64,000 bases of DNA, taken from NCBI RefSeq assembly GCF_035189165.1, contig NZ_CP045246.1, forward strand, positions 1,922,001 through 1,986,000, written 5' to 3'. The notes below the pieces were generated by a model. It worked only from the letters and a program-made list of their open reading frames with translations. It made no database searches and had not been told where the DNA came from. Source of the DNA: Arthrobacter sp. JZ12 (lineage in GTDB: Bacteria > Actinomycetota > Actinomycetes > Actinomycetales > Micrococcaceae). Both the position numbers and the translations under genes were made by a program. Positions 1 through 64,000 of this stretch are shown here, in pieces. The stretch's first letter is position 1. Every line of letters starts with the position of its first letter.

Positions 1-263
1 AGCGTGCCTGAATTACCCCGCGCATCTTCCATTGCCGCCTGCCCGGCAGTCTTCAGGAGTTCGCCGAGATCAGGAGTGTCGAGGTGAGCCGCAGCCTGCG
101 CGGCTGCCCGGACCGTGAGATAGAGGTTGGTCCCGGTGTCGCCGTCGGCCACGGGAAAGATATTGATGGCATTCAGCCGATCGCTGTGGTTACCGAGGGA
201 CTCTTCAGCTTTGCTCAACCATCGCTTCATCGCAGCAGCGTTCGCGGTGATTTTAGTCTGCAA
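1..263 (-). CDS. DAK2 (DhaL-like) domain kinase, N-terminal part; gene runs off the window
   Basis: Only the N-terminal part is present. Read on the minus strand it contains INIFPVADGDTGTN, the DhaL/DAK2 nucleotide- and magnesium-binding motif of dihydroxyacetone-kinase-like and fatty-acid-kinase (YloV/FakA) proteins, followed by a Gly/Ala-rich helix region. Two starts are possible: TTG at 263, which overlaps the thiL stop by 11 bp and restores the full first helix seen in YloV-type proteins, or ATG at 230. Neither has a strong ribosome binding site. It lies directly downstream of thiL, as in other Micrococcaceae. Whether it acts on fatty acids or a dihydroxyacetone-like substrate cannot be told from this fragment. 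Confidence 0.8.
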   Translation of the reverse strand, partial: MQTKITANAAAMKRWLSKAEESLGNHSDRLNAINIFPVADGDTGTNLYLTVRAAAQAAAHLDTPDLGELLKTAGQAAMEDARGNSGT

Positions 264-1257
264 AGTGATCCCATCCCAGGTTGGCTGGAGACTGTGACCC
301 GACGGTCACTTCGGCGGGCCCGGCCTCTACCGAGCCTACCGTAGTGAAGCCTGTCACCGGCATAACAGTTGGATTAACCGTTGCCAGCAGTCCGTGGTCC
401 TCTCCCCCGCCGAGCACCCAATCCATCGGATCCGTGCGCAGGAGTTCCGCCGCCGGGCGAAGCGGTTCCGCCAACCGCTTCAGTGCCGCTTGATCCAGGT
501 CGATGTGGACGGAACTGGCCAGCGCGAGTCGCTGAGCGTCCTTCACCAGTCCGTCCGAAATATCCAACATGGCACTGACGCCGGCGAGTGCTGCCATAGG
601 CCCCGCCTGCAACGGTGGGCGCGGGCGGCACTGCCGCTCGACAACGACCGCCAGCTCCGCCGGCAACGTCTGCTGCTGATGATCCGATTCCAGGAGGGCG
701 AGCCCTGCGGCGGCCCAACCCACCGTCCCTGCAAGCACGACGAAGTCGCCCGGCCGTGCGCCGGAACGAAGGATAGGCGCGCGGCCCTCCAGGGACCCAG
801 TCACAGCAGCGGTTACGGAGATCTCGGTCCCGGTTCCGAGGTCTCCGCCGGCCACAGCGCAGCCTTCCGCGCCGAGCTCGCGAATGGCCGCCGACAGCCC
901 GTCAGCGAGATCCTCCACCCACTCGACCTCGGTGATGCCGGGAAGGGTGAGGCTCACCACGAGCGAGGTGGCTCTGGCGCCCATCGCGTTGATATCGCTG
1001 AGATTCTGTGCGGCCGCTTTCCAACCGACGTCGAAACCGGTGGTGCGGTATCCATTGGGCCACCGCAGTCTGAAATCGAGATCCTGCACCTGGGTATCGA
1101 TCGACACCACTACGCGGCCATCCGGAGCAGCAAGGATAGCGGCGTCATCTCCCGGACCGAGAATCACGGTATCCCGGGACGCCGGTCCGGATCTGAGGCG
1201 CGGGATAACCCGCTCAAGGAGCGCGGATTCGCTCAACTGGGCGACGGTGAGTGGCAT
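253..1257 (-). CDS. thiL: Thiamine-monophosphate kinase ThiL
   Basis: ThiL phosphorylates thiamine monophosphate to thiamine diphosphate with ATP, the last step of cofactor synthesis. The protein has the AIR-synthase-like fold signatures of the family: GPGDDAAIL near residue 35, VSIDTQVQDLDFR, the DINAMGARA segment, GGDLGTGTEISVTAAVTG and the C-terminal ISDGL and GGGEDHGLLAT motifs. The start is placed at ATG 1257 (MPLTVAQLSE) because GGTGGA lies just upstream; an in-frame extension to 1296 has no support. Length of 334 residues is normal. It is followed by the DAK2 gene and, unlike in related genomes, is separated from ddl by about 9 kb of other genes. Confidence 0.95.
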   Translation of the reverse strand: MPLTVAQLSESALLERVIPRLRSGPASRDTVILGPGDDAAILAAPDGRVVVSIDTQVQDLDFRLRWPNGYRTTGFDVGWKAAAQNLSDINAMGARATSLVVSLTLPGITEVEWVEDLADGLSAAIRELGAEGCAVAGGDLGTGTEISVTAAVTGSLEGRAPILRSGARPGDFVVLAGTVGWAAAGLALLESDHQQQTLPAELAVVVERQCRPRPPLQAGPMAALAGVSAMLDISDGLVKDAQRLALASSVHIDLDQAALKRLAEPLRPAAELLRTDPMDWVLGGGEDHGLLATVNPTVMPVTGFTTVGSVEAGPAEVTVGSQSPANLGWDHFAD

Positions 1258-1330
1258 GCTTCCACCGTACTTGGCGCTGCCGACAACCCGGCCCAAGGTT
1301 GTGGAGAACGCATCGCACGAACGGCGCAGG

Positions 1331-1996
1331 TCAGGGATGGCGCCGCCGTCGTACCCGCCGAATGATCAGCCAGCCGACGAAGGCGGCCAGGGCTACGTAG
1401 AGCACAACGTCGAGATACTGGGAGTAGCGGTCCACCAGGTGGTACTGGGTTCCGAGGAGAAACCCGAACCCCACAAGCAACAGGTTCCACAGCAGGCTGC
1501 CGGCCACCGTGAAAACCGTGAAGGTGCCAAGCGGCATGTGTTCGGCTCCTGCGGGCAGGGAGATGAGGCTCCGAACTCCGGGGATGAGACGCCCGAAGAA
1601 CACGGCCGCCCGTCCGTGCCGCTCGAACCAGCGGGCTGAACGCTCGAAGTCCTCGCGGTCCACCAGCGGCAGCTTTGACAGGACGTTCACCACCCGCTCC
1701 TCGCCGAGGCGTGCCCCCAGCCCGTACAACAGCACGGCGCCGAGGTAGCTGGCGAGCGTGGCGAGCGCCAGAACCAGCAGTACCTGCATACGGCCCTGCT
1801 GCGCCAGGAAGCCCGCGAGGGGCAGGACAACCTCACTCGGAATCGGCGGAAACACGGTTTCGAGGAACACCAGGACACCGACGCCGGGCTCACCGAGCGC
1901 GCTCATGACGTCGGTGATCCACCCGGTCAGTCCGGACGGATCCTGTCCTGCACCCTGACTGCCCTGCGCGGCGCGATGAAGCACGCTACCCACCAA
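1331..1996 (-). CDS. DedA family membrane protein
   Basis: A small integral membrane protein of the DedA/SNARE-associated (VTT) family, thought to act in lipid flipping and envelope homeostasis. The family hallmarks are clear: FLETVFPPIPSEVVLPLAGF in the N-terminal half, and FFGRLIPGVRSLISLPAGAEHM in the middle with the conserved Arg and Gly-Pro/Pro-Gly residues. About five hydrophobic segments are visible and the C-terminus is Arg-rich (RRVRRRRHP). The start is uncertain: TTG 1996 overlaps the stop of the upstream LCP gene by 11 bp, and ATG 1906 would remove part of the first helix. Translational coupling to the LCP gene is likely. Confidence 0.88.
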   Translation of the reverse strand: MVGSVLHRAAQGSQGAGQDPSGLTGWITDVMSALGEPGVGVLVFLETVFPPIPSEVVLPLAGFLAQQGRMQVLLVLALATLASYLGAVLLYGLGARLGEERVVNVLSKLPLVDREDFERSARWFERHGRAAVFFGRLIPGVRSLISLPAGAEHMPLGTFTVFTVAGSLLWNLLLVGFGFLLGTQYHLVDRYSQYLDVVLYVALAAFVGWLIIRRVRRRRHP

Positions 1997-3023
1997 CGCC
2001 GGTCGACGACACGTAATCGCGCAAGGACCCCTGATCCAGGGCCCGGGCGATCTCTGCCAGTGCGGCGTCGTCCTTCACCACGATGGACTGTCCGTCCGGA
2101 GCCGTGCCCACGCCGAGGTTGGGCAGCGTGAAGAACTGAACGTCGTCTGCCCGGACCTGCCACATGCCCAGGGCGGGTGATCCCAGCGTTACTGCTCCGA
2201 AGTCCTCATCCACGCTCAGGTAGGGCGACATGTCCCAGACCACCCGGGCCAGCTTCACCGGATTAGCGAGAGTCTGGGCGCTGAGCAGTTCGGACATGAT
2301 GCCCTTGATGAAGAGCTGCTGGTTCTGCACCCGCTGGTAGTCGCCGTCACTGAAGGCATAACGTTCGCGGACGAACTTCAGGGCAGAGTCGCCGTCGAGC
2401 GTAATCGGGCCCTGCTCGAAGTACTCGCCGCTGCTGCCTTCCGACTGGAACGCTCCGGGATTGTCCACCGTCACGCCGCCGAGCGCGTCCGTCAGGCCCT
2501 TGAAGCCCTCGAAGTCCACAATCGCCACGTGGTCAATCGGCTCGTCGAGCATGGTTTCCACGGTCTGGACGACCAGCGGCATCCCCCCGAGGGACATTGC
2601 GGCGTTGATCTTCTGCTCGCCGTGGCCGGGAATCTCGGTCCACGTATCGCGCATGATGGACATGACGTACACGTTGTCCCGGTCCGCCGGAAGGTGCAGC
2701 AGCATCATGGTGTCGAAGCGGGAGTCCTCCGGGGCGTCCGAGCCCGTGCCTTCGGCCGCGCGGGCGTCGCTTCCCAGCAGCAGGATATTTCGGGCTCCCT
2801 CAGCGGCCGCCGAACGTTCAGGGCGAACTGACTGGTCCGGGAAGGCCGGGTCGATGGTGGAGGTTCTTGCGTCGAAGGCGACGGCGAGCGCGATGACGAA
2901 CCCGCCGACCAGCACCGCTACCGTGGCGAACAGCGTAAGCAGGACCACCGCCGTCGTTCTCAGTGGGCGTCTTCTCCTGGCCGGCCGCGGCGGTTCATCG
3001 GCGGGATAGTACTGGGTAGTCAA
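1986..3023 (-). CDS. LytR-CpsA-Psr (LCP) family cell-wall glycopolymer transferase
   Basis: LCP proteins attach teichoic-acid-like or arabinogalactan-type polymers to peptidoglycan outside the membrane. After a short Arg-rich cytoplasmic tail there is one membrane segment (TAVVLLTLFATVAVLVGGFVIALAV, split here only by eye), then the LCP domain with ILLLGSDAR, DTMMLLHLPADRDNVYVMSIMRDTW, INAAMSLGG, HVAIVDFEGF, LGGVTVDNP and the catalytic-arginine region FVRERYAFSDGDYQRVQNQQ. TTG 3023 is chosen because AGGGAG sits 7 nt upstream; a 53-residue in-frame extension to 3182 has no site. It is divergent from the MFS gene. Confidence 0.9.
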   Translation of the reverse strand: MTTQYYPADEPPRPARRRRPLRTTAVVLLTLFATVAVLVGGFVIALAVAFDARTSTIDPAFPDQSVRPERSAAAEGARNILLLGSDARAAEGTGSDAPEDSRFDTMMLLHLPADRDNVYVMSIMRDTWTEIPGHGEQKINAAMSLGGMPLVVQTVETMLDEPIDHVAIVDFEGFKGLTDALGGVTVDNPGAFQSEGSSGEYFEQGPITLDGDSALKFVRERYAFSDGDYQRVQNQQLFIKGIMSELLSAQTLANPVKLARVVWDMSPYLSVDEDFGAVTLGSPALGMWQVRADDVQFFTLPNLGVGTAPDGQSIVVKDDAALAEIARALDQGSLRDYVSSTGVGG

Positions 3024-3147
3024 GCGAAATCTCCCTGCTGGATGGACACTGTGCCATGGTAGCGAGGGCAGATGTGAGTCGGCTGGGATGCGGGACGGGC
3101 CCGTCTCACCCCTTGAGTTCCCCCAATCACTGTGGGACTGTTCCCTC

Positions 3148-4395
3148 ATGGCTCGCGACTTCGTCCAGGCTGAACCCACCAAGGCGCCGCTCGGTTCTCC
3201 CTACTGGAAGCTGTGGACGTCTTCCGGCCTGTCAAATCTTGCCGACGGCGTATTCAAGATCGCGCTGCCCCTGCTGGCCATCCAGTACACGCAGTCTCCG
3301 AGCCTCATCGCCGGCCTCGCTTTCGTGGCCACACTGCCATGGCTGCTCTTCGCCCTGACGGCGGGTGCACTGGCGGACCGGCTGGACCGGCGCCGCCTCA
3401 TGCTCATCGCCAACCTCACCCGTGCTGCGCTGCCCGCACTGCTGGTGGGCGTCATCCTCCTAAACCTCGAATCGATCTGGGCGCTCTATGTTGTCGCCCT
3501 TCTGGTCGGACTTGCCGAGACCCTGTATGACACGTCCGCGCAGTCGATCATGCCGCAACTGGTGCACCGGGATCAGCTCTCCCGCGCGAATGGCAGGCTC
3601 TACGCCGTCGAGCTCACCACCAACCAGTTCATCGGTCCGCCGTTGGGAGGGCTGCTGCTCGCAGCCGGCGTGATTGCCGGGTTCCTCGTCCCGGCCGCGC
3701 TGTGGCTCGCCGCCGTCGGAGCCCTGTTCCTGGTCGGCGGAAAGTTCCGCATCGAGCGGGAGCAGAAGACAACCCTGCGCTACGACATCGCGGAAGGACT
3801 GCGCTTCCTCTGGAATCAGAAGATTCTCCGCACGCTTGCCGTCATGACCGGTACCTTCAACTTCGCTGCCAGCGCAGCCTTCGCACTATTTGTGCTCTTC
3901 GCTGTCGGCCCGACGTCGGCCATGCGACTTTCGGACGTGGGTTTCGGGATCCTGTTGACGGCCTCCGCGGCGGGTTCCTTCATCGGTTCATTCCTTGCGG
4001 AATGGGCCGAGCGATTCTTCGGTCGCTCGAGGCTGCTCGCGCTGACAATCGTCGGCGGCTCCCTCTTCGTTGGTGCGCCGGCGCTGAGCGACAACCCGTA
4101 TGTCCTCGGAGCGCTCTTCTTCGTGGGCGGAATTCTCATCATGCTGTGGAACGTCATCACCGTGTCGCTGCGTCAACGCATCGCGCCCGACCGGTTGCTG
4201 GGGCGGGTCAACAGCGCGTACCGGCTGCTGGCCTGGGGCACCATGCCCCTCGGTGCGGCGGCCGGCGGTCTTCTTGCGCACTGGTTCGGCCTGCAGGTCA
4301 TGTTCGCAATCATGGGCCTCCTTACCCTCGCGCTGCTTGCCCTCATGCCTATCCTCACCGACAGGGCAATTGACGCGGCCGACGCCGGATCCTGA
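3148..4395 (+). CDS. MFS transporter (MFS_3 / EntS-like)
   Basis: A major-facilitator permease of 415 residues with about twelve hydrophobic segments. It resembles the MFS_3 group that includes enterobactin exporter EntS. The cytoplasmic loop 2 motif is present as GALADRLDRRRLM, and a second copy of the loop appears as QRIAPDRLLGRVNSAYRLLAWG, typical of this subfamily. The start ATG 3148 (MARDFVQAEP) is preferred; the frame stays open to 3088 but that part looks non-coding. No Shine-Dalgarno is visible, so a leaderless mRNA is possible. The cargo cannot be inferred; no siderophore genes are nearby. Confidence 0.88.
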   Translation: MARDFVQAEPTKAPLGSPYWKLWTSSGLSNLADGVFKIALPLLAIQYTQSPSLIAGLAFVATLPWLLFALTAGALADRLDRRRLMLIANLTRAALPALLVGVILLNLESIWALYVVALLVGLAETLYDTSAQSIMPQLVHRDQLSRANGRLYAVELTTNQFIGPPLGGLLLAAGVIAGFLVPAALWLAAVGALFLVGGKFRIEREQKTTLRYDIAEGLRFLWNQKILRTLAVMTGTFNFAASAAFALFVLFAVGPTSAMRLSDVGFGILLTASAAGSFIGSFLAEWAERFFGRSRLLALTIVGGSLFVGAPALSDNPYVLGALFFVGGILIMLWNVITVSLRQRIAPDRLLGRVNSAYRLLAWGTMPLGAAAGGLLAHWFGLQVMFAIMGLLTLALLALMPILTDRAIDAADAGS

Positions 4396-4426
4396 CTGAG
4401 CGGGTGAGCTCGCCCCGGTCGTGCAC

Positions 4427-4450
4427 GGGCTGGGGGCCCTGTTCCAGCCC
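4427..4450 (+). terminator. Weak hairpin between MFS and kinase genes
   Basis: GGGCTGG (4427-4433) pairs with CCAGCCC (4444-4450) around a 10-nt loop, 30 nt after the MFS stop. There is no U-run, so this is only a possible terminator. Confidence 0.3.
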
Positions 4451-4507
4451 GCGATTCCGTGATGGCATGGGGAACGCCGGACCAGGAGCAAAGCCAGGAG
4501 GAGATGC

Positions 4508-5437
4508 GTGGGCAGGGTTGTTGTGGTCGGTCAGGTCGCGCGGGACCTCGTGCTTCAGATCGACCGAATGCCGGACGAAGGCGGTTCCACCCCAGTGCTG
4601 AACCGACGGGAGCTGCTGGGTGGGAAAGGCGCCAACCAGGCTGTGGCGTGCGTGCAATTAGGCGCGGACGTCGAGCTGATCGGCGTCGTCGGCGAAGACT
4701 ACGCGGGCCAGGAAGTACTGCGGGAGGCTGCTGCCAACGGAATCGGGATTGACGGTGTAGTGCGGCGAAGCGGAGCCCCCACCGCGCTGCTGGTTGACGT
4801 CGTCGAACCGCACGGCGTACGTCGGCTGCTCGAAGATGTCGATGACCGCGTGCTGCTTTCGGAGCAGGACATCCGTCACAGTGAGGCGCGGTTGAAGAGC
4901 GCGGCTGCCGTCCTGGTGCAGCTGCAACAGCCGCAGGCTGCGCTGCTTGCCGCCCTCGATGCGGCCGCAGCCGGAGCGGCGTTGGTGGTGGCCGACGGCG
5001 CGCCCTCCGACGAGGACACGCGCCGGCAGGTCCTCGACCATGCCGACGTGGTACGTGCCGACGCTGCCGAGACCGAAGCGCTCGTAGGCTGGCAACCGCA
5101 GGACCTGGACCAGACAATCGACGCCGCCAGGACCCTGCTGGCCGAAGGACCCGACATTGTGGCCCTGGCCGTCCCGACGGGCGGGAACGTGGTGGCCTGG
5201 CACGAGGGACACGTGGAACTGCCGTTCCTTGAAGAGGACGAGGTGGACCCCACCGGCGCCGGGGACGCCTTCATTGCCGCTTTGACCGTCGCGCTGCTCG
5301 AGGGCGAAGAACCTGTTGCCGCTGCATGGTGGGCCGCCGTAGCAGCCTCGCGTGTCGTGACCACCATTGGGGGGCGGCCGGACCTCAGCCTTTCTTCGGT
5401 GCGCGAACAAGCCCACCAGGCACGGAAGGACAGCTGA
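4508..5437 (+). CDS. PfkB family carbohydrate kinase (ribokinase-like)
   Basis: A 309-residue sugar kinase of the ribokinase/PfkB family. Signature 1 is seen as LLGGKGANQAVACVQLGADVELIGVVGED and signature 2 as DPTGAGDAFIAAL with the catalytic Asp in GAGD. The start is GTG 4508, preceded by AGGAGG. The substrate is not certain; the GGKGANQA element is typical of ribokinases. It ends 54 bp before the GH65 gene, on the same strand, so it may phosphorylate a monosaccharide released in the same pathway, but the GH65 gene has its own promoter. Confidence 0.88.
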   Translation: MGRVVVVGQVARDLVLQIDRMPDEGGSTPVLNRRELLGGKGANQAVACVQLGADVELIGVVGEDYAGQEVLREAAANGIGIDGVVRRSGAPTALLVDVVEPHGVRRLLEDVDDRVLLSEQDIRHSEARLKSAAAVLVQLQQPQAALLAALDAAAAGAALVVADGAPSDEDTRRQVLDHADVVRADAAETEALVGWQPQDLDQTIDAARTLLAEGPDIVALAVPTGGNVVAWHEGHVELPFLEEDEVDPTGAGDAFIAALTVALLEGEEPVAAAWWAAVAASRVVTTIGGRPDLSLSSVREQAHQARKDS

Positions 5438-5479
5438 ACGCACCATCCAGCCCGTCCCACTAGCCGGAATCCGCAGGGC

Positions 5480-5485
5480 TAGCAT
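5480..5485 (+). promoter_or_regulatory. -10 box for a leaderless GH65 mRNA
   Basis: TAGCAT ends 6 nt before the ATG of the GH65 gene. No ribosome binding site lies between, so transcription probably starts at the initiation codon. Confidence 0.5.
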
Positions 5486-5491
5486 GGTCCA

Positions 5492-7831
5492 ATGCCGGAT
5501 TTCTCGAGCGAGGCGCACCTCTGGAGCGTGAGGGAGGATGGTTTCGACGCCGAAGGCGCGGGCGTGAGCGAGACGCTGTTTGCTCTGGCCAACGGCTACG
5601 TCGGGACACGGGGCACCCTCGACGAAAGGGAGCCCAACGCGTCCCCGGGAACGTTCCTGTCAGGCGTGTTCGAGTACCATCCGCTCTCCTATCCGGAGGA
5701 CGGGTACGGTCACCCCGAGCAGGGACAGGCGATCATTGGGGTAGCTGACGGCACAGTCATCGAACTTGAGATCGACGGCAGGCCGGTAAACCTGGAGAAC
5801 ACCCCGCAGAAACGGCATGAGCGGATCCTCGACCTCCGCGCAGGTACCCTGCAGCGGGAGGTCCACTGGTCGGAAGCCGGCCCGGGGAGCATAAGGGTGA
5901 AGTCCACCCGAATGGTGTCTCTGAGCAGGCGCTCAATCACCGTGATCCGCTACACAGTCACTGCAGTGGATCGTTCCGCGCGTGTGGTGGTCCGTTCGCC
6001 GCTTGAAGTCAACCGGACTGCATTACAGGTGAACAATTCAGATCCGAGGGTAGGCGCCGCCCTACGGGAACCCTTCCGTCCCTGTCTGAATGAGGAGCAG
6101 GCAACGGGGGGCCTACTGGTACACCGAACCAGGGGCAGCGGCATCTGTGTAGCTGCCGTCGTGGACCATGACGTGGACATGCCCGACGGCGGGAACATCT
6201 CAAGCGCCTGTGGGCACGACGATGTCCTGACCACTGTGGTCGTTGATCTGGCTCCCGGTGAACAGCTCACGCTGGTGAAGTACCTTTCACACGCACATTC
6301 CAGGCAGGATCCTCCCGCCGTAGTCGCAGCGGAAGTGCGCGGTGCACTGGCTGAAGCGCGAGCCGTGGGTTGGGCCGGTCTCCTGCGCGAGCAGCAGGAG
6401 ATCCTTGACCGGTTCTGGGCGGATGCGGATGTACAGATCGACGGCGACCCCGAACTGCAGCTTGCCCTACGCTTCGATCTTTTCCAGCTCCTGCAGGCCT
6501 CCGCCTGTCTGGAAGGCGCGCCCATCGGCGCCAAAGGTCTCACGGGTGCCGGCTACAGTGGACACACCTTCTGGGACATTGAAGGATTCTTGGCTCCGGC
6601 GTTGACCCTGCTGCAACCGGAGAGTGCGGCACAGCTGCTGCGCTGGCGCGCCTCGACTTTGGATGGAGCGGGAAGACGTTCGGAAATCCTCGGATTGAAG
6701 GGGGCTGCTTTTCCCTGGCGGACCATCGACGGGCATGAAGCCTCGGCCTACTGGCCGGCCAGCACCGCTGCGGTGCACCTCAACGCGGATATTGCGCGCG
6801 CATTTTTCCATTTCGCGGAGGCCACGGGCATCCCCCTCCCGGAGATCTCAGGAACAGATGTCCTGGTTGGCACGGCACGGATGTGGGCATCCATTATCCA
6901 CGAGGACGACGACGGCCGAGCCCACCTTTTCGGGGTGACAGGCCCAGACGAATACACCGGTGTGGTCGATGACAATGTCTTCACCAACCTCTCCGCGCAG
7001 CATAATCTGCGGACGGCCGCCGAGGCCTGCGAGCGGCATCAACCTGAAGCCGACCGTCTCGGAGTGACTGCCTCCGAGATCAGCACCTGGCGCTCCATCG
7101 CTGATTCGTTCTACGTCCCCTACGACACGGTGAGACAGGTCCACCCTGCCAACGAGGGATTCACAACGTACCGGGAGTGGGACTTCGACGGGCGCCGCGA
7201 CCTGTATCCCATCCAGGAACACGCACACTACGCAAAGATCTACCGACGGCAGGTAGTGAAGCAGGCAGACCTGGTGCTCGCACTCTGGTGGTTCCCCGGA
7301 AGCTTCACGGCCGAGGAGGCCGTGAGGAACCTCGATTACTACGAGCAGCGGACGGTGCGGGATTCCTCCCTGTCTGCCGCGGTGCAGGCAGTAGTGTGCG
7401 CGAGGGCGGGCCACTTGAGCCTCGCCCTCGCCTACCTCCGCGAGGCCGCCCTCAGCGACCTGCGGAATGTCAATGGCGACACCCATCGTGGCGCCCATCT
7501 CGCCGCCCTCGCCGGCGCCTGGCTGGCACTCGCGAGCGGTTTCGGCGGCCTCGCGATCGACGGCGGTCGGCTCTCGCTCGCTCCGCGCCTGCCCACCGAG
7601 CTGGGCCGGGTGGCCTTCCGCCTGCGCTGGCGCGGACGCCGCGTAAGCGTCGAGATCCGAGGAACAGAGACCACGCTTCGTCTGGTTGACGGCACAGAAC
7701 CGATCACCGTCGTCGTCGACGGGAATTCGCTGGAACTGATCCCGAACGAGCCCCTTCATGTTCCGCTCGCGGAGGTGCTTCCGTCCGGAACCCCTCCGCG
7801 GCAGCCGCCGGGGCGCGAACCGCGGGTGTGA
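5492..7831 (+). CDS. Glycoside hydrolase family 65 protein (disaccharide phosphorylase)
   Basis: GH65 enzymes phosphorolyse alpha-linked disaccharides such as maltose, trehalose, kojibiose or nigerose to beta-glucose-1-phosphate plus a sugar. The 779-residue protein has the N-terminal beta-sandwich (FALANGYVGTRG near residue 30), an (alpha/alpha)6 barrel and a C-terminal beta cap. The general-acid motif GVTGPDEY is present; its Glu is residue 487. Further family motifs are KGAAFPWRT, YREWDFDG, VVKQADLVLALW and TVRDSSLSAAVQA. No beta-phosphoglucomutase gene is adjacent, which is unusual for this family. The exact disaccharide cannot be assigned. An aldose epimerase and a LacI regulator lie downstream. 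Confidence 0.9.
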   Translation: MPDFSSEAHLWSVREDGFDAEGAGVSETLFALANGYVGTRGTLDEREPNASPGTFLSGVFEYHPLSYPEDGYGHPEQGQAIIGVADGTVIELEIDGRPVNLENTPQKRHERILDLRAGTLQREVHWSEAGPGSIRVKSTRMVSLSRRSITVIRYTVTAVDRSARVVVRSPLEVNRTALQVNNSDPRVGAALREPFRPCLNEEQATGGLLVHRTRGSGICVAAVVDHDVDMPDGGNISSACGHDDVLTTVVVDLAPGEQLTLVKYLSHAHSRQDPPAVVAAEVRGALAEARAVGWAGLLREQQEILDRFWADADVQIDGDPELQLALRFDLFQLLQASACLEGAPIGAKGLTGAGYSGHTFWDIEGFLAPALTLLQPESAAQLLRWRASTLDGAGRRSEILGLKGAAFPWRTIDGHEASAYWPASTAAVHLNADIARAFFHFAEATGIPLPEISGTDVLVGTARMWASIIHEDDDGRAHLFGVTGPDEYTGVVDDNVFTNLSAQHNLRTAAEACERHQPEADRLGVTASEISTWRSIADSFYVPYDTVRQVHPANEGFTTYREWDFDGRRDLYPIQEHAHYAKIYRRQVVKQADLVLALWWFPGSFTAEEAVRNLDYYEQRTVRDSSLSAAVQAVVCARAGHLSLALAYLREAALSDLRNVNGDTHRGAHLAALAGAWLALASGFGGLAIDGGRLSLAPRLPTELGRVAFRLRWRGRRVSVEIRGTETTLRLVDGTEPITVVVDGNSLELIPNEPLHVPLAEVLPSGTPPRQPPGREPRV

Positions 7832-7871
7832 CGGCCGTTACGCGTGCTCAGGAGGGCGGGACCAGCCCCGC

Positions 7872-7877
7872 TAGGCT
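7872..7877 (+). promoter_or_regulatory. -10 box for a leaderless DUF3515 mRNA
   Basis: TAGGCT ends 6 nt before ATG 7884 with no Shine-Dalgarno sequence between them. Confidence 0.5.
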
Positions 7878-7883
7878 GGACGC

Positions 7884-8375
7884 ATGCGTAGAGATTCCCG
7901 GGCTGCGGCTCGCGCCGCCGTCGTCGGCACCTTGCTGATGGCGACGCTGGCCGCCTGCTCCCCTGTCGTCGACGTCGATGCGGCACCGGACGCTGCCAAC
8001 CCGGCCTGTGCCGAGGTCATGGTCGCGCTGCCCAAGCAGGTGGCAGAGAACGATCTGCGCGAAACCAACAGCCAGGCCACCGCGGCATGGGGCGAACCAT
8101 CCAAGGTGGTCCTCCGGTGCGGGGTGCAGGTTCCCGGTCCCACGACCGACTCCTGCGCATCAGTCAACGAAATTGACTGGATCATCCGGGAAACCGAGGG
8201 AAGCGAAACGTGGATTGCCACGACCTACGGCCGGAACCCCGCCGTGGAGGTGCTTTTCGACCCCAATGTGGTTGCTTCCAGCACGGTCCTGGTTGATCTG
8301 GGCGGCGCGGTCTCTCAGGTGGAGCAGTCCGAGGAATGTCTGGATCTGAACGACACGCTTGACTTGCCCTCGTAA
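7884..8375 (+). CDS. DUF3515 family lipoprotein
   Basis: A 163-residue protein matching the actinobacterial DUF3515 family. It opens with basic residues, a hydrophobic stretch and the lipobox LAAC (Cys25), so it should be an anchored extracytoplasmic protein. The body keeps the family pattern: a Cys in NPACAEVMVALP, the AWGEP...VVLRCGV segment, DWIIRE, TYGRNPAVEV and a final Cys in EECLD. The function is unknown. In related genomes this gene sits between ddl and thiL on the same strand; here it is on the opposite strand, 2.5 kb from ddl, which suggests local inversion. Confidence 0.85.
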   Translation: MRRDSRAAARAAVVGTLLMATLAACSPVVDVDAAPDAANPACAEVMVALPKQVAENDLRETNSQATAAWGEPSKVVLRCGVQVPGPTTDSCASVNEIDWIIRETEGSETWIATTYGRNPAVEVLFDPNVVASSTVLVDLGGAVSQVEQSEECLDLNDTLDLPS

Positions 8376-8400
8376 ACCGGATGTGACCGTCAACACGCCC

Positions 8401-8406
8401 TAGACT
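8401..8406 (+). promoter_or_regulatory. -10 box upstream of the aldose epimerase
   Basis: TAGACT lies 8 nt before ATG 8415. The spacer is G-rich but has no good Shine-Dalgarno, fitting a leaderless or near-leaderless start. Confidence 0.45.
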
Positions 8407-8414
8407 TGGGCGGG

Positions 8415-9338
8415 ATGAAAACCACCGATTCCACTCCCCTGTCAGGCACCCAGTACACGATCGAACACGGCCCCTATACGGCTTCGATCGCCAGTGTCGG
8501 GGCATCTTTAAGGTACCTTCGCCACGACAACCGCGACCTGGTTGTGCCCTACGACGCCGATGAGATCCGGCCCTCCTTCCGCGGCGCCGTGCTTGTGCCC
8601 TGGCCGAACCGCGTCGTCGACGGCAAGTACTCCTTCAACGGCGTGACCGAGCAGCTCGCCATCACGGAGCCGCAGCGCAACCACGCCATCCATGGGCTCC
8701 TCGGCTGGGTGGACTGGACCCTGGAGGGACAGACCGCGTCCGCACTCCGGCTTTCCGCGTCCGTGGTTCCCCAGAAGGGGTACCCGTTCCGGCTGGAGGT
8801 CGAGGTGTTGTATTCCCTCGACGACGACGGCCTGACCACCACCATCACGGCCGTGAACCCTGGGCCGTCCGCCGCACCCTATGGTTCTTCGGCACACCCG
8901 TACCTTGTGGCGGGCGAAGGTCTTGTTGACGACTGGACACTGGAGGTCCCTGCATCGTCCGTCCTGCAGGTCACCGAAGACCGCCTGATCCCCACCGATC
9001 TGACGGATGTGTCGTCGTCGCACTTCGATTTCCGGGAGCCCCGCCTGATTGGTTCCACCTTCGTGGACCACGCCTATACGAACATCAATTACGACGGCGG
9101 CGCCGCCACCGTCGCCGTGCGTGCCGCCGACGGCCGCGGTGCTGCGATCACATTTGACGAAGGCTGCCCCTGGGTTCAGATCCACACTGCGGACAAGCCC
9201 GATCCCGCAGTTTCACGGCTTGGCCTGGCAGCCGAACCGATGACCTGCCCGCCGGATGCATTCAACTCGGGAACGGATCTTCTTGTTCTTGAGCCCGGCG
9301 ACACCCACGCCGTCGGATGGCGCATCCACGCCCTATAG
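8415..9338 (+). CDS. Aldose 1-epimerase family protein
   Basis: Mutarotase-fold enzyme that interconverts alpha and beta anomers of aldoses. Family motifs seen: VPWPNRVVDGKYSFNG, NHAIHGLLGWVDW with the conserved active-site His, PYGSSAHPYL with the second catalytic His, and the C-terminal Glu in GLAAEPMTCPPDAFNSG. The start is ATG 8415 (MKTTDS); a TTG 9 nt upstream is in frame but would fall in the promoter box. Length of 307 residues is normal. With the GH65 enzyme and PfkB kinase it forms a plausible sugar-handling set, since GH65 products are beta anomers. Confidence 0.88.
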   Translation: MKTTDSTPLSGTQYTIEHGPYTASIASVGASLRYLRHDNRDLVVPYDADEIRPSFRGAVLVPWPNRVVDGKYSFNGVTEQLAITEPQRNHAIHGLLGWVDWTLEGQTASALRLSASVVPQKGYPFRLEVEVLYSLDDDGLTTTITAVNPGPSAAPYGSSAHPYLVAGEGLVDDWTLEVPASSVLQVTEDRLIPTDLTDVSSSHFDFREPRLIGSTFVDHAYTNINYDGGAATVAVRAADGRGAAITFDEGCPWVQIHTADKPDPAVSRLGLAAEPMTCPPDAFNSGTDLLVLEPGDTHAVGWRIHAL

Positions 9339-9361
9339 GCCTGTAGCCCTGTAGTTCGCCA

Positions 9362-9392
9362 GGAGCGCCTCCGCAGCCAGCGCAGGCGCTCC
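9362..9392. terminator. Hairpin between convergent epimerase and lacI genes
   Basis: GGAGCGCCT (9362-9370) pairs with AGGCGCTCC (9384-9392). It lies between the stops of two convergent genes and may serve both. A GCCGGGCC-rich tandem stretch follows to 9422. Confidence 0.5.
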
Positions 9393-9423
9393 CCAGGCTC
9401 GCCGGGCCGCCGGGCCGCCGGGG

Positions 9424-10416
9424 TCAGGGTTGCCGGGCTGGGCTGGTTGATCCGCGGACGAGGAAGTCAGGACGGAACATCACCGACGGCGGCGCGTGCT
9501 CGTCGGCGACTCCCCGCACGGCAGCGGCCACAATCGCTGACTCGTCCCAGCCGAACGAGGTCAGTTCGGGACTGACCAGGGGGGCAAGTTCGCTGTCGTC
9601 GAAGCCCATGATCGAAAGTTCTTCGGGAACGGCGAGGCCAAGCGAACGGGCTGCGCTGTACGCGCCGAACGCGAGGGAATCGCTGAGGCAGAACAGCGCC
9701 GTCGGACGTGTTTCTCCGGTCAACAGGGCGCGTGCGGCCTCCGAGGCCCCCGCAACCGACGGCCGGGAGGAGGCGACCGAAATCCGTAGACCCATGGCCT
9801 CTCCCAACCGCTCGACGAGCAGTTGTGCAGGTCTGCCCGGCGTGGACGGAAGGGAGGGGGTAAGAAGGCCGACCCTACGGTGTCCGAGTCCGGCCAGATG
9901 TTCGAGGGCTGTGCTGATGCCGAATTCGTTGTCGAAGAGCACGGAACGTGCGGCCGGCCTGAGCGGTAGGGCATCTCCGACCGACACCAGACGGATTCGT
10001 TCGGGAACGTCAGCCCAGTAAGCCGCCGAGGGGTCCACCGGCAGGACGATCGCCGCGTCCACTCGGCGGGTGGGGAGCGAGAGCAGCACGTCCCGTTCCC
10101 GCTCGGGTGAGGTGTCGACGTCGGCTATTGCCGAGAACATCCCGCGTTCATGGAGCGCCTCCGATAGCATGACGGCCAGGCCCTGCCGCCAGAGATCGCT
10201 GAGTGATCCGAGAATGGCGACGTTTCCGCTTGGCCCTCCGGCCAGCGCGCGGGCAACAGGGTCGGCCGTCCAACCCATTTCCTCGGCAATGGCCCTGACC
10301 CTTGCGACGGTCTTGTCGGACCCGCGCAGTCCCCTCAACGCGTAGGACGTTGCAGCCTTCGATAGACCGGCTGCGTTCGCGATGTCGCGCAGGGTGGGAC
10401 GCTTGGGCTCCGTCAT
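9424..10416 (-). CDS. LacI family transcriptional regulator
   Basis: A 330-residue LacI/GalR repressor. The N-terminal helix-turn-helix is clear (LRDIANAAGLSKAATSYALRG) and the hinge helix lies near residue 50-60 (DPVARALAGG). The periplasmic-binding-like domain has GLGHRRVGLLTP, CLSDSLAFGAYSAARSLGLAVPEELSIMGFDDSELAPLVSPELTS split over two lobes. It starts 19 bp after the ddl stop on the same strand, so it may be co-transcribed with ddl, but its likely targets are the convergent sugar genes. I found no clear LacI operator upstream of GH65 or the kinase. Confidence 0.9.
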   Translation of the reverse strand: MTEPKRPTLRDIANAAGLSKAATSYALRGLRGSDKTVARVRAIAEEMGWTADPVARALAGGPSGNVAILGSLSDLWRQGLAVMLSEALHERGMFSAIADVDTSPERERDVLLSLPTRRVDAAIVLPVDPSAAYWADVPERIRLVSVGDALPLRPAARSVLFDNEFGISTALEHLAGLGHRRVGLLTPSLPSTPGRPAQLLVERLGEAMGLRISVASSRPSVAGASEAARALLTGETRPTALFCLSDSLAFGAYSAARSLGLAVPEELSIMGFDDSELAPLVSPELTSFGWDESAIVAAAVRGVADEHAPPSVMFRPDFLVRGSTSPARQP

Positions 10417-10435
10417 AGGGCAGCCACGGAAAGGC

Positions 10436-11563
10436 CTAGCGCAGACCCGTCTTGCGCTCCAGCGCGAGCTCGATCAGCTCGTCGATGAGCTCCGTATAGG
10501 TAAGCCCTGACTTTGCCCACATCTGGGGATACATGCTGATCGGAGTAAACCCGGGCATGGTGTTGATCTCGTTGATGATCAGATCACCGGCAGGTGTGTA
10601 GAAGAAATCCACGCGGGACAGACCTTCGGTGCCCAGTGCGTCGAAAGCGACGGCGGCAAGTTCGCGGACCCGGTCGCTGATGTCCGGCGGGAGGTCGGCA
10701 GGACAGCTGAGCTCTGCGGCGGAACCGTCAACGTACTTCGCCTCGAAGTCGTACCACTCGTGAGCGCCCGGCTGCACCGCGATTTCACCCGGAAGACTGG
10801 TCCGCGGTTCATCCGTACCACGGCCCTGGAGTACGGCCACCTCGATTTCACGGCCGACGATACCGGCCTCGACGATAACCTTCGGGTCGAACTCCCGGGC
10901 CGTTTCCACGGCGGTTTCGAGTTCGGCCGGCGTCGTGGCACGCGAGATACCCATTGAGGATCCGGCGCGGGCGGGCTTCACGAACACCGGGAAACCCAGG
11001 CGCGACGCCCGCTCGAGGCAGGCCGAGCGGTTGCGGGTCCAGTCGCGGTCGGTGAACACCTCGTAGGGACCGACGGAGAGCCCCGCAGACGCAAACACCA
11101 CCTTCATGTAGTGCTTGTCCATGCCGACCGCGGAGGCGAGGACGCCGGCTCCCACATAGCGGACGTCTGCCATCTCGAGCATGCCCTGCAAGGTCCCGTC
11201 CTCTCCGAACGGTCCGTGCAGGAGGGGCAGGACAACGTCGATCCCGCCAAGGCTCTGCGGCATCGAGCCCGCCGAGGTAACCACGAGTTCCTGCGTGACC
11301 CCGCCGTTGGACGCCGTGGCGAGCACCACCGATTCTGACGAAACCGGAACCTCCGGCAGAACTTCCGAGCGCAGCGACCACTGTGATGGGTCCGACGATA
11401 CCAGCGACCACTGGCCGTTCTTGGCGATCCCGACGGGAACGACGTCGTACTTGTCCCGGTCGATTGCATGCAGCACGCCGGCGGCAGTCACGCAGCTGAC
11501 CGCGTGCTCGCTCGAGCGCCCGCCAAAAAGCACAAGGACGCGGGGCTTGGGAGATGGGGTCAC
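10436..11563 (-). CDS. ddl: D-alanine--D-alanine ligase
   Basis: Makes D-Ala-D-Ala for peptidoglycan precursors with ATP. The protein has the N-terminal LVLFGGRSSEHAVSCVTA motif, the ATP-grasp domain with FPVFVKPARAGSSMGISRA, and the C-terminal metal-binding DFFYTPAGDLIINEINTMPGFTPISMYPQMW. The start is GTG 11563, whose GTGA overlaps the gpsA stop, so translation is coupled. The 375-residue length is typical of the longer actinobacterial Ddl type. Confidence 0.95.
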   Translation of the reverse strand: MTPSPKPRVLVLFGGRSSEHAVSCVTAAGVLHAIDRDKYDVVPVGIAKNGQWSLVSSDPSQWSLRSEVLPEVPVSSESVVLATASNGGVTQELVVTSAGSMPQSLGGIDVVLPLLHGPFGEDGTLQGMLEMADVRYVGAGVLASAVGMDKHYMKVVFASAGLSVGPYEVFTDRDWTRNRSACLERASRLGFPVFVKPARAGSSMGISRATTPAELETAVETAREFDPKVIVEAGIVGREIEVAVLQGRGTDEPRTSLPGEIAVQPGAHEWYDFEAKYVDGSAAELSCPADLPPDISDRVRELAAVAFDALGTEGLSRVDFFYTPAGDLIINEINTMPGFTPISMYPQMWAKSGLTYTELIDELIELALERKTGLR

Positions 11564-12591
11564 AGTTCGCCTTCGGATTTCAGTTCGCGGGCCAGCAGTC
11601 GCGGGCCAAGATCGTGTACCGACAGGTTTCCCTGCAGTACGGCAACAACACTATCCGTAATCGGCATGTAGACGTTTCGTTGGCGCGCCAGGTCCAGCAC
11701 TGCCTGGGCGGACTTGATTCCCTCGGCCGTCTGGTTCATCGCCGCGGTGACTTCATCCAGGGTCAGGCCCTGGCCCAGCAGCCGGCCGGCGGTGTGGTTC
11801 CTTGAGAGCGGGGAGGAGCAGGTGGCAATGAGGTCTCCCATGCCGGCCAGCCCCGAAAGGGTTTCCCGTTCCGCTCCCAGCGCCACCGCCAGGCGCGTGG
11901 TCTCGGTGAGCCCGCGGGTGATCACCGATGCCTTGGTGTTGTCGCCCATCTGCTTTCCCTCGCAGATACCCACCGCCAGCGCGATCACGTTCTTCACGAT
12001 CCCGCCGATCTCCACCCCCACCACGTCGGTGTTGATGTACGGGCGGAAGTACGAGGCCGTGCAGGCCCCTGCGACCCACGCCGCGACTTCGGCGTCCGGG
12101 CACGCCACCACTGATGCGGTGGGCTCGCAGCGCGCGATCTCCATCGCGAGGTTGGGCCCGGAGACGACGGCGATGCGATCAGCGGGAAGTCCCAGTTCGC
12201 CGGCAAGCACCTGGCTCATGCGGTCGTCGGTGCCCACCTCCAGCCCTTTCATGAGGGACACTACGACGGCGTCGGGCGAGATCAGCGGCTTCCATGCGGA
12301 GAGTTGGGGGCGGAGGGATTGGGCGGGAACCGCGATCACCACCAGCTCTGCCCCGTCCAGCACCTCGGCGGCGTCCGTTGAGCAGCTGATGTTCTCCGGC
12401 AGCCATGTCTCGGCCAGGTAGCGGCTGTTGGTCCGCCTGCCGTTGATCTCCTCGGCAACTTCCTCGCGCCGGGCCCACAGGCGCACGTGGGTCCCGCTGC
12501 GTTCACCTGCGTCGGCAAGCACCTTGGCAAAGGTGGTCCCCCAGCTGCCGGCGCCAAGAACGGCTACGACGGCGGGAGGCCGACGTGTCAC
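11560..12591 (-). CDS. gpsA: Glycerol-3-phosphate dehydrogenase [NAD(P)+]
   Basis: Reduces dihydroxyacetone phosphate to sn-glycerol-3-phosphate for phospholipids. Visible motifs: NAD(P)-binding VLGAGSWGTTFAKVLADAG at the N-terminus, NSRYLAETWLPENI, VVSLMKGLE, VVSGPNLAMEIAR, the catalytic-Lys region GGIVKNVIALAVGICEGKQMGDNTKASVITRGLTE (listed in two parts in the protein), and GLAGMGDLIATCSSPLSRN. It overlaps plsC by 4 bp upstream and ddl by 4 bp downstream, so plsC-gpsA-ddl is one coupled operon. Confidence 0.95.
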   Translation of the reverse strand: MTRRPPAVVAVLGAGSWGTTFAKVLADAGERSGTHVRLWARREEVAEEINGRRTNSRYLAETWLPENISCSTDAAEVLDGAELVVIAVPAQSLRPQLSAWKPLISPDAVVVSLMKGLEVGTDDRMSQVLAGELGLPADRIAVVSGPNLAMEIARCEPTASVVACPDAEVAAWVAGACTASYFRPYINTDVVGVEIGGIVKNVIALAVGICEGKQMGDNTKASVITRGLTETTRLAVALGAERETLSGLAGMGDLIATCSSPLSRNHTAGRLLGQGLTLDEVTAAMNQTAEGIKSAQAVLDLARQRNVYMPITDSVVAVLQGNLSVHDLGPRLLARELKSEGEL

Positions 12592-13346
12592 TGTGCCTCA
12601 CCTGCGGGCGACTCGAAGTTCCGGCCCGTCTGCTTCTGGTTGCGCTCGGTTGGGTCCCAGCGCTCGGCGGGCGGTGTTTCGCCACGAAGCTCGGCAACCA
12701 GGTCCGTCAGTGCGTCCATGATGCGCGTGGTTGCGGCCTCCAGCGTGGTGCGGGTAATCGGCTGGTTCCGGAACTCCGACAGATCGACAGGTTCTCCAAC
12801 GAGGACGCGGGAGGTCTTCCGCGGGAAGAGGTACAGGCGACGGGCGTACCGCGGAAAGACCTCCTGGGCGCCCCAGTGCGCGATGGGCACCACGGGAGCG
12901 CCGGTCTGGAGGGCGAGGCGGGCCGCCCCCGTCCTTCCCTTCATGGGCCACATGTCCGGGTCCCTGGTCAGGGTCCCCTCGGGATAAATGATGATTCCGC
13001 CCCCGGCTTCGATCGCCTCACGCGCGACGTCGAGGGAGCGGTTGGCACCGGCCGACGTGCGTTCGACGGGAACCTGCAGGGTCGCTTTCAGCGCGGATCC
13101 CACCACGGGAATCCTGAACAGCGAAGCCTTGGCCAGGAAGTGCGGCAGCACCTTGTTGTTGTAGAGGAAATGACCGATCACGATCGGATCAATTTCCGTC
13201 ACATGGTTCGGGCAGACGATGAAGCCGGTGGCGCGGGGCAGGTGTTCAGCGCCCCGCCACTCCTTCGACATCATGGCGTTCATGAGCGGACGGAGGATGG
13301 TGGCGAGCACCGCAAAAGTGGCGCGCGACGAGACTGGTTCGCTCAT
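12588..13346 (-). CDS. Lysophospholipid (1-acylglycerol-3-phosphate) acyltransferase, PlsC family
   Basis: Transfers an acyl chain to glycerol-3-phosphate or its 1-acyl form at the membrane. The catalytic box here is NHVTEIDP rather than the usual NHxSxxD, but it keeps the catalytic His and Asp in H-X4-D spacing. The other blocks are VERTSAGANRS, IIIYPEGTLTRDPDMWPMKGRTGAARLAL (the EGT substrate-binding motif) and APVVPIAHWG. The start is ATG 13346 (MSEPVSS); an in-frame TTG extension into murA is unlikely. It sits 13 bp after murA. Confidence 0.9.
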   Translation of the reverse strand: MSEPVSSRATFAVLATILRPLMNAMMSKEWRGAEHLPRATGFIVCPNHVTEIDPIVIGHFLYNNKVLPHFLAKASLFRIPVVGSALKATLQVPVERTSAGANRSLDVAREAIEAGGGIIIYPEGTLTRDPDMWPMKGRTGAARLALQTGAPVVPIAHWGAQEVFPRYARRLYLFPRKTSRVLVGEPVDLSEFRNQPITRTTLEAATTRIMDALTDLVAELRGETPPAERWDPTERNQKQTGRNFESPAGEAQ

Positions 13347-13359
13347 GTTCGCGGTTCGC

Positions 13360-14703
13360 TCAGCGGCCGGTTCCGGCGTCAGCGATCTCGGCAACGTCGA
13401 AGTCGGCGCCGAGCCCTTCCAGTTTGTCCTGGAAACGCTCGTAGCCCCGATTGATCAGCTCGATGCCTGTGACTCGCGACGTTCCGTTGGCTGCCAGCGC
13501 TGCAATGAGGTGGCTGAAGCCGCCGCGCAGGTCAGGAACGTCGATGTCGGCACCGCGCAGCTGCACCGGACCGGAAATCACTGCCGAGTGGAGGAAGTTC
13601 CGCTGGCCGAAGCGGCAGGGCACGCTGCCGAGGCATTCGCGGTGCACCTGAATGTTGGCGCCCATCCGCACCAGCGCGTCCGTGAAGCCGAACCGGTTCT
13701 CGTACACGGTCTCGTGCACAATGGACACGCCCTCGGCCTGGGTGAGCGCAACCACCAGCGGCTGCTGCCAGTCCGTCATGAAGCCCGGGTGGACGTCCGT
13801 CTCCAGAACCAGCGGCGAGAGCTTGCCGCCGGGGTGGTAGAAGCGGATGCCGTCGTCGTTCACGTCGAAAGCACCACCGATCTTCCGGTAGGTGTTCAGG
13901 AATGCGGTGAGGTCCAGCTGGCGTGCGCCCTCGACGTAGATGTCGCCCCGAGTGACAAGCGCAGCCGAAGCCCACGAGGCGGTTTCGTTGCGGTCTGGAA
14001 TGGCCTTGTGGTTGTAGCCGCTGAGCTCGTCGACACCTTCGATGCGGATGGTGCGGTCGGTCTGGACGGTAATGATCGCGCCCATTTTCTGCAGTACCGC
14101 GATCAGGTCCATGATCTCCGGCTCGACGGCGGCTCCGCTCAGTTCGGTGATTCCCTCGGCGCGGGTTGCAGTCAGCAGCACCTGCTCGGTGGCTCCGACG
14201 CTGGGGTACGGCAGCTCGAGCTTTGCGCCTCGCAAACCCTTGGGCGCGGAGATCGAGATCCCACCGGGACGCTTGTCGACGACGGCGCCGAAGTTGCGCA
14301 GCACCTGCAGGTGGTAGTCGATCGGGCGGTCACCGATCTTGCAGCCGCCGAGGTCAGGGATGAATGCCTCGCCGATGCTGTGCATGAGTGGACCGCAGAA
14401 CAGGATAGGAATGCGCGAATCACCGGCATGGGCGTCGATGTCCTTGGATGCGGCCATCTTTGCATTGGCGGGATCCATGGTGAGATCTCCCGTTACCGGG
14501 TCCTTGCTCACCTCAACGCCATGCAGCTTCAGAAGGCTGGTGACGACGTCGACGTCCTTGATCTCCGGGACGTTCCGGAGCACGGACGGTTCGCTGCCCA
14601 GAAGCGCCGCAACCATTGCCTTCGGCACCAGGTTCTTGGCCCCGCGAACGGTTACCTTGCCTGCCAGAGGGACACCACCGCGGATGGTCAGAACGCTACC
14701 CAT
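13360..14703 (-). CDS. murA: UDP-N-acetylglucosamine 1-carboxyvinyltransferase MurA
   Basis: Catalyses the first committed step of peptidoglycan synthesis, transfer of enolpyruvate from PEP to UDP-GlcNAc. The GAKNLVPKAM motif near residue 22 carries the conserved Lys-Asn pair. The catalytic cysteine is Cys121 in DLGGCKIGDRPID, so the enzyme should be fosfomycin-sensitive by this criterion. The C-terminal half keeps VHETVYENRF and DLRGGFSHLIAALAA. A GAAGGAATTAGG purine run precedes the ATG. First gene of the murA-plsC-gpsA-ddl operon. Confidence 0.96.
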   Translation of the reverse strand: MGSVLTIRGGVPLAGKVTVRGAKNLVPKAMVAALLGSEPSVLRNVPEIKDVDVVTSLLKLHGVEVSKDPVTGDLTMDPANAKMAASKDIDAHAGDSRIPILFCGPLMHSIGEAFIPDLGGCKIGDRPIDYHLQVLRNFGAVVDKRPGGISISAPKGLRGAKLELPYPSVGATEQVLLTATRAEGITELSGAAVEPEIMDLIAVLQKMGAIITVQTDRTIRIEGVDELSGYNHKAIPDRNETASWASAALVTRGDIYVEGARQLDLTAFLNTYRKIGGAFDVNDDGIRFYHPGGKLSPLVLETDVHPGFMTDWQQPLVVALTQAEGVSIVHETVYENRFGFTDALVRMGANIQVHRECLGSVPCRFGQRNFLHSAVISGPVQLRGADIDVPDLRGGFSHLIAALAANGTSRVTGIELINRGYERFQDKLEGLGADFDVAEIADAGTGR

Positions 14704-14755
14704 GAATACCTAATTCCTTCAACGTGTGAGCCCAACAGCGAAAAGGCTCCTGCTA

Positions 14756-14761
14756 AGCATA
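14756..14761 (-). promoter_or_regulatory. murA: Putative -10 box for murA
   Basis: On the minus strand TATGCT lies about 50 nt upstream of the murA start, leaving a roughly 45-nt leader with a ribosome binding site. No good -35 is seen. The remaining sequence to 14966 shows no gene or strong hairpin. Confidence 0.4.
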
Positions 14762-14966
14762 GGAGCTACCGGGGGCAGACTGAAATAACGCGAAGCCTCA
14801 CAACAGGCGTGTTGCGGCCTTTCGGGGTCAACCGCCGGGAGCTTCCCAACATTCCCGGGACTGCGATCCCACTGGCGCGCTTCCCGCTACATCCCGACGG
14901 ATACGGCTGGCCAGACACACCCCAAACCGGCCATGGAATCACTCCGCGAACGGGCGCCCAGCTGAA

Positions 14967-15566
14967 TCAGAAGCGGGCCGGCAGCGTGGTGGGCTTGAAC
15001 GCTGGACGCTCCGCCTCAAAGGCGGTGATCGCGTCCTCGTGACGAAGGGTGAGGCCGATGTCGTCGAGCCCCTCCAGGAGGCGCCAGCGGGTGTAGTCAT
15101 CGATCTGGAACGGGGCAACGATGGAACCGCAGGTGACCAGGCGTGCCTCCAGATCAACCGTGATCTCGGTTCCCGGATGGGCTTCCAGTTCCTTCCAGAT
15201 CAGCTCGATATCGTCCTGAGCGAGCTGGGCTGCAACGAGCCCCTGCTTGCCGGAATTGCCGCGGAAGATATCGGCGAACCGCGAGGACAGCACCGCACGG
15301 AAGCCGAAGTCCTTAAGCGCCCAGACGGCATGTTCCCGAGAGGAGCCCGTGCCGAAGTCAGGGCCGGCAACCAGCACGGAACCGCGGTTGTACGGCTCCT
15401 TGTTCAGAATGAAGTTCTCGTCTTTGCGCCACGCTGCGAACAGCGCATCCTCGAAACCCGTACGGGTGATCCGCTTGAGGTAGACGGCGGGGATGATCTG
15501 GTCAGTGTCCACGTTGCTCTGCCGCAGCGGAACACCGATCCCGGTGTGAGTGCTGATCTTCTCCAT
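14967..15566 (-). CDS. leuD: 3-isopropylmalate dehydratase small subunit
   Basis: Small subunit of isopropylmalate isomerase in leucine synthesis. Motifs: the N-terminal [17 protein letters not shown], the substrate-recognition region [21 protein letters not shown] and [14 protein letters not shown]. The start ATG 15566 (MEKIST) has AAGGAG 5 nt upstream; the longer frame to 15611 would run into leuC. It follows leuC by 22 bp. Confidence 0.95.
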
Positions 15567-15588
15567 GGTTACTCCTTGAAAACTTGTC

Positions 15589-17058
15589 TCAGGCGGCGTG
15601 GGTGGCTGCATCGTCGGTGCGCAGGGCGGCTGCGGGCGGCAGCGGCTCCAGATCCGACGGCGAGCTCAGAGTTCCGCGGACAGCGGTCGCCGCTGCTACG
15701 ACGGGCGAGACCAGGTGCGTACGCCCGCCCTTGCCCTGCCGTCCCTCGAAGTTGCGGTTGGAGGTCGATGCACAGCGCTCCCCCGGGGCAAGCTGGTCGG
15801 GGTTCATACCCAGGCACATGGAACAACCGGCGAACCGCCATTCCGCGCCGAATTCCTTGAAGACCTGGTCCAGGCCTTCTGCCTCCGCTTCGAGACGGAC
15901 GCGGGCCGATCCGGGAACGACCATCATGCGGACATTCGGATCTTTCTGGCGGCCGCGGATGATGTCTGCGGCCAGCCGCAGGTCCTCAACCCGGCTGTTG
16001 GTGCAGGAGCCGAGGAAGACCGTGTCCACTCGGATGTCCTTCATGGGTGTGCCGGCGTCAAGGTCCATGTACTCCAGAGCGCGCCGGCAGGCCGCCTTCT
16101 CATTCTCGTCGGCGAAGTCCTCGGGCGAGGGCACGGCCTGGCTGAGCGAGACACCCTGGCCCGGGTTGGTTCCCCAGGTCACAAAGGGCTCCAGCTCGTC
16201 CGCGTCGAGGAAGACCTCGGCGTCGAATACTGCGTCGTCGTCGGTGCGGAGGGTGCGCCAGTAGTCGACGGCGGCGTCCCAGTCCTCACCCTGGGGCGCG
16301 TGCGCGCGGCCCTTCAGGTACTCGAACGTTGTCTCGTCCGGGGCGACCATGCCGGCGCGGGCGCCCGCCTCGATGGACATGTTGCAGATGGTCATGCGCG
16401 CATCCATGGACAGGGCGCGAATGGCGGACCCCCGGTACTCAAGTACGTAGCCCTGGCCTCCGCCGGTGCCGATCTTGGCGATTACGGCAAGGATGATGTC
16501 CTTCGACGTCACGCCCGGCTTGAGGGTGCCCTCGACATTGATCGCCATGGTCTTGAAGGGGTTCAGGGGCAGCGTCTGGGTTGCCATGACGTGCTCCACC
16601 TCGGAGGTGCCGATACCCATCGCGAGCGAACCGAAGGCTCCGTGCGTTGATGTGTGCGAGTCACCGCACACCACGGTGAGGCCGGGCTGCGTCAGTCCGA
16701 GCTGCGGACCGATGATGTGCACAATTCCCTGCTGGGCGTCGCCGAGGGAGTGCAGGCGGACACCGAACTCCTTGCAGTTGGCCCGCAGGGTTTCAATCTG
16801 CGTCCGGCTGGTGGGATCGGCGATCGGCCGGTCGATATCGATCGTCGGAGTGTTGTGATCCTCGGTGGCAATGGTGAGGTCCGGCCGGCGCAGCTTGCGT
16901 CCGGCAAGGCGAAGACCCTCGAATGCCTGGGGGGAGGTGACCTCGTGCACCAGGTGGAGGTCGATGTACAGCAGGTCAGGCTGCGCCTGGCCGTTCACCA
17001 CCTCACCCTTGCGCACAATATGCGATTCCCAGACTTTTTCTGCGAGCGTCTTGCCCAT
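15589..17058 (-). CDS. leuC: 3-isopropylmalate dehydratase large subunit
   Basis: Aconitase-type subunit that holds the 4Fe-4S cluster and with LeuD isomerises 2- to 3-isopropylmalate. The three cluster cysteines are visible in GSCTNSR (one) and [11 protein letters not shown] (two). Also present: [23 protein letters not shown] and [18 protein letters not shown]. The 489-residue length is normal. AAAGGAA precedes the ATG. It is transcribed away from the IclR gene, with a perfect inverted repeat between them. Confidence 0.96.
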
Positions 17059-17141
17059 GAGGGGGTTCCTTTTCGTGCCTTCTACGGATCTTTCAATAAC
17101 TAGAGCAGGAGCGCATCTTCCCGCGCCACTCCGGTTACTTG

Positions 17142-17160
17142 CGTCTCAGATAATGAGACG
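17142..17160. promoter_or_regulatory. Perfect operator-like inverted repeat between leuC and iclR
   Basis: CGTCTCA-GATAA-TGAGACG, a perfect 7-bp inverted repeat with a 5-bp spacer. It ends 13 bp before the iclR start and lies 84 bp upstream of leuC. IclR regulators next to leuCD (LtbR in Corynebacterium, NdgR/AreB in Streptomyces) are known to bind this intergenic region. Related copies lie upstream of leuB and ilvB in this window. Confidence 0.7.
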
Positions 17161-17173
17161 GCAATATCAAGTT

Positions 17174-17893
17174 ATGGACAATTCTAGTGGCGTCGGCGTC
17201 ATAGATAAAGCAGCGCTGGTACTCGATGCGCTGGAGGCCGGACCCACCACGCTGGCGCAACTCGTGGTATCCACGGGTCTGGCGCGCCCTACCGTTCACC
17301 GCCTCGCCCTGGCCCTGGTGCATCATCGCCTCGTCAGCCGGGACATCCAGGGCCGCTTCGTGCTTGGCAGCCGGCTAGTTGAGCTGGCCTCGGCCGCCGG
17401 CGAAGACCGGCTGATCGCATCGGCGGGTCCCGTGCTCCTGCAGCTCCGCGACGCCACCGGTGAAAGCGCACAGCTTTTCCGCCGACAAGGCGACAACCGC
17501 GTCTGCGTGGCCTCCGCTGAGCGTCCCATCGGCCTGCGCGACACCATACCGGTGGGAACCCAGCTGTCCATGAAGGCCGGCTCTGCCGCCCAGTGCCTCC
17601 TTGCGTGGGAGGATCATGACCGCCTCCTCATGGGCCTGCAGAACGCACGCTTCACGCCCACGGTGCTGGCAGGAGTACGACGGCGCGGTTGGGCTCAGAG
17701 CCTTGGCGAACGGGAGGCGGGCGTCGCCTCCGTATCGGCTCCGGTACGCGGCCCTTCCGGCCGGGTTATCGCCGCCGTGTCGATCTCCGGCCCGATCGAG
17801 CGGCTGACGCGGCAGCCCGGGCGCATTCACGCCGAGGTGGTCGTGAGTTCGGCGCAGCAACTGACCAACGCCATCAGCAAGTCCGCGGAATAG
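17174..17893 (+). CDS. IclR family regulator divergent from leuCD (LtbR/NdgR-like)
   Basis: A 239-residue regulator with an N-terminal winged helix (TTLAQLVVSTGLARPTVHRLALALVHHRLV, residues about 20-50) and a C-terminal IclR effector domain (SAQLFRRQGDNRVCVASAERPIGLRDTIPVGTQLSMKAGSAAQCLLAW in several blocks). The start ATG 17174 (MDNSSGVGV) is preferred; ATG 17153 lies inside the operator. The place next to leuCD matches LtbR of Corynebacterium and NdgR/AreB of Streptomyces, which control leucine and other amino acid genes. Autoregulation is likely, since the operator overlaps its promoter. Confidence 0.88.
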   Translation: MDNSSGVGVIDKAALVLDALEAGPTTLAQLVVSTGLARPTVHRLALALVHHRLVSRDIQGRFVLGSRLVELASAAGEDRLIASAGPVLLQLRDATGESAQLFRRQGDNRVCVASAERPIGLRDTIPVGTQLSMKAGSAAQCLLAWEDHDRLLMGLQNARFTPTVLAGVRRRGWAQSLGEREAGVASVSAPVRGPSGRVIAAVSISGPIERLTRQPGRIHAEVVVSSAQQLTNAISKSAE

Positions 17894-17932
17894 CTGCCGC
17901 GCGCACTAGCGACAATCCCCCGCAGCCGGAAA

Positions 17933-17938
17933 TAGGCT
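17933..17938 (+). promoter_or_regulatory. -10 box for a leaderless DUF1697 mRNA
   Basis: TAGGCT ends 7 nt before ATG 17946; no ribosome binding site is visible between them. Confidence 0.45.
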
Positions 17939-17945
17939 GTGCGCC

Positions 17946-18476
17946 ATGACCAGTTTTGCGGTGTTCCTGCGCGGCGTGAATGTGGGCGGAGTGACCATCA
18001 AGTCTGCCGATCTCCGCGCGCTGTTCGAGACACTTCCAGTGACCGACGTGAAAACGCTGCTCGCATCCGGCAACGTCACCTGCAGCAGCGACCTCAAGCT
18101 GCAGGAGTTGAAGGCCCTCAGCGAGCAGTCGCTCCGGTCGCGCTTCGGCTACGAGGCCTGGGTAGTGGTACTCGAGGCCGACACCCTCGAGCAGATAGTC
18201 GACGGGTGTCCGTTCCCCGCGGACGACCCGTCAACCCACTCCTACGTCACGCTGTTTTCCGACCCGGCAGTGCTCCGGGAACTCCTCCGGTTTGCCTCGT
18301 CAATCGATGAAGCGGTTTACCCGCTGGGGACAGTGGCAGCCGCCTGGCAGTCGCCGAAGGGCAAGACGCTGGATAGTCCGCTGAACGCTTTCACGAACAA
18401 GGCCCGTTTCAAGAACGGCACGACCACCCGTAACCTTCGCACCCTCCAGAAGGTGCTTGCCGCGACGCGTTCCTGA
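17946..18476 (+). CDS. DUF1697 family protein
   Basis: A 176-residue protein of the DUF1697 family, function unknown. The family start is clear: FAVFLRGVNVGGVTIKSADLRALFE, then VKTLLASGNVTCSS near residue 35. The C-terminus ends with the conserved KNGTTTRNLRTLQKVLA. It is convergent with the GTPase pair, with only 20 bp between the stop codons. Confidence 0.88.
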   Translation: MTSFAVFLRGVNVGGVTIKSADLRALFETLPVTDVKTLLASGNVTCSSDLKLQELKALSEQSLRSRFGYEAWVVVLEADTLEQIVDGCPFPADDPSTHSYVTLFSDPAVLRELLRFASSIDEAVYPLGTVAAAWQSPKGKTLDSPLNAFTNKARFKNGTTTRNLRTLQKVLAATRS

Positions 18477-18496
18477 GACCCCCCGCGGGAACAGGA

Positions 18497-20194
18497 TCAC
18501 CGGCGGGCCGCCGCCTGCTCCACAGCGCGGACAAATCCGTTGTAACGCTCGATCTCGGCCTGCACTGGCTCCACGGCGACTGAGTCACTGGTCTCGCTGA
18601 TGGACGCAACCAGCCGGCGTCGCACGCGTTTTCCACGCCGCTGCGCGCCAAAGCGTGCGATTGCCGCGCAGAGCAAGCCAAGGGCGATTCCGCCGGCTAC
18701 TCCCCCAAGTGCGAGCAGAGTCGGCACCGGTATGCCCTCAACCCGAGGTGACTCCGGGATCGGAAGCTGCAGGTAGCCCAGAACAGCCAGCACGCCGAGC
18801 CACGCCAGGCCCACGACCATCGCGGCAAGGAAGAGCCACTGGAGCACGCCCGCCACTGGCCACCACCAGGCACGCGAACCGGAAGCGAAGTCGGTACGGG
18901 CCACGGCGTCGTCGAGCCGTTCGAGGAGTTTCGGTTCCGGGCTCCTGGCAGCGTCACGAATGGACGTGCGCCACGGTTCGGCCGCCTCTCCGGAGAGCTC
19001 TTCTCCGAAGGTGCGCAGCGCGCGGTCGACTGCGGCCCGCTGCGCCGGTCCCGGTTCCGGCAGCGAGGTGCGACCCACGAACTCCTGCACGTCACTGCGA
19101 CGCAGATTCAGGCGCCGCAACGGGTCCGCCCGCAGCCTGCCTATCCAGCGCGTTACGGGCCAGCCCGTGGCCGCATGCGCGTCCCGGCGGTAGGAACGCA
19201 CGACGGCGTCGATCACCGCATCCGCACCGGCTGCACCGGCAAGGCGGTCAGCCAGAGCCGTGCGAGCAGCTTTCGAGGGGAGCGGCAGCTCCGGTCCGGT
19301 GAACTCCCGCAGGGACTCGACCGCGACGTCGACGTCCGCCGAGAGCCGGCCGGTGGCCGCTTCCTTCCTGCGCACAATCGCCCGGATCTCCCGGGAGAGA
19401 GCGTCGAGACCGGTGCCGGTTGCCGCGGAAACCGAATGCACCACCGCGGATCCGTGCCCTTCCGCGGCGAGGATTTGCTTCAGGGACCCGATAACGTCCT
19501 TCAGATCGGAGTCCGAAAGCCGGTCCGACTGGTTCAGTGCGACGAGGATCACGGCCTCGTGCGTGGCCAGCGGTTGCAGGAATTCCCGGTGGAGCGCCGC
19601 GTCCGCATACTTTTGCGGATCCGTAACCCAAAGCAGCACATCGACCTGACCGGCGAGGCGCTCGACAATCACGCGGTGACCCACGGCTGTGGAATCGAAG
19701 TCAGGCAGGTCCAGCAGGATCAGGCTGCCGTCTGCGCCGTCCAGGCTGCCATGGATCCCCTCATCGGCAGCGCGGCCCTTCCTGCCCGCCTTCCGGCCGC
19801 CGTTGCCGGCCAGGTGAAGCATCGGCGCACCGTCCGGCATGACGTGGCGGTTGTTGACCTGGAGCCAGTTCAGCAGGTCCGAGCTGCCGTCCTCGCCCCA
19901 GACAACGGCGAGCGGCTCGGCTGTAGTGGGACGCCGGGCAGCCACCCGGGCCAGATCGGTTCCCGTCAGCGCATTCAGCAGCGAGGACTTCCCGCTCCCG
20001 GTCGGTCCAAAAATGCCCACAACCGTATGGGCGGCCGACAGCGATCTGCGGGAACTGGCGCGGTCCAGCACGGCGTAGAGGTCGCGCAGCTCGGCATCGT
20101 CGAGGCGTCCTTCAGCGAGTTCACGAGCCGAGTTGAGAGCCTCAAGGCGCGCCTGGAGCCGCGATGCGCCCGCCTCTCCCCGGTGCCGACTCAC
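18497..20194 (-). CDS. Dynamin-like GTPase with two membrane segments (downstream member of a pair)
   Basis: A 565-residue GTPase. G1/P-loop is GPTGSGKS (residues 63-70); the switch I Thr lies in RRPTTAEPLAV; G3 is LLDLPDFDS; G4 is LVALNQSD, where NQSD matches N/TKxD well. After a helical middle region come two hydrophobic segments near residues 440-515 (WLFLAAMVVGLAWLGVLAVLG and LLALGGVAGGIALGLLCAAIA), then a basic region and a helical tail. This layout is that of bacterial dynamin-like membrane proteins. It overlaps the upstream GTPase gene by 4 bp, so the two are probably made together and may form a heteromer. Confidence 0.82.
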   Translation of the reverse strand: MSRHRGEAGASRLQARLEALNSARELAEGRLDDAELRDLYAVLDRASSRRSLSAAHTVVGIFGPTGSGKSSLLNALTGTDLARVAARRPTTAEPLAVVWGEDGSSDLLNWLQVNNRHVMPDGAPMLHLAGNGGRKAGRKGRAADEGIHGSLDGADGSLILLDLPDFDSTAVGHRVIVERLAGQVDVLLWVTDPQKYADAALHREFLQPLATHEAVILVALNQSDRLSDSDLKDVIGSLKQILAAEGHGSAVVHSVSAATGTGLDALSREIRAIVRRKEAATGRLSADVDVAVESLREFTGPELPLPSKAARTALADRLAGAAGADAVIDAVVRSYRRDAHAATGWPVTRWIGRLRADPLRRLNLRRSDVQEFVGRTSLPEPGPAQRAAVDRALRTFGEELSGEAAEPWRTSIRDAARSPEPKLLERLDDAVARTDFASGSRAWWWPVAGVLQWLFLAAMVVGLAWLGVLAVLGYLQLPIPESPRVEGIPVPTLLALGGVAGGIALGLLCAAIARFGAQRRGKRVRRRLVASISETSDSVAVEPVQAEIERYNGFVRAVEQAAARR

Positions 20195-21999
20195 AGGCCG
20201 CCGTCCTGGGCGCCGTCGTCGTTCCGCAGGTCGTCCGCAACCGAGCGCCGCCCGGTCAGGCTGGCGGCAAGGGCACGGAGCTTGCCCGACGACGGCTCTT
20301 CGCCGAGAACGTCGAGGCGGTCGGTGAAGCGGGCACGCTCGCCGTCGAGCAGCTTCTCGCAGCGCTCCTGCAACTGCTGGCGTGCCGTCCGCGTGAGGCG
20401 CCGGACGGCATCCTCGCCGAAGATTGCCTCGAGGAGCTTCTGCCCGACGACGGCGGACCCGCCGGCGATCAGCACCTCACCCCCGGTGAGCCCCGCTGTA
20501 GAGGCGAACACAACGATCATGAGCGCAACAGCCACACCGTTGACACCGAAAGACAGCATGCGTGCCGCAAATCGCTTGTCTGCCCCCTCCGACCGCACGA
20601 GGTCCAGGAGGTCCTTCTGCCACGCCCGGATCTCGCGTGCTACCTCGTCGTTGAAGTCGGGCGACAAAGCCTGCCCAGCCTCCGATCCCAGCAGGGCACG
20701 GCCGGCCGGGTCAGCTCTCCACTGCCGCCCGGTCAGGTCCGCAGCCTTCGCGGCTTCCTCCACGATGACGGTCTGCAAGCCGCTCTCGATCGCTGTCTCG
20801 ACCGTGGCCGCGCGCGGCGGTTTTCCGGTGAGATAGCCGCCGATGCGGTCCCGGATACGGCCGATGCGGGATTCCAGACCGCGCATGAACTCGCCCGTTC
20901 CCACGAAGTCCTGCCAGCGCGCAAGGACCTCTCCGCGCAGCAAGGTGCCGTCCCTTGTGGACTCAAGCACCCCCTGTACTGCGCCGTCGAACGCTTCCCG
21001 GGCGGCCCCCCTGAGCCGGGTAGCCGTTTCCGTCTGGCGGTCCACTGCATCGGCGACGCCGTCAACGCGCCGGCCCAACGCGCGCAGCGCACCCTCCAGG
21101 GTCCGCCTGGCGACGTCGCGACGGCCCTCGGCGTCGGCGGAGATCGCCTGAAGCCAACGGCGGAGCGGGTCCGCAGCCTCCCGAGGAAGCATGCCCAGCG
21201 AGTCCAGCCGCTCTTCAGCGATAACGAAAATAGGGGCGTGCGCCAGTTCCTCAGCGGCGAGCAGCGTGTGGAGGTCGGCCCGTACTTCCTCCTCCACTCC
21301 GTGCGGGACCCGATCGAGCACGACCGCCAGGAGGATGTCACGCTGGGAGGCCTCCCGCAGCAGTTTCCACGGGACGGCATCGGCATAGCGGTTCGCCGTG
21401 GTCACGAACAGCCACAGGTCGGCGGCGGCGAGCAACTGGCCGGCCAGCCGCCGGTTCTCGTCGGCTATTGAGTCGATATCCGGCGCATCGAGCAGCGCGA
21501 GCCCCATCGGAATCATGGCATCCGGCTGCAGCAGCAGCTGCCCCGCTGTGCCTGCGTCGGAGGCTGCTCCCACGCGGGAGGCCGGTACGTCGCCCGCTCC
21601 GGCGTCCAGAACGACGGCGCGCTGCCGGGATAGTGACGGCAGTACCCGGTCGTCGGCGAACCAGTGCCCCTCCGCGGGGTGATGCAGGAGGATGGGCTGC
21701 CGCGTGGTGGGCCGTATGGCTCCGGACCGGGTGACCGGATGGCCCACCAGTGCGTTCACCAGGGTGGACTTCCCCGCACCCGTGGATCCGCCGACCACGG
21801 CCAGCAGGGGTGCGTCGAGGCTCTGGACCCGCGGCAGGATGTAGTCGTCCAACTGCGAAGCGGACGAGCGCGCTTCCTGGCGCGCGGCGTCGGCTCCTGC
21901 CGTGTGCAGCGGAAACGTCAGACTACCCAGCGTTTCCCGCAGGTCACGGAGCAGAGCGGCAAGTGCCGCGGCGTCTGCGTCAGGCTGAGGGTCGGTCAT
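20191..21999 (-). CDS. Dynamin-like GTPase (upstream member of a pair)
   Basis: A 602-residue GTPase. G1 is GSTGAGKS (residues 71-78), the switch region is IRPTTRQPILL, G3 is LLDAPDID. The G4 position reads VVLDRVPHG, so the usual N/TKxD guanine-specificity motif is not conserved. The protein has long helical stretches (GALRALGRRVDGVADAV onward) and a hydrophobic hairpin near residues 485-525 (GVAVALMIVVFASTAGL, GEVLIAGGSAVVG), as in membrane-remodelling dynamins. Its stop overlaps the next GTPase start. Paired dynamin-like genes are known in Actinobacteria (DynA/DynB of Streptomyces, IniA/IniC of mycobacteria); whether this pair is orthologous is not decided here. Confidence 0.82.
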   Translation of the reverse strand: MTDPQPDADAAALAALLRDLRETLGSLTFPLHTAGADAARQEARSSASQLDDYILPRVQSLDAPLLAVVGGSTGAGKSTLVNALVGHPVTRSGAIRPTTRQPILLHHPAEGHWFADDRVLPSLSRQRAVVLDAGAGDVPASRVGAASDAGTAGQLLLQPDAMIPMGLALLDAPDIDSIADENRRLAGQLLAAADLWLFVTTANRYADAVPWKLLREASQRDILLAVVLDRVPHGVEEEVRADLHTLLAAEELAHAPIFVIAEERLDSLGMLPREAADPLRRWLQAISADAEGRRDVARRTLEGALRALGRRVDGVADAVDRQTETATRLRGAAREAFDGAVQGVLESTRDGTLLRGEVLARWQDFVGTGEFMRGLESRIGRIRDRIGGYLTGKPPRAATVETAIESGLQTVIVEEAAKAADLTGRQWRADPAGRALLGSEAGQALSPDFNDEVAREIRAWQKDLLDLVRSEGADKRFAARMLSFGVNGVAVALMIVVFASTAGLTGGEVLIAGGSAVVGQKLLEAIFGEDAVRRLTRTARQQLQERCEKLLDGERARFTDRLDVLGEEPSSGKLRALAASLTGRRSVADDLRNDDGAQDGGL

Positions 22000-22090
22000 G
22001 ATCCCATCATGCCAGCCCGGGGAGAACTGTCCGGGATTGGGCGCTTAAACACGTTCCGCCCCAACCTGGAAGGTTGAGGCGGAACCGTTG

Positions 22091-22163
22091 TGACCCCAGC
22101 GGGATTCGAACCCGCGTTACCGCCGTGAGAGGGCGGCGTACTAGGCCGCTATACGATGGGGCC
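22091..22163 (-). tRNA. tRNA-Glu (CTC)
   Basis: The minus strand folds into a cloverleaf: GGCCCCA pairs with TGGGGTC, the anticodon loop carries CTC, and the T arm is GCGGG-TTCGAAT-CCCGC. CCA is not encoded. It is on the same strand as tRNA-Gln and gltX. Confidence 0.95.
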
Positions 22164-22312
22164 AGTACTTTTGCTCCTGATCGGCGTTCCCTTCCGGGTT
22201 TCCGTTCAAACGAGCTAGATGATTCTTACACATCCGTTGCTGTTGACCAAATTGAGCCGGATCGCGATGCCGGAGCGGCAAATCTGCTCAAATCTGTGCC
22301 AATTACTCAGCG

Positions 22313-22384
22313 CTGGGGTACCAGGACTCGAACCTAGAATGTTGGTACCAGAAACCAATGTGTTGCCAATTACACCATACCCCA
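22313..22384 (-). tRNA. tRNA-Gln (CTG)
   Basis: Acceptor TGGGGTA pairs with TACCCCA on the minus strand. The anticodon stem TTGGT/ACCAA closes the loop TTCTGGT, giving CTG. The T loop is TTCGAGT. CCA is not encoded. It lies between tRNA-Glu and the HAD gene. Confidence 0.94.
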
Positions 22385-22452
22385 ATGGCACTTTCCGGCG
22401 GCTTTTCCTGTGCTTCGCAGCAGGTCAACCCCGTCCGCGCCGAGATACGACT

Positions 22453-23175
22453 TTACCGGATCTCCTGCACTATCTGCAAAACGTCCGTCAGAGCAGTGAT
22501 CCGGCGCCCTGAAAATGCCGGATTTTCTGCCCTGCTCCGGTCGAGCCAGACGCCGATCAGTCCAGCTGCCTCCGCGCCTTCCGCATCCACAACGGCGTTG
22601 TCGCCAACATAGAGGGTGCGCGCGGGATCCGTGCCCAGCCGGCGCGCCCCCTCAAGGAAAATCGCAGGGTCGGGTTTGGCGACGCCTACGGCATCTATAC
22701 CCACAAGGGCAGCCACACGCTGCAGGCCGGCACGGTCCAGTTTTGCCCTCTGGTAATCGTGCACGTTGTTGCTCACCGCACCGTATGGAATGCCCTGCCG
22801 GTCCAGCTCGTCCAGAACCGGCACGACGTCGTCGTACGGTTTGAAGTGAAGCGGCAGCACAGCCTCGTAGGCGTTGTTCCAACGCACCGCCGCCTCCCCC
22901 TCAAGCGGTTCAGCAACGAAGGCGGCCTGGGCGTGCCGGGCGCGGTGGATCCGCTGCTCAGTGAAGGTCAGCTTCCCGGCGAGGTACTGGTCGTAGTAGC
23001 CGTGCGGATCCCCGGTGTAGAGCCTTTTGTACTCGGCCCACTCCGCCTCGCTCAGGTGCGCCAGCGTTTCTGCGCCAAGATGGTGCAGTGTTCGCCCCAT
23101 GGCAGTTTCCAGGTCCACCAGGGTGTCGTCGATGTCGAAGAGCACCCCATCAACCTGCCCTGAACGCTCAGCCAT
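22453..23175 (-). CDS. HAD family hydrolase
   Basis: A 240-residue haloacid-dehalogenase-type phosphatase. Motif I is FDIDDTLVD with both catalytic Asp, motif II is the Ser in [10 protein letters not shown], motif III is the Lys in [11 protein letters not shown], and motif IV is [13 protein letters not shown]. The cap is alpha-helical and inserted after motif I. The start ATG 23175 overlaps the gltX stop by 8 bp, so it is translationally coupled. A long in-frame extension upstream reads through gltX in another frame and is spurious. The substrate is unknown. Confidence 0.88.
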
Positions 23176-24664
23176 GAAGCGCCCGGATCCGCGCGAGTGA
23201 GGAGTCCTTCCCGAGGATAACCATCGACTCAAACAGGGGCGGCGAGATCTTCCGTCCTGAGACGGCGGTGCGCACCGGCCCGAATGCCACCCGGGGCTTG
23301 ATTCCCAGTTCCTCCACCAGGGCCGTACGGAGGGCAGCCTGGATATTGTCGGCAGTCCACTCCTGAACCGGCTCAAGTGCCGCAAGCGCCGCTGCCAGAA
23401 CCTCAACATAGTTCGCCGGCAGCGACTTCCGGGCATCCTCGGCAATCTCGATCTCGTTGTCCCCAAGGAACAGGAATCCGAGCATCTCCGGCGCTTCTCC
23501 GAGCAGTGTGATGCGCTCCTGGATGAGCGGAGCTGCCTCCGTGAGGATCGTAAGCTCCCGGGGGCTGATGGTGGAACCGATGAGGCCAGCCGACTGCAGG
23601 TACGGCACAAGCCGCATCCGGAAGTCTTCGCGGTCGAGAAGCCGGACGTGGGAGCCGTTGATCGCTTCCGCCTTCTTGACGTCGAACCGTGCCGGGTTGG
23701 CGAGCACATCGTGGACGTCGAACTTCTCCACCAGCTCATCCACCGTGAAGATGTCCTCATCCGCGGAAAGTGACCAGCCGAGAAGCGAGAGGTAGTTGAG
23801 CAGGCCTTCACGGATGAAGCCGCGCTCGCGGTGCAGGAACAGGTTTGATTCAGGATCCCGCTTCGAGAGCTTCTTGTTGCCCTGGCCCATCACGTAGGGA
23901 AGGTGCCCGAAGAGCGGCATATAACGGGCCACTCCGATGTCGATCAGTGCGCGGTACAGGGCGATCTGCCGCGGGGTGGAGGAGAGCAGGTCCTCGCCGC
24001 GCAGCACGTGGGTGATCCCCATCAGCGCGTCATCGACGGGATTCACCAGCGTGTACAACGGCGCACCGTTGGCACGGACAACTGCGAAGTCCGGGACGCT
24101 TCCCGCCGCGAAGGTAATTTCCCCGCGCACCAGGTCGGTGAAGGTGATGTCCTCGTCCGGCATGCGAAGCCGGAGAACGGGCTGGCGGCCTTCCGCGCGG
24201 TAGCTGTCCTTCTGGTCCTCCGAGAGTTCGCGGTCGAAGTTGTCGTACCCGAGTTTCAGGTCCCGACCGGCCGCGCGGTGGCGTTCTTCAACTTCCTCCG
24301 GAGTCGAGTACGACTCATATAGGTGCCCTGCAGCGACCAACCGGTCGATGACGTGGCGATAGATCTCAGACCGCTGGGACTGGCGGTACGGGCCGTGGGG
24401 CCCTCCAACCTCCACACCCTCGTCCCAGTCGATGCCGAGCCACTTGAGCGCGTCCAGCAGCTGCTCGTAACTTTCCTCGCTGTCGCGTGCGGCGTCGGTG
24501 TCCTCGATTCGAAACACCATGGTGCCCTTAGTGTGCCGGGCGTATGCCCAGTTGAAGAGAGCAGTCCGGATCAGGCCGACATGCGGCACACCCGTAGGCG
24601 AGGGGCAGAAACGGACTCGGACGGGAGTTTCGGACGTGACAGTGGGGAGATCAGCAGTAGTCAT
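23168..24664 (-). CDS. gltX: Glutamyl-tRNA synthetase
   Basis: Class I aminoacyl-tRNA synthetase charging tRNA-Glu; in Actinobacteria it usually also charges tRNA-Gln before GatCAB amidation. HIGH-type motif: [20 protein letters not shown] at the N-terminus. KMSKS-type motif: [10 protein letters not shown]. Length of 498 residues fits bacterial GluRS. A TAGACT box lies 10 nt before the ATG. The gene is co-oriented with tRNA-Gln(CTG) and tRNA-Glu(CTC), the likely substrates of the enzyme. Confidence 0.96.
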
Positions 24665-24674
24665 GATGGTCCCA

Positions 24675-24680
24675 AGTCTA
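24675..24680 (-). promoter_or_regulatory. gltX: -10 box upstream of gltX
   Basis: TAGACT on the minus strand, 10 nt before the ATG; the leader would be only a few nucleotides long. Confidence 0.4.
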
Positions 24681-24726
24681 CTGTCCGGGCGCGGCGCCTA
24701 TCCCGGAAACGACGACGGCGGCCGGG

Positions 24727-25500
24727 CTAGCGGCGCGCAGGGTTGGAAAGCCGGCCGATGCCCTCGATCTCGACCTCGTACCGCTGCCCTTCGCTGATGA
24801 GACCCACGCCGGACGGCGTTCCGGTGAGGATGACGTCTCCGGGCAGGAGCGTGAAAGCCTGGGATACGTAGGAGACAAGTTCCCGCACTCCCCAGATCAT
24901 CTGGCTTGTGGAGCCGTCCTGCTTCAGCTCGCCGTCGAGCCGGCCGCGTACGGCCAGGTCTTCGGTATCAAGCTCGGTCTCGATCCAGGGCCCGATCGGG
25001 CACGAGGTGTCAAAGCCCTTCGCCCTTGCCCACTGGTTGTCGGTCTTCTGGACGTCGCGGGCGGTGAGGTCATTGGCGCAGGTGTACCCGAAGATGACGT
25101 CGTCCACGCGCTCAAGGGGCACGTCCTTGCAGATGCGGCCGATGACTACCGCAAGTTCGGATTCGTACGAGATCTCCTCGGAGAAGGAGGGAAGGACAAC
25201 CGGGTCCCCCGGACCGACCACCGAGGTGTTCGGCTTGAGGAACATGAGAGGAGCCGGCGGGACCTCGTTCCCGAGTTCCTTGGCGTGCTCCGCATAGTTG
25301 CGGCCGATGCCGATTACCTTGCTGCGCGGAATCACCGGCGCAAGGAGGCGGACATCCTCCAACTTGTGCCGTGCGCCCGTCGGCTGCACTCCTCCATAGA
25401 AAGGATCACCGCTGATGACAGCTACTTCCTCGCTGCCCTCGGGCCCCTCCACCAGGCCGAAGGTCGGATCATCATTGAGCACAAATCGGGCGATACGCAT
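24727..25500 (-). CDS. Fumarylacetoacetate hydrolase (FAH) family protein
   Basis: A 257-residue FAH-fold enzyme. Family members hydrolyse, decarboxylate or tautomerise 2-oxo acids with a divalent metal. Motifs: IGIGRNYAEHAKELG, FLKPNTSVVGPGDPVVLP, the metal-ligand region ISYESELAVVIG, YTCANDLTARDVQK and ILTGTPSGVG. A TAGCCT box ends 6 nt before the ATG, suggesting leaderless mRNA. The reaction cannot be narrowed down; candidates are acylpyruvase and oxaloacetate decarboxylase-type activities. Confidence 0.88.
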   Translation of the reverse strand: MRIARFVLNDDPTFGLVEGPEGSEEVAVISGDPFYGGVQPTGARHKLEDVRLLAPVIPRSKVIGIGRNYAEHAKELGNEVPPAPLMFLKPNTSVVGPGDPVVLPSFSEEISYESELAVVIGRICKDVPLERVDDVIFGYTCANDLTARDVQKTDNQWARAKGFDTSCPIGPWIETELDTEDLAVRGRLDGELKQDGSTSQMIWGVRELVSYVSQAFTLLPGDVILTGTPSGVGLISEGQRYEVEIEGIGRLSNPARR

Positions 25501-25506
25501 GGACCT

Positions 25507-25512
25507 AGGCTA
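25507..25512 (-). promoter_or_regulatory. -10 box for a leaderless FAH mRNA
   Basis: TAGCCT on the minus strand, 6 nt before the ATG, with no ribosome binding site. Confidence 0.45.
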
Positions 25513-25537
25513 GTACAGACACGGGCCGAAAACGCGA

Positions 25538-25577
25538 GAGACCGCTCGGAGGGCAATCGCCGACTCCGAGCGGTCTC
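25538..25577 (-). terminator. Hairpin terminator after peptide gene 1
   Basis: A perfect 14-bp stem, GAGACCGCTCGGAG (25538-25551) with CTCCGAGCGGTCTC (25564-25577), starts 18 nt after the small peptide gene on the minus strand and separates it from the FAH gene. Confidence 0.7.
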
Positions 25578-25594
25578 AGGCAAATCAAAGGCTG

Positions 25595-25741
25595 TCAGTG
25601 CGGCCAGTCATCGATGAGAGTGCCGTAAGTAACCACCGGCGCCTTCGTGTAGCCGGCCGGTGCATCCTTGGCTACGGCCGCGGTACCACCTGCCAGTGCC
25701 ATTGCCGCGGTCAGTACCAGAACTGCGGAGAATCTTTTCAT
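25595..25741 (-). CDS. Small secreted peptide precursor 1 (candidate signalling peptide)
   Basis: A 48-residue product beginning MKRFSAVLVL with a basic start, a hydrophobic core and a signal-peptidase-type AVA-K site near residue 25. The predicted export product is about 24 residues and ends in GTLIDDWPH. The start ATG 25741 has AAAGGAAC upstream. The gene is divergent from a TPR-only protein (start 25947), the same layout as peptide gene 2 and the second TPR gene. The (D/N)WP(H/G) element is shared by both peptides. I do not recognise a family. A Phr-like or RRNPP-type pheromone role is inference from layout; a small secreted protein of other function is possible. Confidence 0.65.
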   Translation of the reverse strand: MKRFSAVLVLTAAMALAGGTAAVAKDAPAGYTKAPVVTYGTLIDDWPH

Positions 25742-25794
25742 GTCGGTTCCTTTACAGGGTCGGAGACTAGCCGTTTTTGACACCAGCTTTTTTC

Positions 25795-25800
25795 AGTATA
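25795..25800 (-). promoter_or_regulatory. -10 box of peptide gene 1 (conserved TATACTGAA)
   Basis: On the minus strand TATACT, within TATACTGAA, lies about 54 nt before the peptide start. The same nine bases occur at the matching place before peptide gene 2 (27306-27314). No consensus -35 is present 17 nt upstream in either case. Confidence 0.5.
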
Positions 25801-25946
25801 CGAACGGAGTGTGATATGCGACACCCCGCGCATAATCTTTCCATCGTTGCCCCCTGTTTGATAAGCACCCTTTGCGATTAAAGTGAGGTATCCGCTGAAC
25901 ACGGCAGGATTCCCTGCGTCGGCGGCACATTAAGCGAGGGGGAAGC

Positions 25947-26975
25947 GTGGCGGCTCAGCGGTCGGGTGATCTGGTCATGTATGAACTTCGCGCGCGCGAG
26001 GCCTGGACCCAGCGCGATTATTCCGTCGCGCGCGCCATGGCAGCCTCTGCCTTGGAGCTTGCGGCGCAGGCGGAGGACCACCACGCGCACTGGAACATGA
26101 CGTTCCTGCAGGCCGAATGCCTGCGCGAGGAAGGAACGCTCGATATGGCACTCGAGGCAGCTCAATCCCTCTGCGAGGATCCTCTTACCCGGGAGTCCAA
26201 GGCGCTCAAGGCGCGCGTTAACACCCTGCTCGCCGTTTGCCTGCAGGGGCTGGGCCATCTTGAACGCGCGGTGGAAGCTGCCTCCATCGCAGTGGAGAGT
26301 GCGGCGACCGTCGAGAGCGCTCCCGAACTCCAGATCGAGGCGCACCATGCCCTAATCGCATCGCTTGCCGAGAGCGACCGACTGGACGATGCCTGGAGTG
26401 CCTGCCTGGATCTATCGACACTGATCACGGCGGCAATCCACGCCCAAACGGCCGGCAAGGCGTATTGGGTGATCGGAAACGTCGCCTTCATGCGCCACCA
26501 GGTGACCGACGGCACCCGCTTCCACCGCCTTGCTGCGGATCACCTCTCCCCCAACAACGACCTCGACCTGTGGGCACGGTTCAACCGCGCTTCGGCATCG
26601 AGGCGACTGGCTGCGGGTGTGGTTGATGCGGAAACGCTTGAATGCATTGAACGCGCGGAGGTGGCCAGCTCCATCGTGGGCGGGACCGAACGGGACCACC
26701 TCCAGCTCTCCCTCACCCGGGCGCACTGGCTATTTCTCACCGGTCAGCTGAATGCCGCCGTCGAGCGGTTGCGGCCCATCTGCGCAGAAGGCACGGTACT
26801 TTCGCGGCAGACAGAAGGTGAAGCCAACCTCCTACTCGCCCAGGCGCTCACGGCTCGCGGGGAGGAATTGGAGGCGCTGGCGCACCTGGAAACAAGCGAG
26901 CAATGCTTCAACGACGCCGGCGCGCACGATCGGGCTGCTCATGTGCGGGAGATCGTGGCGGGGATGAGGAGCTGA
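25947..26975 (+). CDS. TPR-repeat protein 1 (putative peptide receptor, no DNA-binding domain)
   Basis: A 342-residue all-helical protein built of degenerate tetratricopeptide repeats (for example ARAMAASALELAAQAEDHHAHWNM, LRPICAEGTVLSRQTEGEANLLLAQAL). The start is GTG 25947 with GAGGGGGAAG upstream. It is clearly homologous to the TPR gene at 27482: both contain TLECIERAE, SSIVGG/ASIVGG, LTRAHWLFLTGQ and (V/I)ERLRPIC. There is no helix-turn-helix, and the 205-bp gap upstream leaves no room for one in frame. The layout is that of Rap-type TPR receptors next to a peptide gene. Function is not known. Confidence 0.75.
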   Translation: MAAQRSGDLVMYELRAREAWTQRDYSVARAMAASALELAAQAEDHHAHWNMTFLQAECLREEGTLDMALEAAQSLCEDPLTRESKALKARVNTLLAVCLQGLGHLERAVEAASIAVESAATVESAPELQIEAHHALIASLAESDRLDDAWSACLDLSTLITAAIHAQTAGKAYWVIGNVAFMRHQVTDGTRFHRLAADHLSPNNDLDLWARFNRASASRRLAAGVVDAETLECIERAEVASSIVGGTERDHLQLSLTRAHWLFLTGQLNAAVERLRPICAEGTVLSRQTEGEANLLLAQALTARGEELEALAHLETSEQCFNDAGAHDRAAHVREIVAGMRS

Positions 26976-26996
26976 GACCTCTATCCAGGAACGCCC

Positions 26997-27049
26997 AGAA
27001 TGAGAACGGACTGTTGGATCGGTGTGATCCAACAGTCCGTTCTCATTCT
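26997..27049. terminator. 24-bp perfect hairpin between TPR gene 1 and peptide gene 2
   Basis: The arm 26997-27020 is exactly complementary to 27026-27049 around a 5-nt loop (GGTGT). It lies between the ends of two convergent genes, so a bidirectional terminator is the simplest reading. The stem is unusually long and perfect, has mixed composition and lacks a U-tract. Confidence 0.6.
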
Positions 27050-27078
27050 GACCATTTCCTGGCCAGATAAGGCGCAGA

Positions 27079-27240
27079 CTAGACAGACGTGGAGATGCTG
27101 CCCGGCCAGTTGCCAACCTTCGCCGTCGTGGTGGTGGGGGTGGTGCTACCGGGCCAGTTGCCGACCTTTGCCTGAGCAGCCGTGCCACCCCCAACCAGTA
27201 GCAATGCAGTCAGCAACAGTGTTGCGGAGACCTTCTTCAT
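27079..27240 (-). CDS. Small secreted peptide precursor 2 with duplicated KVGNWPGS motif
   Basis: A 53-residue product: MKKVSATLL start, hydrophobic core, and an AQA-K cleavage site near residue 24. The exported part holds two copies of AKVGNWPGS separated by a Thr/Pro linker (TTPTTTT). The two DNA copies differ at synonymous positions while the residues are identical, which points to selection on the peptide. AAGGAAAAAG precedes the ATG. It is divergent from TPR gene 2. A precursor with repeated mature units recalls pheromone precursors, but no processing site other than the signal peptide is proven. Confidence 0.7.
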   Translation of the reverse strand: MKKVSATLLLTALLLVGGGTAAQAKVGNWPGSTTPTTTTAKVGNWPGSISTSV

Positions 27241-27308
27241 TCTTTTTCCTTGTCCGTTGACGAATGGAACAGGCGAAATTGCCCACCCCACGATTGCACA
27301 GCCACTTC

Positions 27309-27314
27309 AGTATA
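27309..27314 (-). promoter_or_regulatory. -10 box of peptide gene 2 (conserved TATACTGAA)
   Basis: TATACT within the shared TATACTGAA element on the minus strand, about 69 nt before the peptide start. The matching element precedes peptide gene 1. Confidence 0.5.
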
Positions 27315-27481
27315 GGGAGAACAAAGAACTTCTAACTGGCCTTTTTTCTCATCTTTTCCGCAGTTTTCAGCGCCGATAAGGCAAACCCACCGTAAACGCC
27401 GCTGATCCGCCCCTCTTGTGCGCAAGATGCTGACACAATGGGCGCTGGGGTCGAAACCTTCGATGATCATGGAACGAGGCA

Positions 27482-28525
27482 ATGAGTCAGAAGCAACAGC
27501 CGGGAGAGCACGTGTTTCTGGAATTGCGTGCACGTGATGCCTGGAACCAAAGGGATTATCAACTCGCTCTGGAAACGGCAACAGAAGCTGCTCGGATTGC
27601 GAGGCACAACGCAGACGACAACGCCTGGTGGAACATGACCTTTCTGATGGCGGAGTGCCTGAAAAAGACCGGCGACTACGCAAGCGCGCAACACCTTGCA
27701 GAATCGCTGAAGGTCGACGCGCTAACCTCGCGGTATTCGGATCTGGCGGCCCGGGTATCCATATTTCTTGCCGGTGTTATGCAAGGACAAGGAGATCTGT
27801 CAGGGGCGGCGACGGAAGCAAGGTGCGCAGTTACCAGTGGCGCGTCTGCCACAGGGTCTCCAGAGCTGCGCATTACCGCGCAGCATGCGCTCATCGCTGC
27901 CCTTGCCGAGAGCGACCGAATAGACGACGCCTGGGAAGCGTGCCTTGAGTTGGCTGAAATAATCACGCCCGCGGTTGCCCCCCAAATCGCTGGCGAGGCG
28001 TACTGGGCCATAGGCAACGTGGCATACCTGCGTCGGGACACCGTGGCGGGAACCGACTATCACCGACGGGCGGCCGGCAGTCTCTCCCCTTCCAATGACC
28101 TGGATCTCTGGGCGCACTTCAACCGTGCTTCGGCGGCGCTCCGGCTTGCCGCCGGAGTGGTGGAACCAGAGACTCTTGAATGCATTGAGCGGGCAGAGCT
28201 CGCCGCGTCCATTGTCGGCGGGAGCGAGCGGGACAAGCTTGAGCTGTCCCTGACGCGAGCGCACTGGCTCTTCCTCACCGGCCAGTATGATGCAGCAATC
28301 GAGCGGCTCAGGCCCATCTGCCGGTCCGCCACCAACATCGCCAGCCAGACCGCGGCCGAGGCTCATCAGCTGCTCGGCCAGTCGCTGACGCACTCCGGGG
28401 ATCCGCTTGAAGGTTTGTTTCAACTTGAGCGAAGCCAGGAGCTGTTCCGCCAAGCCGGTGCATTGGATCGCGAAGCGCAGGTTGCGCGGCTCATCGATGA
28501 CGTGCACCGATCGGTGGAGTCCTGA
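27482..28525 (+). CDS. TPR-repeat protein 2 (putative peptide receptor), coupled to GGDEF-EAL gene
   Basis: A 347-residue TPR-like helical protein, paralogous to the 25947 gene over its whole length (ELRARDAWNQRDY at the N-terminus, SLSPSNDLDLWAHFNRASAALRLAAG in two blocks, LTRAHWLFLTGQYDAAIERLRPIC in two blocks). No HTH, membrane segment or signal peptide is seen, so it should be cytosolic. It is divergent from peptide gene 2 with a 241-bp gap. Its stop is 3 bp before the GGDEF-EAL start, so the two proteins are made together and may interact. A receptor role is inferred. Confidence 0.75.
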   Translation: MSQKQQPGEHVFLELRARDAWNQRDYQLALETATEAARIARHNADDNAWWNMTFLMAECLKKTGDYASAQHLAESLKVDALTSRYSDLAARVSIFLAGVMQGQGDLSGAATEARCAVTSGASATGSPELRITAQHALIAALAESDRIDDAWEACLELAEIITPAVAPQIAGEAYWAIGNVAYLRRDTVAGTDYHRRAAGSLSPSNDLDLWAHFNRASAALRLAAGVVEPETLECIERAELAASIVGGSERDKLELSLTRAHWLFLTGQYDAAIERLRPICRSATNIASQTAAEAHQLLGQSLTHSGDPLEGLFQLERSQELFRQAGALDREAQVARLIDDVHRSVES

Positions 28526-28528
28526 TCC

Positions 28529-30130
28529 ATGCCGGAACAGTCAGAGGAGACAGACCAGGCAGACGCCTCGCAGCCGATGGACCAACCCACGGCTGACCCC
28601 CGGCTGAGCCTGCTGGTTGATGGAATTGTCCGTCTCTCCCGGGGAGATCTCAGCAGCCGGATCGAGCCCTCCCCCGCGCGGGACGACGTCGATGCGGTGA
28701 TTACCGGCGTGAACCTTCTCGCCGAGGAACTCGAGCTGGTATACCGCCAATTCGAACAGAGGGTGGCGGACCGCACGGCAATGCTCCACCAGGCTCATCT
28801 GGACATGAAGCAGATGGCCATGACGGATGCGCTCACGGGACTGTCCAACCGGGTGGAACTGGCGGAGCACATTGACGAACGCCTGAAGGCCCACCGGAAG
28901 GGCGCTCCTCCTCCTGCCCTGCTGCTGCTCGATCTGGACTCCTTCAAGAACATCAACGACCGATTCGGGCACGATGCCGGCGACGGCGTGCTCCGCGAAG
29001 TCGCCGACAGGCTGCGCAGGATAGTTCGGCCCACCGATACTGTGGCCCGCCTTGGCGGAGACGAGTTCGCGATCCTGGTTGCGGACGCCACCATGGAGAT
29101 TGCGCTGGCCGTTGCAAATCGCGCACTCGAGGTACTGAGCAAGGATGTCAACGTCGAAGGATTCAACGTTCACCCGCGTGCCAGTATCGGGCTCCGCGTC
29201 GCTTCGAAGGACCATACGGCCGGGTCCCTGCTGAGTGAGGCCGACACCGCAATGTACGCGGCCAAGAACGAGGGCCGCAGCACCATCAAGGCCTTCGAAC
29301 CGGTCATGCTGTACAGCAGGCAGCTCCGCACGATGATGGCGTCAGAGCTCAGAGATGCCATCGGGACCGAACAGCTCCGCGTGTTGTACCAGCCGGTGGT
29401 CAATCTACGGGACGGATCGATCAACTCCGCGGAGGTTCTGGTCCGCTGGGAGCATCCGACGCGCGGAACGATCTCCCCCGAACTCTTCATCCCGCTGGCC
29501 GAGGAGATCGGGGCAATATCCGATCTGGACCGCTGGGTTATGACCGCTGCCCTTCAGCAATATGTGGTTTGGCAGGCGGCGCAGCTGATCCCGGACGAGT
29601 TCCAGCTGCGGGTGAACATCTCCGCAATCGAACTGCGGCAGCTCGACATGGTCGATTTCGTGCGCGGACTGCTAAAGCGGACATCGTTGCCCGCGAAGGC
29701 GCTGGTCATCGAAATCACGGAATCTGCGTTTGTTGGCGGTGGAGAGGTTGAGACCTACACGCTGCTAAGCCTCAAACAGCTCGGGGTCTGCATCGAGATC
29801 GACGATTTCGGCACCGGCTATTCCTCCATCAGCTATCTGCGGCGACTGCCCGTGGACATGGTGAAGGTGGACCGCTCGATCCTTCGCGAACCGGCAACGG
29901 GAAGCTGGCAGCCCGAATTCGTGGCGGCGGTGTTCCACCTGATCAGCGCCGCCGGCCTCGGCGCCGTGTTCGAAGGAATAGAGACAGCGGAGCAGGCGGA
30001 GTTCCTTCGCTCACTGGGCAACATCAGCGGCCAGGGCTACTACTTCAGCAAGCCGCTCGCCGAACCGGACATCACCTCGCTGCTCAGATCCGGCAGCCGC
30101 CTTCCTCTCGCCTCCTCCACCGCAGACTGA
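28529..30130 (+). CDS. GGDEF-EAL protein (diguanylate cyclase / c-di-GMP phosphodiesterase)
   Basis: A 533-residue bifunctional-type protein. Residues about 25-85 look like a HAMP-related helical linker without any membrane segment. The GGDEF domain has an intact active site at 176-180 and an inhibitory I-site RPTD at 167-170. The EAL domain (about 275-525) reads EVL at 302-304 in place of EAL but keeps NIS, the Glu of EITES, DDFGTGYSS, the Lys of MVKVDRS, FEGIET and QGYYFSKPL, so phosphodiesterase activity is plausible. It makes or breaks the second messenger c-di-GMP. The gene immediately follows TPR gene 2 (3 bp gap), which suggests the TPR protein controls it. Confidence 0.92.
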   Translation: MPEQSEETDQADASQPMDQPTADPRLSLLVDGIVRLSRGDLSSRIEPSPARDDVDAVITGVNLLAEELELVYRQFEQRVADRTAMLHQAHLDMKQMAMTDALTGLSNRVELAEHIDERLKAHRKGAPPPALLLLDLDSFKNINDRFGHDAGDGVLREVADRLRRIVRPTDTVARLGGDEFAILVADATMEIALAVANRALEVLSKDVNVEGFNVHPRASIGLRVASKDHTAGSLLSEADTAMYAAKNEGRSTIKAFEPVMLYSRQLRTMMASELRDAIGTEQLRVLYQPVVNLRDGSINSAEVLVRWEHPTRGTISPELFIPLAEEIGAISDLDRWVMTAALQQYVVWQAAQLIPDEFQLRVNISAIELRQLDMVDFVRGLLKRTSLPAKALVIEITESAFVGGGEVETYTLLSLKQLGVCIEIDDFGTGYSSISYLRRLPVDMVKVDRSILREPATGSWQPEFVAAVFHLISAAGLGAVFEGIETAEQAEFLRSLGNISGQGYYFSKPLAEPDITSLLRSGSRLPLASSTAD

Positions 30131-30135
30131 CGCAG

Positions 30136-30171
30136 AATGCCCGGACTTCCGAGTCGGGAGGTCCGGGCATT
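30136..30171. terminator. Bidirectional terminator between GGDEF-EAL and ilvE
   Basis: AATGCCCGGACTTCC (30136-30150) pairs with GGAGGTCCGGGCATT (30157-30171) with one G-U pair. It separates two convergent genes. Confidence 0.75.
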
Positions 30172-30194
30172 AGTCCTGCGGCAAAAGCGTGCGA

Positions 30195-31301
30195 CTAAAC
30201 GAGGCGGGTCATCCAGCCGTGCGGATCTTCCACCTTGCCGGTCTGAATCCCGAGTAGCTGTTCGCGCAGGGACATGGTGACCTCGCCGGCCGATGGATCG
30301 GCAGCCTTGATGACCTCTTCGCCGTCCTTGAGCTCGCCGATCGGCGTGATGACCGCAGCTGTACCGCAGGCAAAGACCTCGGTGATGTCCCCGCTGCCTA
30401 CCCCATCCCGCCACTCATCCAGGGTGATGGTCCGCTCATCCACCTTCAGGCCCCGGTCCTGGGCCAGCTGGATGATTGATGAGCGGGTGATTCCCTCGAG
30501 GATGGTTCCACTCAGAGCCGGCGTCACCAGGCTCCCGTCCTTGAAGACAAAGAACACGTTCATGCCGCCGAGTTCCTCGACCGCGTTGTTGTTGAACTGG
30601 TCCAGGAACAGCACCTGCTTGCAGCCGTGAGCTTCAGCCTCAAGCTGCGCAGCCAGCGAACCGGCGTAATTTCCACCGCACTTCGCCGCACCGGTGCCGC
30701 CGCGTACGGCCCGTGCGTAGTTCCGGGAGACCCAGATGGAAACGGGGGCGAGTTCCCCGCCGAAATAGTTGGCAGCCGGTGATGCGATAACCCGGTAGGA
30801 CACCTCACGGGCGGGGCGGACCCCGAGGAAAGCCTCCGTGGCGATCATGAAGGGACGCAGGTAGAGGCTTTCACCGTCACGGGTGGGAACCCAGTCGCGG
30901 TCGGCCGCGACGAGTTGCCGCAGCGACTCCACGAAGACACCGTCGGGCAGCTGCGGTAGCGCCAGCCGGGCGGCCGACCGGTTGAGCCGGTCAGCGTTGG
31001 CCTCGGGGCGGAAGGTCCAGATGGAGTCATCGGCATGGCGGTAGGCCTTCATGCCTTCGAAGATCTCCTGTCCGTAGTGCAGGACGGCGGACGCCGGATC
31101 CATGGCAATCGGACCGTATGCTTCCAGCCGGGCATTGCCCCAGCCGCCCCGACCGGATGCGTCGACCGAATAATCGACCACGACAGTGTGGTCGGTGAAG
31201 TGGTTTCCGAACCCGGGGTTCTCGAGGATGGCTTCCCGCTCCGCCTGAGACTTGGGATTGGCGGATGGATACTGGGCGAATTCCAGCTGAGTAGCTGTCA
31301 T
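30195..31301 (-). CDS. ilvE: Branched-chain amino acid aminotransferase
   Basis: PLP enzyme performing the last step of Leu, Ile and Val synthesis. This is the 368-residue actinobacterial/eukaryotic-like BCAT type. Motifs: HYGQEIFEGMKAYR, YLRPFMIATEAFLGVRP, the PLP lysine in GTGAAKCGGNYAGSL, EELGGMNVFFVFKDG and the C-terminal EVFACGTAAVITPIG. GGAGGAACC precedes the ATG. No IclR-type repeat is seen upstream. Confidence 0.95.
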   Translation of the reverse strand: MTATQLEFAQYPSANPKSQAEREAILENPGFGNHFTDHTVVVDYSVDASGRGGWGNARLEAYGPIAMDPASAVLHYGQEIFEGMKAYRHADDSIWTFRPEANADRLNRSAARLALPQLPDGVFVESLRQLVAADRDWVPTRDGESLYLRPFMIATEAFLGVRPAREVSYRVIASPAANYFGGELAPVSIWVSRNYARAVRGGTGAAKCGGNYAGSLAAQLEAEAHGCKQVLFLDQFNNNAVEELGGMNVFFVFKDGSLVTPALSGTILEGITRSSIIQLAQDRGLKVDERTITLDEWRDGVGSGDITEVFACGTAAVITPIGELKDGEEVIKAADPSAGEVTMSLREQLLGIQTGKVEDPHGWMTRLV

Positions 31302-31403
31302 GGTTCCTCCACGGTTACCTGCCCGCCGTGCACGACGGCGGACGCAGTGTTCCTCTCGGATTGCACTGTCAGTTGTTGGTTCAGTTAATCGTTCCTAACC
31401 AGC

Positions 31404-32459
31404 TTAGGACACTGCTGCCGCGATCGCATCGCCGATCTCCGCAGTGGATCGTGCTGTGCCCGCCCGGGTGGCGACGTCGTTCTCCACTGCCCGCTCAATG
31501 TTCGCCGCCTGCTCGTCAAAGCCGAGGTGGTGCAGCAGAAGTGCTGCGGACAGGATGGCTGCCGTGGGGTCGGCTTTCTGCTGTCCTGCGATATCGGGAG
31601 CCGAGCCGTGCACCGGTTCGAACATGGAGGGCGCAGTGCGGTCCATGTTGATGTTGCCCGACGCCGCGAGGCCTATCCCGCCGGTCACCGCTGCGGCCAG
31701 GTCCGTGATGATGTCGCCGAACAGGTTGTCGGTCACAATGACGTCGAACCGGGACGGATCGGTGGCCAGGAAGATCATGGCGGCATCCACGTGCAGATAG
31801 TCGTGGGTGACCTCCGGGAACTCCTGGGCAACGGCCTCGACGGTGCGCCTCCACAGGTGGCCTGCGTGGACCAGGACGTTGTGCTTGTGGACCAGCGTGA
31901 CGTGCCGGCGGGGCCTCTCGCTGGCACGGCGGAAGGCATCGCGAACCACGCGTTCGACGCCGTGGGCGGTGTTCACCGAGACTTCAGTGGCAATTTCGTG
32001 GGGCGTCCCCGTGCGCAGCGCGCCACCGTTGCCCACGTAGGGGCCTTCCGTTCCCTCGCGCACCACAACGAAGTCGATTTCACCGGGCTCGGCGAGGGGA
32101 CTGGGGACTCCGGCATACAGCTTCGAGGGCCGGAGATTGACATAGTGATCCAGGGTGAAGCGCAGCTTCAGGAGCATCTCGCGCTCAATCAGGCCCGAAG
32201 GGATACGCGTATCTCCCGGAGCCGCACCGACGGCTCCGAACAGGATCGCATCATGGCCGCGCAACTGATCGAGGGTTTCCTCCGACAGCGTCTCCCCTGT
32301 GGCGAGCCAGTGCTCCGCACCGAGCTTGTACTCGGTCAGGGACAACTCGGCTTCGGTGGACGCGGTGGCACTGCGAAGAACCTTGACCGCCTCGGCAATG
32401 ACCTCCGGACCGATGCCGTCGCCGGGAATCACTGCCACATTGATGCTGGATGAAGTCAT
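31404..32459 (-). CDS. leuB: 3-isopropylmalate dehydrogenase
   Basis: NAD-dependent oxidative decarboxylation of 3-isopropylmalate in leucine synthesis. Motifs: [16 protein letters not shown] at the N-terminus, the Arg-rich substrate region ERE...[39 protein letters not shown] and [28 protein letters not shown] (two blocks), and [31 protein letters not shown] box ends 6 nt before the ATG, so the mRNA looks leaderless. An IclR-type inverted repeat lies just upstream of the -35 region. Confidence 0.95.
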
Positions 32460-32465
32460 GGCCTT

Positions 32466-32471
32466 AGCCTA
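32466..32471 (-). promoter_or_regulatory. leuB: -10 box for a leaderless leuB mRNA
   Basis: TAGGCT on the minus strand, 6 nt before the ATG. TTGTCC, 19 nt further upstream, could be the -35. Confidence 0.5.
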
Positions 32472-32499
32472 GGCAACGATCCCGCATCCCGGACAAACC

Positions 32500-32518
32500 G
32501 GTCTCGATTGTTGAGACG
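32500..32518. promoter_or_regulatory. IclR-type operator copy upstream of leuB
   Basis: GGTCTCG-ATTGT-TGAGACG: the same N5-spaced inverted repeat as at leuC/iclR, with the right half identical and the left half matching 5 of 7. It lies directly upstream of the putative leuB -35, a place that fits activation. Confidence 0.6.
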
Positions 32519-32562
32519 CCCATCTCCACCCCTGGGACGATGTCGTGCCGGTGCACGCGACC

Positions 32563-32568
32563 TAGAGT
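32563..32568 (+). promoter_or_regulatory. -10 box of the two-component operon
   Basis: TAGAGT lies 8 nt before the histidine-kinase ATG at 32577, with no clear ribosome binding site. Confidence 0.45.
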
Positions 32569-32576
32569 TGAACCCT

Positions 32577-33776
32577 ATGGATGCCCACCACCGGCTGGCC
32601 TACTGGCTACGGACGAATACCGGCAAGGTTGATTTCCTGGTTGCCGGAGCAGCCTTCACGATGCTTGCCCTGCCGCTGGTTCTGGTCGGATCACCGGCGC
32701 AGTTCTTCATCTCGACTGCCCTGGTGGTGCCGCTCGTCTGGAGGCGACGGCGGACTGTTGCTGCAGCAGCAGCAGTCGCCGCTGTCTCCCTTGCCCAGCT
32801 TGCCGTCAACCAGCCACCCGTCCCCGCCCAGCTGAGCGTCCTTGCGATGGTGTATGCCCTTGCCGCCTACGCTCCCCGCTGGGCGAGCCTCGGCGGCCTC
32901 GGAGTGGCCTGTTTCGGCATGGTTGCCGGCGTCGCCCAGTTTGGACTCAACCAGTACCAGACCGGGCTGGCCGCCCTTCCGCTGTATGCGCTCTACATCT
33001 TCTTTGCCCTCGCCGTGGTTCTGTTGTGCTGGACGTTCGGGGACCTGGCACGCCACCGCAGGCTGACGCTGCAGGCGCTTCACGACCGCACGCGGCGGCT
33101 CGAGATTGAGCGCCAGCAGGAACGGGACCTGGCGGCCGCAGATGAAAGGAATCACATCGCCCGTGAGATGCACGACGTCGTGGCACACTCCCTTTCGGTC
33201 ATGATCGCGCAGGCCGACGGCGCCCGGTACGCGAGCGCTGCGGATCCGGCCGTGGCCACCGCAACGCTGGGAACGATCGCCGAGACCGGGCGGGGGTCCC
33301 TACGCGAGATGCGCCGGCTGCTCGGCGTCCTGAGGAACGACGACGGCGCCCCCACCCGTCCACTGCCTACCCTCGCGGACGTGCCCGCGCTGGTTGCAAC
33401 CGTGGAACGGGCAGGCATCACGGCAACACTCCAAGAGGCCGGCACTGCGCGCCGCCGCCTGCCCACAGGAGCGGAACTGACCGCCTACCGGGTGATCCAG
33501 GAGGCACTCACCAATGTTCTCAAGCACGCCGGCCCACAGGCAGCGGCCTCGGTAATCCTTGCCTGGACTGTAAAGGGCCTTGAAATAACGGTCGACGACG
33601 ACGGGCGCGGGGCGGCGTCCGATCCCCCCTCCCCGGAAGGGGGCCAGGGCATCCGCGGCATGGCCGAACGCCTGAAACTCTACGATGGGGTGCTGGAGAC
33701 CGGCCCCCGCACCGGCGGCGGCTTCCGTGTCCGTGCCGTGATTCCGTACACCGAAATGTCCTACCCGGAGGCCTGA
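32577..33776 (+). CDS. Sensor histidine kinase (HisKA_3 / NarX-DesK type)
   Basis: A 399-residue membrane kinase. About four to five hydrophobic segments fill residues 17-150 with almost no extracellular loop, so it probably senses within the membrane. After a helical linker comes the HisKA_3 box ERNHIAREMHDVVAHSLSVM with phospho-acceptor His199. The HATPase domain has the N box YRVIQEALTNVLKHAG and the G motifs DDDGRGA and GQGIRGMAERL. ATG 32577 (MDAHHRLAYW) is chosen over an upstream in-frame start. It ends directly before the response regulator and is followed by an ABC exporter, a layout typical of envelope or drug stress response. Confidence 0.93.
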   Translation: MDAHHRLAYWLRTNTGKVDFLVAGAAFTMLALPLVLVGSPAQFFISTALVVPLVWRRRRTVAAAAAVAAVSLAQLAVNQPPVPAQLSVLAMVYALAAYAPRWASLGGLGVACFGMVAGVAQFGLNQYQTGLAALPLYALYIFFALAVVLLCWTFGDLARHRRLTLQALHDRTRRLEIERQQERDLAAADERNHIAREMHDVVAHSLSVMIAQADGARYASAADPAVATATLGTIAETGRGSLREMRRLLGVLRNDDGAPTRPLPTLADVPALVATVERAGITATLQEAGTARRRLPTGAELTAYRVIQEALTNVLKHAGPQAAASVILAWTVKGLEITVDDDGRGAASDPPSPEGGQGIRGMAERLKLYDGVLETGPRTGGGFRVRAVIPYTEMSYPEA

Positions 33777-34469
33777 ATGACCCTGCCGTCCACCGCCGAG
33801 GCCATCCGCGTTGCCCTGGTAGATGACCAGCAACTGGTCCGCAGCGGCTTCTCGATGCTGATCAACTCGCAACCCGACCTCGACGTCGTGTGCCAGGCGG
33901 GCACGGGAGGCGAAGCGGTGTCCGTGCTCTCCTCCACGGCCGCCGACGTCGTGCTCATGGATGTTCGCATGCCCGGCATGGACGGAATCGAAGCGACGCG
34001 GCGGATCCTTGAGCAGCGGGACAGCGCAGGTCCCCGGATCATCGTGTTGACCACGTTCGACCTTGACGAGTACGCGCTCGCCGCAATTCAGGCCGGCGCC
34101 AGCGGATTCCTGTTGAAGGACGCACCTCCCGAGGAACTGCTGGAAGCGATCCGTACGGTCCACCGGGGCGACGCAGTGATTGCCCCCTCCACCACGCGCA
34201 GGCTGCTGGACCACGTCGCGCCCCTGCTGCGCGCGCCGTCGGCTGCGAATGAGCGCGCCACGGCCGCGGTGGCCACCCTGACCGCCCGCGAGCGCGAGGT
34301 CTTCACGCTGATCGCCCAGGGCAGGTCGAATACGGAGATCGCGTCGGATCTTTTCCTGTCGGAGGCAACCGTGAAGACGCATGTCGGGCATATCCTCGCC
34401 AAGTTGGGTGCCCGGGACCGCGTTCAGGCGGTGGTGCTCGCCTACGAGGCCGGCGTCGTCCGGCCCTGA
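33777..34469 (+). CDS. NarL/FixJ family response regulator
   Basis: A 230-residue regulator. The receiver domain has VALVDDQQLVRSGF, phospho-acceptor Asp62 in VLMDVRMPGMDGIEA, the conserved Thr of VLTTFDLDEY and the Lys of LLKDAPPEEL. The C-terminal LuxR-type HTH is LTAREREVFTLIAQGRSNTEIASDLFLSEATVKTHVGHIL (in parts). Its ATG directly follows the kinase TGA. It likely controls the adjacent ABC exporter. Confidence 0.94.
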   Translation: MTLPSTAEAIRVALVDDQQLVRSGFSMLINSQPDLDVVCQAGTGGEAVSVLSSTAADVVLMDVRMPGMDGIEATRRILEQRDSAGPRIIVLTTFDLDEYALAAIQAGASGFLLKDAPPEELLEAIRTVHRGDAVIAPSTTRRLLDHVAPLLRAPSAANERATAAVATLTAREREVFTLIAQGRSNTEIASDLFLSEATVKTHVGHILAKLGARDRVQAVVLAYEAGVVRP

Positions 34470-34476
34470 CAACTGC

Positions 34477-34514
34477 CCAGCCCAAACCCCAACCCCAACC
34501 CCAACCCCCATCCC
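34477..34514. repeat. C-rich CCCCAA-type repeat (G4 potential on minus strand)
   Basis: Just after the response-regulator stop the plus strand has repeated CCCCAA units with flanking CCC tracts. The minus strand therefore has at least five closely spaced G-runs and could fold as a G-quadruplex. Confidence 0.7.
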
Positions 34515-34613
34515 GGAACTCATCCCGCCACGGCGCCAGGCTCATCCCGGAGTAGGAGAAAGGACGCCGCAAGAACGTCCCTGCGTCCGATCCGGTGAAG
34601 TGTCCACGTTTCC

Positions 34614-34619
34614 TAGCGT
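34614..34619 (+). promoter_or_regulatory. -10 box of the ABC exporter operon
   Basis: TAGCGT ends 7 nt before ATG 34627; the spacer has no ribosome binding site, so a leaderless mRNA is likely. Confidence 0.5.
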
Positions 34620-34626
34620 GGAAACC

Positions 34627-35394
34627 ATGACACCAAACCTCTCGACGGCTACCGAGCCGTCTTCGCTCACCACGGCCGCAGTGGCCGCGCAGTCCCTGAA
34701 CAAGTCCTACGGCCGGGACAACACAACCGTGCAAGCCCTTCGGGATGTCACCGTCGGTTTTCCGGCCGGACGTTTCACCGCGATCATGGGCCCATCCGGC
34801 TCCGGCAAGTCAACGCTCATGCACTGCCTCGCCGGGCTCGACAGCGCCGACTCCGGCAGCATCTCTCTTGGAGGCACCGAGATCACGGCCCTGTCCGATG
34901 CAGAGCTGACCCGCCTGCGGCGGGACCGGGTGGGCTTTGTATTCCAAGCCTTCAACCTCATCCCCACCCTCACAGCCGAACAGAACATCACCCTTCCCGT
35001 CGCTCTTGCCGGCGGATCCGTGGACCGGGACTGGCTGCGGCAGATCTCAAGCATCCTTGGCCTCGACGACCGGCTCAGCCACCGCCCACATGAGCTGTCC
35101 GGCGGGCAGCAGCAGCGGGTCGCCGTCGCCCGGGCGCTCCTGACACGCCCGGACGTGATCTTCGGAGATGAACCCACAGGCAACCTCGATTCCAGGTCCG
35201 GTGCTGAGGTTCTCTCGCTCCTGAGGCGCAGCAGCTCGGAAATGGGGCAGAGCATCATCATGGTGACCCACGATCCGATAGCCGCCTCCTACGCCGACCG
35301 GGTTGTCCTCATGCAGGACGGCCGGCTGGTCGGGGAGCTGGAGCGCAGCACGCCGGACGCCATCCTCGCGGCCCTGTCTCAATTGGGGGCATGA
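34627..35394 (+). CDS. ABC transporter ATP-binding protein (LolD/MacB type)
   Basis: A 255-residue ATPase of the class that pairs with FtsX-type permeases. Walker A is GPSGSGKS (55-62), the Q loop lies in VGFVFQAFNLIPTLTAEQN, the signature is LSGGQQQRVAVARAL, Walker B is VIFGDEPTGNLD, and the H loop is MVTHDP. ATG 34627 is preferred over an upstream in-frame start that would include the promoter. The permease follows by 3 bp. The substrate is unknown; a peptide or lipid export or resistance role is common. Confidence 0.94.
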   Translation: MTPNLSTATEPSSLTTAAVAAQSLNKSYGRDNTTVQALRDVTVGFPAGRFTAIMGPSGSGKSTLMHCLAGLDSADSGSISLGGTEITALSDAELTRLRRDRVGFVFQAFNLIPTLTAEQNITLPVALAGGSVDRDWLRQISSILGLDDRLSHRPHELSGGQQQRVAVARALLTRPDVIFGDEPTGNLDSRSGAEVLSLLRRSSSEMGQSIIMVTHDPIAASYADRVVLMQDGRLVGELERSTPDAILAALSQLGA

Positions 35395-35397
35395 GCC

Positions 35398-37878
35398 GTG
35401 CTGACTGTAGCCCTTTCACAGGTGGCGCGGCACTCGCGCCGGTATATCGCCGTCGGACTCGCTGTGATGCTCGGCGTCGGTTTCCTCGCCGCCACACTGA
35501 TGGTGGGCGGCACCACTACTGCCACACTGCAGAACAGCATCGGGGCTGAATATTCGAAGGCGGACCTCGTGGTGTCCAACGACGACGGCACTCCCCTGCC
35601 GCCGGACGCCGCAGCGCGGGCGCAGGACGTTGCCGGCGTCGCAGCCGTCCACGCCGAGGTCGGCAGCGCCATGGCGCTGCAGGCGTCGGACACTGCGACC
35701 ATCGCCATGATCGACACCCTCGCTCCTCCCTCACTGGAGGCCCTGACCCTCACCGAGGGCAGGCTGCCCGAACGCAACGGTGAAGTCACTATCGATGCCA
35801 CCGCGGCCGACCAGCTGGCAGTGTCGCTGGGAGACCCGGTCCAGGGCGCCGCGCTGACTGCGGCAACCCCCGATGAGAGCATCAAGGCCGGTGGAACGGA
35901 ACTCAGGGTGGTCGGCATCAGCACTCCTTCCCACCATCCGTTCATGTCGGGCATGATCCACCTGCACGCTGTCGAAACGCAGGTCACCACGCTGGCCGCG
36001 GAGGCGTCGGCGTCGCGGCTGCAGGTCGCCCTAACTGACGGCGGGGATCCCGCCGTCGTCGGCCCAGTGCTTGCCCAGGCCGTGAACGACGCCGGCGCAT
36101 CGGTCGCGGTGCTGACCGCTGCCGAGCAGACGACGGCGGATGTCGCCGCACTGTCCGGCGGGCAGGATCAGCTGACGATTGTGCTGTTGGCCTTTGCCGT
36201 GGTGGCCGTCCTGGTCACCGGGCTGGTCATCTCGAACACCTTCTCGGTCCTTGTAGCCCAACGCACACGTGAACTGGCGCTCCTGCGCTGCATTGGAGCC
36301 GACCGGCGCCAGATCCGGCGCTCCGTGTTGATCGAGGCTGCCGTCGTCGGCCTTGTAGCCTCAGCGCTGGGCGTACTGCTGGCCGTTGCTGTCATGTGGA
36401 CGCTTGTCTCGATCGCGCGCGCCATACCGGGAAGCGAGTTCGCTACCCTTGCGGTGCCTGTGCATGCCGTCGTGGCGAGCATGGTGGTGGGCCTGCTGAT
36501 GACTCTCGCCGCGGCCCTGGTGCCCGCACGGGCAGCCACCGCCGTAGCACCGCTTGCCGCGCTGCGCCCGGTGGACCATGCGGGCATCACCACACGGCGT
36601 GGCCGGCTGCGCCTCGGCATCGGCGTGGCCCTCGTCGTCGCCGGCGGCCTGATCCTCGCGCTTGGCGCCGCCCAGGCGAACCTGCTCATCGCGCTGCCCG
36701 GTGGCGTGCTGTCCTTCCTCGGCCTGCTGCTCTGCGCCGGTCTGTTTGTTCCTGCCCTCGTGACCCAGGCGGGCCGGCTCGCCCAGCCTTTCGGCGTCCC
36801 CGGTAGACTGGCTGCCGTCAACGCCGTCCGCAACCCCGGCCGAACCACGGCAACCGCCTCCGCGCTGCTGGTGGGAGTCACGCTGGTCAGCATGATGATG
36901 TCCGGGGCGCAGACATCGCGGACGGCCTTCGATAGCGCCCTGGCGCAGAACTACCCGGTGGACCTTGCCGTGCAGCTTGAAGGCGGCGACTCTGCGGAGG
37001 CCGCGCAGGTTCTCCGGTCACTGGAGGGTGTCGAGGCAGTGACCCGGCCGGCCGCCGTCGCCCGGGTATCCGGGGAGGACGGTGACCAGGTTGTCTACAG
37101 TCTCTCCCCGGCGCAGGCAAAGGAGGTGCTGCGTCCCGAGTCGGCCTCTCCGCGCGATGGCGCCGTGGTGATGCCCGACGGAACCGAAGCGACGAGTCTG
37201 GAAGTCACAGGCTCCGCAGGAAGCCGGACCTTCGATGTGGTGGTGGCGGAAAGCAGGACCATCGTCCCATTGATCACCGAGGCCGCCGCTGAACAGCTCG
37301 GACCGCTTGAGGAAGTGGACGGTAGCTCAATGCTCTGGCTCAAGCTGGACGATTCCCTCGAATCAGGCGACATCACGGCCCTGCGCACGGAGATCGTCGA
37401 CGCTCTCGGCCTGCCTGAGTACCTGGTGTCGGGAGCAGCACTGGAACGCGCCACCTTCAACCAGATCATCGATGTCCTGCTGCTTGTGGTGATCGCACTA
37501 CTGGCCGTCGCGGTACTGATCGCGCTGATCGGCGTCGCGAACACACTCTCGCTCTCGGTGCACGAGCGGACCCGTGAATCCGCCCTGCTGCGGGCCCTGG
37601 GCCTCACGCGTGGACAACTGCGCTCGATGCTGGCCGTCGAGGCCGTGCTGATTGCCGGCGTCGCGGCGTTGATCGGCGTGGGTCTCGGCATGCTGTACGG
37701 CTGGCTCGGCGCGCAGTCCGCGCTCGGCCTGGTAGCCGAAGTGACGGCGTCGTTCCCGTGGCTGCAACTGGCCGGAGTGCTGGCCGTCGCGATCCTCGCC
37801 GGGCTGGCTGCCTCGGTGCTGCCCGCTCGGCGCGCGACACGGCTGTCACCCGTCGAGGGATTGGCTGTGGATGGCTGA
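35398..37878 (+). CDS. ABC transporter permease, two FtsX domains
   Basis: An 826-residue permease. After a first membrane segment (residues about 16-38) comes a large extracytoplasmic MacB-like domain, then an FtsX domain (about 260-385, LVISNTFSVLVAQRTRELALLRCIGA), two more hydrophobic segments (about 405-455), a second extracytoplasmic domain, and a second FtsX domain (about 695-820, ANTLSLSVHERTRESALLRALG). The start is GTG 35398. With the ATPase and the two-component genes it forms a probable antimicrobial-response exporter. Confidence 0.92.
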   Translation: MLTVALSQVARHSRRYIAVGLAVMLGVGFLAATLMVGGTTTATLQNSIGAEYSKADLVVSNDDGTPLPPDAAARAQDVAGVAAVHAEVGSAMALQASDTATIAMIDTLAPPSLEALTLTEGRLPERNGEVTIDATAADQLAVSLGDPVQGAALTAATPDESIKAGGTELRVVGISTPSHHPFMSGMIHLHAVETQVTTLAAEASASRLQVALTDGGDPAVVGPVLAQAVNDAGASVAVLTAAEQTTADVAALSGGQDQLTIVLLAFAVVAVLVTGLVISNTFSVLVAQRTRELALLRCIGADRRQIRRSVLIEAAVVGLVASALGVLLAVAVMWTLVSIARAIPGSEFATLAVPVHAVVASMVVGLLMTLAAALVPARAATAVAPLAALRPVDHAGITTRRGRLRLGIGVALVVAGGLILALGAAQANLLIALPGGVLSFLGLLLCAGLFVPALVTQAGRLAQPFGVPGRLAAVNAVRNPGRTTATASALLVGVTLVSMMMSGAQTSRTAFDSALAQNYPVDLAVQLEGGDSAEAAQVLRSLEGVEAVTRPAAVARVSGEDGDQVVYSLSPAQAKEVLRPESASPRDGAVVMPDGTEATSLEVTGSAGSRTFDVVVAESRTIVPLITEAAAEQLGPLEEVDGSSMLWLKLDDSLESGDITALRTEIVDALGLPEYLVSGAALERATFNQIIDVLLLVVIALLAVAVLIALIGVANTLSLSVHERTRESALLRALGLTRGQLRSMLAVEAVLIAGVAALIGVGLGMLYGWLGAQSALGLVAEVTASFPWLQLAGVLAVAILAGLAASVLPARRATRLSPVEGLAVDG

Positions 37879-37891
37879 CCTGTAGAAAGAT

Positions 37892-37925
37892 TGCTTCACG
37901 GCCTGCGGACGCGGGCCGTGAAGCA
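37892..37925 (+). terminator. Hairpin after the ABC permease
   Basis: TGCTTCACGGCC (37892-37903) pairs perfectly with GGCCGTGAAGCA (37914-37925). It ends only 14 nt before the next start and has no U-run, so it may attenuate rather than stop transcription. Confidence 0.55.
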
Positions 37926-37938
37926 GGCAGGAGGGTAC

Positions 37939-38454
37939 GTGCACGCACAGAAAGCACAGGAGCAGCAGTGGCTGTTCCGCTACCTGGAGGATCATTTCCT
38001 CGGAGCGACCGGTGGGGTGCGCGCCTTTCAGGCCGCCGCCCGGACCTGGGCGGGCACCGAGCACGAGAAGACGCTCACGCGACTGCACGGGGAGATCAAG
38101 GCCGAGCGCCTCGAGCTTCGCAGGTCCCTCCGTGCGCAGGGGCACCGCCCCAATGCGGCCAAGATGGCGTTCGCACACGTCAGCGCCACCGCAGCCCGCA
38201 TCAATCCCCTCAACGTCCGGCGATCCACCCGCGGGCCCGGCGCGCAGCTGGAGCTTGAGGCGCTGCAGAGCCTGGTGCGCGGGAAGCAGGCACTGTGGGA
38301 GACACTGCTCGCGCTGCTCGACGCAGGATGGACCTTCTCGGGCTACGACCGGCAGCGGCTGAACGAACTGGCCGAGCGCGCGCAGGGGCAGCAACGCGAG
38401 GTCGCTGCCATTATGACGTCCACGGCAGCGCACCGGTTCGGTTTCCGGCCCTGA
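37939..38454 (+). CDS. Conserved-looking helical protein of unknown function
   Basis: I do not recognise this 171-residue protein. It starts at GTG 37939, which has AGGAGGG directly upstream. It is rich in Arg, Glu, Ala and Leu, has no signal peptide or membrane segment and appears wholly helical (HEKTLTRLHGEIKAERLELR; ALQSLVRGKQALWETLLALLDAG), suggesting a helical bundle. Pro and Gly occur mainly in the loop RRSTRGPGAQ. It is on the same strand as the exporter but follows a hairpin. Confidence 0.6.
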   Translation: MHAQKAQEQQWLFRYLEDHFLGATGGVRAFQAAARTWAGTEHEKTLTRLHGEIKAERLELRRSLRAQGHRPNAAKMAFAHVSATAARINPLNVRRSTRGPGAQLELEALQSLVRGKQALWETLLALLDAGWTFSGYDRQRLNELAERAQGQQREVAAIMTSTAAHRFGFRP

Positions 38455-38491
38455 TCCTCCGCGTTTATTCGGTCACGATGCGTTCATTCGT

Positions 38492-38533
38492 CAGGACACA
38501 CCCCTTTTGGTGGGCTATTCGGGGTGTGTCCTG
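38492..38533. terminator. Bidirectional terminator between the helical protein and metG
   Basis: A perfect 13-bp stem, CAGGACACACCCC (38492-38504) with GGGGTGTGTCCTG (38521-38533), between convergent genes. Confidence 0.75.
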
Positions 38534-38542
38534 CCGGATGAA

Positions 38543-40111
38543 CTAGGCGTCGGCGGGCTCCTCGTACTTGGGGAACACCGGCGTGGGGGCCGGCAGCGCA
38601 ACGCCCGGCACCAGCGGTGTGGCCAGCGCGTCAAAGCGGCGCGCGGCGTCGTCGTCCGTAGTTCCCTGGCCGAGCGCGGTCAGCAGCTTCGCAGCCCCGT
38701 CCGGCATGACGGGCTGGACCAGGATCGACACAATCCGCAGGACCTCGAGGGTCACGTAGAGTACCGTATTCATCCGGTCCAGGTCCGTCTTCCGCAGGAC
38801 CCATGGCTGCTGTTCCGCGAAGTAGGCGTTGGTGTCGCCCAGCACCGTCCAGATTGCTTCAAGCGCGCGTGACAGCTCCTGGCGGTCGTACGCCGCCCGG
38901 CAAGCCTCAAGCAGCGTGTTGGCCGCGCCGAGAATCTTCTGGTCGGCATCGGACAACGACGACGGCGCAGGCACCATCCCGTTGCAGTTCTTGGCCACCA
39001 TGGACAGCGAGCGCTGCGCCAGGTTCCCGAGGTTGTTCGCCAGGTCCGAGTTCATACGCGACACGATGGCCTCATGGCTATAGGACCCATCGGCACCGAA
39101 GGGCACCTCACGCAGCAGGAAGAAACGGATCTGGTCGCGCCCGTACTGGTCGATCCAGTCCTTCGGCGCGATCACGTTGCCCAGCGACTTGGACATCTTC
39201 ACGCCGCGGTTGTGCAGGAAACCGTGAATCATGATCCGCTTGGGCAGTTCGATGCCGGCCGACATCAGGAACGCAGGCCAGTAGATGGCGTGGAAGCGGG
39301 AGATGTCCTTTCCGATCACGTGCACGTCAGCCGGCCAGTACTTGCGGAAGCGCTCAGATTCGGTGTCCGGGTAGCCGACGCCGGTGAGGTAGTTGGTCAG
39401 TGCGTCCACCCACACGTACATCACGTGCTTGGGGTTTCCGGGAACGGGCACTCCCCAGTCGAAGGTGGTACGGCTGATGGACAGGTCCTCCAGTCCGCGC
39501 TTGACGAAACTGATCACCTCATTGAAGCGCGAGTGGGGCGCTCCGAACTCGGGCTGGTCCGCGTAGAGGGCCAGCAGCCGGTCCTGATAGCCGGACAGCC
39601 TGAAGAAGTAGCTCTCCTCCTCCGTCCAAGTGACCTCGGTGTCGGTCTCCTTCGAGTACCGGATCCCGTCCTCGCGGACCTCGGTTTCCTCGTCGGTGTA
39701 GTAGGCCTCATCACGTACCGAGTACCAGCCCGCGTACTTGTCCAGGTAGATGTCGCCGTTGGCTTCCATGCGGCGCCACAGGTCCTGGGACGCTGCGTAG
39801 TGATCCGCATCCGTAGTCCGGATGAAGCGGTCGTAGGTGATGGCCAGGTCCGCGTGCGCCGCCTTGTAGACCTCCGCGTTCCGGTCCACGAGCTCCTTGG
39901 GGGTGATCCCCTCTTTCTCGGCCGTCTGTGCAATTTTCATGCCGTGCTCATCCGTGCCGGTCAGGAACATGACGTCGTGGCCGTCGAGCCGCTTGAAACG
40001 CGCAAGGGCGTCGGTTGCGACGTACTCGTAGGCATGCCCGATGTGGGGCACTCCATTCGGGTAGGTGATTGCCGTGGTGATGTAGAACGGGGGCTTCTGC
40101 GCAGAACTCAC
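38543..40111 (-). CDS. metG: Methionyl-tRNA synthetase
   Basis: Class I synthetase charging tRNA-Met. The HIGH motif is YPNGVPHIGHAYEYVATD, the KMSKS motif is GVKMSKSLGN, and the anticodon-binding helices follow. It is the short form (522 residues) without the C-terminal tRNA-binding domain and without the four-cysteine zinc knuckle in the CP insertion. The start is GTG 40111; TAACTT ends 6 nt upstream, fitting leaderless expression. Confidence 0.95.
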   Translation of the reverse strand: MSSAQKPPFYITTAITYPNGVPHIGHAYEYVATDALARFKRLDGHDVMFLTGTDEHGMKIAQTAEKEGITPKELVDRNAEVYKAAHADLAITYDRFIRTTDADHYAASQDLWRRMEANGDIYLDKYAGWYSVRDEAYYTDEETEVREDGIRYSKETDTEVTWTEEESYFFRLSGYQDRLLALYADQPEFGAPHSRFNEVISFVKRGLEDLSISRTTFDWGVPVPGNPKHVMYVWVDALTNYLTGVGYPDTESERFRKYWPADVHVIGKDISRFHAIYWPAFLMSAGIELPKRIMIHGFLHNRGVKMSKSLGNVIAPKDWIDQYGRDQIRFFLLREVPFGADGSYSHEAIVSRMNSDLANNLGNLAQRSLSMVAKNCNGMVPAPSSLSDADQKILGAANTLLEACRAAYDRQELSRALEAIWTVLGDTNAYFAEQQPWVLRKTDLDRMNTVLYVTLEVLRIVSILVQPVMPDGAAKLLTALGQGTTDDDAARRFDALATPLVPGVALPAPTPVFPKYEEPADA

Positions 40112-40117
40112 CCTAGA

Positions 40118-40123
40118 AAGTTA
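40118..40123 (-). promoter_or_regulatory. metG: -10 box for a leaderless metG mRNA
   Basis: TAACTT on the minus strand lies 6 nt before the GTG start, with no ribosome binding site between. Confidence 0.35.
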
Positions 40124-40189
40124 CCCTGCCGCTCCTGCGTTGTCGCATCAGGCAGGGTTTTCCCATGGTGACGGGCGTTCACTATCTGC

Positions 40190-40735
40190 ATGGCAAATCA
40201 GCTTGAGGAACGTCCCGTGGTCGGTCGGCGCCGGAAGGCAACCCCGAGGCACAGGGTCGTGATCCCTGCGGTACTCCTGCTGGGTCTAGCCGGCGGAGCA
40301 ACCTGGGTGATGACCAACAACGTCGACGAGGAGCCCGCCACGATGCTGGGTGCTTCGGACAGCGTTCACGGCGGGCTCGCCCGTATCAACGGCATCCTGC
40401 CGCTGGAAAATGACGACTGGGTGCCGCCGTCGAACGCGGAGGCACTGGACGCTCCGGTAGCGGAAGGCGCGCACCGGGTGCGCATCCTGCTCCAGCTCAC
40501 GGCGCTGGAGGGCGACGGCATCGACTTCCGCGCGTCGGACTACTTCATCGACGGGCTGGGTACGGGAGAACCGCGCGCTATCTGGTCCTCCCCGTCGGAG
40601 CACGACGCCGAGCAGGGCGAGACCATCGACGCCACACTCGTCTTCGAAATCCCGAATGAGGCGCTTGCACTGGTTCTCAGCGACGACGACGATACCCGGC
40701 TTTCGCTCGGAACCGACCACCATACGGGCGGCTGA
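40190..40735 (+). CDS. Membrane-anchored protein of unknown function
   Basis: A 181-residue protein: Arg-rich cytoplasmic start (VVGRRRKATPRHR), one membrane segment (residues about 23-42, VVIPAVLLLGLAGGATWVMT), then an acidic extracytoplasmic domain. The domain runs HRVRILLQLTALEGDGIDFRASDYFIDG...TLVFEIPNEALALVLSD, a beta-rich pattern like DUF4352-type domains, but I cannot assign a family firmly. It is divergent from metG and followed by two hairpins. Confidence 0.65.
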   Translation: MANQLEERPVVGRRRKATPRHRVVIPAVLLLGLAGGATWVMTNNVDEEPATMLGASDSVHGGLARINGILPLENDDWVPPSNAEALDAPVAEGAHRVRILLQLTALEGDGIDFRASDYFIDGLGTGEPRAIWSSPSEHDAEQGETIDATLVFEIPNEALALVLSDDDDTRLSLGTDHHTGG

Positions 40736-40740
40736 AGAGG

Positions 40741-40771
40741 TACCTAAGTATCCCCGGCGGGTACTTAGGTA
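40741..40771 (+). terminator. Hairpin after the membrane-anchored protein
   Basis: TACCTAAGTA (40741-40750) pairs perfectly with TACTTAGGTA (40762-40771). No U-run follows. Confidence 0.5.
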
Positions 40772-40805
40772 GTTACCCGGCCCCTACTCACACCAATTCG
40801 AGTAG

Positions 40806-40842
40806 TGCCCCTGATTCTTCCGGAATCAGGGGCAATTTTTTC
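40806..40842 (+). terminator. Canonical rho-independent terminator
   Basis: TGCCCCTGATTC (40806-40817) pairs with GAATCAGGGGCA (40823-40834) around a 5-nt loop, followed by ATTTTTT. This is the clearest intrinsic terminator in the window. Confidence 0.85.
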
Positions 40843-40925
40843 GGGTAGGTCCTACTCAAGATCCAGAATCCGCCGATCCATACCTTTGATTTCGTTAGCA
40901 CAACACGAAAGACGAGGTCTCGATC

Positions 40926-41930
40926 ATGTTGAAGTCAGACACTTTCTCACCGGCACACTCTGGCTCACCTGCGGTTGCACCTGCCGCACAGGCGTTCCTC
41001 TCCGTACAGCTGATCGGGTCGCTTCGCATTCGTCGCGGAGACACCGAACTGAACGCCCGGAGCCTCGGCGGACCGAAGCCCCGGCAGATCCTGGAGATCC
41101 TTCTCCTCAGCCTGGGCACGCCGGTCTCCAAGGACCGCCTGATCGAGGTGCTGTGGGAGGGGAACGCACCGGCAGAAGCCCTTCCGACCCTGGAAAGCTA
41201 TGTCAGCGTCCTTCGCCGCAACATCCAGCCCGGAGCCGGCAAGCTCGGACCCCTGCGGACGACGACGGGTGGTTACGTCATGGACGCATCCATGGTGAAC
41301 CTGGACGTCTTCCGCTTCGACCAGCTCCTCCGGCAGGCACAGCAGAGCTCCCCCGAGGCTGCCCTGCCGCTGCTGAAGGAGGCTCTTACCCTCGCCACGG
41401 CACCGCTGCTCGGTGACGAACTGCTTCCCGCCTGGGCCGAGGATGAGAGAGCCCTGCACTCCGCACGGGTACTGGAGGCAACGGTACTCGCAGCTGAGAC
41501 CGCAGCGGCCGTCGGTTCAGCAGCCGAGTCGATCGAGTGGGCACAGAAGGCCCTCGAGATGGACCCGCTTAACGAACGGGCTTGGCTGGCAAGGATTTCC
41601 GGCCTGGAGAGCACCGGGCGGTACGCCGAGGGGCTCCAGAGCTACGAGAAGTGCCGCCGGGCGATGGCCCGGGAGCTGGGCTGCACCCCCGGCCCCGGCC
41701 TGAAGGCCGCACATTCCCGGCTGCTGCAGGCGACGGCGGAGGATGAGGGCGAACTCTCCGATGTCCTTTCGGCCCTCCTGGTCCTGCACGGCCAGCTCAG
41801 CCGGACCGCCGCACCCGTGGCGCCGGCTGCTCCCTCCGCTGCGCCGGCCGCACAAAACGCACGGCAGTCCCTGCGGGAGGCATCACACGTGATCAACTCT
41901 TTCCTGATGCGGGCGATGGCCGCAGCGTAG
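40926..41930 (+). CDS. SARP-type (BTAD) transcriptional regulator
   Basis: A 334-residue AfsR/SARP-like regulator. Residues about 28-110 form an OmpR-type winged helix (SVQLIGSLRIRRGDTELN; KPRQILEILLLSLGTPVSKDRLIEVLW; ALPTLESYVSVLRRNI; TTTGGYVM). The bacterial transcriptional activation domain follows (VNLDVFRFDQLLRQAQ; LLGDELLPAWAEDERALHSARVLEATVLAAE; ESTGRYAEGLQSYEKCRRAMARELGCTPGPGL, in parts). The C-terminus is an Ala/Pro linker and a final helix. No biosynthetic cluster is adjacent; its targets are unknown. The large secreted peroxidase gene is convergent with it. Confidence 0.9.
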   Translation: MLKSDTFSPAHSGSPAVAPAAQAFLSVQLIGSLRIRRGDTELNARSLGGPKPRQILEILLLSLGTPVSKDRLIEVLWEGNAPAEALPTLESYVSVLRRNIQPGAGKLGPLRTTTGGYVMDASMVNLDVFRFDQLLRQAQQSSPEAALPLLKEALTLATAPLLGDELLPAWAEDERALHSARVLEATVLAAETAAAVGSAAESIEWAQKALEMDPLNERAWLARISGLESTGRYAEGLQSYEKCRRAMARELGCTPGPGLKAAHSRLLQATAEDEGELSDVLSALLVLHGQLSRTAAPVAPAAPSAAPAAQNARQSLREASHVINSFLMRAMAAA

Positions 41931-41950
41931 CGGACCATAGTTGTCCTGGC

Positions 41951-41984
41951 AGGCAGCTACCGCCCAATGAAGTGCGGTAGCTGC
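41951..41984. terminator. Hairpin terminator after the SARP gene
   Basis: GGCAGCTACCGC pairs with GCGGTAGCTGCC across a 10-nt loop, 20 nt after the SARP stop. A second strong hairpin (GGGGCCTCCACC with GGTGGAGGCCCC, about 42001-42034) follows. Confidence 0.65.
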
Positions 41985-42092
41985 CTTCAGGAACACTGAG
42001 GGGGCCTCCACCGAGAACGGCGGTGGAGGCCCCCTCCTTCATGTGCCGGCCCTGCCCGTATGCCAACGCTGCCTGTGTAGGTGGTCAGATTC

Positions 42093-42146
42093 ACGACGCC
42101 GGATGCTGGTGGTTGTCCATGACGCCGGGTGCTGGTGGTCGTCCAT
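42093..42146. repeat. Two tandem copies of a 26-bp direct repeat in a 380-bp gene-free stretch
   Basis: GACGCCGG(A/G)TGCTGGTGGT(T/C)GTCCAT occurs at 42093-42118 and 42121-42146, with a partial third unit after it. The gap 41931-42310 holds this repeat and three hairpins; I see no gene in it. Confidence 0.65.
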
Positions 42147-42242
42147 GCCCGAGGCCGTCTGTGCTGGTGCACCGCAAACACGCCGCCTCAGCTGGTCGCC
42201 GCGCAGAACCACCTGCCTGACCTGGTGGTCCATCCACGACAC

Positions 42243-42288
42243 GACAAGACCAGGGCGCCCGCCGTACGGCGGGCGCCCTGGTCTTGTC
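42243..42288. terminator. 46-bp perfect palindrome after the peroxidase gene
   Basis: GACAAGACCAGGGCGCCCGC at the left arm is mirrored exactly to 42288, with no loop at the centre (42265/42266). It lies 23 nt beyond the stop of the giant peroxidase gene on the minus strand and probably terminates it. Confidence 0.7.
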
Positions 42289-42310
42289 CGGTGCTTCAGG
42301 TGCAGTGCTG

Positions 42311-45300
42311 CTAGGCGATCAGGTAACCGTTCCAACCGCTGCCGAATGGGGTACGTGTGCCTACCCGTCCCGTGCCGGTCCCGGGGTAGAGCCACAGGCG
42401 GCCCGAGCTATCCCGCGCAACCAGGTCCGAGCGGTCGTCTCCGTTCAGGTCTCCGATTCCCGCCATCGTGAAACCCGTCCAACCGGAGCCGAACTGCGAT
42501 CGTGTCTGGAAGCCGCCAGTACCGTTCCCCGGGTAGAGCCAGAGCCTGCCCGTGCTGTCGTAGGCGATGATGTCGGAATCCTTGTCGCCGTTGAAGTCTC
42601 CGGCGCTGGTCATTTGGAAGCCGCTCCAGCCGCTGCCGATCTGGCTTCGGGTCCCGAATCCGCCCGTGCCGTTCCCCGGGTAGAGCCACAGGCGGCCGCC
42701 CGAATCACGCGCCATCAGGTCGGAGCGGTTATCACCGTTGAAGTCGCCCGGCGCGGTGAGCGTGAAGCCTCCCCAGCCGGTGCCGATCTGCTGTCCGGCC
42801 TGAAGCGCCCCCGTGGTTGTGCCGCGGTAGAGCCAGAGCCTGCCCGTGGAGTCGTAGGCGAGGATGTCGGCGCGGCCGTCACCGTTGAAGTCAGGAGTAG
42901 CGATGATGCTTCGCATTCCCTGCCAGCCGGTCCCAAGCCTGGAACGGGACTGAAGCCCTCCCGATCCGTTGCCCGGGTAGACCCACAGGACTCCGGCGGT
43001 GTCGCGTGCAACCAGGTCTGCCCGCCCGTCACCGGTGAAATCCTCCTTCAGTGCCGGCGCAACGGGAGTCACACTGGCTGAGAGCGCCGAGTAGGCACCG
43101 GCACCAAGGGCACTCTGTGCCCGGACCTGGAACCGGTAGGCCGTGCCGTTGGTCAGCCCCGTGACCACCAGGCTGCGTGCCGTCGCAGCGGCAGTGCGTG
43201 GTGTTCCCACTGGCTGCCCGGCGGCGTCGACCACCTGCACGGCGTACCCGGTGACCGGGGAGCCGCCGTCGGAGGTGGGTGCGGTCCAGTTCACGGTCAC
43301 GGAGCGGTCACCGGCGGTCACGGCGCCCAGTGCCGGTACATCCGGTACTGTCCGCGGTGTCACCGCGGCTGAAGCCGCTGAGAGTGCTCCGTCGCCGTGG
43401 GCGTTCACTGCCAGAACCCTGAATGTGTAGGCCGTGCCGTTAGCAAGGCCGGTAATTTGCATCGAGGTTGCGGTTCCACTGACGGGAACGGTCTGGACGA
43501 GGGTCTCGCCGGCCAGCACCTGGACCTTGTAGCCCGTGATGGCGGTGCCGCCGTTAGGAGCCGGTGCTGTCCAGGACAGGTCTACCAGTCCGCTGCCCGC
43601 GGTGCCTGCAACACCGCTTGGTGCAGCCGGGACCACGTTGGGAGTCACCGGCGCCGACAGCGGCGAGAATCCGCTGGTACCGAGCTCGTTCAATGCTCGT
43701 ACCTGGAAGCGGTACGCCTGGCCGTTGGTCAGTCCGGTCACGACCGTCGTGGTCTGGTTGCCCGGCACCGAACGCAGTGCTCCGACTGGAGCTCCGCTCG
43801 CATCCACTGCCCGGACCTCATAGGTGGTCACCGGCGAGACCGGTGCCGCCCATTCCACGGTCGCGGACCGGTCACCGGCAATGCCGGCGGCCTCACCCGG
43901 AACTCCCGGAGCCTGGGAATCCGCAAACAGGATCTTCTCGACATTGCGCAGGGTGTCGACGCCGTCGCCGTCGCCCAGAGCAGGGAGCGCATCGGGATTA
44001 TCACCGAGGTGGGTGACCGTGGTGACGCTTCCGGGATCACCTGGCTTCGCACCGGATGGAACAGTGGTCACGGTGTAGTTGAGTTCGAGGTCGGAGAAGA
44101 TAGCTGTATCCACATCGCCGGGCTTCCCGCCGTCGACGATCTCGCGGACAACAACGATGTTCGCGGGGTCAACCTCGCCGGCGAAGACGGCTGCCTGGAG
44201 CGTACGTGGATTATCCGCAAGGTACGGCTTGTCCATGCCCAACGCAGAGCCAATCTCGGTCGCCGCATCGTTCGGGTTGGTCCGGACGCTCAGGCGAACC
44301 CGGAGTTCCTTGTCGCCGTCGAGGATGTCGTTACCCGACTTGCCCTCCAGGATGTCGCTCCCGCCACCGCCAAGGATGATGTTTCCTTCACCCCAGATGC
44401 CGCCGTTGTCGGTTGCTCCTGCGGGCAGCAGCTCCTTGAGGCCCTTGATGCGGGCGGCGCCTTCGGCATCAACCCAGTTGTTGCCCGAGGTGCCCTCGCC
44501 CTCCACCAGCCGCGGTACAACATCGTCACCGCGGAGCACGTCGTTACGGCCGGCTCCGGACAGTCCTTCCACCTCGGCATACCGGTCTCGGAGAACGTTG
44601 GCGGGGAGCGGCACGCCCAGGAGGTCCAGGCTGAGGTCTGCGTCGGCAGGGAGGCTATCCAGCTGGTGCGATGACCAGTCGAAGCCTGCCGCACCGGCGT
44701 TCCGCTCGATGCCCGGGTCGGCGAGCAGGATGTCGTCGCCGCCCTCGGCGTCGTAGTCGTCATCGCCGTTACCGCCCAGCAGGACATCGTTGCCCGGCGT
44801 GTTCGGATCGTCGAAGAACGGGGCGCCGCTGTCACCCATGAGAAGGTCGGCGCCGTCGCCGCCCTGAATCCAGTCATCGCCGGCGTCGCCGCGGGCCATG
44901 TCGTTGCCGCCGCCGGCGATGATGAAGTCGTCATCCTCGCCGCCCATTACGTCATTGGTGTTGGCGCCGCCGTTCATGAAGTCCTTGCCGTCGCCACCGA
45001 GGACCAGATCAAGGCCGGGTCCGGCGTCCAGTGCATCGTTGCCTGGTCCACCCTTCAACACGTCGTCGCCTGCGGAGTCGGTGATGATGTCGTTGCCGTC
45101 GCCGCCGAGGGCGGTGTCACCGCCGTCGTTGCCCTCGATGATGTCGTTGCCTTCGTTTCCCAGGAAGGTGTCGTTATCGACGCCGCCCCAGATCCGGTCG
45201 GCTGCCGGCGTGCCGTTGAACACACTCTGACCGTTGATGCCTGCCGGGTCTACCGAGTTCGTGGTGCGGTAGCGGATGGTGCCGTCCGGCATCCGAATCA

Positions 45301-48031
45301 ACAGCGCTTCCTCGTTGCACTCCGACAGTGGGTCGTCAAGGACGGTTGTGCCGTTGAAGGTCAGGCGTCCGAGTTCGAACTTGCAGTCGGAGGTTCCGAA
45401 GACATCTGCCTTCAGGGAGGTGGCGGTGGTGTTCCGCATGATGATCTCGGCGAAGGAGTTGCCCTCCAGCTGCGCAAACAGGTTCATACCGGGCGTGCGG
45501 GCCAGGTAGTAGAACCGGTCGCCGTTCTGCAGGTCGAGCATCTGCTGCTCGAACACGTAGTTGAAGGTGGAACCAAGCAGGCCGCCGAAGAGATTTGTGC
45601 GTTCGGCAAGGCCGCCCACCCACAGGTCAATCTGGTTGAGGCCGGTTTCCTTTCCGTTCCATGTTCCGACGCTGCCCATGAAGTCGGCGGCATCAGTCGG
45701 TACGGTTCCTTCCGCGGCATCAATCGGCGGATCCACGATCAGCCTTGCGGCGTCACGCTTTGCCTTGACGGTAGTGGCTCCCGTGATCGTGGGGTGCTGG
45801 CCGTAGGCAGCCACGAAGTTGACCAGCGATTCGGGGTGCTTGAGGTTCAGGCCGAAGTCAATCCAGTTGGTGTACGGCTTGAGCTGGCTGTCATTCGTGC
45901 TGCTGTAGATCTGCCGCCGCAGGTTGTTCAGTGACGGGATCCCGGTTTCGCGGGCACGGGCGATGTTGATTGCGGCGAGGTCCAGCGGCAGACCCAGCAG
46001 GTTGTTGCGCAGGGTCTCGGTGACAAACTCATCAAGTTCGTTGCCCGTCTGGTCGGACATGCCCATGGCGATTGCTCCGGCGGCCTCCTTCGAGGACAGC
46101 GGTGCACCGGAACCGTTGGCGGTGTAGGCCGGCGGGTTCAGGAACACGTCCAGCAGCGGCACATCGCTCGTGGTGCCGTCGGCGCTGGTCCTTGACACGG
46201 TATCGGTCAGCATCGAGTGCCCGAAGCGGTATACCGCGTGCGCGAACTCTGCGGTGATGGCGGGATTGACGTCGTCGTGGTAGGTCGAGAAAGGTTCGAT
46301 GAGCGGCTGGACCTTGCGGGCGAATTCCTCGAAAGCCAGGTGCTGGTATTCCATCTCGGTGACGAAACGTGCTGCCTGAAAGAGGCGTTCTCCGTTCCAG
46401 CCCTCTGCTCCGGCAGCGGCCTTCCATTCCGCCAGCGCTGCAACGCCGCGGGTGGTGGTGTCGTTGGTGAGCGTGTTCTTGATGTCCTCCACCAGTCGGT
46501 TGTGCTCGGAATGGAAGACCTGATGGACCATGGTCAGCGCTACGTTCTCGTTGACTCGTCCATCGCCGGCCACGAAATGTGAATTGAGCATCTCGTTGTC
46601 GTACTCGGTGGTGCTTGCTGCGCCCGGAGGATTGATTGCGTCGTCGGCGTCGGGCACGAGACCCGCCTTGGGAACTGCGTTGTGCGCAATGTCATCGAGG
46701 AAGGACTCGTTCACCTTCAGCGCGTTGGCGGGAACGGCGACGGGTGCGGCAATGTTTCCCTCCACGAGGCCGTCAGAGGTGACGTACTGGGGCAACCCGC
46801 GAGCCGGGCCGGGGATGAACTTGCCGTACGGATCCACTGCAATCATCGGTACGTTGTGCACATCCATGTCGCCCAGCTGAAGGCCCAACTTGGTTGCTGC
46901 CTGCTGCTTCAGCATTGCCCAGGTGCCCATGCCGCCGTCGGCCGATTCAAGCAGCGCTCCGGTGGAGACCGGACGGTTGTCTGCATTGAGTGCGTACTCC
47001 CGCAGGAAGACGTGGTGGGACGGGTCGGAGCTGTAGGTCTGGGACTGGTCCACCAAGGGGCCGGTGCGGTTGGTCGCTTCGCGGACATCGTCTGCCGTGC
47101 CGAGCTTCCCGTCGGGGCCAGGCTGGTTGGTGGCCCGGGTCAGCACCATAAAGCGCTGGCGGGGAGGCAGATCGTCCGCGGTGTTCAGCTTCCCGTCGGC
47201 GCCGGGAATCAGCGGATCATCGGCCTGCAGCGGAATGAAGACGGAGCTGCCCGACTTGTTGACGAGGTCCAGGCCGTGGTCGAAGAACTGGCCGAAGATG
47301 GTGAAGAGGCCGTTGTACGGCGGTGACAGTCCCACGTCGGTGGTGATGTTCGGAATGAAGAGCGTCTCACCGGCCGGCACGCAGCCGGCAGGCAAGCCGT
47401 TCGCGTCACAGGGAACCACGTTGTCCGCGCCGGCCTGGGTGCGGACAGGGTACTGGGCAGCCGAGATGGCCGCCGGATTGCTGGAGGTCTGGTCCACGAT
47501 CAGGTTGCTGATCACGCGGGGATCAGCGTCGACCACGTTGCCGGTGCCGTCGTAGGTGGTGGGACCAGGCTGCCGGATGATGGCGCCGTCGTCGGCGGCG
47601 AGGTACTCCGGCGTGCTGAGGCGTGGGAAAGCCTGGTTCGACGTTCCATACTTTCCGCGTTCGGCCTGCAGGTTGTTGCAGGAGCCGTCGACGGTGCGAA
47701 GGCCATAGGACACCAACGGGCCCGGAACCTGGTCGGGTCCGTTCCCCAGCAGCGCGCCACACGGGCCGGTTTCGGAAGTGGTGTTGCGGACGTGGGCCTC
47801 GGCGATTTTGATCTGTTTCAGGATGAAGGCGAGGTCAGAGGCAGTGACCTTGAACCCCTGGCCCACGGGCGCGGCGCTCGCGGGCGCCGCAACAAGCGGC
47901 AGATTGATGCCGGTGAGCATTGCCAGCGACGTCAGCGCGGCGAGGGTCCGACGAAACGGGAATACGCCCGGACGCGCCTTTGCGTCCGGGCGTTCACCGC
48001 GGGCCGATCGGGTGTAGCGGGACTGACTCAT
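42311..48031 (-). CDS. Giant secreted haem peroxidase with RTX calcium repeats, fibronectin type III and FG-GAP/VCBS repeats
   Basis: A 1906-residue secreted protein. ATG 48031 has GGAGG 5 nt upstream. Order: Arg-rich start and signal peptide (about 1-53, ending APASA); animal-type haem peroxidase domain with the distal-His region FGQFFDHGLDL near 245, EHNRLVEDI, and the proximal-His region YRFGHSML near 604; RTX nonapeptide repeats (about 930-1110; GGDGNDIITD, GGPGNDALDA); a linker with a further RTX-like unit; three fibronectin type III domains (about 1350-1640); and five FG-GAP/VCBS-like repeats (about 1650-1906; DFNGDGRADILAYDSTGRLWLY). It probably oxidises substrates outside the cell in a calcium-stabilised form. 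No type I secretion genes are near; the signal peptide implies Sec export. A signal peptidase gene is divergent from it. Confidence 0.92.
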   Translation of the reverse strand: MSQSRYTRSARGERPDAKARPGVFPFRRTLAALTSLAMLTGINLPLVAAPASAAPVGQGFKVTASDLAFILKQIKIAEAHVRNTTSETGPCGALLGNGPDQVPGPLVSYGLRTVDGSCNNLQAERGKYGTSNQAFPRLSTPEYLAADDGAIIRQPGPTTYDGTGNVVDADPRVISNLIVDQTSSNPAAISAAQYPVRTQAGADNVVPCDANGLPAGCVPAGETLFIPNITTDVGLSPPYNGLFTIFGQFFDHGLDLVNKSGSSVFIPLQADDPLIPGADGKLNTADDLPPRQRFMVLTRATNQPGPDGKLGTADDVREATNRTGPLVDQSQTYSSDPSHHVFLREYALNADNRPVSTGALLESADGGMGTWAMLKQQAATKLGLQLGDMDVHNVPMIAVDPYGKFIPGPARGLPQYVTSDGLVEGNIAAPVAVPANALKVNESFLDDIAHNAVPKAGLVPDADDAINPPGAASTTEYDNEMLNSHFVAGDGRVNENVALTMVHQVFHSEHNRLVEDIKNTLTNDTTTRGVAALAEWKAAAGAEGWNGERLFQAARFVTEMEYQHLAFEEFARKVQPLIEPFSTYHDDVNPAITAEFAHAVYRFGHSMLTDTVSRTSADGTTSDVPLLDVFLNPPAYTANGSGAPLSSKEAAGAIAMGMSDQTGNELDEFVTETLRNNLLGLPLDLAAINIARARETGIPSLNNLRRQIYSSTNDSQLKPYTNWIDFGLNLKHPESLVNFVAAYGQHPTITGATTVKAKRDAARLIVDPPIDAAEGTVPTDAADFMGSVGTWNGKETGLNQIDLWVGGLAERTNLFGGLLGSTFNYVFEQQMLDLQNGDRFYYLARTPGMNLFAQLEGNSFAEIIMRNTTATSLKADVFGTSDCKFELGRLTFNGTTVLDDPLSECNEEALLIRMPDGTIRYRTTNSVDPAGINGQSVFNGTPAADRIWGGVDNDTFLGNEGNDIIEGNDGGDTALGGDGNDIITDSAGDDVLKGGPGNDALDAGPGLDLVLGGDGKDFMNGGANTNDVMGGEDDDFIIAGGGNDMARGDAGDDWIQGGDGADLLMGDSGAPFFDDPNTPGNDVLLGGNGDDDYDAEGGDDILLADPGIERNAGAAGFDWSSHQLDSLPADADLSLDLLGVPLPANVLRDRYAEVEGLSGAGRNDVLRGDDVVPRLVEGEGTSGNNWVDAEGAARIKGLKELLPAGATDNGGIWGEGNIILGGGGSDILEGKSGNDILDGDKELRVRLSVRTNPNDAATEIGSALGMDKPYLADNPRTLQAAVFAGEVDPANIVVVREIVDGGKPGDVDTAIFSDLELNYTVTTVPSGAKPGDPGSVTTVTHLGDNPDALPALGDGDGVDTLRNVEKILFADSQAPGVPGEAAGIAGDRSATVEWAAPVSPVTTYEVRAVDASGAPVGALRSVPGNQTTTVVTGLTNGQAYRFQVRALNELGTSGFSPLSAPVTPNVVPAAPSGVAGTAGSGLVDLSWTAPAPNGGTAITGYKVQVLAGETLVQTVPVSGTATSMQITGLANGTAYTFRVLAVNAHGDGALSAASAAVTPRTVPDVPALGAVTAGDRSVTVNWTAPTSDGGSPVTGYAVQVVDAAGQPVGTPRTAAATARSLVVTGLTNGTAYRFQVRAQSALGAGAYSALSASVTPVAPALKEDFTGDGRADLVARDTAGVLWVYPGNGSGGLQSRSRLGTGWQGMRSIIATPDFNGDGRADILAYDSTGRLWLYRGTTTGALQAGQQIGTGWGGFTLTAPGDFNGDNRSDLMARDSGGRLWLYPGNGTGGFGTRSQIGSGWSGFQMTSAGDFNGDKDSDIIAYDSTGRLWLYPGNGTGGFQTRSQFGSGWTGFTMAGIGDLNGDDRSDLVARDSSGRLWLYPGTGTGRVGTRTPFGSGWNGYLIA

Positions 48032-48176
48032 AATTCCTCCCCAGGAGACCATGCCGACGAATATTCGCCGGTCCCGCAAGAGTCCCGCACGTGCGTTATG
48101 AATTCCTTGGGATCGGCAGGGTTTCCCCAAGCACGTGGGCTCACACTTGAGCTGCGACGACAGGGAGGTGACTGGG

Positions 48177-48689
48177 ATGGGTCAGGAAATGCGGGCGGCC
48201 GCTCGGAAGTTGCCGACACAAGGGTCCGGCACCTGGGCTGTGCGCATTTTCATCGCGGTGATGCTCCTACTCCTGGCCCTGCGGCTCTGGGTGGTCGAGC
48301 CGCTCTGGGTTTCCTCGCCGAGCATGGAACCCACCGTGCCCGAGGGAAGTGTTGTACTGCTCTACCATCACGGTTCGGTGAGCCAGGGAACCCTTGTCGG
48401 TTTCCGGGCTCCGGGCGGAGAAGGAGGCACCGTGCTCAAGCGGGTCGTGGCGGTCGGCGGGCAGACGGTGTCGATTGAGGACGCCAAGCTCTTGATCGAC
48501 GGCATCGAAGTGGTGGAGCCTTTCGTGGACCACTCGCGGATCGACGGCACCTACTTCGGGCCTATCACCGTCCCGGAGGATTTCGTTTTTGTACTCGGAG
48601 ACAACCGGGGCGCCTCCATCGACTCCCGGGAATTCGGTCCGCTGCCCCTTGAAGCGGTGGAGGGAACGGTCCTCTGGCCCGTTCCCTGA
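48177..48689 (+). CDS. lepB: Signal peptidase I
   Basis: A 170-residue membrane serine protease that removes signal peptides. One membrane segment lies at about 20-40, then the catalytic Ser49 in SPSMEPT and Lys88 in TVLKRVVAVGG, and the C-terminal box VLGDNRGASIDSREFGPL. The start ATG 48177 has GGAGG 8 nt upstream; a GTG nine bases earlier and an ATG at 48135 are weaker. It is transcribed away from the giant peroxidase, with 145 bp between the starts. It is an extra candidate rather than the main housekeeping enzyme, but that cannot be decided here. Confidence 0.9.
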   Translation: MGQEMRAAARKLPTQGSGTWAVRIFIAVMLLLLALRLWVVEPLWVSSPSMEPTVPEGSVVLLYHHGSVSQGTLVGFRAPGGEGGTVLKRVVAVGGQTVSIEDAKLLIDGIEVVEPFVDHSRIDGTYFGPITVPEDFVFVLGDNRGASIDSREFGPLPLEAVEGTVLWPVP

Positions 48690-48720
48690 TATATGTCTTG
48701 AGATAGAACGACCTTGTTAA

Positions 48721-48766
48721 ACAGAACGACGGCGCCCCCTCAGCCAAGCGGGCGCCGTCGTTCTGT
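48721..48766. terminator. Bidirectional terminator between the signal peptidase and serA
   Basis: A perfect 17-bp stem, ACAGAACGACGGCGCCC (48721-48737) with its complement at 48750-48766, lies between convergent genes. Confidence 0.8.
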
Positions 48767-48795
48767 TATTCCTGGTCGTTCTCTGGTTGTTACGC

Positions 48796-50385
48796 CTAGT
48801 CCTGCAGGTCGACCTCGCGGGCGACGGAAGCTCCGATCGCTTCCTTCAGGTTCTCGAGCACATCCTGCGGAACCGAGCTGTCCACGGTAAGCAGGGACAG
48901 CGCCTGGCCGCCCTCCTTGCTGCGGGCGACCTGCATGCCGGCGATGTTGATGCCGCGCTCCCCCAGCACCTGGCCGAGGGTACCGATGACACCCGGACGG
49001 TCCTGGTACAGGATCACGATCAGGTGTTCGCTGATCGGGATTTCCAGGTCGTAGCCGTTGACACCCACGAGCTTCTGGATCTGCTTGGGACCGGTCAGGG
49101 TTCCGGCAACGGAGATCTGCGACCCGTCCGACAGTGCGCCGCGGATCGTCAGGACGTTGCGGTACTCCTCAGACTCGTCGGTGGTGACCAGACGAGTGTT
49201 AATGCCCCGCTGTTCGGCCAGGACGGGGGCGTTGACGTAGGAAACCTGCTCGGAGACCACGTCGGTGAAGACGCCCTTCAGCGCGGCCAGTTCCAGTGCC
49301 TTGACGTCGAGCGAGGCGATTTCGCCTGCTACCTCAACCTCGATCTGGGTAAGGGAGTCATGCGTGAGGGCGGTGAAGATGCGGCCGAGCTTCTCGATCA
49401 GCGGGATGCCGGGACGCACATCCGGTGCGATTACTCCGCCGGCGACGTTGACGGCGTCGGGCACGAGTTCACCGGCCAGGGCGAGGCGGACTGACTTCGC
49501 GACCGAGATGCCCGCTTTCTCCTGTGCTTCTTCAGTGGAGGCGCCGAGGTGCGGAGTAACCACGACGTTGTCCATCTGGAAGAACGGCAGATCGGTGCTG
49601 GGCTCCTTGACGAATACGTCCACGCCGGCACCGGCGATCTGGCCCTCCTTCAGGGCGGTGTAGAGGGCATCCTCATCCACGAGCCCGCCGCGCGCAACAT
49701 TCACAACGTAGGCGCTGCTCTTCATCTTCTGGAAGGCTGCGGTGCCCAACATCCCGACGGTCTCAGGAGTCTTCGGCATGTGGATGGTGATGAAGTCCGA
49801 CTGGGCCAGGAGCTCGTCAAGGGTGACGAGCTGGACCCCGAGCTGGGCTGCCCGTGCCGAGGTGACGTAGGGATCGTAGGCGAGGATTGTGGTCCCGAAG
49901 CCCTGCAGGCGTGCCGCTACGAGAGCACCGATTCGGCCCAGGCCGATGATTCCGATCTTCTTCTCGTAGAGCTCGATGCCCGAGTACTTGGACCGCTTCC
50001 ACTCGCCGCCCTTAAGCGCGCTGCTGGCCTGCGGGATGTGCCGGGCGAGGCTCAGGATGTGTCCAACGGTGAGTTCGGCGGCCGAGATGATGTTCGATGT
50101 AGGGGCATTGACCACCATGACACCGGCCTGCGTTGCGGCCTTGATGTCCACGTTGTCCAGTCCCACGCCGGCGCGGGCGATGACCTTGAGCCTCGGCGCC
50201 GCCGCAATCGCTTCCGCGTCCACCTGGGTGGCCGAACGCACCAGGATGGCATCCACGTCGGCAATGGCGGCCAGGAGCTTCGAGCGGTCGGCCCCGTCGG
50301 TCTGTCGAATCTCGAAGTCCGGTCCGAGTGCGTCCACGGTTGCCGGCGAGAGTTCTTCAGCAAGGAGAACTACTGGTTTTTCCAC
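48796..50385 (-). CDS. serA: D-3-phosphoglycerate dehydrogenase
   Basis: First enzyme of serine synthesis. Residues 1-310 form the catalytic and NAD domains: GIIGLGRIGALVAARLQGFG, the active-site Arg in VVNVARGGLVDEDAL, and HLGASTEEAQEKAG carrying the catalytic His. An intervening domain and a C-terminal ACT domain (about 455-529, HLIVILYQDRPGVIGTLGQVLGERGINIAGMQV in parts) allow serine feedback. The 529-residue length is the actinobacterial long form. The start is GTG 50385 with GAAGGA 8 nt upstream. It follows ilvC on the same strand, separated by a hairpin. Confidence 0.96.
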   Translation of the reverse strand: MEKPVVLLAEELSPATVDALGPDFEIRQTDGADRSKLLAAIADVDAILVRSATQVDAEAIAAAPRLKVIARAGVGLDNVDIKAATQAGVMVVNAPTSNIISAAELTVGHILSLARHIPQASSALKGGEWKRSKYSGIELYEKKIGIIGLGRIGALVAARLQGFGTTILAYDPYVTSARAAQLGVQLVTLDELLAQSDFITIHMPKTPETVGMLGTAAFQKMKSSAYVVNVARGGLVDEDALYTALKEGQIAGAGVDVFVKEPSTDLPFFQMDNVVVTPHLGASTEEAQEKAGISVAKSVRLALAGELVPDAVNVAGGVIAPDVRPGIPLIEKLGRIFTALTHDSLTQIEVEVAGEIASLDVKALELAALKGVFTDVVSEQVSYVNAPVLAEQRGINTRLVTTDESEEYRNVLTIRGALSDGSQISVAGTLTGPKQIQKLVGVNGYDLEIPISEHLIVILYQDRPGVIGTLGQVLGERGINIAGMQVARSKEGGQALSLLTVDSSVPQDVLENLKEAIGASVAREVDLQD

Positions 50386-50530
50386 GGGGTGATCCTTCGC
50401 GATGCTTTGGGCAGGAGAATTGGAGGGACATAGGTCGCCGAATAACGCCCAGTCTAGTCAGGAGCACTATAACGCCCACTTTGTTACCCACGATTTTGGG
50501 AATGGCGGAGTGAGATGAGTGCCACACACG

Positions 50531-50572
50531 GCAACGGCCGGGACGGCGAATGCTCGCCGGCCCGGCCGTTGC
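50531..50572 (-). terminator. Hairpin terminator after ilvC
   Basis: GCAACGGCCGGG (50531-50542) pairs with CCCGGCCGTTGC (50561-50572), 21 nt beyond the ilvC stop on the minus strand. The loop holds a smaller nested hairpin. Confidence 0.7.
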
Positions 50573-50592
50573 GTGAGCTATCCGATGAAGGA

Positions 50593-52243
<1,651 letters not shown>

Positions 52244-52245
52244 GG

Positions 52246-54138
52246 TTAGTCCTCCTGCTCCCAGTCCGGGGTCAAGTTGCGGGCGATCTGGATGAGGTCG
52301 TTGCTGACTCCTGCGGGCACCATCGGCCACACCATGGAGTCGCGGCTGACTACAAAGTCGACGACGACGGGGCGATCGTTGATTTCCAGCGCCTGCTGGA
52401 TGGTGGCATCGATATCCTCGTCCCGCTCGCAACGCAGGCCGGCGCAGCCGTAGGCATCGGCAAGCTTCACGAAGTCAGGGACCCGCAGGGTGTTGTGGCC
52501 GGTGTTCAGGTCCGTGTTGGAGTAGCGGCCCTCATAGAAGAGCGTCTGCCACTGCCGCACCATGCCCAGCGACGAGTTGTTGATGACGGCGACCTTGATC
52601 GGGATGTTGTTGATGACGCACGTGGCCAGTTCCTGGTTGGTCATCTGGAAGCAGCCGTCGCCGTCGATTGCCCAGACCACACGGTCGGGACTGCCCACCT
52701 TGGCACCCATGGCAGCCGGAACGGCGTAGCCCATGGTTCCGAGCCCGCCCGAGTTGAGCCAGGCGTGGGGGCGCTCGTACTTGATGAACTGGGCCGCCCA
52801 CATCTGGTGCTGGCCGACGCCGGCTACGTAAACACCTTCCGGGCCGGTGAGCTCACCGATGCGCTGGATGACGTGCTGCGGCGCGGAAAGACCGTCCTCG
52901 GGCTTTGTGAATCCGATGGGGTAGCTTTCGCGCAGGCGATCCAGGACGGTCCACCAGTCGCTGTAGTCCGGAGCGCCAGCGCTGAACTGCTCGCGCAGGG
53001 CCGCGGTGAACTCGGGGATGATCTCCTTGACGGATCCCACGATCGGAACGTCGGCCGTGCGGTTCTTCGAGATCTCCGCGGGGTCGATGTCGGCGTGGAT
53101 CACCTTCGCGCCGGGGGCGAAGCTCGAGAGCACACCGGTGACCCGGTCGTCGAACCGCGCGCCGAGGGTGATCAGGAGGTCGGACTGCTGCAGAGCGGTC
53201 ACAGCGGCCACTGACCCATGCATGCCCGGCATGCCCAGGTGCTGCGGGTGGGAATCGGGGAAAACGCCGCGCGCCATCAGGGTGGTGACCACCGGGGCGC
53301 CGACCAGTTCAGCCAGCTCCAGCAGCTCCGCCGAGGCGTGCGCCTTCACAACGCCGCCGCCGACGTAGAAGACCGGCCGCTCTGAAGCCATGATGAGGCG
53401 GGCGGCTTCGCGGACCTGCTTGGAATGCCCGCGGACCACCGTCCGGTACCCGGGGATGTCAACCTTTGGAGGCCAGGAGAAGGTCATCGGGCCCTGCTGG
53501 GCGTCCTTGGTGATATCGACCAGCACGGGCCCGGGCCGCCCCGTGGTGGCGATGTGGAATGCCTCAGCGAGCACTCGGGGGATGTCGTCCGCGTGGGTCA
53601 CCAGGTAGGAGTGCTTGGTGATCGGCATGGTGATGCCCACGATGTCGGCTTCCTGGAACGCGTCAGATCCGATGACGCCGCTGGAGACCTGTCCGGTGAT
53701 GGCAACCATGGGCACGGAGTCCATGTGCGCATCCGCGATGGCGGTCACCAGGTTCGTGGCGCCGGGTCCGGAGGTGGCGATGCAGACGCCGGGTCGGCCG
53801 GTGACCATCGCGTACCCCTGTGCCGCGTGTCCGGCTCCCTGCTCATGCCGAACGAGGACGTGGCGCAGCTTGCTCGACGCCATGAGGGGGTCATACGTGG
53901 GAAGGATGGCGCCGCCGGGAAGCCCGAAGATGTCATCGACGCCGAGTTCCTCGAGCGAGCGGACGATTGCCGCCGATCCGGCCATCTGCGTGGGCGGCAC
54001 GACGCGGTTCGGTCCGAGCACGGCGGAGGACGAACCGGCCGCTGCGACCGACTCCCTTGCCGTCTGCTGGGCCGGTGCCGCCGGAGCGGGCTGTTTGGCT
54101 GCCATCAGCGCCGGACTGATGGGCGATCCCTTGGACAT
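52246..54138 (-). CDS. ilvB: Acetolactate synthase large subunit
   Basis: ThDP enzyme making acetolactate and acetohydroxybutyrate, the first step of valine and isoleucine synthesis. After an Ala/Pro-rich N-terminal extension (about 45 residues) come [21 protein letters not shown], the ThDP-activating Glu in [14 protein letters not shown], the FAD region and the C-terminal ThDP-binding [14 protein letters not shown]...[11 protein letters not shown]. It is 630 residues long. AAGGAAG precedes the ATG. Expression should be controlled by the upstream leader peptide and terminator. Confidence 0.96.
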
Positions 54139-54207
54139 CCTTGACTTCCTTTATTCAGCACAGCCGCGTGGCTGCGTAAACGTTTTGCGCCTGTGCTCGG
54201 TGGGAAC

Positions 54208-54243
54208 AAAAAAACCCCTCAGCCTGGTGGGCTCTGCGAGGGG
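54208..54243 (-). terminator. Attenuator terminator of the ilvB leader
   Basis: On the minus strand CCCCTC (54238-54243 complement) pairs with GAGGGG, with an inner AGCC/GGCT stem, followed by seven U residues (54208-54214). It lies about 70 nt before ilvB and 34 nt after the leader peptide stop: a classic attenuator position. Confidence 0.88.
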
Positions 54244-54276
54244 TTTGCGCGTGACGTAGTGGTACCAGTCGGGGCT

Positions 54277-54321
54277 TTAGGCCACGCGCTTGGTAACTAG
54301 GACTACGGATACGAGCTGCAT
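54277..54321 (-). CDS. ilvB leader peptide (MQLVSVVLVTKRVA)
   Basis: A 14-residue open frame, ATG 54321 to TAA 54277. Six of its first nine residues are Leu or Val, the amino acids made by the operon. Slow translation of these codons when Leu/Val-tRNA is scarce would keep the downstream terminator from forming. Leader peptides of this kind precede ilvB in Corynebacterium and other Actinobacteria. The spacing of leader, terminator and ilvB fits attenuation well. Confidence 0.88.
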   Translation of the reverse strand: MQLVSVVLVTKRVA

Positions 54322-54369
54322 ATCTGTAGTTTTCACTCCCCCGCGGGGAGTGTCAACAAGGGCCCCTCG

Positions 54370-54388
54370 CGTCTCATTATATGGACAT
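54370..54388. promoter_or_regulatory. Imperfect IclR-type site overlapping a TATAAT box upstream of the ilv leader
   Basis: CGTCTCA-TTATA-TGGACAT: the left half is identical to the leuC/iclR operator, but the right half fits poorly unless one base is deleted (TGGAC for TGAGAC). On the minus strand the same stretch contains TATAAT, a good -10 box for the ilv leader transcript. Confidence 0.4.
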
Positions 54389-54419
54389 GGCATCCCGGTT
54401 ACTGGACACTAACTAAACG

Positions 54420-54450
54420 ACGACGACGGCTTGCCTGCCGCCGTCGTCGT
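54420..54450 (-). terminator. Hairpin terminator after ilvD
   Basis: ACGACGACGGC (54420-54430) pairs with GCCGTCGTCGT (54440-54450), 30 nt beyond the ilvD stop on the minus strand. Confidence 0.65.
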
Positions 54451-54479
54451 TCCGTCAGGAGCGGGGCGCTGGATGCGCT

Positions 54480-56195
54480 CTAGCCGCAGTAAGCGCCCTC
54501 GGATGCCGAGTGGACCAGCTTGGAGTACTTCGCAAGTACCCCCCTGGTGTAGCGCGCGGGAAGCGGCTGCCAGCCGACCTTGCGGCGGTCCAGTTCCTCG
54601 GGGTCGACCAGGAGGTCGAAGGTCCGGTTGGGAATGTCAACGCGGATCCGGTCACCGTCCTGCACAAAGGCGATCGGCCCGCCGTCGACAGCTTCCGGCG
54701 CAACGTGCCCGATGCACAGGCCGGTGGTACCGCCGGAGAAGCGTCCGTCAGTGAGCAGCAGGACGTCCTTGCCCAGGCCTGCGCCCTTGATTGCGCCGGT
54801 GATGGCGAGCATCTCGCGCATACCCGGGCCGCCCTTGGGACCTTCATAGCGGATCACGACGACGTCGCCCGCCTTGACCTCGCCGGCCGCCAGCGCCTTC
54901 AGGGCACCCTGCTCACGCTCGAACACGCGTGCGGTGCCTTCGAACACCTCGGCGTCGAACCCGGCGGTCTTCACCACGGCTCCCTCGGGAGCCAGGCTGC
55001 CGCGCACGATGGTGATGCCACCGGTCTTGTGGATCGGGTTGTCCAGCGCACGCAGGATCTTGCCGTCGAGGTCCGGCGGGTTGATGGCCTCGAGGTTCTC
55101 TGCGAGGGTCTTGCCGGTAACGGTGAGGACGTCGCCGTGCAGGAGTCCGGCGTCGAGCAGCGCCCGCATGATGACCGGCACGCCGCCGATTTTGTCCACA
55201 TCAGTCATCACGTAGCGGCCGAAGGGCTTCAGGTCGCCGAGGTGCGGCACCCTGTCGCCGATCCGGTTGAAGTCCTCCAGGGTGAGGTCCACCTCGGCTT
55301 CACGGGCTATGGCGAGCAGGTGCAGCACGGCGTTGGTTGATCCGCCGAACGCCATGGTGACCGCGATCGCGTTCTCGAACGCTTTCCTGGTCATGATGTC
55401 GCGGGCGGTGATGCCCAGGCGCAGCAGGTTCACGACGGCTTCGCCGGACTTGCGGGCGAACTCGTCACGCCGGCGGTCTGCCGAGGGCGGCGCTGCCGAA
55501 CCCGGCAGGGACATTCCGAGCGCTTCCCCGATGCACGCCATGGTGTTGGCGGTGTACATACCGCCGCATGCCCCTTCACCCGGGCAGATAGCGCGTTCGA
55601 TGCGATCAAGGTCCCCCTTGGACATCTTGCCGGCGGCACACGCGCCCACGGCCTCGAACGCGTCGATGAGGGTAACTTCCTTCTCCGTGCCGTCCTCGAG
55701 CTTGACCCAGCCCGGCATGATCGACCCGGCGTACAGGAAGACGCTCGAGAGGTTGAGCCGCGCGGCCGCCATCAGCATGCCCGGCAGCGACTTGTCACAG
55801 CCTGCAAGAAGGACGGAGCCGTCAATCCGCTCGGCCTCCATGACGGTCTCCACCGAGTCGGCGATCACTTCGCGGGAAACCAGGGAGAAGTGCATGCCCT
55901 CGTGCCCCATCGAAATGCCGTCGGAGACGGAGATGGTCCCGAACTGCATGGGGAACCCGCCGGCTGCGTGGACGCCCTCCTTGGCGCCCTGGGCCAGACG
56001 GTTCAGGGAGAGGTTGCACGGCGTGATTTCGTTCCACGAACTCGCAACACCGATCTGGGGCTTGACGAAGTCATCGTCGCCCATGCCGACAGCACGCAGC
56101 ATTCCGCGGGCCGGTGCACGCTCGATGCCGTCGGTGACCGCACGGCTTCTCGGTTTGATATCAGGAGTTACTTTGGTTTCGCTTTCCACGCTCAT
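54480..56195 (-). CDS. ilvD: Dihydroxy-acid dehydratase
   Basis: Fe-S enzyme that dehydrates dihydroxyacids to the 2-keto acids of valine and isoleucine synthesis. Motifs: [14 protein letters not shown], the cluster cysteine in [34 protein letters not shown], and [43 protein letters not shown]. It is 571 residues long. A TAGACT box ends 7 nt before the ATG, fitting leaderless mRNA. It is on the same strand as ilvBNC but outside the attenuator's reach, so it is regulated separately. Confidence 0.96.
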
Positions 56196-56202
56196 GAGTA
56201 AA

Positions 56203-56208
56203 AGTCTA
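56203..56208 (-). promoter_or_regulatory. ilvD: -10 box for a leaderless ilvD mRNA
   Basis: TAGACT on the minus strand, 7 nt before the ATG. Confidence 0.5.
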
Positions 56209-56275
56209 GGCCCGGCGCGGTACCGCTCATGCCCATGACCTACCTGTTACGCACGTTGCACAGCACGCCGACCGA

Positions 56276-57244
56276 TCAGCCGTTGTCGCGTTCCGTTCGC
56301 CACGGACCGGGAACCATGAGATTGATAGGTGCCTTTCCTGCGGCAAGCACCTCGAGCTGGCTGCGGAGGAATCGGACGATGCGCGGCCAGAACGCTCCCG
56401 TGTTGCCGCCGATGTGGGGGGTGATGATTGCGTTCTCCGCACCCCACAGCGGATGGTCCTCGGGTAGCGGCTCCGGGTCGAAGACGTCAATGGCCGCGTT
56501 GAGACGCCCGCTAAGCACCTCGGCCGTGAGCGCGTCGGAGTCGACGACGGCGCCGCGGGCCACGTTGACCACGAGCGCTCCGTCGGGAAGCGCAGCCAGG
56601 ACGTCGCGGTCCACCAGCCCACGGGTGGAATCGGTGAGCGGCGTGATGACGATGAGCACATCGTGATGAGCGGCGAGCTCAAGCAGTTCGTCGCTGCCGT
56701 GAACCGTTCCGCGCTCATCCGTCCGTGCAGTGCTGCCCACCCGGGTGAGTTCCACTTCGAAGGCATCCAGGCGCCGGGCGATCTCCGCCCCGATACCGCC
56801 TACTCCGAGCAGCAGCACCTTACGGTCAGCAAGCCCCGGGTAGCGCTTGGGTTGCCACACTCCGGCACTCTGGTTACGCACCGCGACGTCGATCCCCCGC
56901 AGTGAGGCGAGCGCGAGCCCGACTGCCAGCTCGGCTGTGGCAGCCGCGTGGACACCGGAGGCGCTCGCCACCCCGACGCCGTCCCCTACCATCGCGGCAA
57001 CGTTCTCATAGCCCGTGGATTGGGCCTGGACGAGCTGGAGATCCGGTACGGACTGCAGCGGCTCCGTGAAATCTTCACTCAGGTTGTAGGGGAGGATGAC
57101 GGCGTCGATGTCCTTCAACTCCACTCCGTCAGGCGCACTCCGAAAATCCCAGCAGACGAGGTTGATCCCGTCCGGAACCGGCTGTAGGGCTTCAAAAAGG
57201 TCTTGGTCAGGGACGGTCACCGTACGGATCGATGGAAGAGTCAT
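56276..57244 (-). CDS. 2-hydroxyacid dehydrogenase (D-isomer specific, NAD-binding)
   Basis: A 322-residue member of the D-2-hydroxyacid dehydrogenase family. The NAD motif is VLLLGVGGIGAEIARRL, the substrate-binding Arg lies in VVNVARGAVVDSDAL, the Glu in DVFDPEPLPEDHPLW and the catalytic His in ITPHIGGNTGAFWPR. It lacks the serine-feedback domains of SerA. The substrate is unknown; glyoxylate/hydroxypyruvate reductase is one option. TACGCT ends 6 nt before the ATG (57251-57256). Confidence 0.88.
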   Translation of the reverse strand: MTLPSIRTVTVPDQDLFEALQPVPDGINLVCWDFRSAPDGVELKDIDAVILPYNLSEDFTEPLQSVPDLQLVQAQSTGYENVAAMVGDGVGVASASGVHAAATAELAVGLALASLRGIDVAVRNQSAGVWQPKRYPGLADRKVLLLGVGGIGAEIARRLDAFEVELTRVGSTARTDERGTVHGSDELLELAAHHDVLIVITPLTDSTRGLVDRDVLAALPDGALVVNVARGAVVDSDALTAEVLSGRLNAAIDVFDPEPLPEDHPLWGAENAIITPHIGGNTGAFWPRIVRFLRSQLEVLAAGKAPINLMVPGPWRTERDNG

Positions 57245-57322
57245 GGGGCCAGCGTATCCGCACCGCGGACCTGTACGAGCGGAGTATGGACAGCCTGCAG
57301 CGACGGTCGTACCGTTCTAGGC

Positions 57323-58480
57323 ATGCGATTTCCCCGGCATCTGCGGGGTGTCTTGCCCGTCTTGGCCATCGCGCTTTCAGTGGTGGCAGCTGGTTCCGGC
57401 TGCTCTCCCGCTCCGGAGCCGGCTCCTAGGGTGGCCGGCACAACCCAGCCAGCCTCGTCGGCGCCGGGAACGTCCGGTCCGGCAGCAGAGAGCAGGGCGC
57501 CCGGAACTGCCGAAGCCGCGACGCCGTTGGCCCCACCGAACCTGGTGCCGAAGGGCGAGATTGCCGCCGGACTTGGTACCCCCTGGTCCATGGCGTTTCT
57601 CCCGAACGGCGACCTCCTCGTCACGGAGCGGGAAACAGGCGAGGTGAAGCGGATCTCCGGCGGCCAGGTGGAAGTAATCGGGGTGCTTCCGGAAGCGGTG
57701 GGAGCCGGCGGTGAAGGCGGCCTGCTGGGCATCGCGGTGGGCCCGGACTTTGAATCCGACCCCCGCCTCTACCTGTACTTCACTGGCCCGGAAGACAATC
57801 GCGTGGTGTACGTTCCCTACGGTGAAGAAGGACTAGGCGAGCCCGTACCCATCCTGACGGGGCTGCCCAAGGCGAACATCCATAACGGGGGCCGGATCAA
57901 ATTCGGGCCGGACGGGCACCTTTACGTAGGTACGGGCGACGCCGCCGGCGCCGAGCAGGCACAGGATCCCGACAACCCCGCGGGGAAGATCCTGCGGGTC
58001 ACAGGAGACGGCGACCCCGCCCCCGGCAACCCCTTCGGCACGAAGGTCTACTCGCTGGGGCATCGCAACGTACAGGGGCTCGCCTGGGACTCCGACGGGA
58101 GGCTGTGGGCGAGCGAGTTCGGACCCGACCGCGACGACGAGCTCAATCTCATCACGCCCGGCGGCAACTATGGCTGGCCGGAAGTCACCGGCGCTCCCGG
58201 GCATGAGGACTATGTGGACGCGAAGGTGGTCTGGCCCTCGACTGCCACGTCGTCTCCCAGCGGCATGGCAATCATTGACGACACCGCCTACATCGGGGGG
58301 CTCCGCGGAGAACGTCTCTGGCAGGTCCCGCTCAACGCTGAGTCAGCGAGTGAACCCGTCAGCCACTTCCAGGGGGAATACGGCCGCCTCCGCGACACAA
58401 TCGCCGGGCCCGATGGAGAACTGCTGGTCGCGACCAATGAGACCGGCGGGTCCCGAATCCTTCGGTTCAGCCTTGATTGA
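57323..58480 (+). CDS. PQQ-dependent sugar (aldose) dehydrogenase-like lipoprotein
   Basis: A 385-residue protein of the glucose/sorbosone dehydrogenase family (six-bladed propeller). It begins with a signal peptide and lipobox GSGC (Cys27), a Pro/Ala/Ser-rich linker to about residue 75, then the catalytic propeller: LGTPWSMAFLPNGDLLVTER, GGEGGLLGIAVGPDF, NIHNGGRIKFGPDGHLYVGTGDA with the conserved His, GHRNVQGLAWDSDGRLWASEFGPDRDDELN and GGNYGWPEV. ATG 57323 is chosen; earlier in-frame codons precede the promoter-like TACCGT. No PQQ-synthesis genes are in the window, so the cofactor may come from elsewhere or the role may differ. Confidence 0.88.
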   Translation: MRFPRHLRGVLPVLAIALSVVAAGSGCSPAPEPAPRVAGTTQPASSAPGTSGPAAESRAPGTAEAATPLAPPNLVPKGEIAAGLGTPWSMAFLPNGDLLVTERETGEVKRISGGQVEVIGVLPEAVGAGGEGGLLGIAVGPDFESDPRLYLYFTGPEDNRVVYVPYGEEGLGEPVPILTGLPKANIHNGGRIKFGPDGHLYVGTGDAAGAEQAQDPDNPAGKILRVTGDGDPAPGNPFGTKVYSLGHRNVQGLAWDSDGRLWASEFGPDRDDELNLITPGGNYGWPEVTGAPGHEDYVDAKVVWPSTATSSPSGMAIIDDTAYIGGLRGERLWQVPLNAESASEPVSHFQGEYGRLRDTIAGPDGELLVATNETGGSRILRFSLD

Positions 58481-58492
58481 TGACAGAAACAA

Positions 58493-58534
58493 AAAACCCT
58501 CCCAATCCGGTTTGCCCCGGATTGGGAGGGTTTT
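58493..58534 (+). terminator. Strong terminator after the sugar dehydrogenase gene
   Basis: An 18-bp stem (58493-58510 with 58517-58534) around a 6-nt loop, ending in TTTT on the plus strand. It also lies just beyond tRNA-Lys on the minus strand and may serve both. Confidence 0.85.
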
Positions 58535-58539
58535 CATTG

Positions 58540-58615
58540 TGGTGCACCCCCCGGGACTCGAACCCGGAACCCATTGATTAAGAGTCAATTGCTCTGCCAG
58601 TTGAGCTAGAGGTGC
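58540..58615 (-). tRNA. tRNA-Lys (CTT)
   Basis: Minus-strand cloverleaf: acceptor GCACCTC/GGGGTGC, D stem GCTC/GAGC, anticodon stem ATTGA/TCAAT closing CTCTTAA (anticodon CTT), T arm CCGGG-TTCGAGT-CCCGG. CCA is encoded. Confidence 0.95.
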
Positions 58616-58774
58616 CTGCGGAATTTGCCCTGGCTTTCATCCTGACCGCGTTCCGCAACAGCACTAAACTCTACCAGCACCTCGCCCGAAAACCGAAATC
58701 GGGAGGCTGAGTGTGAGCCATCGCACGATCAGGGGCGGGATTTGCAGTGTCCCTGCCCGTTCCTAATGAAGGAG

Positions 58775-59281
58775 TCAGCGCACCGGTGCCTCGTTCTCGG
58801 ACAAAATGTCGCCGGCGTTTTCCGAATCAGGAGCCGCACCGGGAAGCCCTGCATCAAGATTCCATCGTGGCGCCCCAAGGTCGCGGATTACCGCCTGCAG
58901 GTGACCGCGCAGTGCTCCTGCGGTCAGACCATCCCCTGCTATGAGTGTCCGCTCAACGTCCTGTGCCTCCTTCAGCACGCGGCGGCCCTCGCTGGTAATG
59001 GAGACGGTATGGCTTCGCTTATCCAGGTCGCTGCGCACCTTGGAGATATGTCCGCGGGCCTCAAGCCGGGAGAGCGTCTTTCCCATAGTCTGCGCCTGCA
59101 CGCGGACCATCTGGGCCAGGCTTGCCTGGGTCATCGCCCCCTGTGATTCGAGAACCCCCAGGGCAATCACGCCAGCGTGAGTGACGCCGATCGAAACCAG
59201 TCGCTCATTCCAAGCATGTTCAACCAGGCGAGCGGCCGTTGTCAGCAGGCGGCCAGTCGGCCATTGCTCGAGATCCGGCAT
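58775..59281 (-). CDS. MarR family transcriptional regulator
   Basis: A 168-residue winged-helix regulator. The HTH is AMTQASLAQMVRVQAQTMGKTLSRLEARGHI, followed by the wing with the family signature SDLDKRSHTVSITSEGRRVLKEA. No cysteine is present, so a thiol-based redox switch within the protein is unlikely. It is divergent from the peroxiredoxin gene, with 152 bp between the starts, and may regulate it. GGAAGGAAG lies 10 nt before the ATG. Confidence 0.9.
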   Translation of the reverse strand: MPDLEQWPTGRLLTTAARLVEHAWNERLVSIGVTHAGVIALGVLESQGAMTQASLAQMVRVQAQTMGKTLSRLEARGHISKVRSDLDKRSHTVSITSEGRRVLKEAQDVERTLIAGDGLTAGALRGHLQAVIRDLGAPRWNLDAGLPGAAPDSENAGDILSENEAPVR

Positions 59282-59352
59282 ATGCTACAAACTTCCTTCC
59301 GCCCCGCACCGCCTCATGCGGTATCGCCGGGGACCTTCAAATTCACCCCGAA

Positions 59353-59358
59353 TATGAT
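59353..59358 (+). promoter_or_regulatory. -10 box of the peroxiredoxin gene; leader hairpin follows
   Basis: TATGAT lies about 75 nt before the peroxiredoxin ATG. The leader holds a hairpin, CGGCGG (59381-59386) with CCGCCG (59395-59400). Confidence 0.4.
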
Positions 59359-59433
59359 AGCTACGGCATCAGGGGGAAACCGGCGGATTCCACACCGCCG
59401 ATGCACAATCGAGACCAACAAAGGAAGGCTTCC

Positions 59434-59904
59434 ATGTCTGAACGGCTGCACATCGGAGACCGCGCTCCGGATTTCACGCTTCAGTCCGCTGACGGCTCAA
59501 CCGTGTCCCTCAGTGACTTCGCAGGGGAAAACGTGGTTGTGTACTTCTACCCCGCAGCTGCAACGCCGGGCTGCACCACCCAAGCCTGCGACTTCCGCGA
59601 CAACCTCGCGTCGCTGGGCTCGGCAGGCTACCGAGTGGTGGGAATCTCGCCTGACACTCCGAAGAAACTGCTTTCCTTCACTGAAGCGGAGTCGCTCACC
59701 TTCCCGCTGCTCTCCGACCCCGACCATGCTGTTGCGGAGGAGTGGGGCGCCTGGGGTGAAAAGAAGAACTATGGCAAGACTTACGAGGGCCTGATCCGGT
59801 CCACCGTTGTGGTCGACGGATCGGGCCAGGTGGCGCTGGCCCAATACAACGTCCGCGCGACCGGACACGTGGCCAAACTGCGTCGCGACCTCGGGCTCGA
59901 CTGA
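59434..59904 (+). CDS. bcp: Thioredoxin-dependent thiol peroxidase (BCP-type peroxiredoxin)
   Basis: A 156-residue peroxiredoxin that reduces H2O2 and organic peroxides using thioredoxin. Motifs: GDRAPDFTL, YFYPAAATPGCTTQACDFRD with peroxidatic Cys47 and resolving Cys52 (the C-X4-C pattern of BCP), and GISPDTPKKLLSF. The start ATG 59434 has AAGGAAGG upstream; the 65-residue in-frame extension is leader sequence. Divergent from a MarR gene. Confidence 0.94.
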   Translation: MSERLHIGDRAPDFTLQSADGSTVSLSDFAGENVVVYFYPAAATPGCTTQACDFRDNLASLGSAGYRVVGISPDTPKKLLSFTEAESLTFPLLSDPDHAVAEEWGAWGEKKNYGKTYEGLIRSTVVVDGSGQVALAQYNVRATGHVAKLRRDLGLD

Positions 59905-59959
59905 GCTCCAGTACAATGGAGGGGCGCCGGATGGATAATCTCCTTCCTGCGTTCCACAC

Positions 59960-60041
59960 GCGCGAGTGGCGAAATTGGCAGACGCGCTGGATTTAGGTTC
60001 CAGTGTCTTCGGACGTGGGGGTTCGAGTCCCCCCTTGCGCA
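59960..60041 (+). tRNA. tRNA-Leu (TAG)
   Basis: Acceptor GCGCGAG pairs with CTTGCGC. The anticodon stem CTGGA/TCCAG closes TTTAGGT (anticodon TAG). A long variable arm (GTGTCTTCGGACGT region) marks a class II tRNA. Confidence 0.94.
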
Positions 60042-60046
60042 CCTCT

Positions 60047-60081
60047 ACAAGTGCACTTCGGCCCGGCCGGAGTGCACTTGT
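60047..60081 (+). terminator. Hairpin after tRNA-Leu
   Basis: ACAAGTGCACT (60047-60057) pairs perfectly with AGTGCACTTGT (60071-60081). There is no U-run. Confidence 0.55.
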
Positions 60082-60240
60082 GCGTTAAGCCCCAACCCGG
60101 TGAACTTTCACAATTTTCTTCCTCTCCCCACCCATCCGCGTCGCCCTTCCGATCGAACCATGCCCGAGACATCGATCCGATGTCCGTCCCAAGACAGAGC
60201 GGCCCTTTGATTGGGTCCAAGGAAGACAAGGAGAAGTGGA

Positions 60241-60948
60241 ATGGAACTGTTGAAGCGCAGGAACCTGTCCGTATTCGGTCTCGCGGCGGTAACCATGTTC
60301 AGTCTGGCGGCCTGTGGAGGTGGCAACACCTCCACAGCCAGTGAAGCGGAGACAGCGGAAGCATCGGAAACATCCGAATCCTCGACCATGGAGTCCTCCG
60401 CTCCGGAGGCGAGCGGAGAAGCCTCGGGTGAGGCCATGGACCCCGCTGCGAACCTCGTAGGACCAGGCTGTGCGGACTATGCCGAAATGGTGCCTGACGG
60501 CGACGGGTCGGTCGCGGGAATGGCTGAAGCGCCTGTAGCCGAAGCAGCCTCCAATAATCCCCTGCTGACCCAGTTGACTGCCGCTGTATCAGGGGAGCTC
60601 AACCCGGAGGTGAATCTTGTAGACACGCTCAACGGTGGTGAATTTACCGTCTTTGCACCGGTCGATGAGGCGTTCGAGGCCCTCGACACCGCGACGGTTG
60701 AGTCCCTGCAGACCGATGCGGATCTACTCTCCGGCATCCTCACCTACCACGTTGTGGAAGGGCAGCTGGCTCCGGACGAGGTAGCGGGGAAGCACACCAC
60801 GGTGAACGGGGCCGAACTGACGGTCGAGGGCGAAGGTGATGCCATCACCGTAGGCGAGGAAGGAGCAGCAGTGATCTGCGGCGGCGTACAGACGGCCAAC
60901 GCCACCGTCTACCTCATCGATGCCATCCTGATGCCTCCTGCCCAGTAA
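60241..60948 (+). CDS. Fasciclin (FAS1) domain lipoprotein
   Basis: A 235-residue secreted lipoprotein: signal peptide with lipobox LAAC (Cys25), a Ser/Glu/Ala-rich linker (about 30-75), then one FAS1 domain (about 95-235) with [31 protein letters not shown] (the H1-like motif) and [11 protein letters not shown] (the H2 motif with YH). FAS1 proteins mediate adhesion; this resembles mycobacterial MPT70/MPT83-type proteins. ATG 60241 has AAGGAGAAG upstream. Confidence 0.9.
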
Positions 60949-61012
60949 CTGCCTTTCAGAGACAGCAGGAATACTCCCTGATCCGGCTCCTCCACCGATG
61001 GTCAGGGATGCA

Positions 61013-61043
61013 GTGGGTGCCTGCGCCGAGCGCAGGCACCCAC
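61013..61043 (+). terminator. Terminator after the FAS1 gene
   Basis: A perfect 13-bp stem, GTGGGTGCCTGCG (61013-61025) with CGCAGGCACCCAC (61031-61043), loop CCGAG. Confidence 0.75.
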
Positions 61044-61120
61044 GTTCATGCGGGCAATGTGCGCGGTGCTCTGCCCGTCACGGTGCAGAACACGTTCAGG
61101 GGACGTGGAGCAAGGTGGCC

Positions 61121-61126
61121 TAGACT
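61121..61126 (+). promoter_or_regulatory. -10 box of the peptide-binding protein gene
   Basis: TAGACT lies 50 nt before ATG 61177. Unlike the leaderless genes, this leader contains a ribosome binding site (AAGGA). Confidence 0.45.
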
Positions 61127-61176
61127 GGGGATTCCGTTCCCGCCTTTACCCACCACACGCGCGCCCCAAGGAAGCT

Positions 61177-62910
61177 ATGCCACCGAGTCCCAAGCACCGC
61201 CGTCGTGCATCCTGGACTCTTTTGCAGCGTCTTGCCGGAGCAGCCGCTGTCCTGGGATTGACCGCCTGCACAGCGGTGGATCCGGCGCCGGTCACTCCCA
61301 GCAGCCAGGCACCCACGGAGCAGGCCACGGCAGCCCTGGGCAATCCCACCGGCTCGTTCACCTTCGGCACCGCTGCGGGGCCGGTAGGGCTCGATCCCGC
61401 ACTTGTAGCAGACACCGAGTCATACCGCATCACTCGCCAGATCATGGAGGGGCTTGTCGGCGTGGATCCGCTGACGAGTGAACCAGCTCCCCTGCTCGCA
61501 ACTTCCTGGGAGGAACGGGACCAGGGACGGGCATATACTTTCGACCTGCGCCAGGACGTGGTCTTCCACGACGGTGAACCGTTCAACGCGGAGGCAGTGT
61601 GCGCCAACTTCGAGCGCTGGTACACCATGCCGCCGGAAACCCGGGAACTCGACGCCACCATTGCGTTCAAGTCGGTTTTCAAGGCCTTCTCGGATGCGCC
61701 CGGGGAATCGCTCTACGAGTCCTGCCGGCCCCTCGGAGAGTACAAGGTGCTTATTCAGCTGACGGGCCGCCTGACCTCATTCATTCCGGCCCTCGCGCTG
61801 CCCGCTTTCGGAATGGCATCACCGCGTGCCCTCGAGGAGCTCGACGCGAACCGCCTGGACACCGAACGTGACGGCCGGCAGCTGTCCAAATTCGCGCTCA
61901 ATCCCGTGGGCACCGGACCCTTCACGTTCGAGGCGTGGTCCGATGATCAGGTGATCCTCAACTCCTTCGAAGGGTACTGGGGCAACCGTGGCGAAATCAG
62001 GACCGCTACCTTCCGCACCATCCCACACACTGACGCCCGGCTTCGCGCCCTCCTGCGTGGTGAGATCGACGGCTACGACCTCGTCACTGTGGACAACGCA
62101 GCGGAACTGGCGCGCGAGGGACAGATCATCCTGCAGCGCGATCCCTACTCCGTGTTGTATCTCGGCATGAACCAGGACTTCCCGGGCGTCGACGATGTCC
62201 TGTTTCGGCAGGCAGTGGCGCATGCGATCGACAAACAGGCACTGATCGAAGGCCGTTTCCTGAACGGGACCAGTCCCGCACAGCAGTTCCTGCCGCCCAA
62301 GCTCGGAGTGTCGGACGAAGACATCACCGAGTACGAATACAACCCCGAGAGAGCGGCCGAGCTCCTAGCGGAGGCGGGATACGACGGCGAGCCCCTTCCC
62401 TTCCACTACCCGCGCAACGTATCGCGGCCCTACCTGTCCTCTCCCGAGAAGGTATACGCCGAACTGAGCCGTCAGCTGACGGCGGCAGGCTTCAATATCC
62501 AGCCGGTTCCCACGGAGTGGTCGGAGGGGTACCTTGAGGCAGTCCAGAACGACGACGACAGGGCATTCCATCTGCTCGGCTGGAGCGGCAGCTACCAGGA
62601 CCCGGATACTTTCGTCGGTCCTCTCTTCGCTGCCTACGGCGAGGAGTTCGCCTTCAGGGACGCGCAGCTCTTCAGCAAGGTTGCGCGTGCCGTCACCCTT
62701 CCGAACGGCGAGGAACGAACCGCTGCCTACCGCGACATCAGCGACTCGATTGCCGCTGACCTGCCTGCCGTCCCCCTCGCATTTCCAATCTCCGCCGCCG
62801 TCGTATCTCCGCGCGTCCTCACCTACCCTGTCAGCCCGGTGATGCACGAAGTCTTCAACGCAATTGACCTGGCCGACGTCGAGCCGGAAACGTCCACCGG
62901 CGGCAGCTGA
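61177..62910 (+). CDS. ABC transporter substrate-binding lipoprotein (SBP family 5, peptide/nickel type)
   Basis: A 577-residue extracytoplasmic binding protein: basic start, hydrophobic region, lipobox LTAC (Cys31), then the SBP_bac_5 domain. Blocks: DPALVADTESYRITRQIMEGLVGVD, YTFDLRQDVVFHDGEPFNAEAVCANFERW, GTGPFTFEAWSDDQVILNSFEGYWG, YLGMNQDFPGVDDVLFRQAVAHAID and the C-terminal VPLAFPISAAVVSP. ATG 61177 has AAGGA 5 nt upstream; earlier in-frame sequence is the promoter. Permease and ATPase genes are not adjacent, so it is an orphan binding protein here. Cargo is probably oligopeptides. Confidence 0.92.
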   Translation: MPPSPKHRRRASWTLLQRLAGAAAVLGLTACTAVDPAPVTPSSQAPTEQATAALGNPTGSFTFGTAAGPVGLDPALVADTESYRITRQIMEGLVGVDPLTSEPAPLLATSWEERDQGRAYTFDLRQDVVFHDGEPFNAEAVCANFERWYTMPPETRELDATIAFKSVFKAFSDAPGESLYESCRPLGEYKVLIQLTGRLTSFIPALALPAFGMASPRALEELDANRLDTERDGRQLSKFALNPVGTGPFTFEAWSDDQVILNSFEGYWGNRGEIRTATFRTIPHTDARLRALLRGEIDGYDLVTVDNAAELAREGQIILQRDPYSVLYLGMNQDFPGVDDVLFRQAVAHAIDKQALIEGRFLNGTSPAQQFLPPKLGVSDEDITEYEYNPERAAELLAEAGYDGEPLPFHYPRNVSRPYLSSPEKVYAELSRQLTAAGFNIQPVPTEWSEGYLEAVQNDDDRAFHLLGWSGSYQDPDTFVGPLFAAYGEEFAFRDAQLFSKVARAVTLPNGEERTAAYRDISDSIAADLPAVPLAFPISAAVVSPRVLTYPVSPVMHEVFNAIDLADVEPETSTGGS

Positions 62911-62993
62911 CGCGACGGCCGGTGTGGGACGAGGATCACGTCCTTGAGTGACCCTCCAATTTAGGGAACCCACCCGCCAGAGGCTACGCTTCT

Positions 62994-62999
62994 TAGGCT
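62994..62999 (+). promoter_or_regulatory. mqo: -10 box of mqo
   Basis: TAGGCT lies 27 nt before the GTG start; the leader contains TTGGAGA as a ribosome binding site. Confidence 0.4.
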
Positions 63000-63025
63000 A
63001 GCGCCCTTGCTATTGGAGACCCATC

Positions 63026-64000
63026 GTGACTGCTGACAGCCAGGCGGGAAAGCCCGCGAACCACACTGACGTCGTTCTCATCGGCGGCGGAATCATGAGC
63101 GCCACCCTTGGCGCATTTCTCAAGCAGCTGCAGCCTGACTGGAGCATCACCCTCTTCGAGCGCCTCGACCGCGCAGGACTGGAAAGCTCCGACCCCTGGA
63201 ACAACGCCGGAACCGGTCACGCTGCCCTCTGCGAACTGAACTACGCACCCGCAGCCAAGGACGGCTCGGTTGATCCCGCGAAGGCAGTTGCCATCAACGA
63301 GCAGTTCCATGTCTCGCGCCAGTTCTGGGCGCACATGGTCTCGAACGGACACCTGGGCGACCCGGGAAGCTTCATCAACGCGGTTCCGCACATGAGCTTT
63401 GTCTGGGGTGAAAACAACGTCAACTACCTGCGCAACCGGTATGAGGCCCTGCGCGCCCAGCCTCTGTTCAAGTCCATGGAGTTCTCCACCGACCACTCCA
63501 CCATCGCCGAGTGGGCGCCGCTGATCATGAAGGACCGCAACGCGTCCCAGCCGGTCGCCGCCTCCCGCGTTGCAGGCGGCACTGACGTTGATTTCGGAGC
63601 GCTCACCCGCGGACTCACCAGCTACCTCGCGGAGAACGACGTCGACCTCCGCTACGGTCACGACGTCACCAACCTTTCGAAGACTTCACAGAACCGCTGG
63701 GACGTAACGGTTCGCAACCGGGCAACCGGGCAGCAGCACACGGTGAACACCCGCTTCGTGTTCATCGGCGCAGGCGGTGGTGCCCTCCATCTGCTCCAGA
63801 AGAGCGGCATCCCCGAAGGGCGCGGCTTCGCAGGCTTCCCGGTCTCCGGTCAGTTCCTCCGCTGCACCGATCCCGAGACAGTCAGCCAGCACAACGCCAA
63901 GGTTTACGGACAGGCCTCGGTCGGAGCGCCGCCGATGTCCGTGCCGCACCTGGATACCCGCTATGTCAACGGCGAGCGTTCCCTTCTGTTCGGCCCCTAC
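63026..64000 (+). CDS. mqo: Malate:quinone oxidoreductase, N-terminal part; gene runs off the window
   Basis: FAD-dependent, membrane-associated enzyme that oxidises malate to oxaloacetate and passes electrons to quinone. The first 325 residues are here. Motifs: the FAD-binding [20 protein letters not shown] near residues 16-35, [28 protein letters not shown], and [48 protein letters not shown]. The start is GTG 63026 with GGAGA 7 nt upstream. No stop occurs before the window end. Confidence 0.95.

Follow-up and report, generated by a model that had tools for sequence, protein, structure and literature searches.

The locus lies in a 64-kb stretch of the genome of Arthrobacter sp. JZ12, a soil Arthrobacter (GCF_035189165.1, contig NZ_CP045246.1, 1,922,001-1,986,000), referred to here as the window, and all feature coordinates are positions inside it (Table 1). 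The gene anatomy put forward in the original prediction, in which two small minus-strand genes for secreted-type precursors each diverge from a TPR gene and the second TPR gene is followed after a short gap by a GGDEF-EAL gene, was confirmed from these coordinates, and the proposed paralogy of the two TPR proteins is seen in their 57% identity across 334 aa.

Table 1. Features of the Arthrobacter sp. JZ12 locus, in window positions.
Feature	Position	Strand	Description
Peptide precursor 1	25595-25741	-	48 aa, MKRFSAVLVLTAAMALAGGTAAVAKDAPAGYTKAPVVTYGTLIDDWPH; signal-sequence-like N-terminus; C-terminus ...GTLIDDWPH
Divergent intergenic region, peptide 1 / TPR1	25742-25946		
TPR1	25947-26975	+	GTG start, 342 aa; HTH-less TPR receptor-like protein
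Perfect inverted repeat	26996-27050		25-nt arms, 5-nt loop; lies where TPR1 and the gene for peptide 2 converge
Peptide precursor 2	27079-27240	-	53 aa, MKKVSATLLLTALLLVGGGTAAQAKVGNWPGSTTPTTTTAKVGNWPGSISTSV; signal-sequence-like N-terminus; KVGNWPGS unit x2
Divergent intergenic region, peptide 2 / TPR2	27241-27481		
TPR2	27482-28525	+	347 aa; HTH-less TPR receptor-like protein; TPR1 paralogue
GGDEF-EAL gene	28529-30130	+	533 aa; starts 3 bp past TPR2; HAMP-like N-terminus

The inverted repeat is probably a bidirectional transcription terminator. A terminator scan of positions 25500-28600 that requires a T-run listed no site, this repeat included, and a simple sigma-70-like promoter scan of the same interval gave no match, both divergent intergenic regions included.

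The two precursors have a Trp-Pro motif (xxWPx) in common, which is C-terminal in peptide 1 and lies within the repeat in peptide 2; neither the common motif nor the repeat figures in the original prediction. In peptide 1, whose gene is preceded by an RBS-like AAAGGAA, the final 5-8 residues are, to judge from the sequence, the candidate mature signal. Orthologues of peptide 1 ending in GTLIDDWPH adjoin TPR1 orthologues in two loci (L085 and L086), and orthologues of peptide 2 carry two to four GNWPD units (L004, L005, L006, L007 and L008). When both strands of the window were scanned in 900-bp pieces for a short ORF with a signal-like N-terminus, an RBS-like element and a terminal or repeated Trp-Pro, 2 of 142 pieces were positive, and these were exactly the peptide 1 and peptide 2 genes. 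A signal-like N-terminus, as predicted by a crude signal-sequence score rather than SignalP, is kept in 140/143 of the Trp-Pro ORFs collected beside homologous receptors; in these the motif either stands close to the C-terminus or is repeated, with two to six copies. In all 301 motif occurrences (301/301), G, N or D occupies the position two before the Trp. The pooled dN/dS of four peptide groups was 0.24, 0.16, 0.20 and 0.22 (n = 18, 6, 54 and 12 sequences, respectively); purifying selection acts on the peptide ORFs, which on these values look translated.

Homologues of TPR2 (E<=1e-10) occur in 221/395 genomes of the family, and searches with TPR2 found no match in plasmids (E<=1e-10) or phages (E<=1e-5). 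A divergent secreted-type ORF with the same Trp-Pro motif was found at 140 of 160 distinct homologous receptors, 138 of them with an RBS-like element; these receptor counts are not independent events, because similarity to TPR2 was the basis for collecting the receptors and many are closely related (54 peptides fall in one group). Clustering at 80% identity left 77 representatives, 61 of which have a divergent Trp-Pro ORF. Three further receptors (3/160; L053, L057 and L060) have a leaderless version, and at 17/160 the script found no divergent Trp-Pro ORF, with a signal-sequence Trp-Pro peptide visible by eye at two of these 17 (L059 and L202). The receptors lacking a detectable peptide gene include the three second, HTH-bearing receptors of the genus that were examined (L125-L127), four of the seven receptors taken from another family (L119, L120, L122 and L124) and TPR1 of one genome, G345 (L087). 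Under the strict test, the one passed by the 138 receptors, 3/3200 shuffled upstream regions were positive, in a control that covers the signal-bearing ORFs of TPR2-related receptors, as was 1/870 windows elsewhere in the loci of at least 10 kb. Conservation of the peptide ORFs beside the TPR genes in relatives, on which the prediction had been staked in advance, was thus found at 140/160 receptors as against 3/3200 and 1/870 in the controls.

A related arrangement was found in Streptomyces HTH-TPR loci, where a divergent ORF with the motif [VIL][DEGN]WP, a pattern settled on only after an initial inspection of the loci, occurs in 14/30 (shuffles, 4/1500) and is absent from the other 16/30. 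Of three named Streptomyces plasmid loci, two have the ORF in their annotation, as a hypothetical protein. Among the closest relatives of one locus (L241) the ORF lies 0.8-2.3 kb from the receptor gene, and in the two annotated plasmid loci a carrier-protein gene intervenes between the two. Three Streptomyces loci read together with their annotation are surrounded by biosynthetic-type genes.

The assignment of the window receptors as TPR proteins is a weak one, the best TPR match of TPR1 in Pfam (E 0.0054) being below the cut-off and TPR2 matching ANAPC3 above it (5.6e-7) and TPR_12 below it (3e-4); an NCBIfam search at E<=0.01 gave no match. Neither protein was found to have a signal sequence or a long hydrophobic stretch. 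Residues conserved among the receptors include W175, N179, H194, W210, F213 and R221 (TPR2 numbering). By profile, 94/160 receptors carry an XRE HTH and the remaining 66, the window proteins among these, are HTH-less. On the receptor tree the HTH state changes about twice, as labelled by a regular expression that missed five receptors found by profile (L060, L112, L113, L120 and L122). A GGDEF-EAL gene lies beside 62/66 HTH-less receptors as against 0/94 HTH-bearing ones, and because HTH-less receptors go with GGDEF-EAL genes in this way the proposed link to c-di-GMP gains support.

The GGDEF-EAL protein of the window matches GGDEF (1.7e-43) and EAL (1.4e-63) in Pfam, along with HAMP below the cut-off (1.6e-4), and the domain search recognised no sensor or fused signal-binding domain beyond these. 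The intact GGDEF site and I-site (RxxD) noted earlier are present, as are all checked EAL positions, which we take to be catalytic; of 42 near-full-length homologues, 40 keep these residues and two have gaps at the positions. A whole-genome search (E<=1e-5) found a single further GGDEF protein; the window protein is the likely effector of the TPR receptors.

All 22 distinct genomes examined in the genus have a GGDEF-EAL gene after the TPR gene or genes, and two TPR genes are present in 6/22, so that the idea of a duplicated module holds for the window, with its two TPR/peptide pairs, and not as the general layout. Genes for a glycosyltransferase (GT2) and a GH18 protein sit between the TPR and GGDEF-EAL genes in 9/22, which suggests an exopolysaccharide output, and in many relatives, Arthrobacter sp. 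Soil782 among them, a DUF7793/SpoIIAA-like protein is encoded at this position. GGDEF-EAL, GT2 and GH18 genes recur together in distant genera (L166 and L167), where the TPR protein is ~30% identical. Exopolysaccharide cannot be assumed as the output in JZ12, because the window cassette has neither the DUF7793 nor the glycosyltransferase gene and the sole glycosyltransferase match in the whole genome is weak (E 2.7e-7, 23% identity).

We consider that the locus encodes two paralogous peptide-signalling modules with a c-di-GMP effector, a reading that we hold, with all its steps from export to enzyme control, at a probability of roughly 0.75. Each short gene would give rise to a Sec-exported precursor, from which extracellular cleavage would release a short peptide with x-x-Trp-Pro-x at its centre. 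This product would re-enter the cell, probably through an Opp-type permease (five SBP_bac_5, Opp/Dpp-type, binding proteins are encoded in the genome), and be bound by the TPR protein of the divergent neighbour gene. Receptors of the sister branch, with their XRE DNA-binding domain, would then control transcription in the manner of Rgg and PlcR. An HTH-less receptor would contact the neighbouring GGDEF-EAL enzyme, either directly or through the DUF7793/SpoIIAA-like protein, and modulation of the enzyme, in whichever direction, would alter c-di-GMP and, through it, surface life and the production of exopolysaccharide. What the original prediction described as actinobacterial quorum- or self-sensing with c-di-GMP output is supported by the conservation of the pair and by the 62/66 versus 0/94 linkage; export, re-import, binding and enzyme action are steps that we infer.

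If this is true, a peptide pheromone governs a second messenger in the absence of a transcription factor or two-component system, and cell-cell signalling would be joined directly to c-di-GMP and probably to exopolysaccharide. A family conserved among the relatives of Arthrobacter, a second family of the order and Streptomyces would amount to Actinobacteria's own peptide language; to the wider claim of a hitherto undescribed, phylum-wide Trp-Pro language, read by HTH-TPR and HTH-less receptors of which the latter switch a c-di-GMP enzyme directly, we give even odds. Such a family would provide short peptides of defined sequence, ready for immediate synthesis and testing, and its Streptomyces branch would offer handles on biosynthetic clusters.

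These data are best read as an actinobacterial family of RRNPP-like peptide signalling systems in which the HTH-less branch controls c-di-GMP. In the RRNPP(A) receptors the N-terminus is an HTH in Rgg, PlcR, NprR, PrgX and AimR and a three-helix bundle in Rap. The window proteins share with this group a predicted cytosolic TPR array, on weak hits, and an adjacent gene for a short exported-type propeptide. They resemble Rap-Phr of Bacillus in pairing an HTH-less TPR receptor with such a gene and in their presumed action by protein contact, but Rap-Phr belongs to another phylum, its genes are co-directional and it feeds a phosphorelay, whereas the Arthrobacter peptides have a Trp-Pro core, their genes are divergent and a GGDEF-EAL enzyme is linked. 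PlcR-PapR, NprR-NprX, Rgg-SHP and ComR-ComS are in turn matched by the sister branch, in which an XRE HTH and TPRs go with an adjacent secreted short peptide, and differ from the window proteins, which are HTH-less and from an actinobacterial host; this Rgg/PlcR-type layout strengthens the RRNPP comparison made earlier. Run against PDB sequences, a profile of the receptor family retrieved TPR-like proteins of generic or designed type among the best 60 of 94 matches, with no relation to the TPRs of Rap, NprR, Rgg or PlcR seen there, and an HTH-TPR member matches PlcR (E 0.013) and ComR (E 0.2) across the HTH only. Since a sequence relation to the founding members was not found, we say that the family works like RRNPP(A), not that it is a member.

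RpfR is a GGDEF-EAL protein whose fatty-acid signal is bound by one of the enzyme's own domains. It resembles what we propose for the Arthrobacter locus in coupling a quorum signal to c-di-GMP, and differs in that the Arthrobacter peptide would act via a separate TPR protein on a GGDEF-EAL enzyme devoid of a fused signal-binding domain. Actinobacterial quorum sensing of the gamma-butyrolactone type shares the phylum and the principle of population signalling. In the portions of the literature drawn on here, the RpfR-type (DSF) signal is tied to c-di-GMP (PMC6361424), some Rap-Phr propeptides contain several pheromone units (PMC11343458), RRNPPA receptors are treated in Firmicutes and viruses only (PMC9765709, PMC10075063), described actinobacterial quorum signals are typically small molecules (PMC10075063, PMC4748050), and Arthrobacter figures only through bioinformatic evidence of AAA, LuxR_C_Like and REC (PMC4748050). 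Among the open-licence titles and abstracts listed by the literature searches, a scope that leaves a description in print elsewhere possible, none dealt with a Trp-Pro peptide/TPR/GGDEF-EAL system, and the Trp-Pro motif strings led to unrelated papers only.

A real signalling pair could instead act mainly via another partner, and the GGDEF-EAL gene could be next to it only through synteny at a conserved chromosomal site. The genus cassette adjoins fah in 20/22 genomes and ilvE in 21/22 (the exceptions are contig ends, or G345, which has no fah within 1.1 kb), and because of these flanks synteny alone could hold the genus genes together; the GT2 and GH18 genes that intervene in 9/22 point the same way. 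However, in other genera (L166, L167, L168 and L170-L174) the TPR-GGDEF-EAL linkage is kept in stretches of 11-14 kb where gltX, fah, ilvE and leuB gave no match and the proteins have diverged, and GGDEF-EAL genes are missing beside all 94 HTH-bearing receptors, which makes the neighbour explanation unlikely.

Somewhat less probable is a TPR protein that monitors the cell's own capacity for secretion by sensing the precursor inside the cell, instead of responding to an imported pheromone. The leaderless ORFs at L053, L057 and L060 could work independently of Sec export and a sensor of secretion would fit an output in envelope polysaccharide, but 140/143 ORFs are signal-bearing, and a C-terminal or repeated motif is the layout of processed pheromones. 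We give slightly less credence again to short products that are modified or antimicrobial (RiPP-like) precursors, with the TPR protein in immunity, as a chaperone or in maturation: although repeated cores and a conserved Trp recall some RiPP precursors, and the three annotated Streptomyces loci lie among biosynthetic-type genes, no recurring modifying enzyme was noticed in the loci inspected by reading, and the DNA-binding domain in 94/160 receptors, together with the c-di-GMP enzyme beside 62/66 of the others, fits signalling. Finally, high-GC DNA often has short ORFs with hydrophobic stretches, but that the small ORFs are chance frames of intergenic DNA is extremely improbable given the two controls, the dN/dS of 0.16-0.24, the motif at 140/160 receptors and the two Streptomyces homologues annotated as genes.

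The stretch from 25595 to 30130 holds two short minus-strand peptide genes, each back-to-back with a TPR gene, and a single GGDEF-EAL gene beginning 3 bp past the second TPR gene (see table). The TPR proteins are paralogues (57% identity), and the duplicated divergent peptide/TPR layout with an adjoining c-di-GMP enzyme, as originally predicted, was borne out. By eye, the signal-like part of each peptide runs from a short basic stretch at the N-terminus through a hydrophobic core to an AxA-like end. The peptides share a Trp-Pro motif absent from the original prediction, which had the layout only: peptide 1 ends in ...GTLIDDWPH and peptide 2 holds KVGNWPGS twice. TPR1 and peptide 2 are convergent, and the gap between them contains a perfect inverted repeat with 25-nt arms.

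Features of the peptide/TPR locus and a solute-binding protein gene (window coordinates)
Feature	Position	Strand	Length (aa)
Peptide 1	25595-25741	-	48
TPR1	25947-26975	+	342
Peptide 2	27079-27240	-	53
TPR2	27482-28525	+	347
GGDEF-EAL	28529-30130	+	533
Opp/Dpp-type solute-binding protein (SBP_bac_5)	61048-62910	+	

The TPR family occurred in 221 of 395 genomes and 17 of 32 genera of this bacterial family (E<=1e-10). A profile search of 240 fetched loci (L numbers), several overlapping, gave 160 distinct receptors, leaving out 82 duplicates and 12 with <750 bp upstream. A divergent ORF with a signal-like N-terminus and Trp-Pro in its last six residues or repeated accompanied 140 of the 160 (138 with an RBS-like element), and a leaderless Trp-Pro ORF three; our script found none upstream of the other 17, two of which (L059 and L202) do show, on inspection by eye, a Trp-Pro peptide with a signal sequence. 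After clustering at 80% identity, 61 of 77 representative receptors had a divergent Trp-Pro peptide ORF. The strict test passed by the 138 was positive in 3/3200 shuffled upstream regions, 1/870 windows from other parts of loci spanning >=10 kb and 2/142 pieces of the 64-kb window, these two being the peptide 1 and peptide 2 genes; the controls cover signal-bearing ORFs with an RBS-like element. The predicted secreted-peptide ORFs are kept beside TPR genes in most relatives compared and are far rarer in controls, so the lack of conservation that would have refuted the original prediction was not seen. Pooled dN/dS over non-independent pairs was 0.24, 0.16, 0.20 and 0.22 in four peptide groups (n=18, 6, 54 and 12).

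The receptors fall into two classes. Extending frames upstream revealed an XRE HTH ahead of the TPR part in many of them (Pfam HTH_31 in 6 of 8 proteins scanned, E 1.4e-7 to 5.7e-14); by profile, 94/160 carry it and 66/160 are HTH-less. A GGDEF-EAL gene adjoined 62/66 HTH-less receptors vs 0/94 HTH receptors in the stretches covered, which for 79/88 of the latter (first HTH labels) reached only 1.4-6 kb downstream. The four exceptions were the TPR1 copy at L002 (the window shows its GGDEF-EAL gene, which falls outside that piece), L066 (a gene carrying an internal stop), L063 (1.4 kb covered) and L119. Fisher's p for this linkage is 4.5e-40, but because the receptors compared are related and HTH state changes only twice on their tree (first, cruder labels), it is one strong, long-kept association rather than many independent events. 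A comparable split separates Rgg/PlcR from Rap within the RRNPPA family (PMC9765709).

Trp-Pro itself was demanded by the search and is hence invariant in all 301 motif occurrences; the position two before Trp holds G in 277, N in 18 and D in 6, and the residue following Pro is usually D (212), N (30), H (19) or Y (15). Precursors of HTH-less receptors held one unit in 43/62 cases. For HTH receptors, 76/78 precursors contained two to six units (e.g., five IGNWPDPM units at L161, six VGDWPH units at L162), like processed pheromone precursors, which also hold repeated units. At L202, an IGNWPDPM-type frame is stopped before unit two, with another unit past the stop, an apparent natural decay of one repeat. 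The leaderless ORFs, divergent from HTH-TPR receptors, read MRNFVSFISGRVNWPF (L130/L053), ...CVGDWPD (L131/L060) and two DDWPF units (L137/L057), and are reminiscent of SHP-type signals.

Between the peptide and HTH-TPR genes of the HTH class (L073, L075, L068, L044, L045 and others) we observed a conserved block, TTGACA...TGTCAAG, forming a dyad spaced by roughly 36 bp in 12/12 rows listed of up to 16 aligned, possibly an operator or promoter pair. Three genomes of the window's genus carry a second HTH-TPR receptor (L125, L126, L127) near which we found no peptide gene, possibly an orphan or eavesdropping receptor. Genes resembling, by eye, ABC exporters and purC/purD recur beside HTH-class pairs (L158, L161, L162), convergent to the peptide gene at L158 and L162.

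In the most likely reading, the precursor would be exported and cut outside the cell, and the cut Trp-Pro peptide would be taken up again and bound by the TPR protein, altering its contact with GGDEF-EAL. Candidates for a putative peptide site are found among the positions conserved in >=95% of the 160 receptors, such as W175, G178, N179, H194, W210, F213 and R221 (TPR2 numbering). Since the two paralogous pairs have unlike peptides (DDWPH and GNWPG) beside one enzyme, they suggest two inputs. The SBP_bac_5 protein encoded in the same window is, by inference only, a candidate for peptide re-import.

Besides this enzyme, the genome encodes one other GGDEF protein (E<=1e-5). The positions checked are present in the enzyme, as predicted, and are kept in 40/42 near-full-length homologues, with the other two gapped. 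Its N-terminus resembles a HAMP domain and we recognised no sensor domain in it; a separate TPR protein could therefore act as its sensor. The GGDEF-EAL gene lies downstream of the TPR gene(s) in 22/22 distinct genomes of the genus that were compared; fah is upstream of this cassette in 20/22 (G248 meets a contig end; in G345 the 1.1 kb available upstream does not include fah, and TPR1 there lacks a peptide gene) and ilvE downstream in 21/22 (in G299 the stretch stops short of it). A DUF7793/SpoIIAA-like gene precedes GGDEF-EAL in 14/22, and 9/22 include a GH18-CBM gene in opposite orientation and a large glycosyltransferase (assigned by Pfam; 816 aa in Arthrobacter sp. Soil782, with a QRRRW motif by eye). 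In other genera, GGDEF-EAL also occurs with GT2 and GH18, adjoining gltX at L175 and L177, and at L166 and L167 with no match to gltX, fah, ilvE or leuB in 14 kb. These accompanying genes point to c-di-GMP-dependent exopolysaccharide as the cassette's probable output. In the window strain, the DUF7793, glycosyltransferase and GH18 extras are missing from the cassette at this locus, and elsewhere in its genome there is only a weak glycosyltransferase match.

The system would work like RRNPP systems; we do not class it as a member, because a sequence relation of the TPR proteins to founding RRNPP members was looked for and not found. In the portions available, PMC10075063 searches Firmicutes and viruses only and describes actinobacterial signals as typically small molecules, PMC4748050 lists Arthrobacter only with bioinformatic AAA, LuxR_C_Like and REC evidence, and a 2026 review (PMC13220807) gives Firmicutes examples of RRNPP systems. 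No paper on a Trp-Pro peptide/TPR system appeared among the literature matches listed.

Across the order, at least 26/396 genomes matched at E<=1e-15 (at least 22 in the window's family and at least 4 in one other), lower bounds because the best five candidates per genome were scored. Among seven loci of that other family, L118 and L121 have VGGSWPT repeats and the L123 ORF ends in TWPA, with no Trp-Pro peptide found at L119, L120, L122 and L124. Across the phylum, 4/396 genomes matched at E<=1e-12: two from the window's family, one from that other family and one (G1097) from a genus that plasmid records identify as Streptomyces. Matching plasmid records were Streptomyces in 35/36 cases and Kitasatospora in one, and two genomes of that genus coincide exactly in coordinates with named Streptomyces plasmids.

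Within Streptomyces, 36/199 genomes encode an HTH-TPR protein (E<=1e-40). A divergent ORF ending near [VIL][DEGN]WP, a pattern set after first inspection of these loci, was present in 14/30 vs 4/1500 shuffles and absent from 16/30 (present at L242, L243, L245, L246, L251, L252, L254, L255, L257, L258, L260, L262-L264; also L272-L274); for the closest relatives of L241, the ORF lies at a distance of 0.8-2.3 kb. In two plasmid loci, from S. globisporus C-1027 and Streptomyces sp. NBC_00239, the ORF has a signal sequence and two VEWP units and carries a hypothetical-protein annotation; on the plasmid of Streptomyces sp. SAT1 it is an unannotated, leaderless DIGWP ORF. A single profile match (E 1e-21), together with gene layout and motif, suggests that this branch is related to the window's receptors. 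Some pairs lie on linear plasmids amid carrier-protein, thioesterase, P450 or NRPS genes, possibly reflecting peptide control of biosynthetic clusters, and at L267 a similar Trp-Pro ORF is co-directional with the receptor.
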